Positions 1 to 64,000 of a stretch of DNA of 64,000 nucleotides are shown here, in pieces. The stretch comes from Oceanimonas sp. GK1. Lineage in GTDB: Bacteria > Pseudomonadota > Gammaproteobacteria > Enterobacterales > Aeromonadaceae. The DNA lies in NCBI RefSeq assembly GCF_000243075.1, contig NC_016745.1, positions 62,001 through 126,000 of the forward strand, in the 5' to 3' direction. The notes under the pieces are model-generated. The model saw only the letters and a program-made list of their open reading frames with translations, had not been told where the DNA came from and searched no databases. Position 1 is the first letter of the stretch; every line of letters starts with the position of its first letter. The position numbers and the translations under genes are program-made.

Positions 1-37
1 GGCCATCACCGGCCTCGACCTCACGGGAGAAGCATGA
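1..37 (+). CDS. 3' end of an upstream gene (partial)
   Basis: The second reading frame is open from the window edge and ends with a TGA at 35-37, giving the tail [11 protein letters not shown]. The stop overlaps the ATG of the DoxX gene in an ATGA arrangement, which is what translationally coupled operon genes look like. In many proteobacteria the gene before such a DoxX/sigma pair encodes a DUF2063 (BufC/HvfC-like) protein. Eleven residues are too few to confirm that here, so identity is left open. Confidence 0.5.
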
Positions 38-519
38 TGCATGTCCCTCACACCCTGTGCGCCTGGCGCGAGCGGCTGAACCGACTGCCCCATTCGCTGA
101 TCGCCCTGCTGGGCCGTTTTTCCATCGCTGCCGTGTTCTGGCGCTCGGGCCAGACCAAGGTGGACCACTTCGCCCTCGACATCGTCAGCGGCGAAGTCAG
201 CCTCGGCTGGCCCAGCCTGAGCCCGTCGGCGGTGTTTTTGTTCCGGGAAGAGTACCGGCTGCCGCTGATTTCCCCGGAGCTGGCCGCCCTGCTGGCGGCC
301 AGTGCCGAACACCTGTTTCCCTTGCTGCTGTTGTTGGGTCTAGCCACCCGGCTGTCGGCACTGGCACTGCTTGGCATGACCCTGGTGATCCAGCTACTGG
401 TGTATCCGGGCGCCTGGCCGCTGCACGGCCTCTGGGCCACGGTGCTGTTGTTGCTGGTGGCCCGGGGACCGGGCGTGGTGTCACTGGATCATTGGCTAAC
501 CAGAAGGCGCTGTGATTAA
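34..519 (+). CDS. DoxX family inner-membrane protein
   Basis: This 161-residue protein has four hydrophobic segments (roughly residues 18-38, 80-105, 108-128 and 130-152) and the DoxX-like start of the first helix, with the [14 protein letters not shown] motif. DoxX/DoxD proteins are small membrane proteins tied to redox or sulfur chemistry, but their exact role in most bacteria is unknown. It starts at the ATG that overlaps the preceding stop and is followed closely by an ECF sigma factor and a zinc-finger anti-sigma. That order (DUF2282, DUF692, DUF2063, DoxX, sigma, anti-sigma) is typical of bufferin-type copper or metal stress operons. The link to bufferins is inferred from order alone because the first genes lie outside the window. 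Confidence 0.8.
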
Positions 520-550
520 CTGCTATCAGACCCCACTGACAAGGATCGTC

Positions 551-1138
551 ATGGCAACGCCTTCGAATGCCTCACCCGGGCTGAACGAGCAACTGCGCCT
601 GCAACTGCTGAAGTTCGCCACCCTGCAACTGCGCGACTCCCACTCGGCGGAAGACGCGGTGCAGGAGGCCATGCTCGGGGCCTTTCGCTACGCCGGCTCC
701 TTTCATGGCCGTGCCGCCTACAAGACCTGGGTGTTTGCCATTCTCAAGCACAAGATTGCCGATCAGCTCCGCCAGCGCCAGCGGCTGACCACGGTCAGCG
801 AACTGAGCGACGAGGCCGACCAGCCGTTTGAAGACACCCTGTTCAACCAGGCCGGACGCTGGCACAGAGAAGAGCGCCCCATGCGCTGGAGCTCCCCCGA
901 CGACAGCCTGGAAGACGAGCGTTTCTGGCATATTTTCGAGGCCTGTCTCGACGGCCTGCCGGCGCGCCAGGCCAGAGTGTTCATGATGCGGGAATTTGTG
1001 GGGCTGGAAAGCCCGGAAATCTGCGCCGAGCTGGCACTCACCGTCAGCCACCTCAACGTATTGCTGTACCGGGCCCGGCTCAGGCTGCGCGAATGCCTGG
1101 AAAACCGCTGGCAACGGGAAGGAGACTGCTCATGCTGA
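551..1138 (+). CDS. ECF-type RNA polymerase sigma factor
   Basis: A 195-residue sigma-70 family protein of the extracytoplasmic-function type. Region 2 is visible near residues 15-80 (DSHSAEDAVQEAMLGAF, then the FHGRAAYKTWVFAILKHKI stretch). Region 4 is near residues 130-185, with LPARQARVFMMREFVG and the helix-turn-helix SPEICAELALTVSHLNVLLY. An in-frame ATG lies upstream at 512 but would overlap the DoxX stop. MATPSN at 551 is preferred because conserved region 2 begins shortly after it. The gene overlaps the following anti-sigma gene by 7 bp, so the two are probably translated as a pair. It likely controls its own operon and the upstream metal-stress genes; this is inference from context. 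Confidence 0.88.
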   Translation: MATPSNASPGLNEQLRLQLLKFATLQLRDSHSAEDAVQEAMLGAFRYAGSFHGRAAYKTWVFAILKHKIADQLRQRQRLTTVSELSDEADQPFEDTLFNQAGRWHREERPMRWSSPDDSLEDERFWHIFEACLDGLPARQARVFMMREFVGLESPEICAELALTVSHLNVLLYRARLRLRECLENRWQREGDCSC

Positions 1139-1314
1139 AATGTCGCCAGGCCACCCGGCTGATGTCCGAAAGCCAGGAGCGGCCCCTCACTCCCCGGGAA
1201 AAGCTGTCGCTCAGGCTACACACCCTGATGTGCCGCGCCTGCCACCACTTTCAGCAGCAGTTGCCGGTGCTGCGCCGGCTGAGCCGCCGCTATGTCCGGC
1301 GCAAGGACGAATAA
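1132..1314 (+). CDS. Short zinc-finger (zf-HC2-like) anti-sigma factor
   Basis: A 60-residue cytoplasmic protein beginning MLKCRQATRLMSESQERPL, overlapping the sigma gene by 7 bp. The first Cys together with the later HTLMCRACHHF segment gives the His-x3-Cys-x2-Cys zinc-binding pattern of ZAS anti-sigma factors. No membrane helix follows, so this is the short soluble type that usually pairs with ECF factors in DUF2282/DUF692 loci. Releasing the sigma factor when the zinc site is oxidised or loses metal would fit the family, but no sensing mechanism can be read from the sequence. Confidence 0.78.
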   Translation: MLKCRQATRLMSESQERPLTPREKLSLRLHTLMCRACHHFQQQLPVLRRLSRRYVRRKDE

Positions 1315-1319
1315 CCACC

Positions 1320-2873
1320 TCAGCGCTTGAGCCGCAGCACCAGATCGTGCAGCTCGGTGGCCACCGACTGTAATGCTACCAGGCTGCTGGCGGCGGCGTC
1401 CGACTGGGCCAGCCCCGTGTCCGACAGCCTGGCCATGTGCACCGCCTGCCGGTTGATGTCTTCCGCCACCCGGGCCTGCTGCTCCACCGCCGAGGCCATC
1501 TGCAGCGACATATCAGCAATGCGGGACACCGCCGAGACAATACTGCTCAGGGTATGTTCGGTTTCCAGCACTCGGGCTAGCCCCGACTCGGCGCTGATTT
1601 TGCCCTGTTCGGCCACGTCCACCGAGGCGCCGGCACCAGCGGTCAGCTCCGCCACAATATGATGAATTTCCCTGGTCGACGCCCGGGTCCGCGCCGCCAG
1701 CTGGCGTACCTCGTCGGCCACCACCGCAAAGCCCCGCCCCTGCTCGCCAGCCCGGGCCGCCTCAATGGCGGCGTTGAGCGCCAGCAGGTTGGTCTGCTCC
1801 GACAGGCTTTCAATCATGCCCGCCACCCGGGCAATGCCGGCGGTCTGCTGCGCCAGCCGCTGCACCTCGCCGCTGATGTTGTCGACGGTGGTTTTCAGCC
1901 CGGCAATGGCCTCCCGGGTCACCCCGGCCACCTCCAGCCCCTGGCGGGCCATGCGGCTGGCGCTGTCGGCCTGGCTGGCGGTTTCCTGCACATGGGCGGT
2001 CACGTCGTTGATGGTGGCGGTCATCTCGTTCATGGCGGTGGCCACCTGTTCGGTTTCCTGACGCAGGCTGGCCATGCCGTCCCGGGCCTGACGGGACTGC
2101 ACATGGCCATGGTCGGAGCGGTGGCTGACCTGGCCGGCGGCGTCTTCAATGCGGGTAATTATGGCCATCAAGCGGGCCTGTTCGCTGCGAATACCCACCT
2201 TCAGCCGGCCCGGCATGCCCTGCTCCCGGCTGTGAGTGTGCATGGCAAGCTGGTGGCGAAAGGCGCCCCCCAGCAGCTCGTCCAGCCGCTGCAGGGTCTG
2301 GCGATGCAGATGGCTCACCCAGCCGCCAAAGGCCGCCAGTGACAACAGTTCCAGCGTCATGGCTGCATGAATGTATTCGGCCAGAAACAGGCCGGCGGCC
2401 ACCCCCTGACTCGCCCCCAGCCACACCCAGGGATTGCCGAGCCAGTTTGGCCGTGGCAGGCGTTTGCCCGCCTGCAGCCGAGCATAGAGCCGCTCGGCCC
2501 GGGCCACGTCGTCCCGCTCCGGGCAGGCCCGCACCGACTCAAAGCCCACCAGGGCGCCATCTTCGGTAATGGGAGAGACATAGGCATCCACCCAGTAATA
2601 GTCGCCATTCTTGCAGCGGTTTTTTACCAGTCCCATCCAGGGCTTGCCCGCCTTGAGGTGGTCCCACATCACCTTGAACGCGGCCGCCGGCATGTCGGGA
2701 TGGCGCACGATGTTATGGGGCTGACCCACCAGCTCTGCCCGGCTGTAACCGCTGACGTTCACAAAGGCGTCGTTGCAGTGAAGAATCTTGCCGTCCATAT
2801 CCGTGGTGGACACCAGCCGTTCATTGGCATCAAAGGTGCGTTCATTGCCGGTAACGGGAAGGTTTTTTCGCAT
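1320..2873 (-). CDS. aer: Aer-like PAS/methyl-accepting chemotaxis (aerotaxis) receptor
   Basis: 517 residues. Residues about 15-115 form a PAS domain closely resembling the FAD-binding PAS of E. coli Aer, including [16 protein letters not shown] and the [13 protein letters not shown] loop. A hydrophobic hairpin follows at about 148-190 and serves as membrane anchor; there is no periplasmic sensor domain. The C-terminal half is a chemoreceptor signalling domain with the highly conserved hairpin tip [17 protein letters not shown]. The protein should sense redox or oxygen through flavin and signal to CheA/CheW. The reading frame extends further upstream, but MRKNLPV at 2873 is chosen because Aer homologues begin just before the PAS domain. 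No che genes are nearby. Confidence 0.88.
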
Positions 2874-3209
2874 GCCATATCCTTGCTCAACTGCAGGTAC
2901 TCGCCGCCCGGGCGAACCCGCGTGAATAATAAGGAATAACGACGCCCGCCGCGCTTTTCCTGACCCGAATATCATTTTTATGTGCCGGGACTTAAATAAA
3001 ACACCCAAACGCGCCCTATCCCGCGCGGCAACTCCCTGACTATTTCTTTCTTATTTGAACTCGAACACTTAAGTCCCGCCGCCCAAGTGTCATACAATGG
3101 GCGCCGGAAATTCCGCGCAGCGGTTCCTGTCGAGCGCCAGTACCGAATACCCTCTGGTACCAGGCCCGGCCGCTGCTCCCCCAACATCAACCTGGGAAAT
3201 AGGGAAATA
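2874..3209. other. Intergenic region between aer and icd
   Basis: About 336 bases between two divergent genes. It must hold both promoters. The only clear structure is a perfect 10-bp inverted repeat, cgggacttaa at 2986-2995 and its complement at 3069-3078, about 73 bp apart. No confident -35/-10 pair, terminator or small gene was seen. Open frames crossing the region lack coding features. Confidence 0.5.
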
Positions 3210-5441
3210 ATGACCAACAAAACATCGACCATCGTCTATACCCTGACCGACGAAGCCCCCGCACTGGCCACCTACTCCTTGCTGCCCATCATTCGCACCT
3301 TTACCGACGCCGCCGGCATTGATGTCACCCTGAGCGACATTTCTCTGGCCGGCCGCGTTCTGGCCGCCTTTCCGGAGCGCCTGACCGACGAGCAACGGGT
3401 TGCCGACGGTCTGGCCGAACTGGGCAAGCTGACGCAGGATCCCCACGCCAACATCATCAAGCTGCCCAACATCAGTGCCTCCGTGCCGCAGCTGCGCGCC
3501 TGCATCAAGGAGCTGCAATCCCAGGGTTATAACGTGCCCGATTTCCCGGAAGAGCCGAAAACCGACGAAGACAAGGCCATTCGCGAAGCCTATTCCAAAA
3601 TCCTCGGCAGCGCCGTGAACCCGGTACTGCGCCAGGGCAACTCCGACCGTCGCGCTCCCGCCGCGGTCAAGGCCTTTGCCCGTAAATACCCCCACTCCAT
3701 GGGTGCCTGGAGCAAGGCGTCGCGCTCCCACGCCGACTACATGAACGGCGGTGATTTCTTCTCCAGCGAGCAGTCCGTGACCATGGACAAGGCGCAAACC
3801 GTGCGCATCGAGTTCATCGGCCAGGACGGCAAACCCCAGCTGAAGAAAGAGCTGGCGCTGCAGGCCGGCGAAGTGCTGGACAGCATGTTCATGAGCGCCA
3901 AGGCGCTGGAAGCCTTCTTTGAGCAGACCCTGCAGGACTGCAAGGATGCCGGCGTGATGTGGTCCCTGCACGTCAAGGCCACCATGATGAAGGTGTCTCA
4001 CCCCATCGTGTTCGGCCATGCGGTCAAGGTGTTCTACAAGGAAGTGTTCGACAAGTACGGCAAGTTGTTTGAAGAGCTGGGCGTCAACCCCAACAACGGC
4101 ATGAGCAGCGTACTGGAGAAGATCAAGACCCTGCCCCAGTCTACCCAGGAAGAAATCGAGCAGGCCATTCACGACTGCTACGAGCATCGTCCGGAAATGG
4201 CCATGGTCGACTCGGTCAAGGGCATTACCAACCTGCACGTGCCGAGCGACGTGATCGTGGACGCCTCCATGCCGGCCATGATCCGCAACTCCGGCCAGAT
4301 GTGGGGTCGCGACGGCAAGCTGAAGGACACCAAGGCGGTCATGCCCGAGTCCACCTATGCCCGCATCTACCAGGAAGTGATCAACTTCTGCAAAACCAAC
4401 GGCGCTTTCGACCCGCGCACCATGGGCTCGGTATCCAACGTGGGCCTGATGGCGATGAAGGCCGAGGAATACGGCTCCCACGACAAGACCTTTGAAATGA
4501 CCGAAAACGGCACCATGCGCGTGGTGAACGAAGCCGGTGAGGTGCTGATGCAGCACGAGGTGGAAAAAGGCGACATCTGGCGTGCCTGCCAGACCAAGGA
4601 CGCGGCCATTCGCGACTGGGTCAAGCTGGCGGTGAACCGCGCCCGCAACTCCGCCACCCCGGCGGTGTTCTGGCTGGACGACGAGCGTGCCCACGACAAC
4701 GAGCTGCGCAAGAAGGTGAACACCTACCTGCAGGAGCACGATCTGACCGGTCTGGACATTCATATCATGTCCTACAACGAGGCCATCCGCTTCTCCATGG
4801 AGCGCATGAAGCGCGGCAAGGACACCATCTCGGTGACCGGCAACGTGCTGCGTGACTACCTCACCGATCTGTTCCCCATCATGGAACTGGGCACCTCCGC
4901 CAAGATGCTGTCCATCGTGCCCATGCTGGCCGGTGGCGGCATGTACGAGACCGGTGCCGGCGGCTCTGCGCCCAAGCACGTGCAGCAGCTGATGGAAGAA
5001 AACCACCTGCGCTGGGACTCCCTGGGTGAGTTCCTGGCCCTGGCGGTCTCCCTGGAAGAGCTGGGCATCAAGGAAGGCAACGACCGCGCCAAGCTGCTGG
5101 CCAAGTGCCTGGACAAGGCCACCGAGCTGCTGCTGGACAACGGCAAGTCGCCGTCCCGCCGCGCCGGTGAGCTGGACAACCGGGGCAGCCACTTCTACCT
5201 GGCCCTGTACTGGGCCCAGGAGCTGGCGGCGCAAACCGAAGACGAGGCGCTGGCCGCCCATTTCGCGCCCCTGGCCAAGGCCCTGGCCGACAACGAAGCC
5301 AAGATTGTGGCAGAGCTGAACGCGGTGCAGGGCAAGTCTGCCGGCGTACACGGCTACTACCACGCCAGCCCCGCCGAGCTGGAACAGGTGATGCGTCCCA
5401 GCGCCACCCTGAACCAAACTCTGGCCCAGCTGAACGGCTAA
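3210..5441 (+). CDS. icd: Monomeric NADP-dependent isocitrate dehydrogenase
   Basis: 743 residues, the usual size of the monomeric NADP-IDH family (about 740), which converts isocitrate to 2-oxoglutarate in the TCA cycle and supplies NADPH. Family landmarks read along the chain include [15 protein letters not shown] near the N-terminus, [38 protein letters not shown], the [13 protein letters not shown] segment, and [20 protein letters not shown]. It starts at ATG 3210, where [17 protein letters not shown] matches the family N-terminus; the frame is open further 5' but that part is not coding. A strong terminator follows. It appears to be a single-gene unit. Confidence 0.96.
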
Positions 5442-5462
5442 GTTCCTTGTTACTCCCTATTC

Positions 5463-5489
5463 AAAACCCGGCTGCGGCCGGGTTTTTTT
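5463..5489 (+). terminator. Rho-independent terminator after icd
   Basis: A GC-only stem (cccggc / gccggg) with a four-base loop is followed by seven Ts, 22 bases after the icd stop codon. Confidence 0.9.
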
Positions 5490-5660
5490 ATGGCCCAGAG
5501 TTTACCTTCGCCCAATCTGGGCGCCCTTCACCCGCCGGGCAGACGGGCTCATGATAGACTCACTGTGGTCTTTTTTATCAGGACGGGAATGGCCTTGGCC
5601 TGCCTCGGCCTGGCCAGGGAGCGGCTTTACACCCCTTTGCAACCTCGGAGCATCACCTCT

Positions 5661-6413
5661 ATGAACCGAACCATCATGTATTCTCTCGCCACCCTGCCAC
5701 TGCTGGCCGCGCCGGCCATGGCCCAGTCCTGGAGTGGCAGCATCGGTGTGTCTGCCACTCAGGCCCCCGATTACCTGGGCAGCGACGACTACAAGGCCAG
5801 AGTGCTGCCGGATGCCAATCTCAGATATGGGGAGCTGTTTTACCTCAACTGGCGCGACGGCCTGGGCTGGAACCTGTACCGGCAGCAGAACTGGACCCTG
5901 TCCCCCTTTGTGGGCTACCTCCCCGGGCGGGACAACGACGGCGATCTGCATCGCTTTGACAAGGTGGACGACGGCCTGAGCGGCGGCCTGCGCCTGAGCT
6001 ACCAGCCCGGCCTCTGGCGCCTGAGCCTGCAGGCCCAGACCCCGCTGAGCGGCGATGTGGATGGCTACCAGCTGACCCTGCGCGCCGGCTGGCGGGATCA
6101 GCTGGCCCCCGGCTGGACCGCCGGATTCGGTCCCAGCCTGACCTACAGCAGCAAGGAATGGACCCAAAGCCTGTTCCGGGTTTCAGCCAGCGATGCCGCC
6201 CGCAGCGGCTTTACTCGCTATGAGCCCGGTGACGGCTACTGGCGCCTGGGGTTCAGCGGCAATATCAACTACCGCTTTGCCCCCGACTGGTCGGTCACCG
6301 GGGTTGCCGGTGTCACCCAGCTGACCGGGGATGCCAAAGACAGCCCCATAGTGCGCCAGGCCGGCGACGCCACTCAGGCTCTGGCGGGCATGGTACTGAG
6401 CTACCACTTCTGA
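5661..6413 (+). CDS. MipA/OmpV family outer membrane protein
   Basis: 250 residues with a clean signal peptide (MNRTIMYSLATLPLLAAPAMAQ, cleavage after AMA). The rest alternates polar and hydrophobic residues as in a beta-barrel and ends in a C-terminal Phe (LSYHF), the usual sign for outer membrane insertion. The start of the mature part (GSIGVSATQAPDYLGSDDYK) is the typical MipA/OmpV opening. Family members are 10-12 strand barrels with roles suggested in murein assembly (MipA) or as porins; no precise role can be assigned here. ATG 5661 is used because it begins the signal peptide; the longer frame from 5490 begins inside the icd terminator. A terminator follows. Confidence 0.88.
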   Translation: MNRTIMYSLATLPLLAAPAMAQSWSGSIGVSATQAPDYLGSDDYKARVLPDANLRYGELFYLNWRDGLGWNLYRQQNWTLSPFVGYLPGRDNDGDLHRFDKVDDGLSGGLRLSYQPGLWRLSLQAQTPLSGDVDGYQLTLRAGWRDQLAPGWTAGFGPSLTYSSKEWTQSLFRVSASDAARSGFTRYEPGDGYWRLGFSGNINYRFAPDWSVTGVAGVTQLTGDAKDSPIVRQAGDATQALAGMVLSYHF

Positions 6414-6436
6414 GCCCCGCCCGGCTCCCGCGCAGT

Positions 6437-6464
6437 AAAAACAGGCAACCCGGGTTGCCTGTTT
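6437..6464 (+). terminator. Rho-independent terminator after the MipA gene
   Basis: Perfect inverted repeat aaaacaggcaaccc / gggttgcctgtttt, 24 bases downstream of the stop codon. The arms begin in A and end in T, so it could work in both directions. Confidence 0.85.
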
Positions 6465-6774
6465 TGCCGTTCGGCGACTACGCTTTTTTCAGCCTCCATG
6501 AACTATTTAGTTACCACCACAACATTTTGAACCCTATCTTTTAAGGGGGTTAAATGCTTGCCGAACGGTAAGAAAAAACACGCCAAAAACCATCAAAAAA
6601 CCAATAAATAAAGGCAAAAAAACACAAAATAAACCACTAAACACATCCATACTCTTTTTGCGCAACTTCACCAAAACGGACTTGTACGCGCCCCTTTTCT
6701 TGCGTCTTTTTGCTTATTTTGCCAGTCTATAAACGCGATTAAGGTTAGAACACAAAACCATAACGGAGCATCAA
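6465..6774. other. AT-rich leader region upstream of teaA
   Basis: About 310 bases, much richer in A and T than its surroundings, with long A tracts between about 6565 and 6640 on the plus strand. A TATAAA at 6728-6733 is a possible -10 element, but no well-spaced -35 could be identified. The region is a good candidate for an osmotically regulated, bendable promoter, which is inference from composition and from the salt-inducible nature of teaABC in Halomonas. Confidence 0.4.
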
Positions 6775-7797
6775 ATGGATATGCAAAAGGGATTCAAGTT
6801 CAACAAACTGGCCGGCCTCTCGGCCCTGGCCCTGTTCGCCTGTGGCGCCGCCCAAGCCGATACCTGGCGCTACGCTCACGAGGAATACGAAGGCGACGTG
6901 CAGGATGTGTTCGCCTACAAATTCAAGGAATACATCGAAGACAACTCGGATCACCAGCTGCAGATCTACCGCTTCGGCGAACTGGGCGAGTCCGATGACA
7001 TCATGGAACAGACCCAGGCCGGCATTCTGAACTTCGTGAACCAGTCTCCCGGCTTTACCGGTGCCCTGATCCCGGAAGCCCAAATCTTCTTCATTCCCTA
7101 CCTGATGCCGACCGAGATGGAAGACGTGGTGACCTTCTTCCGTGAAAGTGAGGCCATCAATGAAAAATTCCCGGCGCTGTATGCAGAAAAAGGCCTGGAA
7201 CTGCTGCAGATGTACCCGGAAGGGGAGTTCGTGGTGACCCTGGACGAGCCCATCACCACTCCGGAACAGCTCAAGAACAAGAAAGTACGAGTCATGACCA
7301 ACCCGCTGCTGTCGGAAACCTACTCCGCCTTTGGCGCCACCCCCACCCCCCTGCCCTGGGGCGAGGTATACGGTGCCCTGCAGACCAATATGATTCAGGG
7401 ACAGGAGAACCCCATTTTCTGGATCGAATCCGGCGGCTTGTATGAAGTGTCCCCCAACCTGATCTTCACCGGTCACGGCTGGTTTACCACCGCCATGATG
7501 GCCAACCAGGACTTCTACAACGGCCTGTCGGACGAAGACAAGCAACTGGTGCAAAAGGCCGCCGACTACGCCTTTGAGGAAATCCTCACCCACATCGACG
7601 GCCTGGCCGAACGCTCGCTGAAAAAAATCACCAGCAGCAGCGACAAGGTCACCGTCACCCGTCTGAACGAAGAGCAGATCGCCGCCTTCCGTGCCCGCGC
7701 GCCCCAGGTGGAAGCCAAGTTCATTGAAATGACCGGTGACAGCGGCAAGGAGCTGCTCAATACCTTTAAGCAAGACCTTGAAAAAATTAGCAACTAA
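6775..7797 (+). CDS. teaA: TRAP transporter substrate-binding protein, ectoine type (TeaA-like)
   Basis: 340 residues with a signal peptide ending CGAAQA. The mature protein begins [19 protein letters not shown] and contains [39 protein letters not shown] and [10 protein letters not shown]. These match the Halomonas elongata ectoine/hydroxyectoine binding protein TeaA from memory almost segment for segment. It is a DctP-family periplasmic protein that should deliver ectoines to the TeaBC permease. GGAG at 6765-6768 lies 6 bases before ATG 6775; a second ATG at 6781 is also possible. It heads an operon with small and large permease genes and a TeaD-like UspA protein. A terminator-like hairpin follows the gene. 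Confidence 0.9.
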
Positions 7798-7805
7798 ATC
7801 ACAAC

Positions 7806-7830
7806 GGGGCGTGCGCGCCCCTTTCTCTTT
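7806..7830 (+). terminator. Intra-operon hairpin between teaA and teaB (partial terminator)
   Basis: Six-bp GC stem (ggggcg / cgcccc) with loop tgcg, then a pyrimidine tract tttctcttt, starting 9 bases after the teaA stop. It sits inside the operon. The likely effect is partial termination or 3' protection so that the binding protein is made in excess over the permeases, as is common for binding-protein importers. Confidence 0.65.
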
Positions 7831-7859
7831 CGGCCCCTATTCCGGCCAGGGAGCACGAA

Positions 7860-8456
7860 ATGTCTGACAAAAAACAGGAAACCGTCGAAGACGATACCGC
7901 CGGCTACACCTCGGGCCTGCCCGGTGTGCTGGGCTGGGTAGACGAGTGGATAGCCCGCATTGAAGCCGTGATGCTGGCAGCGGGGGTGCTGCTGATGGCC
8001 ATCAATACCTGCGCCAATGTCATTGCCCGCTTCGTGTTTGGCGAAGGCTTTTTCTTCTCCGGCGAAATCAACCGCATACTCATCATTCTTATCACCTTTG
8101 CCGGCCTGGGCTACGCCGCCCGCCACGGTCGCCATATTCGCATGTCGGCCCTGTACGATTCCCTCCCGATGAAGCTGCGCAAAGGACTCATGGTGCTGAT
8201 TGCCCTGTTCACCTCAGTGGTGATGTTTTTTCTCTGTTACCACGCCTACGGCTATATCGAAACCCTGTACGGCCGGGGCCGCATTCTGCCGGCATTGGGC
8301 TTTGAAATCTGGTGGATTTACCTGTGGGTACCGGTGGGCTTTGCCATTACCGGCATTCAGTATTTTCTGACCGCCGTCAAAAATATCACCAGCCGGGGGG
8401 TGTACCTGTCGACCGGTGTGCCGGACGGCTATGGCGACACCGAAACCGAAGTCTAA
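7860..8456 (+). CDS. teaB: TRAP transporter small permease (TeaB-like)
   Basis: 198 residues of the DctQ family with four predicted membrane helices (about 38-60, 72-90, 112-135 and 155-178). The loop [20 protein letters not shown] between helices 2 and 3 is the usual DctQ signature region. It sits between teaA and teaC with 12 bp to teaC, so it is the small membrane subunit of the same ectoine-type TRAP importer. The N-terminus has a soluble extension of about 30 residues. Assignment as TeaB rests mainly on its partners. Confidence 0.9.
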
Positions 8457-8468
8457 AGGGCGAACTCC

Positions 8469-9755
8469 ATGGCAACACTGTTAATGTCGATCATGATTGG
8501 GCTGCTGCTGCTGGGCTTTCCCATGATGATTCCGCTGATCACCGCCTCCGTGGTTGGCTTTGTAATGATGTTCGATGGCTTTGGCCAGATGGGCACCTTT
8601 ATTCAGCAAATGATGGGGGGCATTCGCCCGGCGTCGCTGATCGCCGTGCCCATGTTTATTCTCGCCGCCGACATCATGACCCGGGGCCACTCCGCCGACC
8701 GGCTGATCAACATGGTGATGGCCTTTATCGGTCACATCAAGGGCGGGCTGGCCATCAGCACCGCCACCTCCTGCACCCTGTTCGGTGCCGTGTCCGGCTC
8801 CACCCAGGCCACCGTGGTGGCGGTGGGCTCGCCGCTGCGCCCCAAGATGCTCAAGGCCGGCTATTCCGATCCCTTTACCCTGGCCCTGATCATCAATGCC
8901 AGTGACATCGCCTTTCTGATCCCACCCAGCATCGGCATGATCATCTACGGCGTCATTTCGGAAACCTCCATCGCCGAGCTCTTTATCGCCGGTATCGGAC
9001 CGGGCCTGTTGATCCTGTTTATGTTCTCGCTGTATTGCCTGTATTACGCGCACAAAAACGGCGTGCCCACCGAGCCCAAAGCCAGCTGGCGCGAGCGGGG
9101 AGTGGCGGTGCGCGAGGCCCTGTGGCCGCTGTTTTTTCCGGTGATCATCGTCGGCGGTATTTACGGCGGTATTTTCAGCCCCACCGAGGCCGCCGCCGTC
9201 TGCGTGCTCTACGCCTTTTTGCTGGAATTCGTGGTGTTCCGCTCGCTCAAGCTGCCCGACATTTACCGCATCGCCAAGTCCACCGGGCTGATTACCGCCG
9301 TGGTGTTTATTCTGGTGGCGGTGGGTAACGGCTTTTCCTGGATATTGTCGTTCGCCCAGGTGCCCCAGACCATTCTGGAGTCGGTCGGGGTGAACGAGGC
9401 CGGCCCGACCGGTGTGCTGATCGCCATTTGCGTGGCCTTCTTTATTGCCTGCATGTTCGTGGATCCCATCGTGGTGATCCTGGTGCTGACGCCCATTTTT
9501 GCCCCGGCCATTCAGTCCACCGGCCTGGATCCGGTGCTGGTGGGGGTACTGATCACCCTGCAGGTGGCCATCGGCTCGGCCACACCGCCCTTTGGCTGTG
9601 ACATCTTCACCGCCATCGCCATTTTCAAGCGCCCCTATCTGGAAGTCATTCGCGGCACGCCGCCCTTTATCTTTATGCTGGTGGCCGCCGCCGGGCTGAT
9701 TATCGCCTTTCCGGAGATCGCGCTTTATTTCAGGGATCTGGCCTTTGCGGACTGA
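8469..9755 (+). CDS. teaC: TRAP transporter large permease (TeaC-like)
   Basis: 428 residues of the DctM family, almost wholly hydrophobic with about 11-12 helices. Family segments include MFILAADIMTRGHSADRL near residue 60, SGSTQATVVAVGS near 115, and the IGSATPPFGCDIFT motif near 375. It forms the sodium-driven translocation channel with TeaB, taking substrate from TeaA. The spacing in the operon is tight on the 5' side and 33 bp to teaD on the 3' side. Confidence 0.92.
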   Translation: MATLLMSIMIGLLLLGFPMMIPLITASVVGFVMMFDGFGQMGTFIQQMMGGIRPASLIAVPMFILAADIMTRGHSADRLINMVMAFIGHIKGGLAISTATSCTLFGAVSGSTQATVVAVGSPLRPKMLKAGYSDPFTLALIINASDIAFLIPPSIGMIIYGVISETSIAELFIAGIGPGLLILFMFSLYCLYYAHKNGVPTEPKASWRERGVAVREALWPLFFPVIIVGGIYGGIFSPTEAAAVCVLYAFLLEFVVFRSLKLPDIYRIAKSTGLITAVVFILVAVGNGFSWILSFAQVPQTILESVGVNEAGPTGVLIAICVAFFIACMFVDPIVVILVLTPIFAPAIQSTGLDPVLVGVLITLQVAIGSATPPFGCDIFTAIAIFKRPYLEVIRGTPPFIFMLVAAAGLIIAFPEIALYFRDLAFAD

Positions 9756-9788
9756 TGCCCGGCGCCGAACAGTGAGAAAGGAGGCAGT

Positions 9789-10232
9789 GTGTTCAAGCGA
9801 ATAGTGGTGGCCGTGGACGGCTCCGATACCGCCTTGCGGGCGGTGGACAAGGCAGTGCAGTTACAGCAGTTGTTGCCGGAGGCGGAAATCTTCCTGATTT
9901 GCGTCTACAAGCACCACAGCCTGTTTGAGGCCAGCCTGTCCATCGGCCGGCCGGCGGAAATGGATATTCCCGACAAGGTGCTGTCGGAATATGCCCGGGA
10001 AGTGGTCAACCATGCCAAGGCCCACGCTCAGGCGCGGGGCGCCACCCATCTGCGCGGCTTTGTGCGCGGAGGCCGCCCTTCCAAGGTGATCGTCAAATTC
10101 GCCAAAGAGAAAGACGCAGATCTGATCGTGGTGGGCACCCGCGGCACCCACAGCGACAAGGAGGGCATGCTGCTCGGCAGCGTGTCCCACCGCGTAACCA
10201 GCGCCGCCAAGTGCCCGGTGCTGGTAGTGTAA
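9789..10232 (+). CDS. teaD: UspA-family regulator of the TRAP transporter (TeaD-like)
   Basis: 147 residues of the universal stress protein family, beginning FKRIVVAVDGSDTALRAVDKA. The C-terminal part VVGTRGTHSDKEGMLLGSVSHRVTSAAKCPVLVV holds the G-x2-G-x9-G-S/T ATP-binding motif, so it should be the ATP-binding type. In H. elongata TeaD is an ATP-dependent UspA protein that restrains TeaABC activity; the position here immediately after teaC supports the same job. The start codon is GTG at 9789, backed by a very strong Shine-Dalgarno AAAGGAGG at 9777-9784. Confidence 0.88.
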   Translation: MFKRIVVAVDGSDTALRAVDKAVQLQQLLPEAEIFLICVYKHHSLFEASLSIGRPAEMDIPDKVLSEYAREVVNHAKAHAQARGATHLRGFVRGGRPSKVIVKFAKEKDADLIVVGTRGTHSDKEGMLLGSVSHRVTSAAKCPVLVV

Positions 10233-10235
10233 ACA

Positions 10236-10271
10236 AAAAGGCCGGTGAGTTTGCACTCACCGGCCTTTTTT
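10236..10271. terminator. Bidirectional terminator between teaD and sstT
   Basis: Perfect 14-bp stem (aaaggccggtgagt with its complement), loop ttgc, A tract on the left and T tract on the right, located between two convergent genes. It can stop transcription from both sides. Confidence 0.93.
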
Positions 10272-10287
10272 CACTCAGGGGGGGTAT

Positions 10288-11508
10288 TCAGCCCTTTTGC
10301 TCGTCGGCCATGCAGGCCGCGGCGGTAAACAGCACGTCGGTGGAGCTATTCAAACCGGTTTCAGCAGAGTCTTGCAGTACCCCGATAATAAAGCCCACCG
10401 CCACCACCTGCATGGCGATTTCATTGGGAATGCCAAACAGGCTGCAGGCCAGGGGGATCAGCAGCAGCGAGCCGCCGGCCACGCCCGAGGCGCCACAGGC
10501 AGACACCGAGGCCACCACGCTCAGCAGCAGGGCGGTCATGATATCCACCTCAATGCCAAGGGTGTGCACCGCCGCCAGGGTCAGCACGGTAATGGTAATG
10601 GCGGCACCGCCCATGTTGATGGTGGCGCCCAGGGGAATGGACACGGAATAGGTGTCTTCATGCAGCTTGAGCTTTTTGCACAGCTCCATGTTGACCGGAA
10701 TGTTAGCGGCGGAGCTGCGGGTAAAGAAGGCGGTCACGCCGCTTTCCCGCAGGCAGCGGAACACCAGCGGATAAGGGTTGCGGCCAATTTTCAGGTACAC
10801 CAGCACCGGGTTCACCACCAGGGCGATGATCAGCATGGCGCCGAGCAGCACCGCCAGAAGTTGGGCATAGCCCCAGAGCGCATCAAAGCCGGTGCTGGCA
10901 ATGGTGTTGGCCACCAGGCCAAAGATACCCACCGGCGCCAACCGGATCACGAACTTGACGATGGCCGACACGCCCATGGACAGGTCGTTCAGCAGGGTCT
11001 TGGTGCTGTCGCCGGCATGGTGAAACGCCAGTCCCAGGCCCACCGCCCAGGCCAGCACGCCGATAAAGTTGCCGGTGAGCAGCGCATTGACCGGGTTATC
11101 GACCACGTTGAACACCAGGGTCTGCAGCACCTCGCCAATGCCCTCGGGCGGAGACGCATCGCCGCCGGCAGTGGCCAGCACCAGCTCGGTGGGAAAGGCA
11201 AAGCTCAGCAGCACCGCGGTGAGGGCGGCGGCAAAGGTGCCCAGCAAGTAGAGATAGAGAATGGGCTTGATGCTGGTCTGCTCGCCTTTCTTGTGGTTGG
11301 CAATGGACGACATTACCAGCACGAACACCAGTACCGGAGCCACCGCCTTGAGCGCGCCCACAAACAGACTGCCAAGCAGGCCGGCAGACTGAGCGACGTC
11401 GGGGGCCAGTACGGCCAGCGCGGAGCCGGCCACGATACCAACCAGAATTCGGGTTACCAGGCTGCCGCCGTAGACCATGCGCAGCATCAGGGATTGGGTT
11501 TGGTTCAT
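10288..11508 (-). CDS. sstT: Sodium/serine-threonine symporter
   Basis: 406 residues, the usual SstT size, of the dicarboxylate/amino acid:cation symporter family. Landmarks are [39 protein letters not shown] (the serine-rich hairpin loop), [18 protein letters not shown], and [21 protein letters not shown]. It imports serine and threonine with sodium. The start at 11508 is chosen because AAGG lies 6 bases before this ATG, while an alternative ATG at 11514 directly abuts it. It is a single-gene unit ending at the shared terminator with teaD. Confidence 0.95.
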
Positions 11509-11724
11509 AGTCATCCTTTGATGGTGAAAAATCCATCTCATACACTAAATAAAGGGCAACTTTATAGCAGAAAAAACCAACCAAAAACCAAAAAGTTGAA
11601 TTTTTGTAACGCAATACACAAACTTTGACCAACAAACCGCCATGAACAATTGTCGTTTGGCTCCTTACTGGTGTTGCCTGCTAGGCTATAAAGCACGCTT
11701 CACGCGCCGCCGGAAAGGAACCTT

Positions 11725-14700
11725 ATGTGCCCGCTGCTGACCCTGCTGCTGTTGCTTTTTCTGTTGCCGGCAACGGCCCAACCCCCAAAGCAAGTGCCCG
11801 CTTCGCTGCAACCCTGGGTGGACTGGGCCCTGCATGATGACAACCGCCCCCCTTGCCCGCTGCTGTACCGGCAGGGCAGTGAGCGCCGCTGCGCCTGGCC
11901 GGGCCGGCTGGAGCTTGCCCTTGCCGACGACGGCGGCCGCTTTGCACAAGGCTGGCAACTGCACGCTGCCGCCGAGGTGCCCCTGCCCGGCGACGATGCG
12001 CACTGGCCCCAGCAGGTGCGGGTAAATGGCGAACCGGCCACCCTGGCCGAGCGCAACGGCCGACCGGTACTGAACCTGCCCGCCGGCGAGCACCGGGTGG
12101 AAGGCCGCTGGCACTGGTCCCGGCTGCCCGCCAGCCTGCAACTGGACCCCGGCACCGGCCTGCTGGCGCTGAGCCTTCAGGGCCGCCCCGTGGCCGGCCC
12201 CGAGCTGGATGACCAGGGCCGGCTCTGGCCGGGCCGGCGCAGCCAGACCTCAGCGCCCGCCGCCAATACCCTGAGCGTGAATGTCTATCGCCACCTGGCC
12301 GACGACATTCCGCTGCAACTCAACACCCGCATTGAGCTGCAGGTGGCCGGCGAGCCCCGGGAGCTGTTGCTGGGCCCGGCGCTGCTGACCGATCAGATCC
12401 CCCTGGCCCTTCACAGCCCCCTGCCCGCCCGGCTGGAGCCGGACGGCCGGCTTCGCATACAAGCACGCCCGGGCCGCTGGCAACTGCACCTGCTCAGTCG
12501 TCACCCCGACGAGGTAAAGGCGCTGACGCTGCCGGCCGTTCCCGCGCCCTGGCCCGAGGAAGAAGTCTGGGCGGTGGAAGCCTATCCGCAACTGCGGCTG
12601 GTGGAGATCAGCGGACCGCCGGTGGTGGACTCGGGGCAAAGCGGGCTGCCGCCGGAATGGCAGTCGTGGCCCGCCTACCGCATGACCCCGGGCACCACCA
12701 TGACGTTGACCGTGCAGCGCCGGGGAAACCCCAGCCCCGAGCCCAACCGGCTGACCCTGCGCCGGGAACTGTGGCTGGATTTTGATGGCGGCGGCTACAC
12801 CCTGAAGGACGAACTGACCGGCACCCTGAGCCAGGGCTGGCGGCTGGAAACCACGCCGCCGCTGAAGCTGGGCCGAGTACTGATTAACGGAGAGCCCCGG
12901 CTGATCACTCGGCTGGACGACGCCGACCGCCCCGGCGTGGAAGTGCGTCACGGCCAGCTGGCGCTGGTCGCTGACAGCCGGCTTGAGGACGACACCCACA
13001 CCCTGCCGGCGGTGGGCTGGAACCAGAACGTGCAGCAACTGAGCAGCCGGCTGCATCTGCCGCCGGGCTGGAGCCTGCTGGCGGCCTTTGGCATGGACAG
13101 CACGCCTCATACCTGGCTGCAGCGATGGACACTGCTGGATCTGTTTCTGGTGCTGATCGCCGCCGTGGCGGCGTTCCGGCTGTGGGGCTGGCCCTGGGGC
13201 CTGCTCACCCTGCTGACCCTGGGGCTAATCTGGCATCAGCCATCCGGGCTGGGCCCGCCCCGCTGGATCTGGCTGCACCTGCTGGCCGCCGCCGCCCTGC
13301 TGCGGGCCCTGCCCGCGGGCAAACTGCGCCGCTGGATTGCCGGCTACCGCCTGCTGACCCTGCTGCTGCTGGTGCTGGTGGCCATTCCCTTTATGGTGGA
13401 CGAGGTGCGCACCGCCCTGTATCCGCAACTGGCACGCGCCGGCACCCTGGCGCCCGCCGCCGTCAGCAGCCCGCGCCAGGTGCAAACCGAGGTGGAATCG
13501 CTGGCCGACGAAGCGCTGTCGCTCAAGGGTGCCCCCATGGCGCCCCCTGCCCGCGAGCCCAGCGCCCTGCCCCGGCTGGATCCCGATGCGCTGCTGCAAA
13601 CCGGTCCGGGCCTGCCCGACTGGCAGTGGCGCAGCGTGGAATTTGGCTGGAACGGTCCGGTCACCCAGGAGCAGCAGCTGCGGCTGGTGCTGCTGTCTCC
13701 CGGCGTCAACACCGCCCTCAGCCTGCTGCGGGTGGCCCTGCTGTGCGCCCTGGTACTGCGTATGGCCGGTGTGAGTTTTACCCGCCGCAGGGGCATGTAC
13801 CTGCAGCAACCACTGTGGTCCTGGCTGCCCGCCCTGCTGGTACTGCCGCTATTGACCACGGCGCCCCAGGCCCGGGCCGAGTTTCCCTCCCCCGAGCTGC
13901 TGGCCGAGCTGAAAGCCCGGCTGCTGGCGCCGCCGGCGTGCCTGCCGGAGTGTGCACTGACTTCCCGCATGGTGCTGGCCGCCACTCCGGATCAGCTGAT
14001 CCTTGAGCTAGATGTCCACACTCAAACGGCCATGGCCGTGCCCCTGCCGGCACAACGGGCGCAATGGCTGCCCGAGCGGGTCTTGCTGAACGGCGCTCCC
14101 GCAGACGGATTATGGCGTGATGCCGGCGGCCTGCTGTATCTGCCACTGCCGCAAGGCATTCACCGCATTACCCTGAGCGGCCCGCTGCCCACACAGACCA
14201 GCCTGCAGTTGCCTCTGCCCTTGCTACCCAAACAGCTGGAGGCCCGGCTCACTGGCTGGCGCCTGCAGGGCCTGAACGAAGACGGCGTCCCCGAAGGCCG
14301 GCTGCAGCTGAGCCGCCAGGCTGCCGACGGCCAGCCGGACAATACCGGCCTGAAGCCAGGCAGCCTGCCCGCCTTTGCCCGGCTCACCCGCACTCTGCAA
14401 CTGGGGCTGGACTGGCGGGTAGACAACCAGCTCGTTCGTCAAAACGATGCTGACAGCGCCCTGCACCTTGAGATCCCGCTGCTGCCCGGTGAGTCGGTGC
14501 TCACCGACGGCATTAACGTGGTGAACGGCCAGGCCCGGATCAGCCTGGCCGCCGGTCAGCGCCAGCTGAGCTGGCAGTCGGCGCTGGCGCGGACCGATTC
14601 ACTGACCCTGAGCGCACCGCACACCCAACACTGGGGCGAAACCTGGCGGCTGAACGCCAGTCCCCTCTGGCATGTACAAAGCACCGGGATCGCCGCCATC

Positions 14701-15759
14701 CACCACCTGGGCGCCGGCGATCGGTGGCTGCCCGAATGGCGGCCCTGGCCCGGCGAGCAGGTGCGGCTGCAGGTTCAGCGCCCCGCTTCCATCGCCGGCC
14801 AGACCCTGACGGTGGATGGCAGCACCCTCAGGGTACAACCCGGCAAACGGGCCACCGATGCGCGGCTGGAGCTGATCCTGCGCAGCAGCCAGGGCAGCCA
14901 GTATCCGCTGCAACTGCCCGACGGCGCCGAGCTGCAATCGGTAAGCATCAACGGCCGCACCCTGCCGCTGCGCCTGAGTGAGCAAATGCTGACGCTGCCA
15001 TTGCAACCCGGCCCCCAGAGCGTGCAGGTGCACTGGCGGCAAACGCCAGGCATAACAACCCTGTTCACCACGCCGCCGGTAAAGCTCAACAGCGAGAGCG
15101 TGAACCATCGGCTGGCACTGACCCTGGGCCAGGATCGCTGGGTACTGTTTGCCGGCGGCCCCAGGCTGGGGCCCGCGGTACTGTTCTGGAGCCTGCTGGC
15201 CGTGACCGTGCTGCTGGCGGCGGGGCTGGCACGGCTGCCGTTGTCACCGCTGCGTTTCCGCCACTGGCTGCTGCTGGACCTGGGGCTAACCCAGGTACCG
15301 CTGTGGATGGCCGCCACTGTGGTGTTCTGGTTGCTGGCCCTGGGGCTGCGCGATCGCTGGCAGCACCGGCAGGCCGGGGCCTGGTTCAACCTGGCGCAAA
15401 TCGGGCTGGCGTTGCTGACCCTGCTGGCACTGGGTTACCTGTTCCACGCCATCCAGCAGGGACTGCTGGGCCTGCCCGAGATGCAGATTGCCGGCAACGG
15501 CTCCGACGGTCGCCGGTTGAACTGGTATCAGGATCGCAGCGAGGCCACCCTGGCCACCGGCTGGGTGCTGTCGGTGCCACTGCTGGTGTACCGGCTGCTG
15601 ATGCTGGTGTGGGCGCTGTGGCTGGCGTTTGCCCTGCTGGGCTGGCTGCGCTGGGGCTGGCAGTGCTTCACCCGCGATGGCCTGTGGCGGCCGCTACCCT
15701 TACTAAAGGCCAAACGGGCCGGACAGGATTCCGCAACAACGCCGAAAAAGCCCGAGTAG
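11725..15759 (+). CDS. Very large envelope protein of unknown function with internal duplication
   Basis: 1344 residues, family not recognised. It has a signal-like N-terminus (MCPLLTLLLLLFLLPATA). A long beta-rich, Pro/Leu/Gln-rich region covers about 20-460. About four membrane helices cluster at 470-565, one helix lies near 665-685, and a further helix with an alanine-rich end lies at about 700-720. A second beta-rich region spans about 725-1140, and a C-terminal helix bundle about 1150-1320, with a basic tail. The two soluble halves share short motifs, for example LPPEWQSWPAYRMTP near 307 and WLPEWRPWPGEQ near 1001, each followed by a VQR strand, plus repeated VxxNGxPA/LxLPxGxH units. This suggests an ancient internal duplication. 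Base use is like its neighbours. It could be a scaffold or sensor for envelope polymers; no function is claimed. Confidence 0.8.
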   Translation: MCPLLTLLLLLFLLPATAQPPKQVPASLQPWVDWALHDDNRPPCPLLYRQGSERRCAWPGRLELALADDGGRFAQGWQLHAAAEVPLPGDDAHWPQQVRVNGEPATLAERNGRPVLNLPAGEHRVEGRWHWSRLPASLQLDPGTGLLALSLQGRPVAGPELDDQGRLWPGRRSQTSAPAANTLSVNVYRHLADDIPLQLNTRIELQVAGEPRELLLGPALLTDQIPLALHSPLPARLEPDGRLRIQARPGRWQLHLLSRHPDEVKALTLPAVPAPWPEEEVWAVEAYPQLRLVEISGPPVVDSGQSGLPPEWQSWPAYRMTPGTTMTLTVQRRGNPSPEPNRLTLRRELWLDFDGGGYTLKDELTGTLSQGWRLETTPPLKLGRVLINGEPRLITRLDDADRPGVEVRHGQLALVADSRLEDDTHTLPAVGWNQNVQQLSSRLHLPPGWSLLAAFGMDSTPHTWLQRWTLLDLFLVLIAAVAAFRLWGWPWGLLTLLTLGLIWHQPSGLGPPRWIWLHLLAAAALLRALPAGKLRRWIAGYRLLTLLLLVLVAIPFMVDEVRTALYPQLARAGTLAPAAVSSPRQVQTEVESLADEALSLKGAPMAPPAREPSALPRLDPDALLQTGPGLPDWQWRSVEFGWNGPVTQEQQLRLVLLSPGVNTALSLLRVALLCALVLRMAGVSFTRRRGMYLQQPLWSWLPALLVLPLLTTAPQARAEFPSPELLAELKARLLAPPACLPECALTSRMVLAATPDQLILELDVHTQTAMAVPLPAQRAQWLPERVLLNGAPADGLWRDAGGLLYLPLPQGIHRITLSGPLPTQTSLQLPLPLLPKQLEARLTGWRLQGLNEDGVPEGRLQLSRQAADGQPDNTGLKPGSLPAFARLTRTLQLGLDWRVDNQLVRQNDADSALHLEIPLLPGESVLTDGINVVNGQARISLAAGQRQLSWQSALARTDSLTLSAPHTQHWGETWRLNASPLWHVQSTGIAAIHHLGAGDRWLPEWRPWPGEQVRLQVQRPASIAGQTLTVDGSTLRVQPGKRATDARLELILRSSQGSQYPLQLPDGAELQSVSINGRTLPLRLSEQMLTLPLQPGPQSVQVHWRQTPGITTLFTTPPVKLNSESVNHRLALTLGQDRWVLFAGGPRLGPAVLFWSLLAVTVLLAAGLARLPLSPLRFRHWLLLDLGLTQVPLWMAATVVFWLLALGLRDRWQHRQAGAWFNLAQIGLALLTLLALGYLFHAIQQGLLGLPEMQIAGNGSDGRRLNWYQDRSEATLATGWVLSVPLLVYRLLMLVWALWLAFALLGWLRWGWQCFTRDGLWRPLPLLKAKRAGQDSATTPKKPE

Positions 15760-15831
15760 GGTTCAGATGAAAATCACCATGGGGTACCCTAAAAATGGAC
15801 CCTCCGACTTCGCCGAATAAGGACCAACGTC

Positions 15832-16743
15832 ATGAAAACGCTGCTGGCTTCGGCCATCTTTACTCTCTCCGCCGTTCTTGGCCTGCCGGCTTCGGCGGCG
15901 GAGCCCATCGTCGTGTCTTCCAAAATCGACACCGAAGGCGGCCTGCTTGGCAACCTGATCTATCAGGCCTTGAACAATGCCGGCCTGGAAGTGGAAAACC
16001 GCAGCCAGCTGGGCGGCACCCCCATCGTACGAAAGGCCATTATCGCCGGGGAGATCGATATTTACCCGGAATACACCGGCAACGCCGCCTTCTTTCACCA
16101 GAAGGAAAACAGCGACGCCTGGAAGGACTTTGAACAGGGCTATGCCCTGGCCAAGCAACTGGATTTTGATGCCCACCAACTGGTGTGGCTGACCCCGGCC
16201 AACGCCAACAACACCTGGGCCATTGCCGTACGCCAGGACATCGCCGAGGCCAACCAGCTGGCCACCATGTCGGACTTTGGCCGCTATGTCAGTGAAGGCG
16301 GCGAGATCAAGCTGGCGGCGTCCGCCGAGTTTGTGTCCAGTCCCGCGGTACTGCCGGCTTTTCAGCAAACCTACGGCTTTGCGCTGAACGATGACCAGTT
16401 GCTGGTGCTCTCCGGCGGCAACACCGCCGCCACCATCAAGGCCGCCGCCCTGCAAACCGACCACACCAATGCCGCCATGGTGTATGGCACCGACGGCGCC
16501 ATTGCCTCCGTGGGCCTGGTGGTCATGGACGACGACAAGGGGGTGCAGCCGGTATACGCCCCGACTCCCATCGTGCGGGAAAGCGTGCTCAAGGCGCACC
16601 CGGAGATCGCCGGCATTCTTGAGCCGGTGTTCGCATCGCTGGACGTCGCCACCCTGCAGCAGTTGAACAGCCGTATCGCCATCGGCGGCGAAAGCGCCGA
16701 AGCCGTGGCCGCCGATTATCTCGCCGGGCTGAGCCAGAACTGA
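15832..16743 (+). CDS. osmF: Glycine-betaine-type ABC importer binding protein (OsmF-like)
   Basis: 303 residues with a signal peptide ending GLPASA. The mature protein is an OpuAC-type binding protein: SKIDTEGGLLGNLIYQAL, then IIAGEIDIYPEYTGNAAFF, typical of OsmF/YehZ and OpuC proteins. It should bind a quaternary amine such as glycine betaine, although E. coli OsmF has low affinity and its natural ligand is unsettled. AAGGA at 15819-15823 precedes ATG 15832. It heads the same Z-Y-X-W gene order as the E. coli osmF-yehYXW operon, but here it is separated from yehY by 234 bp packed with palindromes. Confidence 0.92.
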   Translation: MKTLLASAIFTLSAVLGLPASAAEPIVVSSKIDTEGGLLGNLIYQALNNAGLEVENRSQLGGTPIVRKAIIAGEIDIYPEYTGNAAFFHQKENSDAWKDFEQGYALAKQLDFDAHQLVWLTPANANNTWAIAVRQDIAEANQLATMSDFGRYVSEGGEIKLAASAEFVSSPAVLPAFQQTYGFALNDDQLLVLSGGNTAATIKAAALQTDHTNAAMVYGTDGAIASVGLVVMDDDKGVQPVYAPTPIVRESVLKAHPEIAGILEPVFASLDVATLQQLNSRIAIGGESAEAVAADYLAGLSQN

Positions 16744-16934
16744 TGAACCTTTAGGCCCCAATTTATTGGGGCAAACCATGCAACATGCGCATAGCGTAGC
16801 TGCCGCTTTAGCTGGCAGAGCCTGTGCAACAGGCTTTTAGTGCACAGCCGCCTGCATGTTTGCGCCGGCTAAAACGGCGACTACATAAACACGGCGCTGT
16901 CTTCAACATGGACCCCCGCCTTCGCGGGGATGAC
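16744..16934. repeat. Palindrome cluster (stem-loops and REP-like unit) between osmF and yehY
   Basis: Three structures follow osmF. First is a stem-loop gcccca/tggggc at 16755-16772. Second is an 89-bp imperfect palindrome whose ends, gtagctgccgctttagctgg at 16796-16815 and its near-complement at 16864-16884, match at about 17 of 21 positions; inside it lies a perfect hairpin gcctgt-gca-acaggc at 16820-16834 followed by Ts. Third is a REP-like unit at 16908-16934 with core cccccgccttcgcgggg. A second copy of the REP core lies at 19837-19864, after the operon. Confidence 0.75.
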
Positions 16935-16977
16935 AATAAGCGCGGTGATGACGGTATTCAGCGATGAAGGAGTTGCT

Positions 16978-18114
16978 TTGACCTTACCCAACACCGACAA
17001 GGTCGGCGGCCTGCTGGCTCTGGCACTGGTGGCCAGCCTGCTGGCGCTGCCCTTTGTCGGCCTGCAACCCAACCGCATTCTGCCCGGCGAGGCCCTGGGG
17101 CTGCTGACCGCCGCCGGAACACTCGGGCTGTGGCCGCTGCTGTTACTGCCGCTTTGCCTGGTGAACCTCGGGCTCAGGCTGCGACTGCTGCTTACCGCCC
17201 TGGCCCTGCCGCTGCTGGTGGCCACCGCCGGCCACACCGCCACCGCCCTGCTGAGCGATGCCGGCCCGCTGGCCCGGGTGTCGCTGGGGGCGGGATTCTG
17301 GCTGGGGCTGTTCTGGCTGTGCCTGCTGATCACCGATACCGCCCTGCGACTGAAGCTAGGGCCATTGGCCCGGCTGGCACTGGTGGCCGCCGTTACCAGT
17401 ACCGTTTTTGCGCTGCTGGCATCGGGTCTGTGTGACAACCTGTCACTACTGAAAGAGTTTCACCACCGCAGCGACTTCTGGCGTCAGGGTCTGCGCCATC
17501 TGCAACTGGCATTGGGTAGCATTATTCCGGCGGTGCTGGCGGGCATTCCCTTAGGGATGGCCTGCCACCGCTCGCCGGCGTTGCGGGCGGCGCTGTTTCC
17601 GGTGCTCAATATATTGCAGACCGTGCCCAGCCTGGCCATGTTCGGCCTGCTGATGGTACCCCTGAGCCTGCTGGCCAGCGCCCATCCCTGGCTGGGGGAG
17701 CTCGGCATTCGCGGCATTGGCGCCGCCCCGGCGGTGATCGCCCTGTTTCTGTACTCGTTGCTGCCCATCGTCAGCAACACGGCGCTGGGCTTTGACCGGG
17801 TCGACGCCCGTGTGCGCGAGGCGGCCACCGCCATGGGCATGAGCCGCCGCCAGCGGCTGTGGCAGGTGGAATTTCCGCTGGCCTTGCCGGTGATCCTGAG
17901 CGGCCTGCGGGTGGTGGTCACGCTCAACATCGGCCTGGTGGCGGTGGCGGCCCTGGTGGGCGGCGGCGGCTACGGCACCTATATCTTTCAGGGGCTGGGA
18001 CAGACCGCCACCGATCTGGTGATCCTGGGCGCCCTGCCCACCCTGCTGCTGGCGTTTTTGTTCGCCACCCTTATCGACACCCTGATTGCCCTGCAACAAG
18101 GCCGGCATCCATGA
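16978..18114 (+). CDS. yehY: Betaine-type ABC transporter permease (YehY-like)
   Basis: 378 residues. Residues 1-165 hold five or so helices of variable sequence; residues 180-375 are a binding-protein-dependent permease domain, with the EAA loop visible as VREAATAMGMSRRQRLWQVEFPLALP. This long two-part layout is that of YehY. The preferred start is TTG 16978, because AAGGAG sits 5 bases upstream at 16967-16972 and the next residues TLPNTDKVGG start a normal membrane protein. An ATG at 16930 in the same frame lies inside the REP-like palindrome and has no ribosome site. The gene overlaps yehX by 4 bp. Confidence 0.9.
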   Translation: MTLPNTDKVGGLLALALVASLLALPFVGLQPNRILPGEALGLLTAAGTLGLWPLLLLPLCLVNLGLRLRLLLTALALPLLVATAGHTATALLSDAGPLARVSLGAGFWLGLFWLCLLITDTALRLKLGPLARLALVAAVTSTVFALLASGLCDNLSLLKEFHHRSDFWRQGLRHLQLALGSIIPAVLAGIPLGMACHRSPALRAALFPVLNILQTVPSLAMFGLLMVPLSLLASAHPWLGELGIRGIGAAPAVIALFLYSLLPIVSNTALGFDRVDARVREAATAMGMSRRQRLWQVEFPLALPVILSGLRVVVTLNIGLVAVAALVGGGGYGTYIFQGLGQTATDLVILGALPTLLLAFLFATLIDTLIALQQGRHP

Positions 18115-19049
18115 TTGAAGTCACGCACCTCTGCAAGCGATTTGGCACTCAGCTTGCCGTTAATGATCTTTCGTTCAAGGTGGAACGCGGCCAGTTCTGT
18201 GTGCTGGTGGGTACCTCCGGCTGCGGCAAGTCCACCACATTGCGCATGCTCAACCGGCTGATTGAGCCCAGCGCCGGCGAGATTTTGATCAACGGTCAGA
18301 ACGTCACCACCCTGCCCGCGGAGCAACTGCGCCGGCGCATTGGTTACGCCATTCAGGGGGTGGGGTTGTTCCCGCACCAGACCATTGCCCGCAACATTGC
18401 CACCGTGCCCCGGCTGCTGGGCTGGAGCAGGGCCGACATCGACGCCCGGGTCATCGAGCTGCTCAACCTGTTCCGGCTCGATGCCACCACCTTTGCCGGC
18501 AAATACCCGCACCAGCTTTCCGGCGGCGAACAGCAGCGGGTGGGCGTGGCCCGGGCGCTGGCGGCCCACCCCGAGCTGCTGCTGATGGACGAGCCCTTTG
18601 GTGCCCTCGATCCGCTTACCCGCGAACACCTGCAGGACGAGCTGCTGCATATTCAACAACTGCTGGGCATTACCATCATCATGGTGACCCACGATCTGGA
18701 AGAAGCGATCAAGCTGGCCGATGTCATCGCGGTAATGGACAAGGGCGAAATCCTGCAGATGGACAGCCCCGAAGCCCTGCTGCGCCACCCGAAACCGGGC
18801 TTTGTACAGAGCCTGGTGGGTGGCCAGGACAGGGCCCTGCGGCTGCTCGCCACCCAGACCCTGGCCGAGATCATGACCCCGGCCAATACCCTCGCCGGTC
18901 CGGCCATGGCCGCCGGCACCAGCCTGCGGGACGCCATGGCCGAGCTGATGTGGCAGGGCGCCGACCGGCTGACCGTGGTGGATGGGGCCGGCAAGCCCAT
19001 CGGCGCCGTGACCCTGAGCGCGCTGCTGAAACAGGGATCCGGCGCATGA
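18111..19049 (+). CDS. yehX: Betaine-type ABC transporter ATPase with C-terminal CBS-like segment (YehX-like)
   Basis: 312 residues. Walker A GTSGCGKST (about 34-42), the Q-loop region IQGVGLFPHQT, signature LSGGEQQRVGVARALAA, Walker B LLLMDEPFGALDP and the H-loop VTHDLEEA are all intact. The last 65 residues (LAEIMTPANTL onward, with ADRLTVVDGAGKPIGAVTL) look like a single CBS module, as in OpuCA/YehX; such modules can sense ionic strength or nucleotides. It overlaps the permease genes on both sides by 4 bp (ATGA), so the three are translated together. Confidence 0.93.
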   Translation: MIEVTHLCKRFGTQLAVNDLSFKVERGQFCVLVGTSGCGKSTTLRMLNRLIEPSAGEILINGQNVTTLPAEQLRRRIGYAIQGVGLFPHQTIARNIATVPRLLGWSRADIDARVIELLNLFRLDATTFAGKYPHQLSGGEQQRVGVARALAAHPELLLMDEPFGALDPLTREHLQDELLHIQQLLGITIIMVTHDLEEAIKLADVIAVMDKGEILQMDSPEALLRHPKPGFVQSLVGGQDRALRLLATQTLAEIMTPANTLAGPAMAAGTSLRDAMAELMWQGADRLTVVDGAGKPIGAVTLSALLKQGSGA

Positions 19050-19774
19050 GCCGCACCCTCGGCTGGCTGGTGCCGGCACTGCTGCTGACGCTGCTCACCG
19101 TCAATATGGAGATGCTGGAACCCTTGTTTCGCCCTCTGGTGGATGAACGCGCCCCGGTCATTTATGCCCGCGACAGCTTTGCCCACCTGCTGGGCTGGCA
19201 TGCCCTGGCGGTGTTTGCCGCCATTGCCGCGGCCACCCTGCTGGCACTGGGGGCCGCGGTGGCCGTGACCCGGCCGGCGGGGCAGCCGTTCTTTCCCCTG
19301 GCCCGGGCCGTGGCCAACCTGGGCCAGACCTTTCCGCCGGTGGCGGTACTGGCCCTGGCGGTGCCGGCCCTGGGCTTTGGCCTGACGCCCACCCTGGTGG
19401 CCCTGCTGCTGTACGGCATGTTGCCTATCTTTGAAAACGCGGTCACCGGCCTGCAACAGATACCACCCAGCGTACGCGAAGCCGCCCGGGGCATGGGCAT
19501 GACGCCCCTGCAACGGTTGTGGCGGGTAGAGTTACCATTGGCCCTGCCCACCCTGGTGGCGGGCATTCGTATCTCGCTGGTGATCAGCATTGGCACCGCC
19601 ACCATTGGCTCCACGGTGGCGGCCAAAGGCTTTGGCGAAGTGATCATCGCCGGCCTGCTCACCGACAACCTGGCCTTTGTACTGCAAGGCGGCATCATGG
19701 TGGCACTGATGGCCATGGTGCTCGACGCCCTGTTCCGCCGCCTGGAGCAGCGGCTGACGCCACCGGGCGGGTGA
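19046..19774 (+). CDS. yehW: Betaine-type ABC transporter permease (YehW-like)
   Basis: 242 residues with six predicted helices. The permease EAA motif is clear (VREAARGMGMTPLQRLWRVELP), and IGTATIGSTVAAKGFGEVIIAG is typical of OpuCB/OpuCD/YehW proteins. It would pair with YehY as the second membrane subunit of the importer. It starts at ATG 19046, overlapping yehX by 4 bp. It closes the operon; REP-like palindromes follow within 10 bases. Confidence 0.92.
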   Translation: MSRTLGWLVPALLLTLLTVNMEMLEPLFRPLVDERAPVIYARDSFAHLLGWHALAVFAAIAAATLLALGAAVAVTRPAGQPFFPLARAVANLGQTFPPVAVLALAVPALGFGLTPTLVALLLYGMLPIFENAVTGLQQIPPSVREAARGMGMTPLQRLWRVELPLALPTLVAGIRISLVISIGTATIGSTVAAKGFGEVIIAGLLTDNLAFVLQGGIMVALMAMVLDALFRRLEQRLTPPGG

Positions 19775-19783
19775 GCCCCTAAT

Positions 19784-19866
19784 CGTCACTCCGGCGAAGG
19801 CCGGAGTCCAGGGCGGCTTGCACCGTCACCGGCAGAATGGACCCCCGCCCTCGCGGGGGTGACATT
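19784..19866. repeat. Two REP-like palindromes between yehW and the LLM gene
   Basis: Unit 1 at 19784-19810 has core ccggcgaaggccgg. Unit 2 at 19837-19864 has core cccccgccctcgcggggg and is nearly the same as the unit at 16908-16934. They sit between convergent genes, a usual place for REP elements, and may act as weak terminators or 3' protectors. Confidence 0.7.
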
Positions 19867-19882
19867 CCTTGAATGACTTTCC

Positions 19883-21181
19883 TTACGGTCTCGCCAATCC
19901 CAGATGCTCCCGCAGGGTGCGACCTTCATACTCGGTGCGGAACAGGCCGCGGCGCTGCAGCTCGGGCACCACCTGATCCACAAAGTCCTCAATGCCCGCG
20001 GGCAGTGACGGCGGCATCAGGTTAAAGCCGTCGGCGCCCTCATTGCGGAACCACTGCTCCATGCGGTCGGCAATCGACTCCGGCGTGCCCACCATGGTGC
20101 AGTGGCCGCCGCCGGCGGCAAGCCGGCCCAGCAGCTGGCGCACCGTCGGCTGCTCGGTTTCAATAATGCGCAAGATAGTGGCGTAACGGCCCTTGGGCCC
20201 GGTGAACACGTCGAGTGACGGCAGTGCCGGCACCGGCGCGTCCAGCTCCCAGCCGGAGCAGTCCTGGCCCACGTAGGTACCCAGCTGGCGCAGCGAAGCG
20301 TCGGCGGGCAACAGCTCATCCAGCTCCCGCTGCTTGGCCTTGGCCTCGGCTTCGGTAGAAGCCACATAGGTCACCAGCCCCGGCATGATGGGTACGTCCA
20401 CGTTGCGTCCAGCCTCCTGCACCCGGCGCTTGATGTCCCGGTAATAGTCCTGGGCCGCCGGCAAATCGTAGGCCACGGCGTAAATGGCCTCGGCGCACTG
20501 GGCCGCCAGTGCCCGGCCCTGCTCCGAGGCGCCGGCCTGGAACAACACCGGGTGGCCCTGGGGCGGACGTGGCACATTGAGCGGTCCGTCCACCAGAAAG
20601 AACTCGCCGTGGTGATTGATGGGGTTCACTTTTTCCGGATCGGCGTAGTGGCCGGCACGATCCATCACCAGGGCCCCTTCCTGCCAGGAGTCCCACAGTT
20701 TGATCACCACGTCCACGAATTCTTCGGCCCGGCGATAACGCTCGGCGTGGGCCGGCATGGCCTCGTAGCCGTGGTTGCGGGCTTCCACGTCGAACATGGA
20801 GGTGACCACGTTCCAGCCCATGCGGCCATTGGAAATATGATCCAGCGAGGCCATCATGCGGGCGGCATGAAAGGGCGTGAAAAAGGTGCTGGAGACGGTG
20901 CTGATAAAACCAATGCGATCCGTGGCCCGGCTCATGGCCGCCATGGCGGTGAGTGGCTCCAGAAACCAGTAGCTGCCGTCTGCCACATTGCCGGTGGACT
21001 GGCCGTCAGCAAAGAACACCGCGTCCAGCTTGCCGCGCTCGGCGGTTTGCGCAAGCCGCTCGTAATAACGAATGTCCCCCAGCTGCTCCACGGCGGAATG
21101 GGGATGACGCCAGGCGGCTCTATGGTGGCCGCACCCGAACAGAAACAGGTTCAGGTGCATCATGCGTTGCTTGCTGCTCAT
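19883..21181 (-). CDS. LLM-class flavin-dependent monooxygenase (NtaA/SnaA/DszA type)
   Basis: 432 residues of the bacterial luciferase-like superfamily. The N-terminus HLNLFLFGCGHHRAAWRHP, then YYERLAQTAERGKLDAVFFAD, HISNGRMGWNVVTSMFD and HPVLFQAGASEQGRALAA are the standard blocks of the nitrilotriacetate/pristinamycin monooxygenase subfamily. Such enzymes oxidise a small organic substrate with reduced FMN. It is translationally coupled to the upstream SDR gene (stop and start overlap by one base) and both lie behind a TPP riboswitch. The likely job is therefore salvage or breakdown of a thiamine-related or thiazole/pyrimidine compound. The substrate is not predictable from sequence. Confidence 0.88.
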   Translation of the reverse strand: MSSKQRMMHLNLFLFGCGHHRAAWRHPHSAVEQLGDIRYYERLAQTAERGKLDAVFFADGQSTGNVADGSYWFLEPLTAMAAMSRATDRIGFISTVSSTFFTPFHAARMMASLDHISNGRMGWNVVTSMFDVEARNHGYEAMPAHAERYRRAEEFVDVVIKLWDSWQEGALVMDRAGHYADPEKVNPINHHGEFFLVDGPLNVPRPPQGHPVLFQAGASEQGRALAAQCAEAIYAVAYDLPAAQDYYRDIKRRVQEAGRNVDVPIMPGLVTYVASTEAEAKAKQRELDELLPADASLRQLGTYVGQDCSGWELDAPVPALPSLDVFTGPKGRYATILRIIETEQPTVRQLLGRLAAGGGHCTMVGTPESIADRMEQWFRNEGADGFNLMPPSLPAGIEDFVDQVVPELQRRGLFRTEYEGRTLREHLGLARP

Positions 21182-21954
21182 CAGTTTTTCACCAGACCGC
21201 CGTCCACCACCAGGTTCTGGCCGGTGACCGAGCGCGACCAGGGGGAGGCAAAGAACAGGGTGGCGTCGGCAAATTCCGCCGGCGTGGTCACCCGGCGCAG
21301 CGGGGTGCTGGCGGCGATGTAGTCAAACACCGCTTCCGGGGTGGCGGCGGAAGCGTCGGTGGTGCGCAGCAGGCCGCCGGACACCATGTTGACGGTAATG
21401 CCGTCGGGGCCCAGGTCCTGGGACAGGGTGCGGGTCAGCGACAGCAGCGCCGCCTTGGCGGCGGTGTAGTCGTGGTAAGGCACCACCGGGTTCTGGAACA
21501 GGTTGGTACCCACGTTGACGATGCGGCCAAAGCCCTGCTTGCGCATGCCGGCCAGCGCCGCCCGGGTGGTGTTGATGGCACCGCCCACCACCCCTTCCAG
21601 CTGCTGGTTGAGGTGCTCCCAGGCCAGCTCATTGGCGTGAGTGCGGGCATCGCCGTTAAAGGAAAACGCCGGCAGGGCGTTGTTGATGACGGTGGTTACC
21701 GGGCAGCCGAAGTGGGCCTCGGCCTGCGCAAACATGGCCTGCACGGCGGCGGCGTCGGTCACGTCGGCCTGAATGGCCAGGGCCTGCTGCGGGGACTCGG
21801 CGGCCAGCTTTTGGGCCGCCTCGGCGCTGTGCAGGTAGTTGATCACCACCCTGGCACCCTCGCGCAGAAAGGCGCGCACCAGCTGTTCGCCCAGGCCGCG
21901 GGCACCGCCGGTGACCAGCACCAGTTGTTCATTAAGTTGAATGGACGTTTGCAT
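21181..21954 (-). CDS. Short-chain dehydrogenase/reductase under TPP riboswitch control
   Basis: 257 residues of the classical SDR family. Cofactor motif TGGARGLG (about 15-22), INNALP in place of NNAG, and the active-site YTAAK are present. The position of the usual catalytic Ser, 13 residues before the Tyr, holds Thr (VGTN), a known but uncommon swap. The annotated family names are often FabG-like, but no fatty acid genes are near. The start ATG 21954 has a GAGG ribosome site 9-6 bases upstream. The gene is first in a two-gene operon with the LLM monooxygenase. The riboswitch upstream suggests a role in thiamine supply; from memory, an SDR called OarX was listed among predicted TPP-regulated genes. 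Confidence 0.88.
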   Translation of the reverse strand: MQTSIQLNEQLVLVTGGARGLGEQLVRAFLREGARVVINYLHSAEAAQKLAAESPQQALAIQADVTDAAAVQAMFAQAEAHFGCPVTTVINNALPAFSFNGDARTHANELAWEHLNQQLEGVVGGAINTTRAALAGMRKQGFGRIVNVGTNLFQNPVVPYHDYTAAKAALLSLTRTLSQDLGPDGITVNMVSGGLLRTTDASAATPEAVFDYIAASTPLRRVTTPAEFADATLFFASPWSRSVTGQNLVVDGGLVKN

Positions 21955-22018
21955 TTTCTACCTCGAAGCTGAGGCGAAGGCATGATGAGGCAGCAATGGC
22001 ACGAACCGGCAGGCTGAC

Positions 22019-22090
22019 ATCCCTTCGCCAGTATGAACTGGATCAGGTTCAACGGGTGTTATCTCAGCCCTGCATGCAGGACACCCCGTG
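22019..22090 (-). promoter_or_regulatory. TPP (THI-element) riboswitch upstream of the SDR/LLM operon
   Basis: Read on the minus strand, the conserved elements occur in order: CGGGGTGTCC, then CTGAGA (22062-22067), AACCTGATC (22041-22049), and GGCGAAGGGA at the 3' end (22019-22029). This is the standard TPP aptamer. It ends 65 bases before the SDR start codon. A short hairpin, CCTC-agcttc-GAGG at 21961-21974, would cover the SDR ribosome site, so translational control is possible. Confidence 0.93.
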
Positions 22091-22131
22091 TCTCGGCACA
22101 GACCATAACATACCCCTGCGCCCAAGGGCGA

Positions 22132-22218
22132 GAGGCGTGAGGGGTAAGGTGTGAGGTGAACAATCACCCGCCAGACGGCCTGTTTTCCCCCCTCACCCTT
22201 TACGCCTCACCCCTTACG
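22132..22218. repeat. Imperfect inverted repeat built of GTGAGG/GTAAGG units
   Basis: The left arm (22132-22156) reads aggcgtgaggggtaaggtg and the right arm (22189-22218) contains the complement of closely similar units, so the 87-bp stretch can fold back on itself. The rest of the gap between the riboswitch and pyrC shows no gene. A related gtgaggggtaa sequence also ends the gene at 27778-28203. Confidence 0.5.
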
Positions 22219-22295
22219 TTTTCAGAAGTTTGGTGAAAAAGGCTCGCGGGTGGATAATAAAGGCCTCAAAAGCCATGGATAACGCCGAGCCGACA

Positions 22296-23330
22296 ATGAC
22301 AACCACACTGACCATTACCCGCCCCGACGACTGGCACCTGCACCTGCGCGACGGGGCGCAACTGACAGATACCGTGCGCGACGCCAGCCGCTACCTGGGC
22401 CGCGCCCTCGTCATGCCCAACCTGGTGCCGCCGGTGACCACCACCGAGCTTGCCAACGAATACCGCGAACGCATTCTGGCGGTACGCCCCGAAGGCAGCC
22501 AGTTTGAGCCGGTGATGAGCCTGTATCTCACCGACAACACGCAGCCCGAAGAGATCCGCAAGGGTCGCGCCAGCGGCGCCATCGTAGCCTGCAAACTGTA
22601 CCCGGCCGGCGCCACCACCAACTCCGACTCCGGCGTGACCGATGTGAAAAACATCTACCCGGTGCTGGAAGCCATGCAGGAAACCGGCACCCTGCTGCTG
22701 GTGCACGGTGAAGTGACCGACTCGCGCATCGATATCTTCGACCGGGAAAAAGTGTTCCTGGAAACCGTGCTGCCCGACGTGGTGCGCGACTTCCCGAATC
22801 TCAAGATTGTGCTGGAGCACATCACCACCGAGCACGCGGTGCACTTTGTGGAGCAGGCCGGCGACAACGTGGCCGCCACCATCACCGCCCACCACCTGCT
22901 GTTTAACCGCAACCATATGCTGGCGGGCGGCATTCGTCCCCATTACTACTGCCTGCCCATTCTCAAGCGCAACACCCACCAGCAGGCCCTGGTGCGTGCC
23001 GCCACCAGCGGCAGCAAGAAGTTCTTTATGGGCACCGACTCGGCGCCGCACTTCCAGCACCGCAAGGAAGCCGCCTGCGGCTGCGCCGGTGCCTACACCT
23101 CCCACGCCGCCGTGGAGCTGTATGCCGAAGCCTTTGAAGAAGCCGGCGCGCTGGCCAAGCTGGAAGCCTTTACCAGCCACAACGGCCCCGACTTCTACGG
23201 CCTGCCCCGCAACCAAGACACCATCACCCTGGTGAAAGAGTCCTGGACCGTGGGCGAAACCCTGCCCCTGGGCGGCGACCAGCTGGTGCCCATTCGCGCC
23301 GGCGAAACCATCGGCTGGACGGTAAAATAA
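22296..23330 (+). CDS. pyrC: Dihydroorotase
   Basis: 344 residues, the class II PyrC size. The enzyme closes carbamoyl-aspartate to dihydroorotate in pyrimidine synthesis. Zinc ligands and catalytic residues are readable: HLH in [10 protein letters not shown] near residue 12, the carbamylated Lys in [16 protein letters not shown], His in LLVHGEVTD and LEHITTEHA, and Asp in FMGTDSAPH. The start is set at ATG 22296 ([13 protein letters not shown]), matching the family N-terminus; ATG 22275 would add seven residues. No strong ribosome site stands before either. A terminator follows, overlapping the stop of the convergent LysR gene. Confidence 0.96.
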
Positions 23331-23348
23331 CCGTCATGGCACTCAGCA

Positions 23349-23372
23349 ACGCGGCCCCGGCCGCGTTTTTTT
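23349..23372 (+). terminator. Rho-independent terminator after pyrC
   Basis: Stem cgcggcc / ggccgcg followed by seven Ts. The T tract touches the stop codon of the convergent LysR gene. Confidence 0.9.
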
Positions 23373-24273
23373 ATGCCGGCATAAAATCGGCCTGGCGCTC
23401 GGCAATCCTCTGCTTGAGAAAACGGGTAAAGGCCTGCACCTTGGCCGAACGGTGCAAATCCCCGTGGCTGGTCAGCCAGAGGTCATAAGTCCAGTCTGGC
23501 GGGGGCGGCAACAGGGGCAGCAGCTCAGGGGCCAGGCTGGCCTGCCAGCAGCTCAGCGGGCCACAGCCCAGCCCGGCCTGCAGCGCGGGAATAAAACCGG
23601 TGAAATCCTGCACCCGGTAGAAGATTTGCGCCGCCGGAACATGGGCCTCCATCCAGCGCATAAACACGCTGCCGGGCCGTGGCTGCGTGGTGCTGACAAA
23701 ACGGTGCCCGGCAAGCTCGTTCAGGGAATAAAGAGGGCCGTGGCGGCGCACATAGTCACGACTGGCATAAAGGGTGCTCGCCGCCCGGGTCAGGTGCTGC
23801 ACCACATAATCCGGGTCTTCCGGCTTATGGCCCGAGCGTATGCCCACATGGGCTTCACCATGATCCAGCCGGAACACCCGCCGGTCGGCGGCATATTCCA
23901 GCCGAATGTTCGGGTGCCGTTGCTGAAACTCGGCCAGCAAGGGCGTCAGGTAGGGTACCAGGTTGTTGACCGAGGTCAGGATCAGGGTCCCGGCCAGGGC
24001 CTCGCTTTCCCCCACCCGGGCGCGCATGCGACTGAACGCCTCTTCGGCCTGAACCGCGGCGGCCAGCAACGCCTGGCCGGCCTCGGTGGCCACGTAGCCC
24101 CGGGCGTGACGATGAAACAGGCGGGTGCCCATGCGGGCTTCCAGCGCGTTGATCCGCCGCAATACGGTGCTGTGGTGCACCTCCAGCTGATGGGCGGCCG
24201 CGCTCAGCGAGCCCAGCCGGGCCACCTGGTAGGCGGTGTAAATGTCTTGCCAGTCATTCATCTGTGCATTCAT
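23371..24273 (-). CDS. LysR-family transcriptional regulator, divergent to nitroreductase
   Basis: 300 residues. The N-terminal winged helix is clear (YQVARLGSLSAAAHQLEVHHSTVLRRINALEARMGTRLF), followed by an effector-binding domain from about residue 95. It is transcribed away from a nitroreductase gene with about 97 bp between the two starts, the classic arrangement in which LysR proteins control the neighbour. The start at 24273 is picked because AGAGG lies 8 bases before it; 24279 would leave only 2 bases. The His-His in the recognition helix region (EVHHSTVLRR) marks a subgroup with less common sequence. The ligand is unknown. Confidence 0.88.
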   Translation of the reverse strand: MNAQMNDWQDIYTAYQVARLGSLSAAAHQLEVHHSTVLRRINALEARMGTRLFHRHARGYVATEAGQALLAAAVQAEEAFSRMRARVGESEALAGTLILTSVNNLVPYLTPLLAEFQQRHPNIRLEYAADRRVFRLDHGEAHVGIRSGHKPEDPDYVVQHLTRAASTLYASRDYVRRHGPLYSLNELAGHRFVSTTQPRPGSVFMRWMEAHVPAAQIFYRVQDFTGFIPALQAGLGCGPLSCWQASLAPELLPLLPPPPDWTYDLWLTSHGDLHRSAKVQAFTRFLKQRIAERQADFMPA

Positions 24274-24370
24274 GCACATTACCTCTGCACCAATTCTGTT
24301 TTTCTTCATTTTTGCACATGGAATACTGACCACCAACCCGAACATCATCCTTCATCACAGGAGTCAGACC

Positions 24371-24979
24371 ATGCATACCCTCGACGCCATCACGACCCGC
24401 CGCGCCATCAAGCAATACGATGCGACTTTTCGCATGCCCGAGGCCGACATCGAGCAACTGTTTCAGTACCTGCTGCAGGCCCCCACCTCCTTCAACCTGC
24501 AACACTGGCGCTTTGTGCAGGTGGAAGACCCGCAGTTGCGGGCCGAGCTGCGCGCCGCCGCCTGGGATCAGGCGCAAATCACCGACGCCTCCCTGCTGCT
24601 GGTGCTCTGTGCCGACACCCAGGCCTGGCAGAAGGATCCCGGCCACTGCTGGCGCGACGCCCCCGCCGACGTCCGCGACCAGATGCTGTCGATGATCCAC
24701 GGCTTCTACGCCGGCAAGCCGCAACTGCAGCGCGATGAAGCCCTTCGCTCCGTGGGCATCGCCGCCCAGACCGCCATGCTGGCCGCCAGGGCCATGGGCT
24801 ACGACAGCTGCCCCATGATCGGCTTTGACGCCGAGCGCGTGGCCGAGCTGATCCGGTTGCCCGAAGGCCACCTGGTGGGCATGATGCTGACCATTGGCAA
24901 GGCCACCAGGGCCGCCCGACCCAGGGCGGGACAACGGGCCCTGGAGAGTGTGCGGATACGGGATCGTTTCGCCGACTGA
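24371..24979 (+). CDS. Nitroreductase family protein
   Basis: 202 residues with FMN-binding features: ITTRRAIKQYDA at the N-terminus, the LLQAPTSFNLQHWRFVQVED block, and the C-terminal LVGMMLTIGKAT. These are hallmarks of the NfsB/YdjA-type NAD(P)H:FMN nitroreductase fold. It probably reduces quinones, nitro compounds or other electrophiles. ATG 24371 has AGGAG 8 bases upstream. It is likely controlled by the divergent LysR gene, and the EamA exporter 29 bp downstream may share its transcript, which would fit a detoxify-and-export pair. Confidence 0.9.
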   Translation: MHTLDAITTRRAIKQYDATFRMPEADIEQLFQYLLQAPTSFNLQHWRFVQVEDPQLRAELRAAAWDQAQITDASLLLVLCADTQAWQKDPGHCWRDAPADVRDQMLSMIHGFYAGKPQLQRDEALRSVGIAAQTAMLAARAMGYDSCPMIGFDAERVAELIRLPEGHLVGMMLTIGKATRAARPRAGQRALESVRIRDRFAD

Positions 24980-25008
24980 GCCGGCGAACGGCATTCGGGA
25001 GAAAAGCC

Positions 25009-25929
25009 ATGACCATGCAAACCTGGCACGCCCACGGGCGTGTGCTGCTCGCCACCCTGTTCGTGGCGGGCTCCTTTATCATCTCGGCCCGGCTGGCAAC
25101 CGAGGCCCCGCCGGCCTCCCTCACCCTGCTGCGCTTTGTGCTGGCCGCCGCCCTGCTGCTGCCCTGGGTGCTGTGGCGCGCCGACCGGCGGCAGCAACTG
25201 TGGCGGGCCCTGCCCCGGGGGCTGCTGATCAGCCTGTTTTATTCGCTGTTTTTCATTCTGCTGTTTGAGGCGCTGCACAGCACCACGGCCCTGAACACCG
25301 GCACCCTGTTCACTCTGGTGCCTCTGCTGACCGGCGTGGCGGGCATCTGGCTGCTGCGCACCCGCATCACCACCGTGCAGGGGATCAGCTACCTGCTGGG
25401 CATGGTAGGGGCGCTGTGGGTGATTTTTGAGGGCAGCCCGGCGCGGGCCCTGGCGCTGCAGCTCAATCCGGGGGATCGGCTGTTTCTGCTGGCGGTGCTG
25501 AGCATGTGCGCCTATTCGCTGTGCATGAAACTGCTGTATCGCAACGATTCGGTGGCCATACTCACCTGCGCCACCTTGCTGGGCGGTGCGGTCTGGATGG
25601 GGCTCATGGTCTGGCTGACCGATACCCCCCTGCAATGGCAAGCCCTTGAAGGAGGCGACTGGCTGGCCATGGGCTACCTGGTGGTGTGCGCCACCCTGGC
25701 CAGCGGCTATCTGTTTCAGGGGGGCAGCATTCACCTTGGCCCGCAACGGGTGATGGCCTACACCTACCTCAACCCGGCGGCGGTCGCCCTGCTGCTTTGG
25801 CTGTTTGGCGGCGAACCGGTGGCGGCCAGCCTCTGGCCCGGCATCCTGCTCTCCTGCCTGGCCACCTGGTGGCTGCAACGCCAGACCGCAGGCCGCGCCC
25901 TGTCCGCCGCGCACCCGGCCCGTCGCTGA
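25009..25929 (+). CDS. EamA/DMT-family transporter
   Basis: 306 residues with ten predicted helices in two five-helix repeats (about 8-150 and 160-290), the EamA duplication. Typical spots include LLRFVLAAALLLPWVLWRA in the first repeat and AYTYLNPAAVALLLWLFGGEP in the second. The substrate is unknown; DMT proteins export amino acids, metabolites or drugs. It follows the nitroreductase by 29 bp on the same strand and has a GGGAG ribosome site. It ends just before a TPP riboswitch, which governs the next gene, not this one. Confidence 0.9.
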   Translation: MTMQTWHAHGRVLLATLFVAGSFIISARLATEAPPASLTLLRFVLAAALLLPWVLWRADRRQQLWRALPRGLLISLFYSLFFILLFEALHSTTALNTGTLFTLVPLLTGVAGIWLLRTRITTVQGISYLLGMVGALWVIFEGSPARALALQLNPGDRLFLLAVLSMCAYSLCMKLLYRNDSVAILTCATLLGGAVWMGLMVWLTDTPLQWQALEGGDWLAMGYLVVCATLASGYLFQGGSIHLGPQRVMAYTYLNPAAVALLLWLFGGEPVAASLWPGILLSCLATWWLQRQTAGRALSAAHPARR

Positions 25930-25988
25930 CGGGGCCGCCGCCCGCATTGACAACCACGCCGCCGCCCCTTACCCTCGTTTCGCTATTC

Positions 25989-26072
25989 CTGGGGGAGCCC
26001 ACACGGGCTGAGACTCCGCCACACCGGCGGTAACCCTTAGAACCTGATCCGGGTAATGCCGGCGAAGGGAAG
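25989..26072 (+). promoter_or_regulatory. TPP riboswitch upstream of an SSS-family transporter
   Basis: Conserved aptamer parts in order: CTGAGA at 26008-26013, AACCTGATCC at 26041-26050 and GGCGAAGGGA at 26061-26070, with a P3-like helix ccgccacaccggcgg in between. It ends about 95 bases before the transporter start codon. The expression platform contains a hairpin that covers the ribosome site (see separate entry). Confidence 0.94.
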
Positions 26073-26105
26073 GAAACGAAGGATCCTGCAATCCCGATCC
26101 GCCCT

Positions 26106-26161
26106 CTCCCTCTTGTCGCCCGCATGCCCCGGCCATTTAGTGCCCACCCGGGCAGAGGGAG
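26106..26161 (+). promoter_or_regulatory. Shine-Dalgarno-sequestering hairpin downstream of the TPP aptamer
   Basis: CTCCCTCT at 26106-26113 is the exact complement of AGAGGGAG at 26154-26161, the ribosome site of the SSS transporter gene. Next to it GCCCG and CGGGC can also pair across a small bulge. Closing this stem would block translation. This is the likely TPP-bound OFF state, with an alternative fold freeing the site when TPP is low; the switching itself is inference. Confidence 0.65.
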
Positions 26162-26166
26162 AACAC

Positions 26167-27603
26167 ATGCTGGACACCACCACCGCCATTTTATGGCTCT
26201 GTTTATTTGCGGCGGTCTTCGCCATTCCGGGTCTGCTTTACGCCCGCCGGCAAAACGATCAGCCGGAAGACTTTATCGTGGCTCGCAACAGCCAGAGCGG
26301 CAGCGCCACCACCCTGACCCTGCTGGCCACCACCATGGGCACCTGGATTTTATTCGGTCCGGCCCAGGCCGCCACCTGGGGCGGCATTGGCGCCGTTACC
26401 GGTTACGCTCTGGGGGTGTTGGCCCCCCGGCTGGTGATGATTCCGCTCGGCAAGCGCATTCGCGAGCTGATGCCCGCCGGCCACACCCTCACCGAGTTTG
26501 TGCTGGGCCGCTACGGCCGGGGCATGTACGGCTTTGTGCTGGTGATCATGCTGTTCTACCTGTTTATTTCCCTCACCGCCGGCCTCACCGCCATCGCCCA
26601 GATGGTGGCGCTGCTGGCGCCGGTGCCGCTGTGGGCCACCGCCGGCATTGTGATGGCGGCCACCCTGCTCTATACCCTGTATGGCGGCCTGCGGGTGACC
26701 ATTTTCACCGACCGGGTGCAGATGCTGGTGATACTGCCGTTTCTGCTCACCCTGATTGTGCTGGGTTGGCAGGCCACCGGCGGCCTGGCCCCGGTGCTGG
26801 CCGGCCTGCAGCAAACCGCCCCGCACCTGCTTGACCCGCTCGACACCACCGGGCTGAAGTCGGGCCTGACCTTCTTCCTCGCCGTGGTGCTGACCGGCCT
26901 GTTCTACCAGGGCACCTGGCAGCGGGTGTTTGCCGCCCGGGACAACAAGGTCATTCGCAACGGCTTTATTCTGAGCGGCGTGCTCAGCTTTCCCATCATC
27001 TTCATCATGGGGCTGTTTGGCCTGGCCTTTGTGGGCCTGGCGCTGCCCGGCGATGGCTCGGTGGCGCTGTTCAGCGTGCTGATGCCCAACATGCCGCTGT
27101 GGTTTGCCATTGGCCTGCTGCCCTTTGGCCTGGCGCTGATCATGAGCAGCGCCGACTCCACCATCAGCGGCCTCACCAGCATGCTGGTGGTGGATCTGCG
27201 CCGGCTGCTGCCGCAAACCAGCGTGCACACCCTGCTGGGCCTGTCGCGCTGGCTAATCGTGCTGGTGTCGATTCCGGTGCTCTATGTGGCCTCGCAGGGG
27301 TACAGCGTGCTGTATCTGTTCCTGCTGGCGGACCTGCTGTGCTGCGCCGCCGCCTTTCCGGTGTTTTTCGGCTTTTACAACGCCCTCTATCAGGGCTGGA
27401 ACGCCATGCTCAGCACCCTCGGCGGCCTGGTGGCCGGCCTGATGCTGTTCCCCGCCCCGGGCCAGGCCGCCACCCATTTGCTGGAGTCGTTCCTGCTGGC
27501 TACCCTGGTGCCGGTGGCCATTTCCATCCTGCTGCTGCTGGTGCCCAGCCGGCCCTTTGACTTTAATGCGCTGGCCGGCCGGGTGCGCAGCCTGGAAAGC
27601 TGA
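26167..27603 (+). CDS. Sodium:solute symporter (SSS family), probable thiamine or precursor importer
   Basis: 478 residues with about 13 predicted helices. The N-terminal signature (ARRQNDQPEDFIVARNSQSGSATTLTLLATTMGTWILFGPAQAATWGG, read in pieces) and FYQGTWQRVFAARDNKVIRNG are typical of SSS/PanF-like symporters. The start is ATG 26167, with AGAGGGAG 5 bases upstream; the open frame to 26056 is only riboswitch sequence. Control by a TPP riboswitch makes uptake of thiamine, HMP or a thiazole the best guess, in line with the predicted ThiV-type transporters of the SSS family. No other thi genes are in the window. Confidence 0.88.
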   Translation: MLDTTTAILWLCLFAAVFAIPGLLYARRQNDQPEDFIVARNSQSGSATTLTLLATTMGTWILFGPAQAATWGGIGAVTGYALGVLAPRLVMIPLGKRIRELMPAGHTLTEFVLGRYGRGMYGFVLVIMLFYLFISLTAGLTAIAQMVALLAPVPLWATAGIVMAATLLYTLYGGLRVTIFTDRVQMLVILPFLLTLIVLGWQATGGLAPVLAGLQQTAPHLLDPLDTTGLKSGLTFFLAVVLTGLFYQGTWQRVFAARDNKVIRNGFILSGVLSFPIIFIMGLFGLAFVGLALPGDGSVALFSVLMPNMPLWFAIGLLPFGLALIMSSADSTISGLTSMLVVDLRRLLPQTSVHTLLGLSRWLIVLVSIPVLYVASQGYSVLYLFLLADLLCCAAAFPVFFGFYNALYQGWNAMLSTLGGLVAGLMLFPAPGQAATHLLESFLLATLVPVAISILLLLVPSRPFDFNALAGRVRSLES

Positions 27604-27640
27604 GTTCGTTTCGTCGCAACCGTTTCGTCGTAAAAACAGT

Positions 27641-27671
27641 ACCGGCGTGCCATAAGGCCGCCGGTTTTTTT
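27641..27671 (+). terminator. Terminator after the SSS transporter
   Basis: Stem accggc / gccggt with a 13-base loop and seven Ts, about 38 bases after the stop codon. Confidence 0.75.
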
Positions 27672-27777
27672 GTGCCCGAGACCGCCCTGTTCATTCTGAT
27701 CGCTGCCGGCAGACGTTTTTTCCCTCATAATGGCGCAACCTGAACAAGCCACTTGATGTTAAAGAGTACCCCTATCC

Positions 27778-28203
27778 GTGAATGAGTTTCTGCAACTATT
27801 CGACAACCCGGCGCTGATCTGGACCCTGGGCCTTGCCAGCCTGGTGAGCTTTATCGGCTCCCTGATCATTATTCCCTGGCTGGTGGTGCGCATTCCGGTG
27901 AATTACTTTTCCGGTGAATACCGCCACCGGGTGCCCTGGGCCAAACAGCATCCGCTGATCCGCTGGCTGCTGCTGATCCTGAAAAACCTGCTGGGGCTGG
28001 TGTTTCTGCTGGTGGGCATTGCCATGCTGGTGCTGCCCGGTCAGGGATTGCTGACCATACTGATCGCCCTGGTGCTGCTGAATTTTCCCGGCAAATACCA
28101 ACTGGAACGCCGGCTGTTCAGGATGCCCTCGGTACGCAATGGCGTGAACTGGCTGCGCAAACGGGCCGGGCGGGAGCCGCTGAGGTTTGATGGTGAGGGG
28201 TAA
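27778..28203 (+). CDS. PGPGW-type small transmembrane protein
   Basis: 141 residues with two or three helices (about 15-38 and 60-105). The sequence LLVGIAMLVLPGQGLLTILIALVLLNFPGK carries the loop pattern of the putative transmembrane PGPGW family (here LPGQG), which has no known function. It starts with GTG at 27778; the nearest ATG is out of frame. It stands alone between the SSS transporter and the AT-rich island, and its last bases carry a gtgaggggtaa repeat unit. The insertion point of the island is just downstream of its stop. Confidence 0.75.
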   Translation: MNEFLQLFDNPALIWTLGLASLVSFIGSLIIIPWLVVRIPVNYFSGEYRHRVPWAKQHPLIRWLLLILKNLLGLVFLLVGIAMLVLPGQGLLTILIALVLLNFPGKYQLERRLFRMPSVRNGVNWLRKRAGREPLRFDGEG

Positions 28204-28416
28204 AGAGCCACCCGTTTGTGTATCAGAAACCTTTAAACACTCGCAAAAGTCGCAGTCAGCATTGCTTTTTGCTTCTCGACTACAGACAATAAGCGCCATA
28301 CGAAACAAACCTTAAATTTAATCCGAGCAGTGTCGAATTGTCGACTAGTTTATTTTCTCGTTTCAACTCATATTTAGTCATTTAACTACACCTAAAACAT
28401 AAAAAGGTTAATGCTA

Positions 28417-30387
28417 ATGTATATTAAAAAAATAGCAATAAAAAACCTTGGGCCTATAAGTGAGCTCAACATCACACCTCGCTTCAACGACCAAGGCGAT
28501 TCAATACCAATTATTCTTGTCGGACAAAACGGAGCAGGAAAGTCTTTGACGCTGGCAACAATACTTGATGCCATGACAGAATCAAGAAAGAAGCATTTCA
28601 GAGAGTTAGAAGAGGTTGGGGAAACAGAATATATAAGAGTATCTTCAAAAAAATACATTAGAAAAAACAGTGGCTTTAGCTATGTTTATGCAGAAATATC
28701 AAATAGCTTGGCTGAGCTTAAGTTTCATGAGGTAGTGTCAAGATTACCCAATGAAGATTTTAAACAAATTGCAGGACAAATAAACGACATCCCCAACCTT
28801 TACAATGAAGAGTTCTCAAGATCTGGATTTTACAAAAATGCGGTCACCTCTGGTGCATACCAAGAAGAACTAAGCAAACTATCATTCCTGTACTTCCCCT
28901 ATTTTCGGTATGAAGCTGCGTACTGGATGAATAAAAAAGCAAACATAAACCTTCTAAAAGAAGATAATTTCTACGGCCAACCAAAAATAAACACGATAAG
29001 GACAAATATTATTAATGAGACTCAAAGGTGGATATTAAACATCATTTTGGACCGAGAGGTGCACGAGAAATCAATCGGTGATTTACAACTATCAAATGGA
29101 TTAACCGTAAGGCAGTTTCAGGGATATCACGGCCCCAACACACAGCTATTAAATATGATAAATGAAATACTCACTGCTATGTTTAAGGCCAAAGATAAAA
29201 ATATTGAGTATGCTAGAGTAGGGATAGGGCGAAAGGGAAACAGAGAGATTACTGTTATTTTAAAAAATAAAAACTCAAATGATGAAGAAATAGTTGCACC
29301 AGAGTTAAGCCAGTTATCTTCAGGTGAATTGATGACATTAGGGCTGGCGACAGAGATAATAAGAGCCTACGAACTTGTTAGCGGAAATACACCCGAAAAA
29401 CTTAATGAAATAACAGGCATCGTTCTCATAGATGAGGTTGATTTACACCTCCATGTAAACTTTCAAAAAGCAGTGCTACCACTAATAATAAGAGAATTCC
29501 CCAAAGTACAATTCATAATAACAACTCATTCCCCATTATTTCTTTTGGGAATGGATGAGAGCGGGGACGTTGACATTTTCAACTTACCTCTTGGCAATAA
29601 AATTTCAGCTGAGGATTTCACTGAGTTCAAGCAAAGCCACGAAATATTCCTTAATAATAACAAAAAATTTCAAGAACGATATAACGAACTAAAGTGTGAA
29701 TTAGAAAAAGACAGCCGGCCTTTAATTATTACTGAAGGCAAAACAGATTGGCAACACATAAAGCTAGCACTAGAAACTTTGAGAGCATTAGGTGAATTCA
29801 AAGATCTTCACATTGAATTCTTAGAGTTTGACAGCAACGTTGATATGGGTGATATAAAGCTCAGCCAGATGTGTGAATACATGGCAGATTTACCACAACA
29901 AAGAAAACTAATATTTATCTTTGATAGAGATAACCCAAAAATAATCAAAAAAATGACTCAGGATGAAAAGTGTTACAAGTTCTGGGGAAACAAGGTTTAC
30001 TCTGTCTGCTTACCGACACCACCTCACAGGGTAGGATATAGCAACTTAAGCATTGAACTTTATTACAAAGATGTTGACTTGCGAACAGAAGAGCCGGAGT
30101 CAAGAAAAAGGCTATGGTTTACTAACGAAATAGAGATCATCACACTACCAACAAACGGAGAAAAAACATATAGAACTCTAAAAGAACCAAACCAAAACCA
30201 TGAATGTGATAAAAAGGTATTTGATCAACCAGCAGATAAAATAACAAATAGCAATGGTCAATATGTAGGCCTTTCAAAGTCAGCTTTTGTAGAGAAAATA
30301 GTTAAGAGAGAAGAAATATCTGAAAGCTTTGAACGGAGTGCCTTTAGATTACTCTTCCATGTAATTGCAGAGATCTGTGAAATATAG
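28417..30387 (+). CDS. OLD-like AAA/ABC-type ATPase with C-terminal TOPRIM-like nuclease region
   Basis: 656 residues. Walker A GQNGAGKS (36-43), ABC signature LSSGELM (300-306), Walker B GIVLIDEVDLHLH (334-346) and H-loop TTHSP (His371) form a complete SMC/ABC-type ATPase. Then comes a TOPRIM-like pattern: PLIITEGKTDW with Glu440 and IFIFDRDNP with Asp503/Asp505. This ATPase-plus-TOPRIM order is that of overcoming-lysogenisation-defect (OLD) nucleases, which act in phage defence alone (class 1) or with partners (GajA). The gene is strikingly AT-rich beside GC-rich neighbours and stands alone with about 200 bp of AT-rich flank on both sides, a sign of recent transfer. ATG 28417 is chosen over 28411 for its AAGG spacing. 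No helicase or reverse transcriptase partner is visible. Confidence 0.85.
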   Translation: MYIKKIAIKNLGPISELNITPRFNDQGDSIPIILVGQNGAGKSLTLATILDAMTESRKKHFRELEEVGETEYIRVSSKKYIRKNSGFSYVYAEISNSLAELKFHEVVSRLPNEDFKQIAGQINDIPNLYNEEFSRSGFYKNAVTSGAYQEELSKLSFLYFPYFRYEAAYWMNKKANINLLKEDNFYGQPKINTIRTNIINETQRWILNIILDREVHEKSIGDLQLSNGLTVRQFQGYHGPNTQLLNMINEILTAMFKAKDKNIEYARVGIGRKGNREITVILKNKNSNDEEIVAPELSQLSSGELMTLGLATEIIRAYELVSGNTPEKLNEITGIVLIDEVDLHLHVNFQKAVLPLIIREFPKVQFIITTHSPLFLLGMDESGDVDIFNLPLGNKISAEDFTEFKQSHEIFLNNNKKFQERYNELKCELEKDSRPLIITEGKTDWQHIKLALETLRALGEFKDLHIEFLEFDSNVDMGDIKLSQMCEYMADLPQQRKLIFIFDRDNPKIIKKMTQDEKCYKFWGNKVYSVCLPTPPHRVGYSNLSIELYYKDVDLRTEEPESRKRLWFTNEIEIITLPTNGEKTYRTLKEPNQNHECDKKVFDQPADKITNSNGQYVGLSKSAFVEKIVKREEISESFERSAFRLLFHVIAEICEI

Positions 30388-30410
30388 AAGTCAAAGTAAA
30401 ACAGTTAAGT

Positions 30411-30449
30411 TAATAACTAGAAAGCTATCATTTAGCTTTCTAGTTATTA
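30411..30449. repeat. Perfect 17-bp stem-loop downstream of the OLD-like gene
   Basis: Left arm 30411-30427 begins taataactagaaagc; the right arm 30433-30449 is its exact complement, with a 5-base loop. It lies 24 bases after the stop codon and probably ends transcription, although no long T run follows. It is AT-rich like the gene and so belongs to the island. Confidence 0.75.
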
Positions 30450-30653
30450 GTTAAATAAAGTTTAACAATACAAGTAATTTATATATAAATAAGATTTTTA
30501 ACTTACAAACCTGCGACACAATAGTTTCATCAAAGCGCCACTTTTATCTTACTTCAAACCACCGTCATTTCGGCGAAGCTCTTGCAGCCTCCCTATTTGG
30601 TTTGATAGACCGGCAGCGTGCTCAGCCAGGGCAAGCTGTGGGCGGTGCTCCCT

Positions 30654-32186
<1,533 letters not shown>

Positions 32187-32187
32187 G

Positions 32188-32243
32188 GTTATTTTCACCA
32201 TTAAAGGGTTTTATTTACCCTAATCGAGCAGGGTAAAAAATAC
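32188..32243 (+). promoter_or_regulatory. Three NorR enhancer sites (GT-N7-AC)
   Basis: Three exact GT-N7-AC cores: 32188-32198, 32208-32218 and 32233-32243. E. coli NorR also binds three such sites upstream of norVW to form the active hexamer. The arrangement here is 43-98 bp upstream of the sigma-54 promoter. Confidence 0.85.
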
Positions 32244-32285
32244 CATCAACAATTATTAATCCATTTAAATCAATGATTTAAAAAG

Positions 32286-32300
32286 TGGCACGCAAGTTGC
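32286..32300 (+). promoter_or_regulatory. Sigma-54 promoter for ytfE-norB
   Basis: TGGCAC-N5-TTGC matches the -24/-12 consensus exactly (tggcacgcaagttgc). It lies inside a palindrome with 8-bp arms, aagtggca at 32283-32290 and tgccactt at 32298-32305. The ytfE start codon is 41 bases downstream, behind an AAGGAG site at 32328-32333. Confidence 0.92.
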
Positions 32301-32340
32301 CACTTATGAGCCAAGGGTAACATGAACAAGGAGCCATATC

Positions 32341-33018
32341 ATGAGCCTGCTCAACCATTCCCTGGGCACACTGGCCCGGGACATTCCGGGAGCCACCCGG
32401 GTATTTCATCATTACCGGCTGGATTATTGCTGTGGCGGTAACGTGCTGCTGAGCGAAGCACTGGCCGAACGCGGGCTGGACAGCGCCGAGGTCATTGCCC
32501 GGCTGGAAGCCCTGCCCGCCCGCAACGAAGACGACACCAACTGGGCCGAAGCCGGCACCGGTGAGCTGATCGATCACATTCTGGCTCGCTACCACGAGGT
32601 GCACCGTCAGCAGTTGCCCGAACTGATCGGGCTGGCCCGCCGGGTGGAAGCGGTACATGAAGAGCATCCGCTGTGCCCCAAGGGGCTGGCGGATCACCTG
32701 GAAGAAATGCGCCAGGAGCTGGAAAGCCACATGCAGAAAGAGGAGCAGATTTTGTTCCCCATGCTGCGCCGGGGCCTGGGGGCGCAGGCGGTGGGGCCCA
32801 TCAGCGTGATGCGCATGGAGCACGACGATCACGGTCAGGCGCTGGCCAAACTGCTGGAGCTGACCTGCCATTTGTCCCTGCCCGCCGATGCCTGCGCCAG
32901 CTGGCAGGCGCTGTATGCGGGCATTGAAGAGCTGCAAAACGACCTGATGCAGCACATTCACCTGGAAAACAACATTCTCTTTTCTCCTTCCCGACACCAG
33001 GAGGTGCAGCATGGCTAA
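32341..33018 (+). CDS. ytfE: Di-iron iron-sulfur cluster repair protein (RIC, YtfE/ScdA)
   Basis: 225 residues. The N-terminal ScdA-type domain has the HYRLDYCCGGN double-Cys motif (about 24-34). The hemerythrin-like domain carries the His/Glu set for a di-iron centre: HILARYHEVH (about 80-90), ESHMQKEE (about 129-136), MEHDDHG (about 159-165) and HIHLENN (about 206-212). YtfE repairs iron-sulfur clusters hurt by NO and oxidative stress and can release NO from dinitrosyl complexes. It is the first gene of a NorR/sigma-54 operon and overlaps norB by 8 bp. Confidence 0.95.
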   Translation: MSLLNHSLGTLARDIPGATRVFHHYRLDYCCGGNVLLSEALAERGLDSAEVIARLEALPARNEDDTNWAEAGTGELIDHILARYHEVHRQQLPELIGLARRVEAVHEEHPLCPKGLADHLEEMRQELESHMQKEEQILFPMLRRGLGAQAVGPISVMRMEHDDHGQALAKLLELTCHLSLPADACASWQALYAGIEELQNDLMQHIHLENNILFSPSRHQEVQHG

Positions 33019-35311
33019 CTACCGTCGCCTTTGGCTGTTGTTGTTAGTGGTTCTCGGCATTACCTTTGCCATTCTTGGTTATTTCGGGCGCGAAGTGTAC
33101 CGGGTGGCGCCGCCCATTCCCGCCCAGGTGGTCACCGAAAACGGCACCCTGCTCACCACCCACGACGGCATTCTCGACGGCCAGACCGCCTGGCAGTCGG
33201 TGGGTGGCATGCAACTGGGCTCCATCTGGGGTCACGGTGCCTATCAGGCGCCGGACTGGACCGCCGACTGGCTGCATCGGGAGCTGGTGACCTGGCTGGA
33301 GCTGGCCGCTCAGGAGGAATTTGGCACCGCCTACGCCAACCTCGACGGCGAGCAGCAGGCCGTACTGCAACACCGGCTGAAGCAGGAATACCGCACCAAC
33401 GGCTATGACGCCGAGGCCGACGTGCTGGTGGTGTCGGAGCGCCGGGCGCAGGCCATGGCCGACACCGCCGCTTATTACGATCAGTTGTTCAGTGACGATC
33501 CGGCCCTGCGCTCCACCCGCCAGAGCTTTGCCATGAAGGAGAACACATTGCCCAGCGCCGAGCGCCGGGCCGACATGACCAACTTCTTCTTCTGGACCGC
33601 CTGGGCCGCCGCCACCGAGCGCCCGGACAGTAACGCCACCTATACCAACAACTGGCCCCACGAGCCGCTGATCGGCAACAAGCCCACCGCCGAGAACATC
33701 GTCTGGTCCATCGTCAGCGTGGTGCTGCTGATCGCCGGCGTGGGCGGTCTGGTGTGGGCCTGGTCGTTCCTGCGCAAGGAAGACGAAGCCGAGCCCAAGG
33801 CCCCGGCCAAAGATCCGCTCACTACCTTCAAGCTCACCCCGTCACAGAAAGCGCTGGGCAAGTATGTGTTCCTGGTGGTGGCGCTGTTTACCTTTCAGGT
33901 GCTGCTGGGCGGCGCCACCGCTCACTACACGGTGGAAGGCCAGCATTTCTACGGCATTGAGCTGTCGAAGTGGTTCCCCTATTCGCTGCTGCGTACCTGG
34001 CACATTCAGAGCGCCCTGTTCTGGATTGCCACCGGCTTTCTCGCCGCCGGCCTGTTCCTCGCTCCCATCATCAACGGCGGCAAGGATCCCAAATACCAGG
34101 CGCTGGGCGTGAACGTGCTGTTCTGGGCGCTGGTGGCGGTGGTGGTGGGCAGCTTTGCCGGCAACTACCTGGCCATTGCCCAGATCATGCCCGAAAACCT
34201 CAACTTCTGGCTGGGTCACCAGGGTTATGAATACGTGGATCTGGGCCGGCTGTGGCAGATTGGCAAGTTCACCGGCATCGTGCTGTGGCTGGTGCTGATG
34301 CTGCGCGGCGTGGTACCGGCGCTGCGCCAGCCCGGCGACCGCAACCTGCTGGCCCTGCTCACCGCGTCCTGCGCCGCCATCGGCCTGTTTTACGGCGCCG
34401 GCTTCTTCTACGGCGAACGCACCCATATCTCGGTGATGGAATACTGGCGCTGGTGGATTGTGCACCTGTGGGTGGAAGGCTTCTTTGAAGTGTTCGCCAC
34501 CACCGCCCTGGCCTTTATCTTCTGCAGCATGGGGCTGGTGTCCCGCCGCGCCGCCACCACCGCCAGCCTGGCCTCGGCCTCGCTGTTTATGCTGGGCGGC
34601 ATTCCCGGCACCTTCCACCACCTGTACTTCTCCGGCACCACCACCCCGGTGATGGCGGTGGGCGCCACCTTCAGCGCCCTGGAAGTGGTGCCCCTGGTGG
34701 TGCTGGGTTACGAGGCCTGGGAAAACTGGCGCCTGAAAAACAGCGCCCCCTGGATGGAAAACATCAAATGGCCGCTGATGTTCTTTGTGGCGGTGGCCTT
34801 CTGGAACATGCTGGGCGCCGGTGTGCTGGGCTTTATGATCAACCCCCCGGTGGCGCTCTATTATATTCAGGGCCTGAACACCACCCCCACTCACGCCCAC
34901 GCGGCCCTGTTCGGGGTGTATGGCTTCCTCGCCCTGGGCTTTGCCCTGCTGGTGCTGCGCTACATTCGCCCCAACCTGGTGTTCAGCGAGTCGCTGATGA
35001 AAACCGCCTTCTGGTGGATGAACGGCGGCCTGGTGCTGATGCTGTTCACCAGCGTGCTGCCGGTGGGGGTCATTCAGTTTATCGCCAGCGCCAGCGAGGG
35101 CCTGTGGTATGCCCGCAGCGAAAGCTTTATGCAGCAGGGCCTGCTGCAAACCCTGCGCTGGGTGCGCACCTTTGGTGACGTGGTGTTTATCGTCGGCGCC
35201 CTGGCGGTGACCTGGCAGGTGATCATCGGCCTGCGCCAGCCCGCCGCCCATGCCGGCAGCCTGGCCATTGAGCCCCAGGAGTGCGACGTGCCCGAGCTGA
35301 TGTCGAAGTAA
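33011..35311 (+). CDS. norB: Quinol-dependent nitric oxide reductase (qNOR)
   Basis: 766 residues, the size of single-subunit qNOR (NorZ-type). A first helix (about 8-28) leads to a hydrophilic periplasmic domain (about 30-220) with GSIWGHGAYQAPDWTADWLH. This replaces the NorC cytochrome, and quinol is the direct electron donor. The catalytic part holds 12 helices with the conserved metal ligands in RTWHIQ, VHLWVEGFFEVFATT, GTFHHLYFSG and THAHAALFGVYGF. It reduces NO to N2O, detoxifying NO and completing a step of denitrification. It overlaps ytfE by 8 bp and is followed by a strong terminator. Confidence 0.96.
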   Translation: MANYRRLWLLLLVVLGITFAILGYFGREVYRVAPPIPAQVVTENGTLLTTHDGILDGQTAWQSVGGMQLGSIWGHGAYQAPDWTADWLHRELVTWLELAAQEEFGTAYANLDGEQQAVLQHRLKQEYRTNGYDAEADVLVVSERRAQAMADTAAYYDQLFSDDPALRSTRQSFAMKENTLPSAERRADMTNFFFWTAWAAATERPDSNATYTNNWPHEPLIGNKPTAENIVWSIVSVVLLIAGVGGLVWAWSFLRKEDEAEPKAPAKDPLTTFKLTPSQKALGKYVFLVVALFTFQVLLGGATAHYTVEGQHFYGIELSKWFPYSLLRTWHIQSALFWIATGFLAAGLFLAPIINGGKDPKYQALGVNVLFWALVAVVVGSFAGNYLAIAQIMPENLNFWLGHQGYEYVDLGRLWQIGKFTGIVLWLVLMLRGVVPALRQPGDRNLLALLTASCAAIGLFYGAGFFYGERTHISVMEYWRWWIVHLWVEGFFEVFATTALAFIFCSMGLVSRRAATTASLASASLFMLGGIPGTFHHLYFSGTTTPVMAVGATFSALEVVPLVVLGYEAWENWRLKNSAPWMENIKWPLMFFVAVAFWNMLGAGVLGFMINPPVALYYIQGLNTTPTHAHAALFGVYGFLALGFALLVLRYIRPNLVFSESLMKTAFWWMNGGLVLMLFTSVLPVGVIQFIASASEGLWYARSESFMQQGLLQTLRWVRTFGDVVFIVGALAVTWQVIIGLRQPAAHAGSLAIEPQECDVPELMSK

Positions 35312-35336
35312 AGTCTGGAAGTTGTTAGTCTGGTTT

Positions 35337-35362
35337 GGCCCCGCCTGGCGGGGCCTTTTTTA
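35337..35362 (+). terminator. Terminator after norB
   Basis: Stem ggccccgcc / ggcggggcc with one-base loop, followed by six Ts, 25 bases after the stop codon. Confidence 0.92.
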
Positions 35363-35533
35363 TGCCCGCCAAGTGCTGTTGCTGGTAGCTGCCCTGATCG
35401 CGGGCGTAGCCGCCGTGTTCGCCGGCTATGGTTTCAGCCTGCTCCCTGGCTGCTCCGGCAGACATGGACTGGCTTTCCGGAATGGGCAGGCATATTCTGG
35501 GAGCATTCATCTCCCGACCATTCGAAGGTAAAA

Positions 35534-35941
35534 ATGCAATACCCGATCACCGGCGCATGTCAGTGCGGTAATGTCACCTACGAATTACTTTCCGAGCCGC
35601 TTATGGTGGTGGCCTGTCATTGCAAGCAGTGCCAGAAGCTTTCCACCAGCGCTTTCAGCATCACCGCCGTGGTCAAGGCCGACGCCATCCGGTTTCATGG
35701 AAACATGCAGGAATGGCGCCGAACCGCAGACAGCGGCAACATCAACGGTGCGAAGTTTTGCCCGACCTGTGGCAACCGGATCTACCACTTCAATCCGGAA
35801 GATCCCGACACCATCAAACTGAAACCGTCAAATCTGACAGACACAAGCATTATCAAGCCGGTGGCTCACGTCTGGACAAGCGAAAAACAAGACTGGTACA
35901 CCATACCGGAGGGTGTCGCCGTGTATGAGCAACAGCCGTAA
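35534..35941 (+). CDS. GFA/CENP-V family zinc protein
   Basis: 135 residues. Zinc-binding cysteines occur as CQC near residue 10, CHCKQC near 28-33, and CPTCG near 76, the pattern of the GFA (glutathione-dependent formaldehyde-activating-like) fold. Most members are annotated by the fold only and their reaction is unknown; the formaldehyde link holds for one founding enzyme. The gene lies 222 bp after norB behind a terminator and 24 bp before a PhzF gene, with which it probably forms a small operon. Confidence 0.88.
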   Translation: MQYPITGACQCGNVTYELLSEPLMVVACHCKQCQKLSTSAFSITAVVKADAIRFHGNMQEWRRTADSGNINGAKFCPTCGNRIYHFNPEDPDTIKLKPSNLTDTSIIKPVAHVWTSEKQDWYTIPEGVAVYEQQP

Positions 35942-35965
35942 CATTCATGTTTAAAAGGGAACCCA

Positions 35966-36757
35966 ATGGAATTCGATATCTTTATTGTTGACGCCTTTAC
36001 CGACCAGCGCTTTAAGGGTAATTCGGCAGCGGTGGTACCGGTGGAAACCTGGCCCGACGCCGCCGTCATGCAGGATATCGCATTGGAAAACAATCTGTCC
36101 GAAACCGCTTTTATCAGACGTGCAGGCGACAACCAGTATGAGATCCGCTGGTTTTCACCGTTAACGGAAATCGCCTTTTGTGGCCACGCCACCCTGGCGG
36201 CTTCCTTTGTCTTGTTTACCGAATACGGGCTTAAAGGGGAAATCGAATATCTGACCACCCAGGTGGGGTCATTGACCGTATCGCAACGGGAAGGCAACAG
36301 GATAGAAATGAGCTTTCCCAATCAAAAGCCGGAACCTGTTTCTATTGTGCCGAATGCCTTGCTGCAAGGCCTGACCATCAAACCGGTGCAGGTGCTGAAA
36401 AATCGGCAAGCCTATTTTGCCGTGATGGAGAGTGAGGCCGACGTCAAGGCAGTGGGCTATGACACCGCATCATTAAAACAGCTGGCGCCGCTGGATGTCG
36501 TGGTCACCGCAGCTTCCACAGAGTACGACTTTACTTCCCGGTACTTCTGGCCCGCCAATGGTGGCGACGAAGATCCGGTGACCGGTTCCATTCATGCCGG
36601 TCTGGCCCCTTACTGGAGTGAACGGCTGCAAAAAACCGAACTGGTGGCCCGTCAGGCCTCAAAAAGAGGCGGTGTGCTGCACTGTGTCATGGCGGAAGAC
36701 CGGGTGCTGGTTTCCGGCCACGGCGTCCTTTACCTGAAGGGCAAAATTTACCTGTAA
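35966..36757 (+). CDS. PhzF-family isomerase-like protein
   Basis: 263 residues with the diaminopimelate-epimerase-like fold of PhzF. The N-terminus DIFIVDAFTDQRFKGNSAAVV, the catalytic Glu in ENNLSETAFI, IRWFSPLTEIAFCGHATLA and the C-terminal DPVTGSIHAGLAPYW are standard. PhzF itself acts in phenazine synthesis, but no other phz genes are here, so this is a housekeeping family member (YddE type) with unknown substrate. Codon use is slightly less GC-rich than in the following genes. It pairs with the GFA gene 24 bp upstream. Confidence 0.9.
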   Translation: MEFDIFIVDAFTDQRFKGNSAAVVPVETWPDAAVMQDIALENNLSETAFIRRAGDNQYEIRWFSPLTEIAFCGHATLAASFVLFTEYGLKGEIEYLTTQVGSLTVSQREGNRIEMSFPNQKPEPVSIVPNALLQGLTIKPVQVLKNRQAYFAVMESEADVKAVGYDTASLKQLAPLDVVVTAASTEYDFTSRYFWPANGGDEDPVTGSIHAGLAPYWSERLQKTELVARQASKRGGVLHCVMAEDRVLVSGHGVLYLKGKIYL

Positions 36758-36812
36758 CGCGACCGACGCTGCCATGCTGAATCGCATTACGTGCATTGGC
36801 AAGGAGAGCACT

Positions 36813-37694
36813 ATGAATCAGCCCGAACATATTCCCGCCCGCCTGGCCAGCGTCGGCGGCATTCCGGTGGCCCGTTTGCTGCCCGTTCGCCAGCGCCGGC
36901 TGATCGGCGCCTGGTGTTTTCTTGATCACGCCGGCCCCGCGCAGTTTGCCGCCGGCGAGCCGGGGTTGCGGGTGGGGCCCCATCCGCACATTGGCCTGCA
37001 AACCTTTACCTGGATGCTCAAAGGCCGGGTGCTGCACCGGGACAGCCTGGGCCACGAGCAGATCATTCAGCCCGGCCAGGTCAACCTGATGACCGCCGGC
37101 CGGGGCATTGCCCACAGCGAGGAATCGGTGGCCGGCGAGCGAGCACTGCACGCGGCCCAGCTGTGGATTGCCCTGCCCAAGGCCGACCGCCATACCCCGC
37201 CCCGCTTTGATCACTACCCCCGGCTGCCGATGTGGTCGCAACAGGGGGTGTGCTTTACCCTGCTGGCGGGGGACTACGCCGGGCACAAGGCCCCCACCCT
37301 GCTGTTTTCACCGCTGGTAGGGCTGGACTTGCACGCGCACCAGCCTGCCCGGCTGGAATTGCCGCTGCGCCCGGAGTTTGAATACGGCCTGCTGGTACTA
37401 GAAGGCGCCATTACTTTGGCGGGAGTGCGGACCGGGCCCGACGAGCTGGTGTATCTGGGGGCGGCGCAGGAGTGGCTTGAACTCGGCCTGGAGCAAGGTA
37501 CCCGGGTGCTGTTGCTGGGCGGCGAGCCGCTCAAGGAGCGGATTTACATCTGGTGGAACCTGGTGGGCCACAGCGAGACCGAGATTGCCGAGGCCCTGGC
37601 CGACTGGCAGGCGGGCAGCCCGCGCTTTGGCGACGTGCCGGGGTTTGACGGCGAGCCCATGGCGGCGCCGCCATTGCCTGCCGGACTGAAATAA
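36813..37694 (+). CDS. Pirin family protein
   Basis: 293 residues with the bicupin pirin fold. The metal-binding motif is complete: HPHIGLQTFTWMLKGRVLHRDSLG with two His, then GRGIAHSE with His and Glu. Some bacterial pirins oxidise quercetin or act as redox-dependent binding partners; the actual role is often unknown. ATG 36813 is preceded by AAGGAGA at 36801-36807; the frame is open to 36774 but that start has no ribosome site. It follows the PhzF gene by 55 bp. Confidence 0.92.
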   Translation: MNQPEHIPARLASVGGIPVARLLPVRQRRLIGAWCFLDHAGPAQFAAGEPGLRVGPHPHIGLQTFTWMLKGRVLHRDSLGHEQIIQPGQVNLMTAGRGIAHSEESVAGERALHAAQLWIALPKADRHTPPRFDHYPRLPMWSQQGVCFTLLAGDYAGHKAPTLLFSPLVGLDLHAHQPARLELPLRPEFEYGLLVLEGAITLAGVRTGPDELVYLGAAQEWLELGLEQGTRVLLLGGEPLKERIYIWWNLVGHSETEIAEALADWQAGSPRFGDVPGFDGEPMAAPPLPAGLK

Positions 37695-37703
37695 CCGAAG
37701 GCG

Positions 37704-38699
37704 CTAGCCGGTGTGGCGCCGGCGTTCCTCCGCGCCAATGCGCCCGGCCACCGGGGCGGTGTTAAAGGCCATGCCGCGCTTGCCGGCGCGCTTGACCTGA
37801 TACATGGCGGCGTCGGCCCGGGCCATCACATCGGCAAAGTCATCCGGTTCACGCACCCCTTCCACGCCCATGCTCATGCCCACTTCCGCCTCGCCGTTGT
37901 CCAGCTCAAAGGGCTCGTCCAGGCAGTCGATACAGGCTTGGGCCAACCCTTGAGTACGAGACTGGTGCAAGGGCCAGGGCAGCAACAGCACGAACTCGTC
38001 GCCCCCCAGGCGGCCCAGCACCACCTCCGGCGGGCACAGCCGGCGCAGGCGCTCGGCGAGCTTGATCAGCAGCTTATCGCCGGCCCGGTGGCCCAGGGTG
38101 TCGTTGACCTGCTTGAAGTCGTCGAGATCGATAAAGCACAGGGTCAGCTCGCCCTGCGGCTTGAGGGTTTTAAAGGAGTCGATCAGCCCGCTGCGGTTGA
38201 GCAGGCCGGTGAGTGGATCCTTGTGGGCCAGGCGCGACAGGGCCTGCTCGTACTCCTTTTCCTGGGTGATGTCGATATGGGTGCCCATCACCCGAAGCGG
38301 CCGGTTGTGCTCGTCCCATTCCACCACCCGGCCTCTGTCCTGCACCCAGGTAACGGTGCCGTTCTTGGCCACCATGCGGTGCTGCACCTCGTAAAACGGG
38401 CTGCGCCCGTGCAGGTGATCAAAAAAGTTGTTGAGCACCTGCTCCCGGTCTTCCGGATGCAGGTGCGCCTTCCATACCTCGAAACTGGCTTCAATTTCCT
38501 TGGGCTGAAAGCCCAGCATGGCGCCCCAGCGCCGGTTAAAAATAATCAGCTTGCCGCTGGGCACATGCAGCTGCCACACGCACAGGCCGGTGCCGTCCAT
38601 GGCCGCCTCTAGTTTTTCCCGGGCGTCGGCGGCAATGCGCTTCAGGCGCTCGTTTTCCGCCTGCAGCTTCAGCAGTTCCATTGAAGGGATTCTGTCCAT
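37704..38699 (-). CDS. PAS-GGDEF diguanylate cyclase
   Basis: 331 residues. A short coiled N-terminus (about 5-30) precedes a PAS domain (about 30-150, with the HPEDREQVLNNFFDHL and VQDRGRVVEWDEHNRPLRVMG blocks). The GGDEF domain (about 155-315) has the intact active-site GRLGGDEFVLLL and DLDDFKQVNDTLGHRAGD. It should make cyclic di-GMP. No RxxD inhibitory site is seen five residues before GGDEF, so product inhibition at that site is not expected. It sits 21 bp downstream of an EAL phosphodiesterase gene on the same strand. Confidence 0.92.
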   Translation of the reverse strand: MDRIPSMELLKLQAENERLKRIAADAREKLEAAMDGTGLCVWQLHVPSGKLIIFNRRWGAMLGFQPKEIEASFEVWKAHLHPEDREQVLNNFFDHLHGRSPFYEVQHRMVAKNGTVTWVQDRGRVVEWDEHNRPLRVMGTHIDITQEKEYEQALSRLAHKDPLTGLLNRSGLIDSFKTLKPQGELTLCFIDLDDFKQVNDTLGHRAGDKLLIKLAERLRRLCPPEVVLGRLGGDEFVLLLPWPLHQSRTQGLAQACIDCLDEPFELDNGEAEVGMSMGVEGVREPDDFADVMARADAAMYQVKRAGKRGMAFNTAPVAGRIGAEERRRHTG

Positions 38700-38720
38700 A
38701 GTTTCCTTCCAACAGCCGGC

Positions 38721-39491
38721 TCAGTCCCATCCCGTGATGTGCGCAGGATCGAGCATTTCTTCCAGCATGGGCCGGGCAAACAGGTAGCCCTGCAAATAGC
38801 GCACGCCGGCGTTCACCAGGTAGTCCCGCTCTTCCACCGTTTCTATGCCCTCGGCCAGTACCAGGGCGCCCAGCTCGGCGCACACCCGCTGCACCTCGGC
38901 CAGCCGCTGCTGTTTGGCCGGCTCCCGGTGAATGTCGCGCACCATGCCCATGTCGAGTTTGACGATGGCCGGACGCAGACTGTACAGCCACTCCGGACTG
39001 GTGAAGCCGGCGCCGTAGTCGTCGATGGCGGTATAAAAGCCGTAACGGGCGTAAGACTCGAAAATGCGCTTGAGCTTTTGCTGGCTGACAATGCGCTCAC
39101 CCTCGGTCACCTCGAAAATAATCTTTTTAAGATCAAAACCGTACAGCTCCGATGCCTCTATGGTGGCACGGATGCAGGTGTCGGGATTGTAGATGGCGTT
39201 GGGCAGAAAGTTGATGCTGAGCAACCGGTCGCAGCCCAGCCGGGCAGCGGTTTTAATGGCGGTGACCCGGCATATCTGGTCGAAGTAATAGCGGTTGTCG
39301 TCGTTGATGCGCTCAAACACCCAGCCCGCCCCCTGTCCGTCGGGGCCCCGTACCAGCGCCTCATAGGCAAAAATGTCTTTCTGCTGCCAGTCGATGATCG
39401 GCTGAAACGCCATGCGAATGTCAAACCCCAGGGATTGGCCGCTCAGGCAGTCCATGCAGGTTTGCTGCTTGATCCGTATCGGTATCTCCAT
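38721..39491 (-). CDS. EAL-domain cyclic-di-GMP phosphodiesterase
   Basis: 256 residues that are almost only an EAL domain. The key motifs are kept: YEALVRG (EAL), NFLPNA (Asn ligand), FEVTEGE, DDYGAG (DDFGTG position), KLD, AEGIET and YLQGYLFARP. It should break cyclic di-GMP to pGpG. The short N-terminus has a Cys-x2-Cys (TCMDC) of unknown use. ATG 39491 is taken; a GTG at 39497 would add two residues. It is cotranscribed with the downstream diguanylate cyclase, so synthesis and breakdown are encoded side by side. Confidence 0.92.
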   Translation of the reverse strand: MEIPIRIKQQTCMDCLSGQSLGFDIRMAFQPIIDWQQKDIFAYEALVRGPDGQGAGWVFERINDDNRYYFDQICRVTAIKTAARLGCDRLLSINFLPNAIYNPDTCIRATIEASELYGFDLKKIIFEVTEGERIVSQQKLKRIFESYARYGFYTAIDDYGAGFTSPEWLYSLRPAIVKLDMGMVRDIHREPAKQQRLAEVQRVCAELGALVLAEGIETVEERDYLVNAGVRYLQGYLFARPMLEEMLDPAHITGWD

Positions 39492-39641
39492 ATTCACCGC
39501 TTTGTGGCCGTCAAAAAACCCTTATTGTAATGCGGTAAAGGCTGAAACACCCGGCATGCGCGCGAAAAAACCACTGAAAGCAAACCCCGCCGGCCACGGT
39601 CTCAAAAAAATCCATCCCCCGCCTGATCAGGAAGCTTCATC

Positions 39642-40016
39642 ATGCTCACCGTGTTTTACGATGGCCGCTGCGGCCTGTGCGACCGGGAAATTGCCTTTTA
39701 CCGCCGGCACGCCCGGCCGGGGGCGGTGCGCTGGCTCAATCTCTGGGAGCAGCCGCCGGAGCTGGCCGCCGCCGGGCTGACCCCGGCCCGCTGCCTGCAA
39801 CAACTGCATGTGCTGGATGAGCGGCAGCAGGTGCACACCGGCGTGAATGCCTTTGTGGCCCTGTGGCGCACCGTGCCACGGCTGGCCTGGCTGGCGCGCC
39901 TGGCGCAACTACCGCCGGTGCGCTGGCTGCTGGCCCTGGGGTACCGGCTGTTTCTGTGCTGGTACCGCCGCCAGCCCCATGTACAACAATGCACCCTCAA
40001 TTCAAAGCAAGGATAA
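39642..40016 (+). CDS. DCC-family (DUF393) thiol-disulfide oxidoreductase-like protein
   Basis: 124 residues. The N-terminus VFYDGRCGLCDREIAFYRRH has the DxxCxxC motif that defines the DCC (DUF393) family, thought to have a thioredoxin-like fold. A hydrophobic C-terminal stretch (about 90-110) may touch the membrane. The family's reaction is unproven. It lies 2 bp before a FAD-dependent oxidoreductase and shares its operon. Confidence 0.88.
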   Translation: MLTVFYDGRCGLCDREIAFYRRHARPGAVRWLNLWEQPPELAAAGLTPARCLQQLHVLDERQQVHTGVNAFVALWRTVPRLAWLARLAQLPPVRWLLALGYRLFLCWYRRQPHVQQCTLNSKQG

Positions 40017-40018
40017 CC

Positions 40019-41002
40019 ATGACACCACGCATTGCCATTATCGGCGCCGGTCTGGCCGGGCTGACCCTGGCCCGGGAACTGAGCGAGCACGCCGACATCA
40101 CTCTGTTTGAAAAGGCCCGTGGGCTGGGCGGGCGCATGTCCAGCCGTCGCCGCGACCAGCAGCGCTGGGATCACGGCGCCCAGTTTTTTACCGCCCGCTC
40201 CCGCGCCTTCAAGGCCCTGCTCACGCCCTTTATGGAAAGCGGCGCCGTGGTGGCATGGCAGCCCAATATCACCACCCTGAGCCCCAACCAGGCTCCCTAC
40301 AAGCGGCCCTGGTTCGAGCCCCACTATGTGGCGGCGCCGGCCATGAACAGCCTGCTCAAGGCCATGAGCCCGGGCCTCAACATCGCCCTGCAAACCCGGG
40401 TGCAAAGCCTGGAGCCGCAGGGCGACCGGTGGCGGCTACTGGATGACCAGGGGGAATGGCTGGGTGAGTTCGACTGGGTAATCAGCTCGGCGCCGCTGCC
40501 GCAAACCCGGGAATTGCTGCCCCTGGCCGCCGACGCTTACGCCGGCTTTGGCATGCGCCCCTGCTACGCCCTGATGCTGACGGTAGACGACCGGGATCTG
40601 CCGGTGTGGGACGCCGCCAAGGTGAACGACTCGCCCCTGGGCTGGATTGCCTTCAACCACCGGCTGCCCGGGCGCAACCCTGAGGTTGGCGCCGTGGTGG
40701 CCCACAGCAGCGCCGACTGGGCCGAGGCCCACCTGGAAGACGATCAGGACGCGGTGCGCGAGCAGCTCACCGCCGAATTCTGCGCCCTGACCGGGGTCGC
40801 GCCAAACGCCGTGCAGGAAGCGCAACTGCACCGCTGGCGCTATGCCCTGGCCACCGAGGTGGACGGCGAGCCGGTGGGCTATGTGCTGGATACGGCGCGC
40901 AAGCTGGCCGCCTGCGGCGACTGGTGCCTGGGCGGACGGGTGGAAGCGGCCTTTACCAGTGCCCGCCGGCTGGCGGCCCGGCTGCGCGAACGCGGCCTCT
41001 GA
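40019..41002 (+). CDS. FAD/NAD(P)-dependent oxidoreductase, renalase-like
   Basis: 327 residues with the amine-oxidase-like Rossmann motif IAIIGAGLAGLTLARELSEH at the start, the FEKARGLGGRMSSRR block and a WDHGAQFFTARS segment that marks the renalase/YP_1.6-like bacterial group. Bacterial renalases oxidise mis-reduced beta-NAD(P)H isomers; whether this protein does so is inferred. The C-terminal GDWCLGGRVEAAFTSARRLA completes the FAD site. It begins 2 bp after the DCC gene, so the two are probably cotranslated. Confidence 0.88.
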   Translation: MTPRIAIIGAGLAGLTLARELSEHADITLFEKARGLGGRMSSRRRDQQRWDHGAQFFTARSRAFKALLTPFMESGAVVAWQPNITTLSPNQAPYKRPWFEPHYVAAPAMNSLLKAMSPGLNIALQTRVQSLEPQGDRWRLLDDQGEWLGEFDWVISSAPLPQTRELLPLAADAYAGFGMRPCYALMLTVDDRDLPVWDAAKVNDSPLGWIAFNHRLPGRNPEVGAVVAHSSADWAEAHLEDDQDAVREQLTAEFCALTGVAPNAVQEAQLHRWRYALATEVDGEPVGYVLDTARKLAACGDWCLGGRVEAAFTSARRLAARLRERGL

Positions 41003-41004
41003 GC

Positions 41005-41820
41005 TCAGCCACGGCGCACATTCACCAGCATGGGGCTGCCGGTGGCCGGATCCGCCATGATGTCACAGTCCACCTGGTACAATTGCCGCACCAGGGCCGA
41101 GGTCAGTACCTCGCCGGGAGCGCCAGCGGCGACCACCTTGCCCTGGTGCATGGCCACCAGCTCATCCGCATAGCGGCAGGCGTTGATCAAGTCATGCACC
41201 ACCATGACCACTGTCTTGCCCCGGCCCGCCAGGCGCCGGATCAGCTCGAACACTTCAATCTGATGACCCAGATCCAGCGCCGAGGTGGGTTCGTCCAGCA
41301 GCAGCAAGGGCGTGGACTGGGCCATGGCCATGGCAATCCAGGCCCGCTGACGCTGGCCACCCGACAGCCGGTCCAGCTCCCGGTGTTGTAGCTCCAGCAC
41401 ATCCGCCGCGGCCAGGGCGTCGGCCACCGCCGCCTGATCCTGCTCCGACCATTGCTGCAGCCAGCCTTGATGGGGCTGGCGGCCAAACCGGACCAGATCC
41501 AGCACCGTCATGCCCTCCGGGGCCGCGCTGTGCTGGGGCAACAGAGCCAGCTCCCGGGCCAGCTCACGGCCGGGCTTGCGGCGAATATCCTCTCCGCGCA
41601 GCAATACCTGGCCGGCAGCCGGGCGCAGCACCCTGCCCAGGGTATTGAGCAGGGTCGACTTGCCACAGCCATTGGGGCCGACGATGGCGGTCACCCGCCC
41701 GGGCCGCAGTTGCAGGTCAAGGCCGTCCAGCACCAGGGTGGCGTCATGGCCGACGCTGAGCGCACGGGCTTCCAGCGCCGGCTCGGCCACCACGGACGAC
41801 AAAGGGGTAAATGCATTCAT
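41005..41820 (-). CDS. Siderophore ABC transporter ATPase (FecE/FhuC type)
   Basis: 271 residues. Walker A GPNGCGKST (about 48-56), Q-loop LPQHS, signature LSGGQRQRAWIAMAMAQ, Walker B LLLLDEPTSALDLG and H-loop VVHDLINACRYAD are intact, with the DLGHQIEV sequence typical of iron-siderophore ATPases. It energises import through the two FecCD-type permeases upstream on the minus strand and overlaps the first by 4 bp. It is the last gene of the operon and ends 2 bases from the convergent renalase-like gene. Confidence 0.94.
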   Translation of the reverse strand: MNAFTPLSSVVAEPALEARALSVGHDATLVLDGLDLQLRPGRVTAIVGPNGCGKSTLLNTLGRVLRPAAGQVLLRGEDIRRKPGRELARELALLPQHSAAPEGMTVLDLVRFGRQPHQGWLQQWSEQDQAAVADALAAADVLELQHRELDRLSGGQRQRAWIAMAMAQSTPLLLLDEPTSALDLGHQIEVFELIRRLAGRGKTVVMVVHDLINACRYADELVAMHQGKVVAAGAPGEVLTSALVRQLYQVDCDIMADPATGSPMLVNVRRG

Positions 41821-42878
41821 GGCCGGCTCCGGTCAGGGGTTAACAACATCCACAATAAATACGGGCTGCCCACCACCGCGGTCACCATCCCCACGGGGAT
41901 TTCCAGCGGCGCCAGCAGCAACCGTCCGGCCAGATCGGCCAGCAGCATCAGCAGGCCGCCGGCCAGGGCCGAGGCCAACAGCGGCACCCCGCGATGACGG
42001 CACAGCAGGCGGGCAACCTCCGGTCCCAGCAGGGCCACCAGCCCCACCGGTCCCGCCACCGCCACCGCCAGGCCGGTCAGGGCCACCGACAGCAACAGGC
42101 TCATGGCGCGCACCCGCCTGAGGTTAACCCCCAGGCTGAGGCTCACCGCCGCCGGCAGTTGCAGCAGGCGCAGGCTGCGCCCCATCCACAACGCCGGCAC
42201 CAGCCCCGCCAGCAAGCCCGCGCCCAGCAGCATGGTGGCCGCGGGCGAGCGGGCGTTCAGGCTGCCCACCGTCCACGGAAAAGCGGCATTGGCATCATCA
42301 ATGGACACCATGCTCAGCATCAGCTGGGTCAGGGCACCGGCAACGGCCCCCACCCCCAGGCCCACCACAATAAAACGATGGCCCCGGTTACCGCTGCCAC
42401 CGGCCAGGGCAAACACCAGGGCGGTCGCCACCAGGGCGCCGATCAGCGACATGGCGGAAGGCACCAGAGAAGAAGCCATGCCCACCACGGACGCCACGGC
42501 AAAGGCGGTGGCGGCATTGTCGATGCCGATGATGCCCGGGGTGGCCAGCCGGTTGCCGGCCAGGGTCTGCATCAGACAGCCGGACAGGGCAAAGGCGGCG
42601 CCGCTGGCCAGCCCGGCCAGCACCCGCATCAGCCGCAGTTCACGCACCACCAGTTGATTGAGCGCCGGCCCTTCTCCCCACAGCGCCAGCCATACCTCCA
42701 GCGGCCCCAGCCGCACCGTGCCCAGACCCAGGCTGGCGACCGCCGTGGCCAGCAACAGGATCAGCAACAGCAGGTTAACGGCCAGGGCGCGGCGCGACAC
42801 CGGCAGGCTGATATTCCGCCGGCCCAGGCGCAAAATCCAGTAGCCGGGCAGTGGCAGCGACACGGAAGGAGAGTTCAT
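41817..42878 (-). CDS. Siderophore ABC transporter permease (FecD/FepG type)
   Basis: 353 residues with about ten helices. Family blocks: VRELRLMRVLAGLASGAAFALSGCLMQTLAGNRLATPGIIGI and the C-terminal GPVGLVALLGPEVARLL. FecCD permeases move ferric siderophores or heme across the inner membrane. The N-terminal about 25 residues are an extra soluble piece. It overlaps the ATPase gene by 4 bp and follows the first permease by 18 bp. Confidence 0.93.
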   Translation of the reverse strand: MNSPSVSLPLPGYWILRLGRRNISLPVSRRALAVNLLLLILLLATAVASLGLGTVRLGPLEVWLALWGEGPALNQLVVRELRLMRVLAGLASGAAFALSGCLMQTLAGNRLATPGIIGIDNAATAFAVASVVGMASSLVPSAMSLIGALVATALVFALAGGSGNRGHRFIVVGLGVGAVAGALTQLMLSMVSIDDANAAFPWTVGSLNARSPAATMLLGAGLLAGLVPALWMGRSLRLLQLPAAVSLSLGVNLRRVRAMSLLLSVALTGLAVAVAGPVGLVALLGPEVARLLCRHRGVPLLASALAGGLLMLLADLAGRLLLAPLEIPVGMVTAVVGSPYLLWMLLTPDRSRP

Positions 42879-42896
42879 AACGCCTCGGAGTGAAAG

Positions 42897-43913
42897 TTAC
42901 AGTCTGGGCAGGCGACGACCGCGCACTACCGCAATCAGCACCGGCGCCCCCAGCAGGGCGGTCAACACCCCCAGGGGCAGCTCGGCCGGTGCCACCAGCA
43001 CCCGTGAGCCCGTGTCGGCGGCGATCACCATCACCGGCCCCAGCAGGGCGCTCAGCCACAAACTGCGGCGAATGTCGGGCCCGGCCAGTGCCCGGGCCAC
43101 AAACGGCACCACCAGCCCCACAAAGAGCACGGGGCCGGCCACGGCGGTGGCCGAGCCCGTCAGCAGGGCCACCACCACCACCGCCAGCAGGCGCACCCGC
43201 CCGGGGTGATGGCCCAGGCCCGTTGCCACCTTTTCCCCCAGGGCCAGAGCCGCCAGCGGCCTGGCCACCATCAGCACCAGTAGCAATGCCAGCGCCAGCG
43301 ACGGCATGATTGCCGTTAGGGTGGCCAAGTCCCGCCCGGCCACGCTGCCGGTGATCCAGAAGCGAATTTCATCGGCACTGCGCTGATCAAACAACAGCAC
43401 CATGGAGGTGAGCGCCAGCAGCAGGCTGGAGAGGGTGGCGCCGGCCAGCACCAGCCGGACCGGATCATTCCCCACCCCTTGCAGCCGGGCCGCGCTCAGC
43501 ACCAGCAGGCAGCCGGCCAATGCCCCCAGCTGGGCCACGAGCACCGACAGCGTGGCCGAGGTGGCCCCCAGCAGCAGGGCCAGGGTCACGGCAAAGCCGC
43601 TGCCGGCGCTGATCCCCAGCAGCCCCGGCTCGGCCAGGGGATTGCGCGCCAGGGTCTGCATCAGAGCACCGGCACACCCCAGTGTCATGCCCGTGACCAG
43701 TCCGATCAGGGTGCGGGGCCCGCGCAGCTCGGCCAGCACAAAGCGGGCCCGTTCGTCCCCGCCGCCGGTCAGCGCCGCCAGCGCCTGGCCCGGCGTCACC
43801 TCGCCCGCGCCCAGCAACAGGCTGGCCAGGCAAACCGTCAACAGCAACAGCGCACAGCCCAGCATCAACACCGACAGCGGACGCTGGGCGGGTACCCGGG
43901 CACTGGTACGCAT
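42897..43913 (-). CDS. Siderophore ABC transporter permease (FecC/FepD type)
   Basis: 338 residues with about ten helices. It carries the family pattern LRGPRTLIGLVTGMTLGCAGALMQTLARNPLAEPGLLGI and the later GPVLFVGLVVPFVARALAGPD. It pairs with the neighbouring permease as a heterodimer. Its start overlaps the stop of the binding-protein gene by one base. The encoded tail ends RGRRLPRL. Confidence 0.93.
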   Translation of the reverse strand: MRTSARVPAQRPLSVLMLGCALLLLTVCLASLLLGAGEVTPGQALAALTGGGDERARFVLAELRGPRTLIGLVTGMTLGCAGALMQTLARNPLAEPGLLGISAGSGFAVTLALLLGATSATLSVLVAQLGALAGCLLVLSAARLQGVGNDPVRLVLAGATLSSLLLALTSMVLLFDQRSADEIRFWITGSVAGRDLATLTAIMPSLALALLLVLMVARPLAALALGEKVATGLGHHPGRVRLLAVVVVALLTGSATAVAGPVLFVGLVVPFVARALAGPDIRRSLWLSALLGPVMVIAADTGSRVLVAPAELPLGVLTALLGAPVLIAVVRGRRLPRL

Positions 43914-44845
43914 CAGTCTGTTGCCCGCTCCAGCATGCGCTCAATGTCGTCGAGCATGACATGTGCCGCCAGCGGCCCCGAGGCACTGGTCCAGACCTGG
44001 CCGTCTACCGGCATGACCCGGTTCCGCTCCACCGCCGACAGGCGGGCAAAGGCGGAAGACCGCTCGGCGGCGGCCATGGCGTCACGCCCGTCCTGGTTGA
44101 GAGTGGCCATAAAAATCCAGTCTTCATCCATCAGCGACAGGTTTTCCAGACTCAGCGGGGCACTGTGGGGGCGATCGGCCTTGACGATACCGGCGTCCTG
44201 CACCTCAAACCCGGCCGCCGCCAGCAGGCCGGTGGAAAACAGCCGGGTCGACATCATGATGGGCCCCTGGGGCATCCAGCGCGCCAGTACCGCCTGACGA
44301 TCACCGGCCGGCAGCTGCTGCACCCGCTGGCGCAGCTCGGCGGCCCGCTGTTCAACGCCGGCCAGCACCCGCTCCATTTGCTCCTCCCGTTCCAGCGCCT
44401 GCCCATAGAGCCGCGCTTCCTGTTTCCAGGCGTCGGGATCCAGCCCCTCAATGGCGGGCACCAGGGTAGGCGCCACCGCCGACAGCAGCCGGAACTGCTC
44501 CTCGGGCAGGGAAGAGGAGGCCAGGATCAGATCCGGTTGCAGTGCAATCACCGCCTCCAGGTTGGTTTCCCGGGCCGTGGCCACCATGGCCAGTTCACCG
44601 ACCTTATCCTGCATATAAGCGGCAACCCCCTGACTGCCCCGGGTGGCTACCGCCCCCACCGGCGTCACCCCCACCGCCACACTGCTGTCGAGCGCGCCCT
44701 CATACAGCGTGACCACCCGCGAGACCTCGCCGTCGAGGGTGACGGGCCCATACCGGGTTTCCAGCGTGCGCATGCCGGCCTGAGCCTGAGCCGCCAGCAG
44801 ACCGGCCAACAAGGCAGCGGCACGGATAACCATTTTTACTGACAT
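43913..44845 (-). CDS. Siderophore ABC transporter periplasmic binding protein (FecB/FepB type)
   Basis: 310 residues with a signal peptide ending AAQAQA. The mature protein is a type III binding protein: VVTLYEGALDSSVAVGVTPVGAV, then LEAVIALQPDLILAS, the segment that links the two lobes. It should bind a ferric siderophore brought in by a TonB-dependent receptor. It is the first gene of the four-gene operon, which has a Fur-box-like site about 40 bases upstream of the start. Which siderophore it takes cannot be told. Confidence 0.9.
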   Translation of the reverse strand: MSVKMVIRAAALLAGLLAAQAQAGMRTLETRYGPVTLDGEVSRVVTLYEGALDSSVAVGVTPVGAVATRGSQGVAAYMQDKVGELAMVATARETNLEAVIALQPDLILASSSLPEEQFRLLSAVAPTLVPAIEGLDPDAWKQEARLYGQALEREEQMERVLAGVEQRAAELRQRVQQLPAGDRQAVLARWMPQGPIMMSTRLFSTGLLAAAGFEVQDAGIVKADRPHSAPLSLENLSLMDEDWIFMATLNQDGRDAMAAAERSSAFARLSAVERNRVMPVDGQVWTSASGPLAAHVMLDDIERMLERATD

Positions 44846-44885
44846 AACACCTCTCGACGATACGGGGAATCACTCCAAACAACAC

Positions 44886-44904
44886 CAATGATAATGGTTT
44901 GCGT
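44886..44904 (-). promoter_or_regulatory. Fur-box-like site before the siderophore ABC operon
   Basis: Contains aatgataatgg, the same core as the strong Fur box near 48840. One half matches the 7-1-7 consensus well, the other half is weak. It lies 41-59 bases upstream of the binding-protein start. Confidence 0.6.
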
Positions 44905-45005
44905 TGTTATTTTTAAGCGTGAATGGTGAACATGCCGTTGCAATTTGCAGAACAGGGGATGGGTCACGCCACCATGATTTTTGTGACATGCCCATGACAG
45001 CGGCG

Positions 45006-45033
45006 TTGACATGAAAAGGTCCGTATATAAGAT
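45006..45033 (+). promoter_or_regulatory. Candidate sigma-70 promoter for the phosphatase-like gene
   Basis: TTGACA at 45006-45011 is a perfect -35; TAAGAT at 45028-45033 after a 16-base spacer is a fair -10. The start codon of the next gene lies 31 bases downstream. Confidence 0.5.
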
Positions 45034-45063
45034 GAGCGCATTATTAAGGAAACCGACCTCGCC

Positions 45064-45477
45064 ATGACTTCCGTGCTTTTTGTCTGCCACCGCAATGCGG
45101 TGTGCTCGCCCATTGCCGAGGCGCTGCTCAACCACCTGGCGGCCGATCGCTATCGTGTGATGAGCGCCGGCGTGGAGCCCGCCCAGACCGACGCCCACGC
45201 CCTGGCCGCCCTGCACCAGCTGGGCGTCAATACCGACAGGCTCAGCAGCAAGGGGCTGGACGCCGTGGCAGGCGAGTATTTCGATATTGTCATCAGCCTG
45301 TGCGAACCGGCCGAGCCCGCCGCTCAGGCGGTGCCGGCGGCGCGCCACATGGCCTGGCATTTCACCGACAGCCCCTGTGACTCCCAGGCCGACGCCACCC
45401 GCCTGGCCCAGGAAATTTACGAGCGCATCAAGTTGCTGGTGCTGGTCCAGGATCGGCAGGAAAAAAGCCTGTGGTAA
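45064..45477 (+). CDS. LMW phosphatase/arsenate-reductase-like protein with altered P-loop
   Basis: 137 residues of the low-molecular-weight tyrosine phosphatase / ArsC-thioredoxin family by overall layout: VLFVCHRNAVCSPIAEALLNH, the RVMSAGVEP strand, and SLCEPAEPAAQ...HFTDSPCDS. The usual active-site loop is C-x5-R-S. Here the loop reads CHRNAVCS, so the essential Arg position is Cys. Without that Arg, phosphate or arsenate binding should be badly weakened, unless the earlier Arg (CHR) stands in. Extra Cys residues at about 14, 95 and 104 could allow redox chemistry. It has its own candidate promoter and no ars genes nearby. Confidence 0.72.
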   Translation: MTSVLFVCHRNAVCSPIAEALLNHLAADRYRVMSAGVEPAQTDAHALAALHQLGVNTDRLSSKGLDAVAGEYFDIVISLCEPAEPAAQAVPAARHMAWHFTDSPCDSQADATRLAQEIYERIKLLVLVQDRQEKSLW

Positions 45478-45526
45478 GGCGCCCCGGCGGCCAGGCTGGC
45501 ACAACCATGGCCCCGCCACGGCGCCG

Positions 45527-46447
45527 TTAACCGCCCTCGCCGTGAGGGTTGCGCCACTCATCGGGTAACCCGCGCCGCAGGCAGGCCAGCAGGGCGGTGC
45601 TCTTTTTGGGCTGCCGCCCGAAGGAGTACAGCAGGCCGACCGGCAACGACGGCAGCCGCCACTCGGGCAAACAGGCCAGTAAACGACCCGGATGGGCCTT
45701 CTGATATCCTTCGGCAAAGCGCACCGGCAGCACACCTATGCCCTGGCCCCGGGCAATGGCATCCAGCTGCAGGGTGTAGTTGTCTACCGTCAGCCGTGAT
45801 GGCGGCGGCTGAAAGGCATATTCCCCTTCACTGCCGTGGCGCAGCACCAGCCCCTCTCCGGTCTCTCCCAGCCAGTCCACCCAGGCATGGGCCGCCAGCT
45901 CCCGCGGATGGGCAGGCAATCGTTGTCCGGCGAAATAATCCGGGCTGGCGTACAGCCGGCAGGGCCAGTAACAGAGTACCTCGTGGCGCAGGCCACAATC
46001 CGGATCCGGGCCCACCCACAGCCAGATCTCGCCCTGCCCTTCCCCGGTTTCAGGCGGCCGGTGCTCCGTATGCAGGGAAATACGCACACCGGGATAATCC
46101 GCCAGAAAACGCTCCAGCGCCTGGGGAAACCAGCCCCGGGCACAGCTGCTGTGCACCCGCACCACCAGCTCGCCGCTGACCTCTTCACGCAAATCCTCCA
46201 TGGCCTGGCGCCCCTGCTCGGCCAGACGCAATATCTGCCGGCTGTAGCGTTCAAACAACAGCCCCGCTTCCGTGGCCTGCAAGCGGTTACCCCGGCGCAG
46301 CAACAAGGGCTGCCCCAGGCGCGCTTCAAGCTGGCTCAGGCGCCGACTCAGGGTGGATTTGGGCAAGCCCAGGCGACGGGCGGCCTCGGTGAGGCTGCCG
46401 CAGGCCATGACGGTCGCAAACCCTTCCAGCTCCAGTAAATCCTGCAT
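45527..46447 (-). CDS. LysR-family transcriptional regulator
   Basis: 306 residues. The winged-helix region is clear (LEGFATVMACGSLTEAARRLGLPKSTLSRRLSQLEARLG), followed by a periplasmic-binding-like effector domain of the CrgA/AphA-like group. It is convergent with the phosphatase-like gene and lies downstream of a TonB-dependent receptor on the same strand, with a terminator between. ATG 46447 is chosen because homologues start close to the helix; an upstream ATG at 46474 adds nine residues. Targets unknown. A loosely Fur-like stretch occurs about 130 bases upstream (46574-46598). Confidence 0.87.
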   Translation of the reverse strand: MQDLLELEGFATVMACGSLTEAARRLGLPKSTLSRRLSQLEARLGQPLLLRRGNRLQATEAGLLFERYSRQILRLAEQGRQAMEDLREEVSGELVVRVHSSCARGWFPQALERFLADYPGVRISLHTEHRPPETGEGQGEIWLWVGPDPDCGLRHEVLCYWPCRLYASPDYFAGQRLPAHPRELAAHAWVDWLGETGEGLVLRHGSEGEYAFQPPPSRLTVDNYTLQLDAIARGQGIGVLPVRFAEGYQKAHPGRLLACLPEWRLPSLPVGLLYSFGRQPKKSTALLACLRRGLPDEWRNPHGEGG

Positions 46448-46623
46448 AGCGATACCATGAAACAAATGAAACAAGGCCGCTCCGAATCGTGCGAAAGCGG
46501 CCGCGGGGTGGCGAAGCCAGGATGTTCCGGATTATGGAACATACCGCTCCCATCCTATCGCAAGCGGGCAACCTTGATAAATGAAATGAGAATGGTTTAA
46601 GAGTCTACCGACGGTGGCCGTTC

Positions 46624-46662
46624 AAAAAAACGGGGTAACCGGCAGGAGAACCCGCTACCCCG
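46624..46662 (-). terminator. Terminator after the first TonB-dependent receptor gene
   Basis: On the minus strand a stem cggggta / taccccg, extended by cgggt/ccggt pairing, is followed by seven Ts, about 40 bases after the receptor stop codon. Confidence 0.85.
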
Positions 46663-46700
46663 AAAGCAACCCTCGGCGCACTCACAGGCGTTGCCGCAGA

Positions 46701-48749
46701 TCAAAAGTCGATGCGGATCCCCAGGTTGACCCGGCGACCGTCCAGCACGGCGCCGTAGGTCTCGTTGGTAACTTCCTTGTCGGCAATGTTGTAAATGCCG
46801 GCGGTCAGATCGGTGCCCGGCGTGAGCGCATAGACCAGGCCCGCATCGAAGAAGGTGTAACCGGGTGTGCCGTCGCTCATGCTGGTACGGCTGAGAAAAT
46901 CGCTGGTCTCGCCCCGGTAGTTGGCCTGGGCCCAGAGGTTGAGCCGGTCGCTGCTCTGCCAGTCGAGGCTGGCATTGGCCATGTGTTCGGGAATTTTATT
47001 CAGCGGCTCACCCGCAAACTCGCCGCTCTTCTGCTCCGACTCGGTATAGGTGTAGCTGGAGCTCAGGTGCAGGTCCCGGGTCAGATCGTAATCCAGGCTA
47101 AGCTCGGCCCCTTGCATTTCAGCTTCCGCAATATTTTTGCGTTCACTGAGAAACCAATAGTCATTGCCGTTAAATTGACAAGTCCAGCTGGATTGATCTC
47201 CCATATCACCATTCTGACAGACACGATCCTCGGCAATTTTGTCCTTGAATTCGGTACGGAACACCATCAGGCTGGAATTCAAGCCCAGCTCCTGACTCTG
47301 GTAAACAAAGCCGGCCTCATAGCTGGTGCTCTTTTCCGGCTGCAGATCCGGGTTGCCTATGATCAACGCAGTACCTCGACCCGTACGACGACCAAAGCCC
47401 TCGGTGGCCTCGGCCAGCCCCGGCTGCTTGTAGCCGGTAGACACACCGCCTTTCAGGGTCCACTCCGGGGTCAGGAGATAGGTGACGTAAGCCCGTGGGG
47501 ACAGGTGACCGCCAAACAGCTCGTCATCATCGTAGCGCAGGCCCGTGGTCAGGTTAAGCCGGTCGGTCAGCGACCATTCGGCCTCGGCGAACAGGGCCGC
47601 AATCCAGCGATCCACCTGGGCCACGGCGCCGGGCACCCCGCTGGCCAGCAGACCATTGGTTTCGTCGGTAAAGTCTTCAAACTTGTACTGGCCCCCCAGG
47701 GTCAGCACATGATCACGCCAGAAATAGCTGCCCTGAGTGTTGAAAATGGTGACCTCTTCCCGCTTGGTCAGATCCTGTACCTGCTCCGATACATCGTGCT
47801 GCAGATAACTGCTGAGCATCAGATCGCCATAGCGGCCATCATGGGACAACTGGTAAACATCCTTGTGATAGGTGTAGGTCGAGGCCTCTGTGGGGTTGCC
47901 TCTGCCGTCTGTAAAGCCAATGCTCTTGCCCGGCGTGGCGGTTTCATCCAGGGCGGCCGTGTCCCAGGCCAGGCCAATCTCGTTGGCCTCGTCCGGGGTC
48001 AGTATCAGCTTGACGCCGCCCTTGGTCCGGGTGCTGTCCGGCGTGCTGGCGGCGCCGTCATCGCCACCGGCAAAGTCGCTTTCATCAGCCCCCTGCCAGC
48101 TGCCGTTGATCTGGGCGGCGAGCAGCCCCGGGATCAGGGCGCCGCCGGCAAACAGGTTCACCTGCCGGGCATCGTTGCTGACCTCGTTGAACGATTTGGT
48201 GTAATCGCTGCTGATGGTGCCGCTCCAGGCCCCCTCTGTCTTGCGGGTGATGATGTTGATCACGCCGCCCATGGCTTCGGAGCCATAGAGTGACGACATG
48301 GGTCCGCGGATCACTTCCACGCGCTCTATCATCGAGATGGGCGGCAACGCGATTTGCTTGCCGCCATCGCTGCCGTTGGTATTGACCGAACGACCGGCAG
48401 ACACCGGCTTGCCGTCCACCAGATACAGGGTGTAGGCCGGCGCCATGCCACGAATGCTGATGTCCTGGGCCTTGCCGCCCCCGGTGACATAAACGCCGGG
48501 AATGTTTTTCACCGCGTCCGTGATGTCGGTATAGGCCTTTTTCTGCAGCTCTTCCCGGCTGATCACCGAGATGCTGGCGGGCGCCTCGGCAATGTTCTGC
48601 TCAAAGCCGGCGGCGGTCACCACCACCGTATCCAGGGCGGTAAACTCGTCGGCCACCGCAGCGCTGCCCGCTCCCAGTAATGCCAGGCCCAGCGCCTTGC
48701 TCAGCGCGGTGCGGGTAAAGGAAGCGGAAGCGTTAAAAGGCTCGGACAT
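46701..48749 (-). CDS. TonB-dependent outer membrane receptor (CirA/FepA-like)
   Basis: 682 residues with a signal peptide to about residue 33 (GSAAVADE). A TonB-box-like DTVVVTAAG follows. The plug domain (about 45-165) contains ASISVISREELQKKAYTDITDAV and ends at VIRGPMSSLYGSEAMGGVINIITRK. The 22-strand barrel ends in Phe (LGIRIDF). It is of the catecholate siderophore/colicin I receptor type. It is paralogous to the receptor at 55297-57516. A near-perfect Fur box lies about 80 bases upstream. It probably feeds one of the two ABC importers in the region; which one is unknown. Confidence 0.92.
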   Translation of the reverse strand: MSEPFNASASFTRTALSKALGLALLGAGSAAVADEFTALDTVVVTAAGFEQNIAEAPASISVISREELQKKAYTDITDAVKNIPGVYVTGGGKAQDISIRGMAPAYTLYLVDGKPVSAGRSVNTNGSDGGKQIALPPISMIERVEVIRGPMSSLYGSEAMGGVINIITRKTEGAWSGTISSDYTKSFNEVSNDARQVNLFAGGALIPGLLAAQINGSWQGADESDFAGGDDGAASTPDSTRTKGGVKLILTPDEANEIGLAWDTAALDETATPGKSIGFTDGRGNPTEASTYTYHKDVYQLSHDGRYGDLMLSSYLQHDVSEQVQDLTKREEVTIFNTQGSYFWRDHVLTLGGQYKFEDFTDETNGLLASGVPGAVAQVDRWIAALFAEAEWSLTDRLNLTTGLRYDDDELFGGHLSPRAYVTYLLTPEWTLKGGVSTGYKQPGLAEATEGFGRRTGRGTALIIGNPDLQPEKSTSYEAGFVYQSQELGLNSSLMVFRTEFKDKIAEDRVCQNGDMGDQSSWTCQFNGNDYWFLSERKNIAEAEMQGAELSLDYDLTRDLHLSSSYTYTESEQKSGEFAGEPLNKIPEHMANASLDWQSSDRLNLWAQANYRGETSDFLSRTSMSDGTPGYTFFDAGLVYALTPGTDLTAGIYNIADKEVTNETYGAVLDGRRVNLGIRIDF

Positions 48750-48830
48750 GTCGTTGACTCCTTGATAACAACGTAATTGGTTTTCCATGATGAAGCGTGT
48801 CTGCCGGCAGCCATGCACTGCGGCGACAAC

Positions 48831-48851
48831 CAATGATAATGATTATCATTG
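48831..48851 (-). promoter_or_regulatory. Fur box upstream of TonB receptor 1
   Basis: caatgataatgattatcatt, a nearly perfect palindromic match to the 19-bp Fur consensus, 82 bases before the receptor start codon. Confidence 0.92.
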
Positions 48852-48935
48852 GGTTTCAAATGGAAAGTATTGCAACAAGGTGTTGTAAAAAACGGAACAA
48901 ACACAGAAAAGGCAAAAACGTCTGAAAATAAAAGG

Positions 48936-48969
48936 GAAAAACCGGTGCCCCCCCATGGCGGACACCGGC
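48936..48969 (-). terminator. Terminator of the metal-import operon
   Basis: On the minus strand the stem ccggtg / caccgg with a GC-rich 15-base interior is followed by five Ts. It lies just past the last gene (stop at 48978). Confidence 0.8.
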
Positions 48970-48977
48970 AATTCAAA

Positions 48978-49763
48978 TCAGGGGGTGGCGGTCAGGGTGT
49001 GCTCCAGGCCGGCGGTCAGTTCGCTCAGCCAGGCGGTCAGATCCCCCTTGCCGGGGCGAGCCAGGGGCGTGAGCCGCCACAGGCCGGGCTCGCTGCTCCC
49101 CTTGCCGGCACCGAGGCGCAAATCGGCCCGTTCGCTACTCACTTGCGGCAGCGCCAGCCCCATCACCAGCGGCACCAGCCGCTCGTCGTCGGTGGCCAGG
49201 GCGCCGATGTTGGCGTTAAACAGCAGCTCGTCCATGGCCAGGGACTGGCGCTGAATATGCCGTTGCAGCGCCCGCCGGTTGGTCTCGATTTTTCCGGCCT
49301 GCTCGGGCCAGATGCGGGCCAGATCCCGCGCCGCCACATTGGTCATCAGCAGCAGGTTGTTGGTGTCGAGCCAGAAATAATCCGGCTCGGAGAGGTTGGG
49401 CCTCAGGCTCACCTGAGCGCCCTGTGGCGCCAGCTCCTGCGCCACATCCACCGGGATCACCGCGATATTGCGCTGGCGCAGCAGCGGGTAGGCCGACAGC
49501 GCCGGCCACACCGACTCGATGGTCAGCAGCGCGGTCGCGTCGGGCAGACTGGCGGCATCGGCCTTGCCCAGCCAGCCGGGAATGCGGTTCACCGGCAGGC
49601 GCCGGGGCGGCAGGTAAGCCACCTCGACGCCGGTGTTTTGCATCAGCGACTGCCCCAGGGCATGCAGCACGGGCACCGCCGTGGCCAGCACCGGGCCGGG
49701 CTCGGCGGCCTGGGCACCGGGGCCCAGACACAGCAGCAATAACAGACAGACTTTTTTTATCAT
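48978..49763 (-). CDS. Second, degenerate ZnuA-like periplasmic protein
   Basis: 261 residues with a signal peptide ending GAQAA. It resembles the cluster A-I (ZnuA/TroA) metal-binding proteins in layout: an ESVWPALSAYPLL first-lobe motif, then PDYFWLDTNNLLLM, which takes the place of the usual DPHxWLDPxN. The His that normally binds the metal is Asp/Tyr here, and no second conserved His set is seen, so normal metal binding is doubtful. It may be an accessory protein or bind something else. ATG 49763 has GGAG upstream; it overlaps the permease gene by 4 bp and is the last gene of the operon. Confidence 0.72.
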   Translation of the reverse strand: MIKKVCLLLLLCLGPGAQAAEPGPVLATAVPVLHALGQSLMQNTGVEVAYLPPRRLPVNRIPGWLGKADAASLPDATALLTIESVWPALSAYPLLRQRNIAVIPVDVAQELAPQGAQVSLRPNLSEPDYFWLDTNNLLLMTNVAARDLARIWPEQAGKIETNRRALQRHIQRQSLAMDELLFNANIGALATDDERLVPLVMGLALPQVSSERADLRLGAGKGSSEPGLWRLTPLARPGKGDLTAWLSELTAGLEHTLTATP

Positions 49764-50638
49764 TCGATGTTTCTCCAACGACGCAGTACCAGCGCCAGCA
49801 CAAAGCCGGCGGCGGCAAACATGACGATGGCCGCCCCCGAGGGAATGGGCAGGGCGCCGGCCATGGGCACCACTATGCCCAGCAGGCAGCTGAGGGTGGA
49901 AAACAGCACCGACAGCCAGAAGAACTGCCGTCCGTTGCGGCTTATCAGACGCGCCGTGGTGGCGGGGATCAGCAGCAGGGCACCCACCAGAATGGCCCCC
50001 ACCACCTTGACCGAGGCCACCGTCACCAGGGCGATCAGCACAATAAACAGGTAGTCATGAAGCCGTACATTAATGCCCCGGGTCTGGGCCAGCTCCGGCG
50101 ACAGGCTGGCCAGCAGCGCCCGGTTGGCGCCGCGCCAGATCAGCCCCAGCGCCAGGGCGGCGATCACCGTCAGCACCAGGATGTCGGTGTCCTTCACCGT
50201 GAGAATGGAGCCGAACAGCACGTTTTCCAGAATGTGCACGTTCACCTTCTTGGCCACATAGAGCAGCAGCGCCGCCCCCAGGGCGATGGCGAACGACAGA
50301 AACACCCCCACCAGGGCGTCGTAAGGCACCTGGGTGCGGCTCTTTACCCAGTGCAGCAGCAGGGCGAACATCAGGCAGAAGCTGAACAGCGCCACCAGCG
50401 GCTGGGTGGCCGGCTCGCCCAGCAAAATGCCCAGCGCCACTCCGGTGAGGGCGCCATGCCCCACCGCCTCGGAGAAAAACGCCAGTCGCTTGACCACCAC
50501 CAGGGGGCCCAATGCCCCCAGCAGCGGGCCCATCACCAGGGCTGCCACCAGGGCGTTGGTCAGAAAGGCATACTGAAACATCTCGGGCAGCCAGCCGTGC
50601 TGATAAAGGGCCAGCACGCCCTGTCGCAACGTTTCCAT
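49760..50638 (-). CDS. ABC-3 family metal transporter permease (ZnuB/MntB-like)
   Basis: 292 residues with eight or nine helices. Motifs include GPLLGALGPLVVVKRLAFFSEAVGHGALTGVALG near the N-terminus and VGALLLIPATTARLI in the C-terminal half, both typical of ABC-3 permeases for zinc, manganese or iron(II). It overlaps the ATPase gene by one base and the second binding-protein gene by 4 bp. Metal choice cannot be told from the permease; the Fur-like site upstream of the operon favours iron or manganese over zinc. Confidence 0.92.
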   Translation of the reverse strand: METLRQGVLALYQHGWLPEMFQYAFLTNALVAALVMGPLLGALGPLVVVKRLAFFSEAVGHGALTGVALGILLGEPATQPLVALFSFCLMFALLLHWVKSRTQVPYDALVGVFLSFAIALGAALLLYVAKKVNVHILENVLFGSILTVKDTDILVLTVIAALALGLIWRGANRALLASLSPELAQTRGINVRLHDYLFIVLIALVTVASVKVVGAILVGALLLIPATTARLISRNGRQFFWLSVLFSTLSCLLGIVVPMAGALPIPSGAAIVMFAAAGFVLALVLRRWRNIE

Positions 50639-51333
50639 CAGGCGCAGGCCTCCAGTGCGGGCTGAGCATAGTGCGGCAGTACCTGCTGGGGCTGGCCATG
50701 GGCCCGCAGGCCGCCGTCAATCAGCCAGACCTGGTCGGCAAAGCGACGCACCCAGTCCAGGTCGTGGTGGATCACCAGCAGGGTGGCGCCGGCGGCCTTG
50801 AGCGCAGCAATTTCCCGGTTGATAAGGGCTTCTGCCTCGCGGTCGAGGCCGGTCATGGGCTCGTCCAGAAACCAAAGCTTGCTGTCGCGCTCCAGCCCCT
50901 GGGCAAACAGCAACCGCTGGCGCTCGCCCCCGGACAGCTGGCCCAGGCGCAGGTGCAGCTTGTGCTCCAGCCCCACCCGGGCCAGCAAGGCAAGGATGCG
51001 ATTCCGGCAGTGGCGGCGCGAGCGGCCAAACAGCGGCCGCCGGCTCAGGGTGGTGAGCATGAACTCTTCAATGGTAATGGGCAGCGAGGGCTCAAAGCGC
51101 GCCAGCTGGGGCACATAGGCCAGCGGCCCGGGGCGGCCGGGCCAGTGCCGGGTGATCTCCCCCTGATGGGGCAGCAGCCCCAGCAGGCATTTCATCAGCG
51201 ACGACTTGCCGGCGCCGTTGGGGCCGATAATGGCGTGCAGCCGGCCCGCTTCCAAATGGCCGGATACCGGCGCCAGAATTTGCACCCGGTTCAGGCTGAG
51301 CGCCAGCCGCTCAAGGGTAATGCCGGGTCCCAT
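50638..51333 (-). CDS. Metal ABC transporter ATPase (ZnuC/MntA-like)
   Basis: 231 residues. Walker A GPNGAGKSS (about 37-45), signature LSGGERQRLLFAQGLE, Walker B LWFLDEPMTGLDRE and H-loop VIHHDLDWVRR are intact. The Q-loop region reads AYVPQLARFEP. It energises the ABC-3 permease next to it; one-base overlaps on both sides show tight translational coupling. The start is the ATG at 51333 overlapping the stop of the binding-protein gene. Confidence 0.93.
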   Translation of the reverse strand: MGPGITLERLALSLNRVQILAPVSGHLEAGRLHAIIGPNGAGKSSLMKCLLGLLPHQGEITRHWPGRPGPLAYVPQLARFEPSLPITIEEFMLTTLSRRPLFGRSRRHCRNRILALLARVGLEHKLHLRLGQLSGGERQRLLFAQGLERDSKLWFLDEPMTGLDREAEALINREIAALKAAGATLLVIHHDLDWVRRFADQVWLIDGGLRAHGQPQQVLPHYAQPALEACA

Positions 51334-52214
51334 CAGGCCTCCCCGGCGGCAAAACGCAGCGCCTTTACCAGGGTTTGCAGGTTGTGCTCCATCTCCCGGC
51401 TGACCAGCTCGGGGTCATAATCGCCGTGGGTCATGTGAGAGAAGTGATAAATACGAATGCCGGTGGCCTGCTCTATGGTGTCGACATAACGGTTTTCCAT
51501 GTCGAGCTCGGTAAACAGCAGGTGAATATTGGCCTCGCGAATGCGGTCGATGGTTTTCTGTAGCTGGCTGGCGCTGGGCTCCACCCCGTGAGCCGGCTCG
51601 ATGACGGTGTCGATACCGATGCCGAATTCCTGCAGCAGGTAGCCGTAGGCGTTGTGAGTGCTGGCAATGCGGATACCGGACAAGTCCAGCTCCAGCAATT
51701 CGCGCCGGTAGCGGTTTTTCATGGCGCGCAGCTCGCGGCCATAGGCCAGGGCGTTGGCCTGAAAGGCCTCGGCGTTGTCGGGGTCGAGCCGGCCCAGCTC
51801 CCGGGCTATGGTATAGAGCTGACGAATGGCGGCGTCGATGGACACAAAGGTGTGCGGGTTGTAGTTGTTGTCGCCGTTGCCGCCGCCGAGCAGGGGCAAA
51901 TCCTGGTTGGCTTTTATCAGCGTCAGGTTGGGCAACTCCAGCCCCTGCAGGGCGTGCATGGCGAATTCGTCGTGGCCGATGCCGTTGAGCACCAGGGCGT
52001 CCATGCGGGAGAGGCGCTTGAGATCCGAGGGTTGCAACTCGTAGCTGTGCGGGTTGAAGCCGCTTTGGATCAGCGGCAGCACTTCACCCTTGTCGCCCAG
52101 CACCTTGCTCACATAGCTGTAATAAGGATGCAGGGTAATGCCCACCACCAGGTGTTTGGCCGCGGCGTTAAAGGTGAGCAGCAGGCCGGCGCAAAACAAT
52201 AGCCATTGTTTCAT
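51333..52214 (-). CDS. Metal ABC transporter binding protein (ZnuA/TroA family)
   Basis: 293 residues with a signal peptide ending NAAA. The metal ligands of cluster A-I proteins are in place: His56 (GFNPHSYELQPSD), His121 (YNPHTFVS) and His187 (STHNAYGYL). The fourth ligand region near 258-266 is unusual, HFSHMTHGDYD, with two His before the Asp. A short glycine/asparagine linker GGGNGDNN (about 110-117) sits where many ZnuA proteins have a His-rich loop. It delivers the metal to the ABC-3 permease. It overlaps the next upstream gene by 4 bp. Confidence 0.92.
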   Translation of the reverse strand: MKQWLLFCAGLLLTFNAAAKHLVVGITLHPYYSYVSKVLGDKGEVLPLIQSGFNPHSYELQPSDLKRLSRMDALVLNGIGHDEFAMHALQGLELPNLTLIKANQDLPLLGGGNGDNNYNPHTFVSIDAAIRQLYTIARELGRLDPDNAEAFQANALAYGRELRAMKNRYRRELLELDLSGIRIASTHNAYGYLLQEFGIGIDTVIEPAHGVEPSASQLQKTIDRIREANIHLLFTELDMENRYVDTIEQATGIRIYHFSHMTHGDYDPELVSREMEHNLQTLVKALRFAAGEA

Positions 52215-52693
52215 TGTGGTTTATCCATTTGTGTCCAGTGGGCCAGATCCCGGCAATGGTGCAGATCCTCGCCACCGGCGTGGTAAAACAGCCCCCCTTG
52301 CGGCGCCAGCCAGAGCGCAAAGGCCGCGCCCGTGGTGGGCTCTGTGGTGAGGTAGCAGGCCGCTTCCGGCTGTTGCCAGACCAGCTCAGGCCGATCAAAG
52401 GGAGGGATACCTGACTCGCTCAACTCATCTAGCCCCGGCCAGGCTTCGCCGTCCGGGGTCATAAACCGAATTTCCTCGGCGGCGATGGTCAGCTCGGTAA
52501 GCAGCCGGCTGCCCTCAAGGTTGAGCTCGGTGTGCGGGGCGGCGGCAGTGGCGGTATGCTGGCGCCAGGCGATGCCGGCTGCCCCCGCCAGCAGCACCAG
52601 CGCCAGGGTCAGCATGACCCAGAGCGTTTCGCGCCGGCCGTCATTGGGCGGCACCCGCTCCAGGCTGGCTGCCTTTAGTTCAGAGCTCGACAT
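52211..52693 (-). CDS. Membrane-anchored protein of unknown function in the metal operon
   Basis: 160 residues. One membrane helix near the N-terminus (about 25-45, LWVMLTLALVLLAGAAGIAW), then a periplasmic part ending with LFYHAGGEDLHHCRDLAHWTQMDK. His and Cys in GEDLHHCRD could touch metal. It may belong to the poorly described DUF6162 group found beside metal importers, but that is from memory and unsure. ATG 52693 is used; it overlaps the preceding small gene by 14 bp and the binding-protein gene by 4 bp. Confidence 0.68.
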   Translation of the reverse strand: MSSSELKAASLERVPPNDGRRETLWVMLTLALVLLAGAAGIAWRQHTATAAAPHTELNLEGSRLLTELTIAAEEIRFMTPDGEAWPGLDELSESGIPPFDRPELVWQQPEAACYLTTEPTTGAAFALWLAPQGGLFYHAGGEDLHHCRDLAHWTQMDKPQ

Positions 52694-52979
52694 AATCGAA
52701 TTCCGCCGGCTGCTCATGGCCGGCGTCGAACTGAATGTAAAACTCCTGCTCGCTCCAGGAGAAATGCACCTCGGAGCGGGCATCGGCCTTGGCGCGGGCG
52801 ATTTCCTCGTCGTCATAGCTGTACATCACCACCTCGGCGCCGGTAGCCAGGGTGCCGTCGCTGTAGCCAACGCGGCAGTCCACGGTCTCGCCGTCGCGGC
52901 TGCAGTCCATCACCGGGTAGTGCGCCAACGCCGGGGCCGCCAGCCCCAGCCCCGCGCACAGTAACAGGGCTCGCATCAT
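52680..52979 (-). CDS. Small periplasmic protein of unknown function in the metal operon
   Basis: 99 residues with a signal peptide (MMRALLLCAGLGLAAPALA). The mature part of about 80 residues begins HYPVMDCSRDGETVDCRVGYSDG and looks like a small beta-sandwich: two Cys could bridge, and an N-terminal His after cleavage could bind metal. Similar small domains accompany DUF4198 proteins. ATG 52979 has AGGA 8 bases upstream; another ATG at 52994 overlaps the DUF4198 stop (ATGA) and would add five residues. Confidence 0.7.
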   Translation of the reverse strand: MMRALLLCAGLGLAAPALAHYPVMDCSRDGETVDCRVGYSDGTLATGAEVVMYSYDDEEIARAKADARSEVHFSWSEQEFYIQFDAGHEQPAEFDYVEL

Positions 52980-52990
52980 GGGAGGTTTCC

Positions 52991-53800
52991 TCATTCGGGC
53001 ATGGCTTCAAAGGTGAGCAGGTAATTCACCCCCGCCTGATCCGCCAGCGGGCTGTCGATGGACCGGCGCAGGCTGGTGCTCAGCAGGTGCGGGCCGCCCT
53101 GCTCGGGGGTGAAGTACACCTCGCCGTTGGCATCGGTAACCAGTTCGGTCTGGCGGCGGTCATCCCGGTAGTTGGTGCCGTAGGGCACCACTTCCACCTT
53201 GAGATCCTTGACCGGCTCGCCATTGAAGGTGAAGCGGAACCCGGCGTTCTCGCCCACCACAATGTCGCTGGGGTGGGTCAGGGCGTCGAGTTCAAAGCCC
53301 TTGCCGGTGACTTGCAGCACCTCCCGGGACGGCGCCTGCTTGGTGACGTAAAAGGCGCTGATGGTCTGCACCGCCACCGTGGTCACCTCGCGGGCGGCCT
53401 CGGGCAGCTGCTCCTGCACTTCCTGCTTGTTGCCGAAAACACGGCGCTGGGTGTTGCGCTTGCCCACCACATAATGGGTGAAGTAACGCTCTGGTGAACG
53501 CAGCTCCACCTTCCAGGTGCCGCTGTCGGTCAGCTCCAGATCGAACACGCTGCGGCGCTGGCCCTTGAAGTAGGAGCCGATGCGGCCGGGCTCGTTGGCC
53601 GGGTTGTAGATGGTGACGTAATCCAGCCCGACCGGCTTGTCGAAGCTGAACACGCCATGGGAGGCGGTGGCATCCACGGTGATCCACTTGGCCTCATCGG
53701 TAGACAGGCTGAACTCGCTGGGCAGCATCCACAGCGGGTGGGCGCTGGCGCTGCCGGCCAGCAGGGCCAGGGCGGCGATAGAGGCCTTTATTTTGTTCAC
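52991..53800 (-). CDS. DUF4198 periplasmic protein, metal-uptake associated
   Basis: 269 residues with a signal peptide ending AGSASA; the mature N-terminus HPLWMLPSEFSLS is the usual start of DUF4198 proteins, including an exposed His. The C-terminal part (DLKVEVVPYGTNYRDDRRQTELVTDANGEVYFTPEQGGPHLL) is an Ig-like or carboxypeptidase-regulatory-like module. Members are often next to nickel, cobalt or iron uptake genes; their task is not shown. The start is GTG 53800, with AGGAG 9 bases upstream; the open frame reaches further but lacks a start with a ribosome site. Confidence 0.85.
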   Translation of the reverse strand: MNKIKASIAALALLAGSASAHPLWMLPSEFSLSTDEAKWITVDATASHGVFSFDKPVGLDYVTIYNPANEPGRIGSYFKGQRRSVFDLELTDSGTWKVELRSPERYFTHYVVGKRNTQRRVFGNKQEVQEQLPEAAREVTTVAVQTISAFYVTKQAPSREVLQVTGKGFELDALTHPSDIVVGENAGFRFTFNGEPVKDLKVEVVPYGTNYRDDRRQTELVTDANGEVYFTPEQGGPHLLSTSLRRSIDSPLADQAGVNYLLTFEAMPE

Positions 53801-53801
53801 G

Positions 53802-54287
53802 TTATTGTGCTCCTGTGCTGATGATGACGTCGCCCAGCTCTTCCGTGGGCTGCAAGTGATAACGGGCGGGCTCGCCGCCGAGTTCAATAACCTGGCTCAC
53901 CAGGCTGCGGCTGCCGTGCTCCCGGGCCGCTTCCACATGAATGCGGTATTTGCCGGCAGCCACCGGCTCACCGGCCTGATCGGTGCCGTCCCAGCTCAGC
54001 CGGTATTGCCCCGGCTTGCGGGTGGCGGAGGTGACCGCGTCCAGCTCGCCCTGGTCGTAACGGCCGGCCTTGCGCCACCAGCGGCGCATGTCTTTCAGCC
54101 AGTCGTCTTCCTTGCGCCACACCGCCAGGGTGCTGACCGCCTGCTGGCTGGCATCTTCCACCCAGACCGCCACATAGGGCCGGTAGTGGCTGCCACCGCT
54201 GCCCTCGGGCAGGGTGAGGTCAATGTTTACCGGTTGCGCCATGGCCGGAACGGCACACAGCATCAGGGCCAGCAGGGGCTTGTTCAT
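53802..54287 (-). CDS. DUF2271 periplasmic protein
   Basis: 161 residues with a signal peptide ending VPAMA. The mature protein has the DUF2271 blocks RPYVAVWVEDASQQAVSTLAVW, then WLKDMRRWWRKAG, DAVTSATRKPGQYRLSWDGTD and AGKYRIHVEAARE. FlgD/Ig-like folding is likely. DUF2271, DUF4198 and PepSY proteins often occur as a set in iron-regulated loci, and this set is complete here. ATG 54287 has GGAG 6 bases upstream; ATG 54293 directly abuts that site and is less likely. Confidence 0.86.
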   Translation of the reverse strand: MNKPLLALMLCAVPAMAQPVNIDLTLPEGSGGSHYRPYVAVWVEDASQQAVSTLAVWRKEDDWLKDMRRWWRKAGRYDQGELDAVTSATRKPGQYRLSWDGTDQAGEPVAAGKYRIHVEAAREHGSRSLVSQVIELGGEPARYHLQPTEELGDVIISTGAQ

Positions 54288-54299
54288 GGACATCTCCGC

Positions 54300-54920
54300 T
54301 CAGTAAAGGATCAGCAGGTAAAGGCCGGCCATCAGCGCCGTGCCCAGGCCGGTGGCGGCCAGCAAACGGCCGCGCTTGCGCCGCATGGGCAGCACCAGCC
54401 AAAAGCCGGTCAGGGTAAACAGCAGCATGACAACGGCGGACAAATCGATAAACCAGCCCCATGCCGAGCCGGTATGACGGCCCATGTGCAGATCGTTGAG
54501 CACCGCCATCCAGCCGTAATGGCGGCGGGTAAGCAACACGGCACCCTCCTCTGGGATCACCTCGGCCAGGCTGTAGCCGCCGGGCTGTTTGAGGTCGATA
54601 AACAGCACCCCCTCGTCGGCGGACCAGTCGAGGCGCACCTCGCCGCCGGCCAGTGACTGCTCGGTTTTGAGCCACTGCCACACCTGACCTGCCGCCAGCA
54701 TGGGATCCTGCTGCCACAGCGCCGTGGTGGCGAGCGGCCCGGGCAGCACCAGCTCGGCTTCTTGCTCGGGCGCGGCCTCGGGCAGCCACTGACGATTGTT
54801 CAGGGTCAGTCCGGTAACGGTAAAAAACAGCATGATCAGCAGCATCAGCATGGAGCTGTAGGTGTGCACCGGGCGCACCCAGCGGGGAGCCTGGGAAAAA
54901 CGGGTAGACGGGCTGGACAT
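54300..54920 (-). CDS. PepSY-associated transmembrane protein
   Basis: 206 residues. A first helix (about 20-42, SSMLMLLIMLFFTVTGLTLN) is followed by a PepSY-like periplasmic domain (about 60-150) with SLAEVIPEEGAVLLTRRHYGWMAVLNDLHMGRHTG, then two helices (about 155-178 and 183-205). PepSY membrane proteins such as PiuB and the ferric reductase-like group are thought to reduce or handle iron in the periplasm. It is first in the operon, with a Fur-box-like site 60 bases upstream. ATG 54920 is chosen; upstream in-frame codons run into the promoter. Confidence 0.86.
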   Translation of the reverse strand: MSSPSTRFSQAPRWVRPVHTYSSMLMLLIMLFFTVTGLTLNNRQWLPEAAPEQEAELVLPGPLATTALWQQDPMLAAGQVWQWLKTEQSLAGGEVRLDWSADEGVLFIDLKQPGGYSLAEVIPEEGAVLLTRRHYGWMAVLNDLHMGRHTGSAWGWFIDLSAVVMLLFTLTGFWLVLPMRRKRGRLLAATGLGTALMAGLYLLILY

Positions 54921-54976
54921 GGAAAGAACGGCACTCCGCGCGGGTTCGAATGTTCGGAAACGCCGGGATGATCTTG

Positions 54977-54997
54977 CCAATGAGAATAATTGTCAAC
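54977..54997 (-). promoter_or_regulatory. Fur-box-like site before the PepSY/metal operon
   Basis: caatgagaataattgtcaac is a palindromic variant of the Fur consensus (gagAATaATTgtc core). It lies about 60 bases upstream of the first gene. Confidence 0.7.
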
Positions 54998-55229
54998 TCT
55001 ATTTAGAATATGAAAACTGCTCTGTGGAAGCCGAAATGCCCTGGTGATAAGCAGCGCCCACTTTAAGAAATAAAAATAAATAATTGATTTATAAATTAAA
55101 ATTAAAAAACACCAAGGCACAAAGAGACTGCTCGCGGTTCGCTGACGTCTTGTTCCAAAATATGGAACAGCTTGTACCATCTTTTTTTCTCACTGTTCGG
55201 GAACTCTTTCCCTACAATGCTTACGCTTG

Positions 55230-55249
55230 TGATAACCATTCTCATTAGC
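55230..55249 (+). promoter_or_regulatory. Fur-box-like site before TonB receptor 2
   Basis: tgataaccattctcattagc resembles the Fur consensus in both halves (GATAAcCATTcTCATTA). It lies about 48 bases upstream of the receptor start. Confidence 0.7.
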
Positions 55250-55296
55250 AAGTTTGTTTTTATCGCCAGCCGGCATCTTTGTACAGGAGAGTTGAA

Positions 55297-57516
55297 ATGC
55301 CCATGCCCGCCCCCAGCCGCCTCGCCAGCGCCATTTCCATGGTGCTGCTGAACGCCGTTGCCGTCAGCACCGCTCAGGCCCAGTCCACCCAGGTATTCGA
55401 TACCGTGGTGGTCAGCGCCGCCGGCTTTGAACAGGACGTCAAGGACGCGCCGGCCAGCATTACCGTTATCGGCCAGCAGGAACTGCAGCAGAAGCGCTAC
55501 GGCAACCTGGCCCAGGCCCTGGACGGGGTGGAAGGCATTGATATTCGCCAGGGCACCGGCAAGACCGGGGGCCTGAATATCAGCATGCGTGGTCTGCCCA
55601 GCGAATATACCCTGATCCTGATCGACGGCCGCCGCCAGAATACCTCCGGCAACGCCACCCCCAACGGTTTTAACGACACCTCCACCAGCTTTATGCCGCC
55701 GCTGTCCGCCATTGAGCGCATTGAGGTGATCCGTGGCCCCATGTCCACCCTGTATGGCTCCGATGCCATGGGCGGGGTGATCAATATCATCACCAAAAAA
55801 GTGGCCGACGAATGGAGCGGCTCCCTGGATCTGGACCACACCTTTCAGCAGGATCGCGACTACGGCAACAGCAGCAAGACCAGCTTTTATGCCAGCGGCC
55901 CGCTGATGGAAGACAAACTGGGGCTGGCGGTGCGCGGCAGCGTGTTTGACCGGGCCGCTTCCGATCTGACCTTTGACAACGGCAGTACCGTCAACAAACG
56001 CGGCGTTTCACCGGTGGAAGGCCGCAACTACACCCTGGGCGGCCGCCTGACCCTGACCCCGAACGAACACCACGATATCTCCCTGGATGTGGAGCGGGGC
56101 CGGCAGGTCTATAACAATGACGACTGCCAGCTGGGCAACCTGGACGGTAAGGGCGGTGGCAGCGCGACCGACGGCTGCTCCACTGACGAACCCACCCAGG
56201 CCAATGGCTATAAGGACGAGCTGCGCTTTGAGCGGGATCAGCTGGCCCTGCTGCACACCGCCCGCCTGGGCTTTGGCAAGCTGGACAGCAGCATTACCCA
56301 TAACACCACCGAAACCCTGGGTCGTACCATTCCTGGCGGACGGGTCGGTCAGTCCAGCTTCAAGCCCATTGACAGCAGCTATGACGGCTTTCCCTCCATC
56401 ATTGTGGGTAACGATCGGGAACTGAAAGCCACCGAGTTGGTGATCGACAGCAAGCTGGTGGCCCCCATCGGCGAGGCCCATATCGCCACCGTCGGCGGCC
56501 AGTGGCAGGATGCCGAGCTGAAAGACGGCATCGCCACCGAGACCTTCGAACAAACTTCCTGGGCCCTGTTCGGGGAAGATGAATGGCTGCTGCGGGACGA
56601 TCTGGCCCTGACCCTGGGTGCCCGCTACGATCATCACGACGCCTTTGGCGGCCATGTCAGCCCCCGCGGCTACCTGGTGTGGACCGCCAGCGACAACTGG
56701 ACCCTGAAGGGCGGCGTCAGCCGGGGTTACAAGACCCCCAGCCTGAACGATCTGCATGAGGGCATCAACGGCATCAGCGGTCAGGGTTCGACCATTACCA
56801 TCGGCAACCCGGATCTGCGGCCGGAAACCACCACCAGCACCGAAATCGGCGCCTATTACGACAACCTGGCCGGCTTCAACGCCAACGCCACCCTGTTTCA
56901 TAACCAGTTCGATGACAAGATTGCCGAGGGCAACTCCATCAACGATCCGCTGTGCGCCGGCAACTCCGGCGGTACCTGTTCACAAAAGGTCAATGTCGAC
57001 GAGGCCGTCACCCAGGGCCTGGAGCTGGCCGCCGGCTGGCAATTCGCCCCGGACTGGCGACTGTCCGGCAACTATACCTTTACCGACAGCGAGCAGAAGA
57101 GCGGCAAGGATCAAGGCGAGCCCCTGACCAACACCCCCAAACACATGCTCAATGCCAAGCTGAGCTGGAGCACCACCGAGCAACTGACCCTGTGGCTGCA
57201 GGGCGAGTACCGCAGCGATCGCACCCGCTTCCTCAGCAAGCGTGAAAACCTGGACCCCGATCAGCAGGCCCTGTTCGACGCGGTTGGCGATATCAAGGGC
57301 TATGAGCTGCTCCATCTGGGGGGCTCCTACCAGGTCTCCGACAACGTAACCCTGAACGCCACCATCTATAACCTGCTCGACAAGGACTTCACCACCGGTA
57401 CTTTCTATAACAACGGTGCCGACTGGGCATCCGATTACACCCAGAGCGGCCGCTCCACCGACGGCACCCTGGAAGAAGGCCGCCGCCTCTGGCTGTCCAC
57501 CAATATCCGCTTTTAA
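55297..57516 (+). CDS. TonB-dependent outer membrane receptor, paralogue of receptor 1
   Basis: 739 residues. A signal peptide ends STAQAQ, followed by the TonB-box-like DTVVVSAAG, a plug domain (about 40-165) finishing VIRGPMSTLYGSDAMGGVINIITKK, and a barrel ending in Phe (LWLSTNIRF). Plug motifs are shared almost word for word with receptor 1, yet the barrels differ, so substrates may differ. A loop with paired Cys (DDCQLGNLDGKGGGSATDGC, about 275-295) is present. ATG 55297 follows AGGAG by about 7 bases; a TTG at 55279 is in frame but unlikely. It is divergent to the metal operon and probably the outer membrane port for it. Confidence 0.92.
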   Translation: MPMPAPSRLASAISMVLLNAVAVSTAQAQSTQVFDTVVVSAAGFEQDVKDAPASITVIGQQELQQKRYGNLAQALDGVEGIDIRQGTGKTGGLNISMRGLPSEYTLILIDGRRQNTSGNATPNGFNDTSTSFMPPLSAIERIEVIRGPMSTLYGSDAMGGVINIITKKVADEWSGSLDLDHTFQQDRDYGNSSKTSFYASGPLMEDKLGLAVRGSVFDRAASDLTFDNGSTVNKRGVSPVEGRNYTLGGRLTLTPNEHHDISLDVERGRQVYNNDDCQLGNLDGKGGGSATDGCSTDEPTQANGYKDELRFERDQLALLHTARLGFGKLDSSITHNTTETLGRTIPGGRVGQSSFKPIDSSYDGFPSIIVGNDRELKATELVIDSKLVAPIGEAHIATVGGQWQDAELKDGIATETFEQTSWALFGEDEWLLRDDLALTLGARYDHHDAFGGHVSPRGYLVWTASDNWTLKGGVSRGYKTPSLNDLHEGINGISGQGSTITIGNPDLRPETTTSTEIGAYYDNLAGFNANATLFHNQFDDKIAEGNSINDPLCAGNSGGTCSQKVNVDEAVTQGLELAAGWQFAPDWRLSGNYTFTDSEQKSGKDQGEPLTNTPKHMLNAKLSWSTTEQLTLWLQGEYRSDRTRFLSKRENLDPDQQALFDAVGDIKGYELLHLGGSYQVSDNVTLNATIYNLLDKDFTTGTFYNNGADWASDYTQSGRSTDGTLEEGRRLWLSTNIRF

Positions 57517-57539
57517 ACCTTGTTCAAGTCCTGCTGTAT

Positions 57540-57563
57540 GGCCCTCTCTGAAGGGCCTTTTTT
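57540..57563 (+). terminator. Terminator after TonB receptor 2
   Basis: Stem ggccct / agggcc with a six-base loop and six Ts, 24 bases after the stop codon. Confidence 0.9.
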
Positions 57564-57657
57564 CGTTTGCGCCTTTTCCTGCCTGCCGTTATGGTGAATA
57601 ATTGAACGTCTCAAACGAACCAGCCACCCGGCCCGCGCATTGATATTCGGAGTGCCC

Positions 57658-58537
57658 ATGAACATCGACCACCGGCTCAATGATCCGCTGTTTGCCCCGA
57701 CGCCCCTCACAGGCGCCCAGCCACGTCAGGACAACGACCAGCGCGAGCGGGTGACCCCGGCCGCCGAGCCCGATGCCTTTGCCGGCCACGACGAACGCCG
57801 GGAGCGCGGCAACGACGATGTTGCCCTGTACGATGCCCGGGGCCAAAAAACCGGCAACGAAACCGCTCCCACCGAGGCAGCCGAAGAACAGGCGGGCCAA
57901 ACCGAAGACGACCCGCAAACCGCCGAGGCCTCGGCCCGCCCCAGCAAGCCCTCCGGCGAGCCCATGAGCGAGCAGGAGGTGCTGGAGCTGAACGATCTCA
58001 AGCTGCGGGATCAGGAAGTGCGCACCCATGAGCAGCAGCACGCCGCCGTGGGCGGGCAGCACGCGGGCTCGCCCAGCTATGAATATGAAACCGGTCCCGA
58101 CGGCAAGCAGTATGCGGTGGAAGGCGAGGTGCAGGTCGACATGTCGCCGGTGCCGGGTGACCCCCAAGCCACCATTGATAAAATGCAGCAGATCAAGGCC
58201 GCCGCCCTGGCACCGGCCGAGCCTTCCCAGGCCGATCGCAGCGCCGCCGCCCAGGCCGAACAGCTGATGGCCGAGGCCAGGGCCGAGCTCAGGGAACAAC
58301 AGCGCGACACCCCCCAAGGCACACAGCAGGGGCGATACCGCTCAGGGCGAAGGCCCGGCCGCCCGCACCGGCGAACCCCGCCAGGCGCCGGCTGCGGCCA
58401 CGGAGCCGCATGCCACCAGCCCGTCTCCTTCCACGGCGGACAACCGCAGCCAGATGCAACACCGCAACGAGGTGATTGCCGGTGTCTACGGCCGCACCGC
58501 CGAGCACCAGGCCCGGGCGCTCATCGGCCTGGCCTGA
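57658..58537 (+). pseudogene. SprA-like putative metalloprotease, apparent frameshift near the C-terminus
   Basis: Residues 1-215 read normally: a low-complexity, acidic N-terminus, then VRTHEQQHAAVGGQHAGSPSYEYE with the HExxH-like HEQQH motif, YAVEGEVQVDMSPVPGDPQATIDKMQQ and AALAPAEPSQADRSAA. These blocks define the SprA / CJM1_0395 putative metalloprotease family. After a run of six Cs at 58310-58315 the frame turns into Arg/Pro-rich non-coding-like sequence that would run to 58626. The next frame instead continues with a sensible tail, ending NRSQMQHRNEVIAGVYGRTA and ALIGLA with a stop at 58535-58537. Removing one C joins the two. It is either a real frameshift, slippage, or a sequencing error. 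The catalytic part is upstream of the shift. Confidence 0.7.
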
Positions 58538-58683
58538 GCGCGGCAGCGGCATGGCCGCTTTTCCCTGCTGCCGTGGCACTTTGTCTCACCCTGACAAACT
58601 TTGGTGACATTTACCGGGTTCAATAACCGGCGTCATTCACTCAATCACGGCCGGGCACCGCCGGTGCTCCAACTGCGCATACT

Positions 58684-59841
58684 ATGAAAAAAAACACTCT
58701 GATGTGGGCGATGCCGCTGCTGCTGGTGCCCGCCCTGGCACTCCTTCTGTTTTATTCACCGCTGTTTGACCACCAGGCGGCGCCGGCCCCGGTCACCGCC
58801 GCCGTGCAGCGTGGCGACCTCAGTGATCTGGTGACCGCCACCGGCGTGCTCCAGCCCAGCGGCTATGTGGACGTGGGCGCCCAGGTGTCGGGCCAGCTCA
58901 AGGTGATCCACGTGGAAGTGGGCGACCAGGTCGGCGCCGGCGACCTGCTGGCGGAGATCGACCCCACCGTTTACCTCGCCCAGGTGGATGCCAGCCGCGC
59001 CCAGCTGCGCAACCAGCGGGCCCAGCTCAAAGACCGGGAGGCCCAGCTTACCCTGGCCCGGCTTCAGCACCGGCGCCAGCAGAGCCTGATGGCCGATAAC
59101 GCCACCTCCCGGGAGGCGCTGCAAAGCGCCGAGGCCGGCCTGCGCTCGGCCGAGGCCCAGGTGGAGGCGCTCGGGGCGCAGATTGCCCAGACCGAGTCCA
59201 GCCTGCGCGCCGACGAGGCCAACCTGGATTACGCCCGCATTCATGCCCCCATGAACGGCACCGTGGTCAGCATAGAGGCGCGCCAGGGCCAGACCCTGAA
59301 CACCAACCAGCAGGCCCCCACCCTGATGCGCATTGCCGACTTGGCCACCATGACGGTGCAGGCCAAGGTGTCGGAAGCGGACGTGGGCAAGCTCAAGCCC
59401 GGCATGAAGGTGTATTTCACCACCCTGGGCGAGCCTGGCCGGCGCTGGTACAGCAAGCTGCGCCGCATCGAGCCCACCCCGGTGGTGGAAAACAACGTGG
59501 TGCTCTACAACGCCCTGTTCGACATCGACAACCCCCAGGGCCGGCTGATGTCCCAGATGACCACCCAGGTCTTTTTTGTGCGGGCCGAAACCGAGGACGC
59601 CCTGCTAGTGCCGGTGTCGGCGCTGCGCTTTGCCGGGCGGGACGGGCGCGACAGGGCGCGGATCACCGTGCTCGGCAACGACGGCGCCCTTCAGGAGCGC
59701 GAGGTGCGGGTGGGCGTAAGCAACCGCATTCAGGCCGAAGTGCTGGACGGACTCGAGGCCGGCGAGCAGGTGGTGCTGAACGTGGCGCCGGCCGGGGAAG
59801 AGGGCGGCGCGCGCCGCTCCGGCATGAGGATGCGCTTCTGA
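58684..59841 (+). CDS. macA: MacA-type membrane fusion protein
   Basis: 385 residues. An N-terminal signal-anchor helix (about 5-25) precedes a barrel-sandwich/lipoyl part ([23 protein letters not shown], about 48-85, and the matching second half [22 protein letters not shown] near 185-206). A coiled-coil hairpin (about 100-175, rich in Gln/Ala/Leu) and a membrane-proximal domain complete it. It bridges the MacB ATPase and the outer membrane channel in macrolide, peptide or lipid efflux. No clear ribosome site precedes ATG 58684. Its stop overlaps the macB start by one base. Confidence 0.92.
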
Positions 59842-61769
59842 TGGGCACGCCACTGATCTCCCTCCATGGCATCGCCAAGCAGTACGGCGAAGGCGAGCTG
59901 GCCACTCAAGTGCTGCACGATATCAATCTGGTGATCAACCGGGGCGAGTTTGTGGCCATCATGGGCAGCTCCGGCTCGGGCAAGTCGACCCTGATGCACC
60001 TGCTCGGTTGCCTGGACCGGCCAAGCGGCGGCCAGTACCGGCTGCTGGGGCGGGACGTGGCCAGCCTGAGCGGCGACGAGCTGGCGGCGCTTCGCCGGGA
60101 CACCTTCGGCTTCGTGTTCCAGAGCTACCACCTGCTGGGTGGCCTGAGCGCCCGGGAAAACGTGGAGGTGCCGGCCCTGTACTCGGGCCTGTCCCGGGCC
60201 GAGCGTAAGATCCGGGCGGAGCAACTGCTGACGACCCTGGGGCTGGAAAACCGCCTGGGCAACAAGCCCAGCCAGCTGTCCGGCGGCCAGCAGCAGCGGG
60301 TGTCCATCGCCCGGGCGCTGATGAACGGCGGCGACATCATTCTCGCCGACGAGCCCACCGGTGCCCTCGACAGCCACAGCGGCGCCGAGGTGATGGCCCT
60401 GCTTACCGCCCTGGCCCGCCAGGGCCACACCGTGATCCTGATTACCCACGACCCCAAGGTGGCGGCCCAGGCGGATCGCCGCATTGAAATCAGCGACGGC
60501 CGCATTATCGCCGATCCGGGCCCGGCCAGAGCGCGGGAAGACACTGCAGTCCCTGCTCGCCCCCGCCCCGCCGGCTCGCTCGCCACCGAACTGCTGGAGG
60601 CGGTGCGCACCGCCTTTCGCTCCCTGCACAGCAACCTGTTCCGCGCCGCCCTCACCCTGCTCGGCATCGTGATCGGGGTGGCGTCGGTGATCACCATGCT
60701 GGCCATCGGCAACGGCTCCCAGCAGCAGGTGGTGCAGAGCATCAGTGCCATGGGCAGCAACCTGCTGCTGGTGCGCCCCGGGGCGCCCAACCAGTGGGGC
60801 CGGCGCGCCACCTCCACCCTGGTGGCGGCGGACATGGAAGCCATCAGGGAAGTGGCCAACGTGGCGGCGGCGGTGCCGGAGATCGGCGGCGCCGCCACCC
60901 TGCGCTTTGGCAACCTGGACCACAGCCCCGAGATCAACGCCACCTCCGCCGACTTTCCCGCCGCCCGCCAGTGGGCCCTGAGCGCCGGCACCTTTTTCAC
61001 CGCCGACGACGAGCAGAGCTACGCCACGGTGGCGGTGCTGGGCCAGTCGGTGGTGGACGCCCTGTTCCCGGACACCGATCCCCTGGGCCAGTACGTCATG
61101 GTCAACAACATCCTGTTCTAGGTGATCGGGGTAATGGCGCCCAAGGGCGCCTCGCCCTGGGGCCAGGATCAGGACGACGTGGTGTTCGTACCCTACACCA
61201 CCGGCGGCCTGCGGCTGTTCGGCCAGCAGTTCCTGCGCAGCATCACGGTGTCGGTGGACGACGTGGCCCGCATCGGCGACACCGAGGCCGAGATCCACCG
61301 GCTGCTGCTGGCCCGCCACGGGGTGGAGGACTTTCAGATCCGCAACATGTCGTCCATCATCGACACCGTCTCCGCCACCACCCGCACCTTCACCTGGCTG
61401 CTCGGCTCCATCGCCGCCATCTCGCTGCTGGTGGGCGGCATCGGGGTGATGAACATCATGCTGGTGAGCGTGACCGAGCGCACCCGGGAGATCGGTATCC
61501 GCATGGCCACCGGCGCCCGCCAACGCCACATACTGCAGCAGTTCCTCACCGAGGCACTGGTGGTTTCGGCCCTGGGCGGCGCCATCGGCGTGGTGCTGGG
61601 GCTGGCCGCCGCCGCCCTGGTGGGCCGCTTCGAGATCCCCGTGTATTTTTCCCTGTCGCCGGTGCTGCTCGCCTTCGGCTGCGCCTTTGTCACCGGCCTG
61701 GTGTTCGGCTGGTTGCCGGCGCGCAAGGCCGCCCGGCTCGACCCCGTTATCGCCCTGGCTTCGGAGTAA
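59841..61769 (+). pseudogene. macB: MacB-type ABC exporter interrupted by an in-frame amber codon
   Basis: The whole frame would encode about 642 residues. The ATPase part is intact (Walker [10 protein letters not shown] near 39-47, signature [16 protein letters not shown], Walker [14 protein letters not shown]), as is the first membrane helix (about 265-285) and most of the periplasmic domain. At codon 427 a TAG (61119-61121) follows NNILF, and the same frame goes on with VIGVMAPKG, the rest of the periplasmic domain and three FtsX-type helices ([22 protein letters not shown]). So the lesion is one point change; CAG, GAG or AAG to TAG are the simplest. The truncated product lacks three of four helices and should not work. 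The flanking macA and nodT genes are intact. Confidence 0.85.
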
Positions 61770-61771
61770 CC

Positions 61772-63124
61772 ATGACCGCTTTATCCCCCCGCACCCTGTC
61801 CCTGCTGGTGCTGCTGGCCCTGACCGGCTGCGCTCTGCCCGGCGGCGAGCCGCCCCTGGCGGAGCAATGGCGCAACCCGGCCGACGGCCATGCCGAGCTG
61901 GATCGCCAGTGGTGGCAGGGCTTTGGCTCCCCCGAGCTGAACGCCCTGATCGAACGGGCCCTGGCCGGGGCGCCGGAGTTGCGCATCGCCGCCGAACGCA
62001 TTGCCCAGGCCGAGGCCCAGCTCGCCGCCAGCGGCGCCTCGCTGTTTCCCAGCCTCAACGCCAGCGGCGACGCCAGCCGCAGCTGGTCCGATGCGAGCGT
62101 CGGCGAGCGCAGCAGCCTGGGGCTCAGCCTGGGCTACGAGCTGGATCTGTGGGGCAAGAACCGGGCCGCCCGGCTGGCCGCCGACGCCAATCTCAGGGCC
62201 AGCCGTTATGACTACGAGAGCGCCCGCCTCGGCCTGACCAGCGCGGTGGCCACCACCTGGTTCCAGTGGCTGGCCAGCCGGGAGCGGCTTGGCATCGGCG
62301 AGGCCAACCTGCGCCTGGCGGAAGACAACCTGGCGATCGTCGAGGCCAAATACCGCCACGGCGCCAGCGCCCTGAGCGAGGTGCACCGCCAGCGCAGCGC
62401 CGTGCTCAGCCAGCGGGCCAGCCTGGGGCCCCTGCGCGAGCAGGCCAGCCAGGCCCGCTCCGCCCTGGCGGTGCTGCTGGGTGAGTCGCCCCAGCAGTTC
62501 GAGCTGGCCGACGCCGGCCTGATGCAATTGCAACTGCCGGCCGTGGCGGCCGGGCTGCCCGCCGAGCTGCTCGCCCGCCGCCCCGATCTGGCCAGTGCCG
62601 AGGCGGCGCTGCTGGCGGCGGACGCCAACCTGGCCGCGGCCCGCGCCGCCCTACTGCCCGGCGTCAGCCTCACCGGCAGCGGCGGCCTGGCCTCCGATGC
62701 CCTGCTGTCGCTGGCGGATCCCAGCCGCAGCCTGAGCCTGGGTGCGTCCCTCAGCCAGGTGCTGTTCGACGGCGGCCGGCTGCGCGCCCAGGTGCGGCTG
62801 AACGAGGCCCGCCGCCGGGAGCTGGCCGAAAGTTACCGCCAGGCGGCGCTCACCGCCCTGAAGGAAGTGGAGGATGCCCTCGGCAACCAGGCGTTGTACC
62901 GGGAGCAGGAAAGCCAGCAGCGGGCCATCGTTGCCGAGGCGCGGGAAACCCTGCGCCTGACCGAACTGCGCTACCGGGAAGGGGCCGAGGAACTGCTGGC
63001 GCTGATCGACGCCCAGCGCACCCTGTTCAGCGCCGAAGACCAGCTGGCCAGCCTGCGCCAGAGCCGGCTGGACGCCGCTCTCGGCCTGTACAAGGCCCTC
63101 GGCGGCGGCTGGCGGGCCGGCTAG
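61772..63124 (+). CDS. NodT/TolC-family outer membrane efflux lipoprotein
   Basis: 450 residues with a lipoprotein signal (LLVLLALTGCALP, Cys near residue 20). Two OEP repeats follow (about 50-245 and 255-445) with the typical GYELDLWGKNRAARLAADANLRAS and ARRPDLASAEAALLAADANLAAARAALLPGVSL blocks, read here in parts. It forms the outer membrane channel for the MacAB pump. It starts 3 bp after the macB frame. Its stop codon TAG shares the tetramer CTAG with the stop of the convergent MocR gene. Confidence 0.92.
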   Translation: MTALSPRTLSLLVLLALTGCALPGGEPPLAEQWRNPADGHAELDRQWWQGFGSPELNALIERALAGAPELRIAAERIAQAEAQLAASGASLFPSLNASGDASRSWSDASVGERSSLGLSLGYELDLWGKNRAARLAADANLRASRYDYESARLGLTSAVATTWFQWLASRERLGIGEANLRLAEDNLAIVEAKYRHGASALSEVHRQRSAVLSQRASLGPLREQASQARSALAVLLGESPQQFELADAGLMQLQLPAVAAGLPAELLARRPDLASAEAALLAADANLAAARAALLPGVSLTGSGGLASDALLSLADPSRSLSLGASLSQVLFDGGRLRAQVRLNEARRRELAESYRQAALTALKEVEDALGNQALYREQESQQRAIVAEARETLRLTELRYREGAEELLALIDAQRTLFSAEDQLASLRQSRLDAALGLYKALGGGWRAG

Positions 63125-64000
63125 CAGCCGGCCAGGGCCAGCTCCAGCCCGCGCCATACCGCCTCGTGCTGGCAGTGGGCGATATTGATGCGCATAAAGT
63201 CGTCGCCATTGTCCTGGCTGCTGAAATGGCGCCCCGGGGCCAGCAGTATGTCCTGCTCCGCCGCCCGCCGGCTGAGCCGGGCGGCGCCGATGCCCGCAGG
63301 CAGGCGGACCCAGCAAAAAAAGCCGCTCGCCGGCTTGTGGGCCAGGCGACAGCCAAGGGACTCCAGCCGTTCAAACACCGGATGGCGTACCTCGTCCAGA
63401 CGCCGGCGCAGTTGCTCCACATGGCGGCGATAGCGGCCGCCGGTCAATAACCGGTACATCAGGGTTTCGGTGGAAGGCGGCGTGGACATGCCGGTGATCA
63501 GCTTGATGTCGGTCAGCTCGGCGATAACGGCCGGGTTGCCGACCAGAAAGCCGACCCGGAAATCCGCCGACAGGGTCTTGGACAGGCTGCCCAGGTACAG
63601 CACCCGCTCGAACCCCGCCAGGCTGGCGTAGCGGGAGGCCCGCTGGGTATCGAAATCCGCGTAGATGTCGTCTTCCAACAGCCAGCACTGGTGCCCGGCG
63701 AGCAGGCTCAGCACCTTGTGTGCCCGGCTGCGGCTGACGCTGGCACCGATGGGGTTGGACAGCACCGAGTTGGTGATGTAGAGCACCGGTTTGTGTTGCT
63801 CCAGGGCCAGTTTGAGTGCCGCCAGGTCGGGCCCCTCCTGCTCCCGGGGCACCGCCACCGGCACCGCCCCCACCAGCCGCAGCGCGGCGAGGAAATTGTA
63901 GAAACCGGGATCGTCCACCAGCACCCGATCACCGGGCCGCACCAGGGTGCGCAGGGCCAGATCCAGGCCGTGGGAGGCGCTGGCAGTCATCAGGATCTGC
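63121..64000 (-). CDS. MocR-type PLP-dependent aminotransferase-like regulator (partial, 5' end outside window)
   Basis: About 293 residues of the C-terminal fold-type I aminotransferase-like domain are visible: QILMTASASHGLDLALRTL, GDRVLVDDPGFYNFLAAL, a TNSVLSNPIGASVS segment in the place of the TPxxQxPTG motif, LLEDDIYADFD with the PLP-contacting Asp, and YLGSLSKTLSADFRVGFLVG with the PLP-binding Lys. The frame stays open to the window edge. MocR/PdxR proteins have a GntR winged helix before this domain; that part is missing here, so a plain aminotransferase is possible. The C-terminus shares the CTAG stop with nodT. Confidence 0.85.
   Translation of the reverse strand, partial: QILMTASASHGLDLALRTLVRPGDRVLVDDPGFYNFLAALRLVGAVPVAVPREQEGPDLAALKLALEQHKPVLYITNSVLSNPIGASVSRSRAHKVLSLLAGHQCWLLEDDIYADFDTQRASRYASLAGFERVLYLGSLSKTLSADFRVGFLVGNPAVIAELTDIKLITGMSTPPSTETLMYRLLTGGRYRRHVEQLRRRLDEVRHPVFERLESLGCRLAHKPASGFFCWVRLPAGIGAARLSRRAAEQDILLAPGRHFSSQDNGDDFMRINIAHCQHEAVWRGLELALAGC

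Follow-up and report, generated by a model that had tools for sequence, protein, structure and literature searches.

The window, which is the whole 64,000-nucleotide stretch of DNA analysed here, carries a foreign, horizontally acquired island with one gene, as revealed by comparison with sister genomes. This gene encodes an ATPase followed by a TOPRIM nuclease and is probably a single-gene phage-defence system, its role being read from context and its substrate from kinship. An ATPase of phage-sensing type is joined to a nuclease of retron type in a slot occupied elsewhere by other anti-phage genes; therefore, a one-gene phage defence is the probable function. On our analysis it is reasonably likely that the whole account holds, in which a PtuA-like ATPase sensor would restrain an Eco2-type TOPRIM that cuts RNA.

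The island and its surroundings are made up as follows.

27778 to 28203, plus strand: PGPGW transmembrane gene, the left flank of the hotspot
28204 to 30565, no strand: AT-rich cargo island lying between the PGPGW gene and norR, from GC profile and sister comparison
30411 to 30449, no strand: perfect 17-bp inverted repeat directly 3' of the stop codon of the ATPase-TOPRIM gene, a possible terminator
30566 to 30641, no strand: GC-rich remnant similar to the 3' portion of an ORF in sister genome G008, by eye a HAD phosphatase
30654 to 32201, minus strand: norR-like sigma-54 activator gene, the right flank of the hotspot

The ORF has a GC content of 0.359 against 0.631 for the 64,000-nt window, and all windows below 0.50 GC overlap the island (1977-bp windows in 100-base steps over the whole 64-kb stretch). 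The sharp change from GC-rich to AT-rich DNA described in an earlier note on this DNA is thus real, the 36% GC gene being the sole stretch below 50% GC at the 2-kb scale. That note had set the island at 28204-30600. Its left edge stands at 28203/28204 and is sharp, homology to sister G020 ending at 28203 with the PGPGW stop codon; on the right, the AT-rich part ends near 30565 and 30566-30641 is GC-rich. The remnant is 83% identical over 76 bp to the ORF of G008, where this ORF and the PGPGW gene are convergent. Homology to G020 restarts at 30649, which lies 5 nt outside the stop codon of norR.

The gene stands alone between PGPGW and norR with no visible partner, and ARAGORN found no tRNA in the 64-kb window, both as the earlier note had said. 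Apart from the ATPase-TOPRIM gene, the sole ORF of at least 80 aa that starts within the island is an antisense ORF of 88 aa (28392-28658), for which the openness of the frame is the only support. A 170-aa antisense frame lying mostly within PGPGW also extends into the island. The 7 promoter-like sites are about as many as chance predicts (7.3), and the single terminator-like site is fewer than the 2.3 expected. As for an msr-msd RNA next to the gene, the 207 nt upstream (28204-28410) folded no better than shuffles (z -0.13) and Rfam gave no relevant match, but the genome's own RT-TOPRIM locus likewise has none.

The site next to norR is a hotspot for defence genes in this genus, and the window island is one of several alternative cargoes. 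The gene is not at this place in all relatives, a point the earlier note had left to comparison of sister genomes: a full-length copy is absent from all 22 further genomes examined in the genus. In five sisters (G020, G009, G003, G006 and G022) the 3' side of norR holds other defence cargo, comprising AIPR/AbiU, type II restriction-modification (R-M), dCTP deaminase, SIR2-HerA and Thoeris across the five, and G007 is a weaker case. No recognised cargo was seen at 8 of the 15 norR loci read, as judged visually from their ORFs and GC content rather than with PADLOC. The proposed compact one-gene system therefore holds as a probable single-gene defence, not as a mere orphan but as one of the alternative cargoes. 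The gene probably entered through recombination of the conserved flanking sequences. Further compact defence genes of the genus could readily be sought at the norR hotspot.

Full-length relatives have a patchy distribution, with members in many phyla, on plasmids and on one viral contig. In a sample of the phylum, 4 of 398 genomes carry a family member, the window's own included, membership being a score above 300 bits against the full-length profile (the next best scored 94.5). A Herpetosiphon RT-TOPRIM, from outside this sample, reached 119.8 bits against the same profile. Viral contigs gave no relative when scanned with a single protein, and when scanned with an alignment they gave 51 loci, one of which (L151) is full length; tblastn against phages gave no match covering more than 80% of the query. 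This distribution bears on the idea that the protein is a housekeeping or cell-cycle ATPase, like archaeal Cran1, and not a defence protein. For some OLD-family ATPases a role outside defence is in print (PMC12796447, in the part available), but the sporadic occurrence, low GC, lack of full-length copies elsewhere in the genus, plasmid copies and viral-contig copy make such a role very improbable here.

The conserved features of the protein are these.

28417 to 30387, plus strand: ATPase-TOPRIM gene, 656 aa, an open frame whose start is shared by homologues, 26 of which (full length) were aligned with it
28411 to 30387, plus strand: the same open frame from an alternative start, ATG at 28411, 658 aa
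28417 to 29637, plus strand: predicted PtuA-like ABC ATPase region, residues 1-407 (AAA_21/AAA_15; PADLOC PtuA; PtuA hexamer 8sux)
28522 to 28545, plus strand: Walker A GQNGAGKS (36-43), K42 in 27/27
29314 to 29334, plus strand: ABC signature LSSGELM (300-306), S301 and G303 both in 27/27
29416 to 29454, plus strand: Walker B and D-loop GIVLIDEVDLHLH (334-346), D339, E340, H344 and H346 each in 27/27
29527 to 29529, plus strand: H-loop His371, 27/27
29626 to 30384, plus strand: predicted Eco2-type TOPRIM nuclease domain with the preceding helix, residues 404-656 (profile, fold)
29734 to 29748, plus strand: TOPRIM EGKTD (E440, D444), aligned with Eco2 E374/D378
29923 to 29931, plus strand: TOPRIM DxD (D503, D505), aligned with Eco2 D460/D462
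30049 to 30057, plus strand: TOPRIM SxE (S545, E547), E547 in 27/27 and aligned with Eco2 E515, position 545 variable in the family
30277 to 30279, plus strand: invariant Lys621 (27/27), candidate catalytic lysine

The ATG at 28417 aligns with the family start and gives the 656-aa numbering of the earlier note, whose named motifs (36-43, 300-306, 334-346, His371, Glu440 and Asp503/Asp505) are all present. Conservation was counted in 27 rows, which are the window protein and 26 full-length homologues; L077 and L096, whose frames are broken, and the plasmid loci L067-L069 were left out. Among the TOPRIM columns, G441, D503, E547 and K621 are found in all 27 rows, D444 in 26 (one G), E440 in 25 (two D) and D505 in 24 (three E). 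K562 of the Eco2 paper does not land on a lysine when counted along the PDB chain, and Lys621 is no more than a possible equivalent of the Eco2 lysine. The order of ATPase then TOPRIM is borne out by Pfam for the ATPase part, the predicted structure (full length, pTM only 0.63), conserved residues and fold; thus, the protein is not an ATPase lacking TOPRIM geometry, the contrary case that had been considered.

By sequence and predicted fold, the N-terminal half is a PtuA-like ABC ATPase. Profile searches, proposed earlier as a check, matched AAA_21/AAA_15 in Pfam and, in PADLOC, PtuA for the N-terminal part (1.3e-31) and RT-Toprim_I-C for the C-terminal part (3.5e-30; 1.4e-31 with this part alone), each leading for its part among the best 25 of 85 matches. 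The NCBIfam PtuA model scored 82.6 bits, under its equivalog cut-off of 500. The predicted ATPase aligned with the PtuA hexamer 8sux at a structural Z of 26.8 over 316 aa and with PtuA chains of Septu and retrons Ec83 and Ec78 at 18.7-26.8 (mostly > 21), making these its closest relatives among solved structures; SMC/Rad50 heads (about 15-18) and AriA (16-18) scored lower. The phrog_8323 profile, which matched 367 of 369 class genomes and 14 of 14 control genomes, is uninformative because it picks up ABC ATPases generally.

The C-terminal half is, from profile, predicted fold and conserved active site, an Eco2-type TOPRIM nuclease. With the TOPRIM part alone phmmer gave no PDB match, and a family profile was needed; this matched retron Eco2 (Ec67) at 1.8e-9, the next molecule being at 0.08. 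The fold gave a Z of 13.4 with Eco2, 7.6 with class 2 OLD (Burkholderia OLD 6nk8, over 159 aa) and 7.0 with AriB. The comparison with Burkholderia OLD, proposed earlier as a check, thus shows a resemblance, but Eco2 is closer. The view that the C-terminal part is unlike class 1 OLD proteins also held: it had no Pfam match at E up to 5, OLD-like_TOPRIM (PF20469) included, in a search whose HMMER filters drop weak matches, and 6p74 (E 0.94) was the sole OLD among the PDB sequence matches. Homologue L067 matches PF20469 at E 0.1, below cut-off. The family TOPRIM profile also picked up three proteins (L227-L229) with borderline OLD-like_TOPRIM matches; therefore, Eco2-type and OLD-like TOPRIMs appear to grade into each other.

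The TOPRIM of Eco2 is an RNase, strongly reduced in E374 and D378 mutants, and active-site mutants lose defence (PMC12405507, in the part available). Septu PtuAB cuts tRNA-Tyr and AriB cuts tRNA-Lys (available parts of PMC13096335 and PMC12409363, respectively). However, the substrate of a TOPRIM is not readable from sequence because related TOPRIMs cut DNA: dsDNA in Gabija and DNA in the Eco8 holocomplex, according to the accessible text of PMC12405507 and PMC12887533. An OLD/GajA kind of solo DNA nuclease, with an ATPase sensing nucleotide depletion or DNA ends and a TOPRIM nicking phage or host DNA, would fit these precedents, the 6nk8 and SMC/Rad50 matches and the three borderline proteins. 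The TOPRIM is much nearer the RNase Eco2, which alone among PDB molecules fell below E 0.05 with the profile, and we consider a DNA nuclease unlikely. YbjD, a solo OLD, does not need its TOPRIM for the phage phenotype (PMC13261556).

In the favoured RNA-cutting account, the PtuA-like ATPase would probably oligomerise, sense infection via ATP binding or hydrolysis and keep the Eco2-type TOPRIM of the same chain inactive. On infection the TOPRIM would be released to cut RNA by a two-metal mechanism, host tRNA being the most likely target; translation would then stop and the infection be aborted. These last steps are modelled on Eco2, PtuAB, AriB and P2 OLD.

Some homologues lie within restriction loci, between hsdS and hsdR of type I loci (L073 and L079) and between the methylase and restriction ORFs of a type III locus (L083), and R-M genes are near three more (L075, L076 and L089). 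Neighbours were taken from 31 homologue loci (L077, L096 and L067-L069 included; no control set) as ORFs of at least 100 aa from a simple longest-ORF script, and the ten scanned singly were chosen by eye. The protein might accordingly be a backup effector that guards a restriction system and fires on a phage anti-restriction protein, as PARIS does with Ocr, and a BREX survey calls TOPRIM-linked OLD-ABC ATPases backup effectors (PMC12839542, in the part available). The window copy, between PGPGW and norR, adjoins no R-M gene, and no defence neighbour was shown singly at 24 of the 31 loci, part of which were scanned singly; a backup role is slightly less probable still than DNA cleavage.

In a tree of TOPRIM domains (the 27 aligned sequences and 21 others), one retron RT-TOPRIM falls inside the clade of the window protein; therefore, the nuclease probably moved between retrons and this PtuA-like ATPase. 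RT labels were assigned from a YADD motif, Pfam-confirmed for L070 and L242 only, and the clade tests followed inspection of the tree. A broader reading, which we hold tentatively and at somewhat under even chances, is that the protein is a retron effector acting outside any retron: the TOPRIM RNase of Eco2 type would be a mobile warhead swapped between reverse-transcriptase/msDNA and PtuA-type ATPase sensors, and the window gene an ATPase-guarded, single-chain Septu-Eco2 hybrid. An RT-guarded form is also present in the same genome, as is a form behind a different ATPase, which would give one nuclease class three triggers; its sole RVT_1 match (E up to 0.001) lies about 1.95 Mb from the window gene. 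This likely case of sensor swapping would link Septu, retrons and solo OLD proteins, mostly studied apart, via one shared nuclease module, and offers a compact case (one gene, 656 aa) for studying how a PtuA-type ATPase could control a nuclease without PtuB or msDNA.

Among known systems, class 1 (solo) OLD proteins (P2 Old, YbjD/OldB) are likewise isolated genes with an ATPase then a TOPRIM with acidic residues, but the window TOPRIM is without their PF20469 sequence match. The OLD-like label stands for the layout, an ABC ATPase then a TOPRIM, and not for the halves, which are nearer PtuA and Eco2; a plain class 1 OLD was rejected on the TOPRIM. PARIS AriA/AriB, fused forms included, shares an ABC ATPase sensor and a TOPRIM effector, the AriB type being DUF4435; a merged PARIS was considered and set aside as improbable, both halves being closer to other families. 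Gabija's UvrD-like helicase GajB does not adjoin the gene. IbfA/HEC-04 (518 aa) is another solo ATPase-TOPRIM defence protein, compared by description only (PMC12111858, in the part available). A retron with its RT lost next door was rejected, as visual inspection of the ORFs neighbouring the 31 loci showed no RT. The PtuA of Septu and retrons Ec83 and Ec78 has the ABC ATPase region in common with the window protein but pairs with a separate HNH nuclease, PtuB, none of which adjoins the window gene; the window protein bears a C-terminal TOPRIM instead. Retron Eco2, a type I-C RT-TOPRIM, shares the TOPRIM, with EGKTD, DxD and the Glu of SxE aligned, and has a reverse transcriptase and msDNA, the former absent from the window protein and its locus, where the window protein has its PtuA-like ATPase.

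The window has a GC content of 63.1%, which falls to about 35% at 28204-30565. Inside this island lies one convincing gene, flanked by two convergent chromosomal genes:

27778-28203, + strand: PGPGW membrane-protein gene, left flank
28417-30387, + strand: ATPase-TOPRIM gene, 656 aa, or 658 aa if translation starts at an ATG two codons earlier
30566-30641: GC-rich remnant, matching the end of an ORF in sister genome G008 (HAD phosphatase by eye)
30654-32201, - strand: gene for a norR-like sigma-54 activator, right flank

The AT-rich part stops at about 30565. In G008 the HAD-phosphatase-like ORF (by eye) is convergent with PGPGW. No tRNA gene was found in the 64-kb window. The ATPase motifs and TOPRIM-like acidic residues that the earlier note had named are all present in the protein.

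The N-terminal half belongs to AAA_21/AAA_15 (Pfam), and its top PADLOC match, among the best 25 of 85 families, is PtuA (E 1.3e-31). Its top PDB sequence matches come from retrons Ec83 and Ec78 and from Septu, all PtuA-type ATPases, followed by AriA; OLD (6p74) reaches only E 0.94. The full protein was predicted from 27 aligned sequences (mean pLDDT 85.7, pTM 0.63). Residues 1-397 of this model match the PtuA hexamer with Z 26.8 (316 aa, 3.3 A) and other PtuA chains with Z 21-26 (one row 18.7), as against Z 16-18 for AriA and about 15-18 for SMC and Rad50 heads.

The C-terminal half is related to a retron nuclease. Its best PADLOC match is RT-Toprim_I-C, the family of RT-TOPRIM proteins from type I-C retrons (E 3.5e-30 with the whole protein, 1.4e-31 with the C-terminal part alone). 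In the PDB, a TOPRIM profile of the family finds retron Ec67 (Eco2) at E 1.8e-9, the next molecule being at 0.08. Modelled alone (pLDDT 91.7, pTM 0.84), the TOPRIM domain matches Eco2 with Z 13.4 (198 aa, 3.6 A), activated Eco2 with 12.9, Burkholderia OLD with 7.6 and AriB with 7.0, and both Foldseek matches at E ≤ 0.001 are Eco2. In the profile alignment, counted along the printed chain, E440/D444/D503/D505/E547 align with Eco2 E374/D378/D460/D462/E515, at each of which alanine abolishes defence; the isolated Eco2 TOPRIM is a toxic RNase (PMC12405507).

The family is widespread and sparse. Among the best 80 of 526 relatives kept from a scan of genome contigs, at least 27 loci have matches over at least 454 residues (frame broken in two), in Alphaproteobacteria, Bacteroidota, Clostridia, Cyanobacteria, Chloroflexota, Nitrospira and others; the Aureimonas copy is the nearest, at 47% identity. 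The broken-frame copies are from Crocosphaera (L077) and Selenomonadaceae (L096). Three more copies are on plasmids of Acinetobacter lwoffii, Leptolyngbya and Acetobacter. Phages or prophages may also carry the gene, since one full-length copy is in a viral contig (L151:2552-4396), a few kb from ORFs resembling, by eye, DNA adenine methylase and lysis genes. No full-length copy was found in the 22 other genomes of the genus or in the other genomes among 75 of the taxonomic family, where shorter matches correspond to the ATPase core. Across the phylum, 19 of 398 genomes have a TOPRIM match at E ≤ 1e-6. A profile score over the full length places four of them, the window's own included, in the ATPase-TOPRIM family; the open frame in G529, one of these four, spans just 416 aa and lacks Walker A.

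The 3' side of norR is a defence hotspot, and the window gene is among its cargoes. Counting the window's own, 16 of the 23 genomes of the genus have norR, and its 3' side could be read in 15 of these (the G004 contig ends there). Five genomes besides the window's have PADLOC-recognised defence cargo at this position: AIPR/AbiU (G020; 567 aa, 34% GC), an EcoRI-type methylase with a type II restriction enzyme (G009; 51-53% GC), an anti-phage dCTP deaminase (G003; 35% GC), SIR2-HerA (G006; 47-48% GC) and Thoeris ThsA/ThsB (G022; 38-40% GC). In G022 the Thoeris genes are followed by a class A beta-lactamase-like ORF (by eye; L215:4034-4900, 38% GC). A weaker case, and a candidate for an unknown defence locus, is a block of 38-42% GC in G007 (L211:2928-9978), where one ORF out of the four scanned resembles PD-DExK/NucC (3.7e-26, 9.5e-13). 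This block also holds a ParA-like ORF (by eye) and others with no PADLOC match. Eight of the 15 loci (G001, G002, G010, G012, G013, G014, G016 and G017) have no cargo recognisable by eye. PGPGW lies beyond the cargo, 16 kb away in G006 and 9 kb in G007, and is reduced to a 36-residue piece in G003. Homology between the window and G020 stops at the PGPGW stop codon and restarts five bases outside the norR stop. This pattern fits an exchange of cargo by recombination in the conserved flanks.

Some homologues elsewhere also have defence neighbours. In L073 hsdS precedes the gene by three bases and hsdR follows it after four; L079 is likewise flanked by hsdS and hsdR, and L083 by type III methylase and restriction ORFs. 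A type I restriction ORF is 90 bases upstream in L076, type IIG enzymes are 0.25 kb downstream (L075) and 1.3 kb upstream (L089), and an AbiLi-like gene is upstream in L074. The hsdM neighbour in L078 comes from BLAST clustering only. In total, PADLOC confirms a defence neighbour within 3 kb at 7 of 31 homologue loci, a figure without a control set and a lower bound because only ten of 145 neighbours, chosen by eye, were scanned singly; one summary scan of all 145 names no loci.

The tree built from 48 TOPRIM domains places the window protein together with Aureimonas (100/94) and with the viral-contig copy (95/94). A clade of ten (98/94) unites nine ATPase-TOPRIMs, the window's included, with L070, an RT-TOPRIM encoded on a Herpetosiphon plasmid; the closest PDB match to its RT domain is that of Eco2 (3e-58). 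The six other RT-TOPRIMs form their own clade (100/100). Single clades of all seven RT-TOPRIMs (AU p 0.0087) and of all 30 ATPase-TOPRIMs of the window type (AU p 0.00018) were rejected. The nuclease thus appears to have moved between retrons and ATPases; the evidence is good but not final, because some branches are long and the clade tests were run after the tree was seen.

The window's genome also encodes an RT-TOPRIM of 585 aa (L242:1360-3117, C1 near 2037402; RVT_1 5.8e-23), which is probably a type I-C retron. It matches the TOPRIM profile at only 5.9e-6 in a small set and sits with RT-TOPRIMs in the tree; the locus has no Rfam match. Beside it is an integrase-like ORF (by eye; L242:5-1114). 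A second, AAA_15-type ATPase-TOPRIM of 616 aa (L241:379-2229, C1 near 3439570) has a related TOPRIM. HEPN_Toprim_N (PF18871) is an additional partner of this type of nuclease: it is joined to profile-found TOPRIMs in L231, L234 and L235. L227-L229, also found by profile, have AAA_15 and borderline OLD-like_TOPRIM matches.

The architecture, the kinship of both halves, the conserved active sites and the horizontal and hotspot context are established. We propose that the ATPase would oligomerise and sense infection, and that the TOPRIM, kept inactive until then, would cut RNA. By analogy, tRNA would be the most likely substrate, given that the nearest systems share this target: Septu (PMC13096335) and retron Eco7 (PMC11555353) cut tRNA-Tyr, AriB cuts tRNA-Lys (PMC12409363) and tRNA cutting is reported for P2 OLD (PMC13261556). 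For Eco2, the sections of PMC12405507 consulted show RNase activity and give no tRNA target, and a phage ORF rather than a tRNA accounted for phage rescue from Eco2 (PMC11555353). Two further reports count against the proposed mechanism: YbjD has a phenotype that does not need its TOPRIM (PMC13261556), and the Eco8 holocomplex cuts dsDNA (PMC12887533).

ATPase-TOPRIM defence proteins are already known, namely the OLD classes, PARIS, Gabija and IbfA/HEC-04 (PMC10568477, a review; PMC12839542, a BREX survey; PMC12111858). Among the matches listed for the main texts of open-access papers, none was found to describe the fusion of an Eco2-type TOPRIM to an ATPase of the PtuA type.
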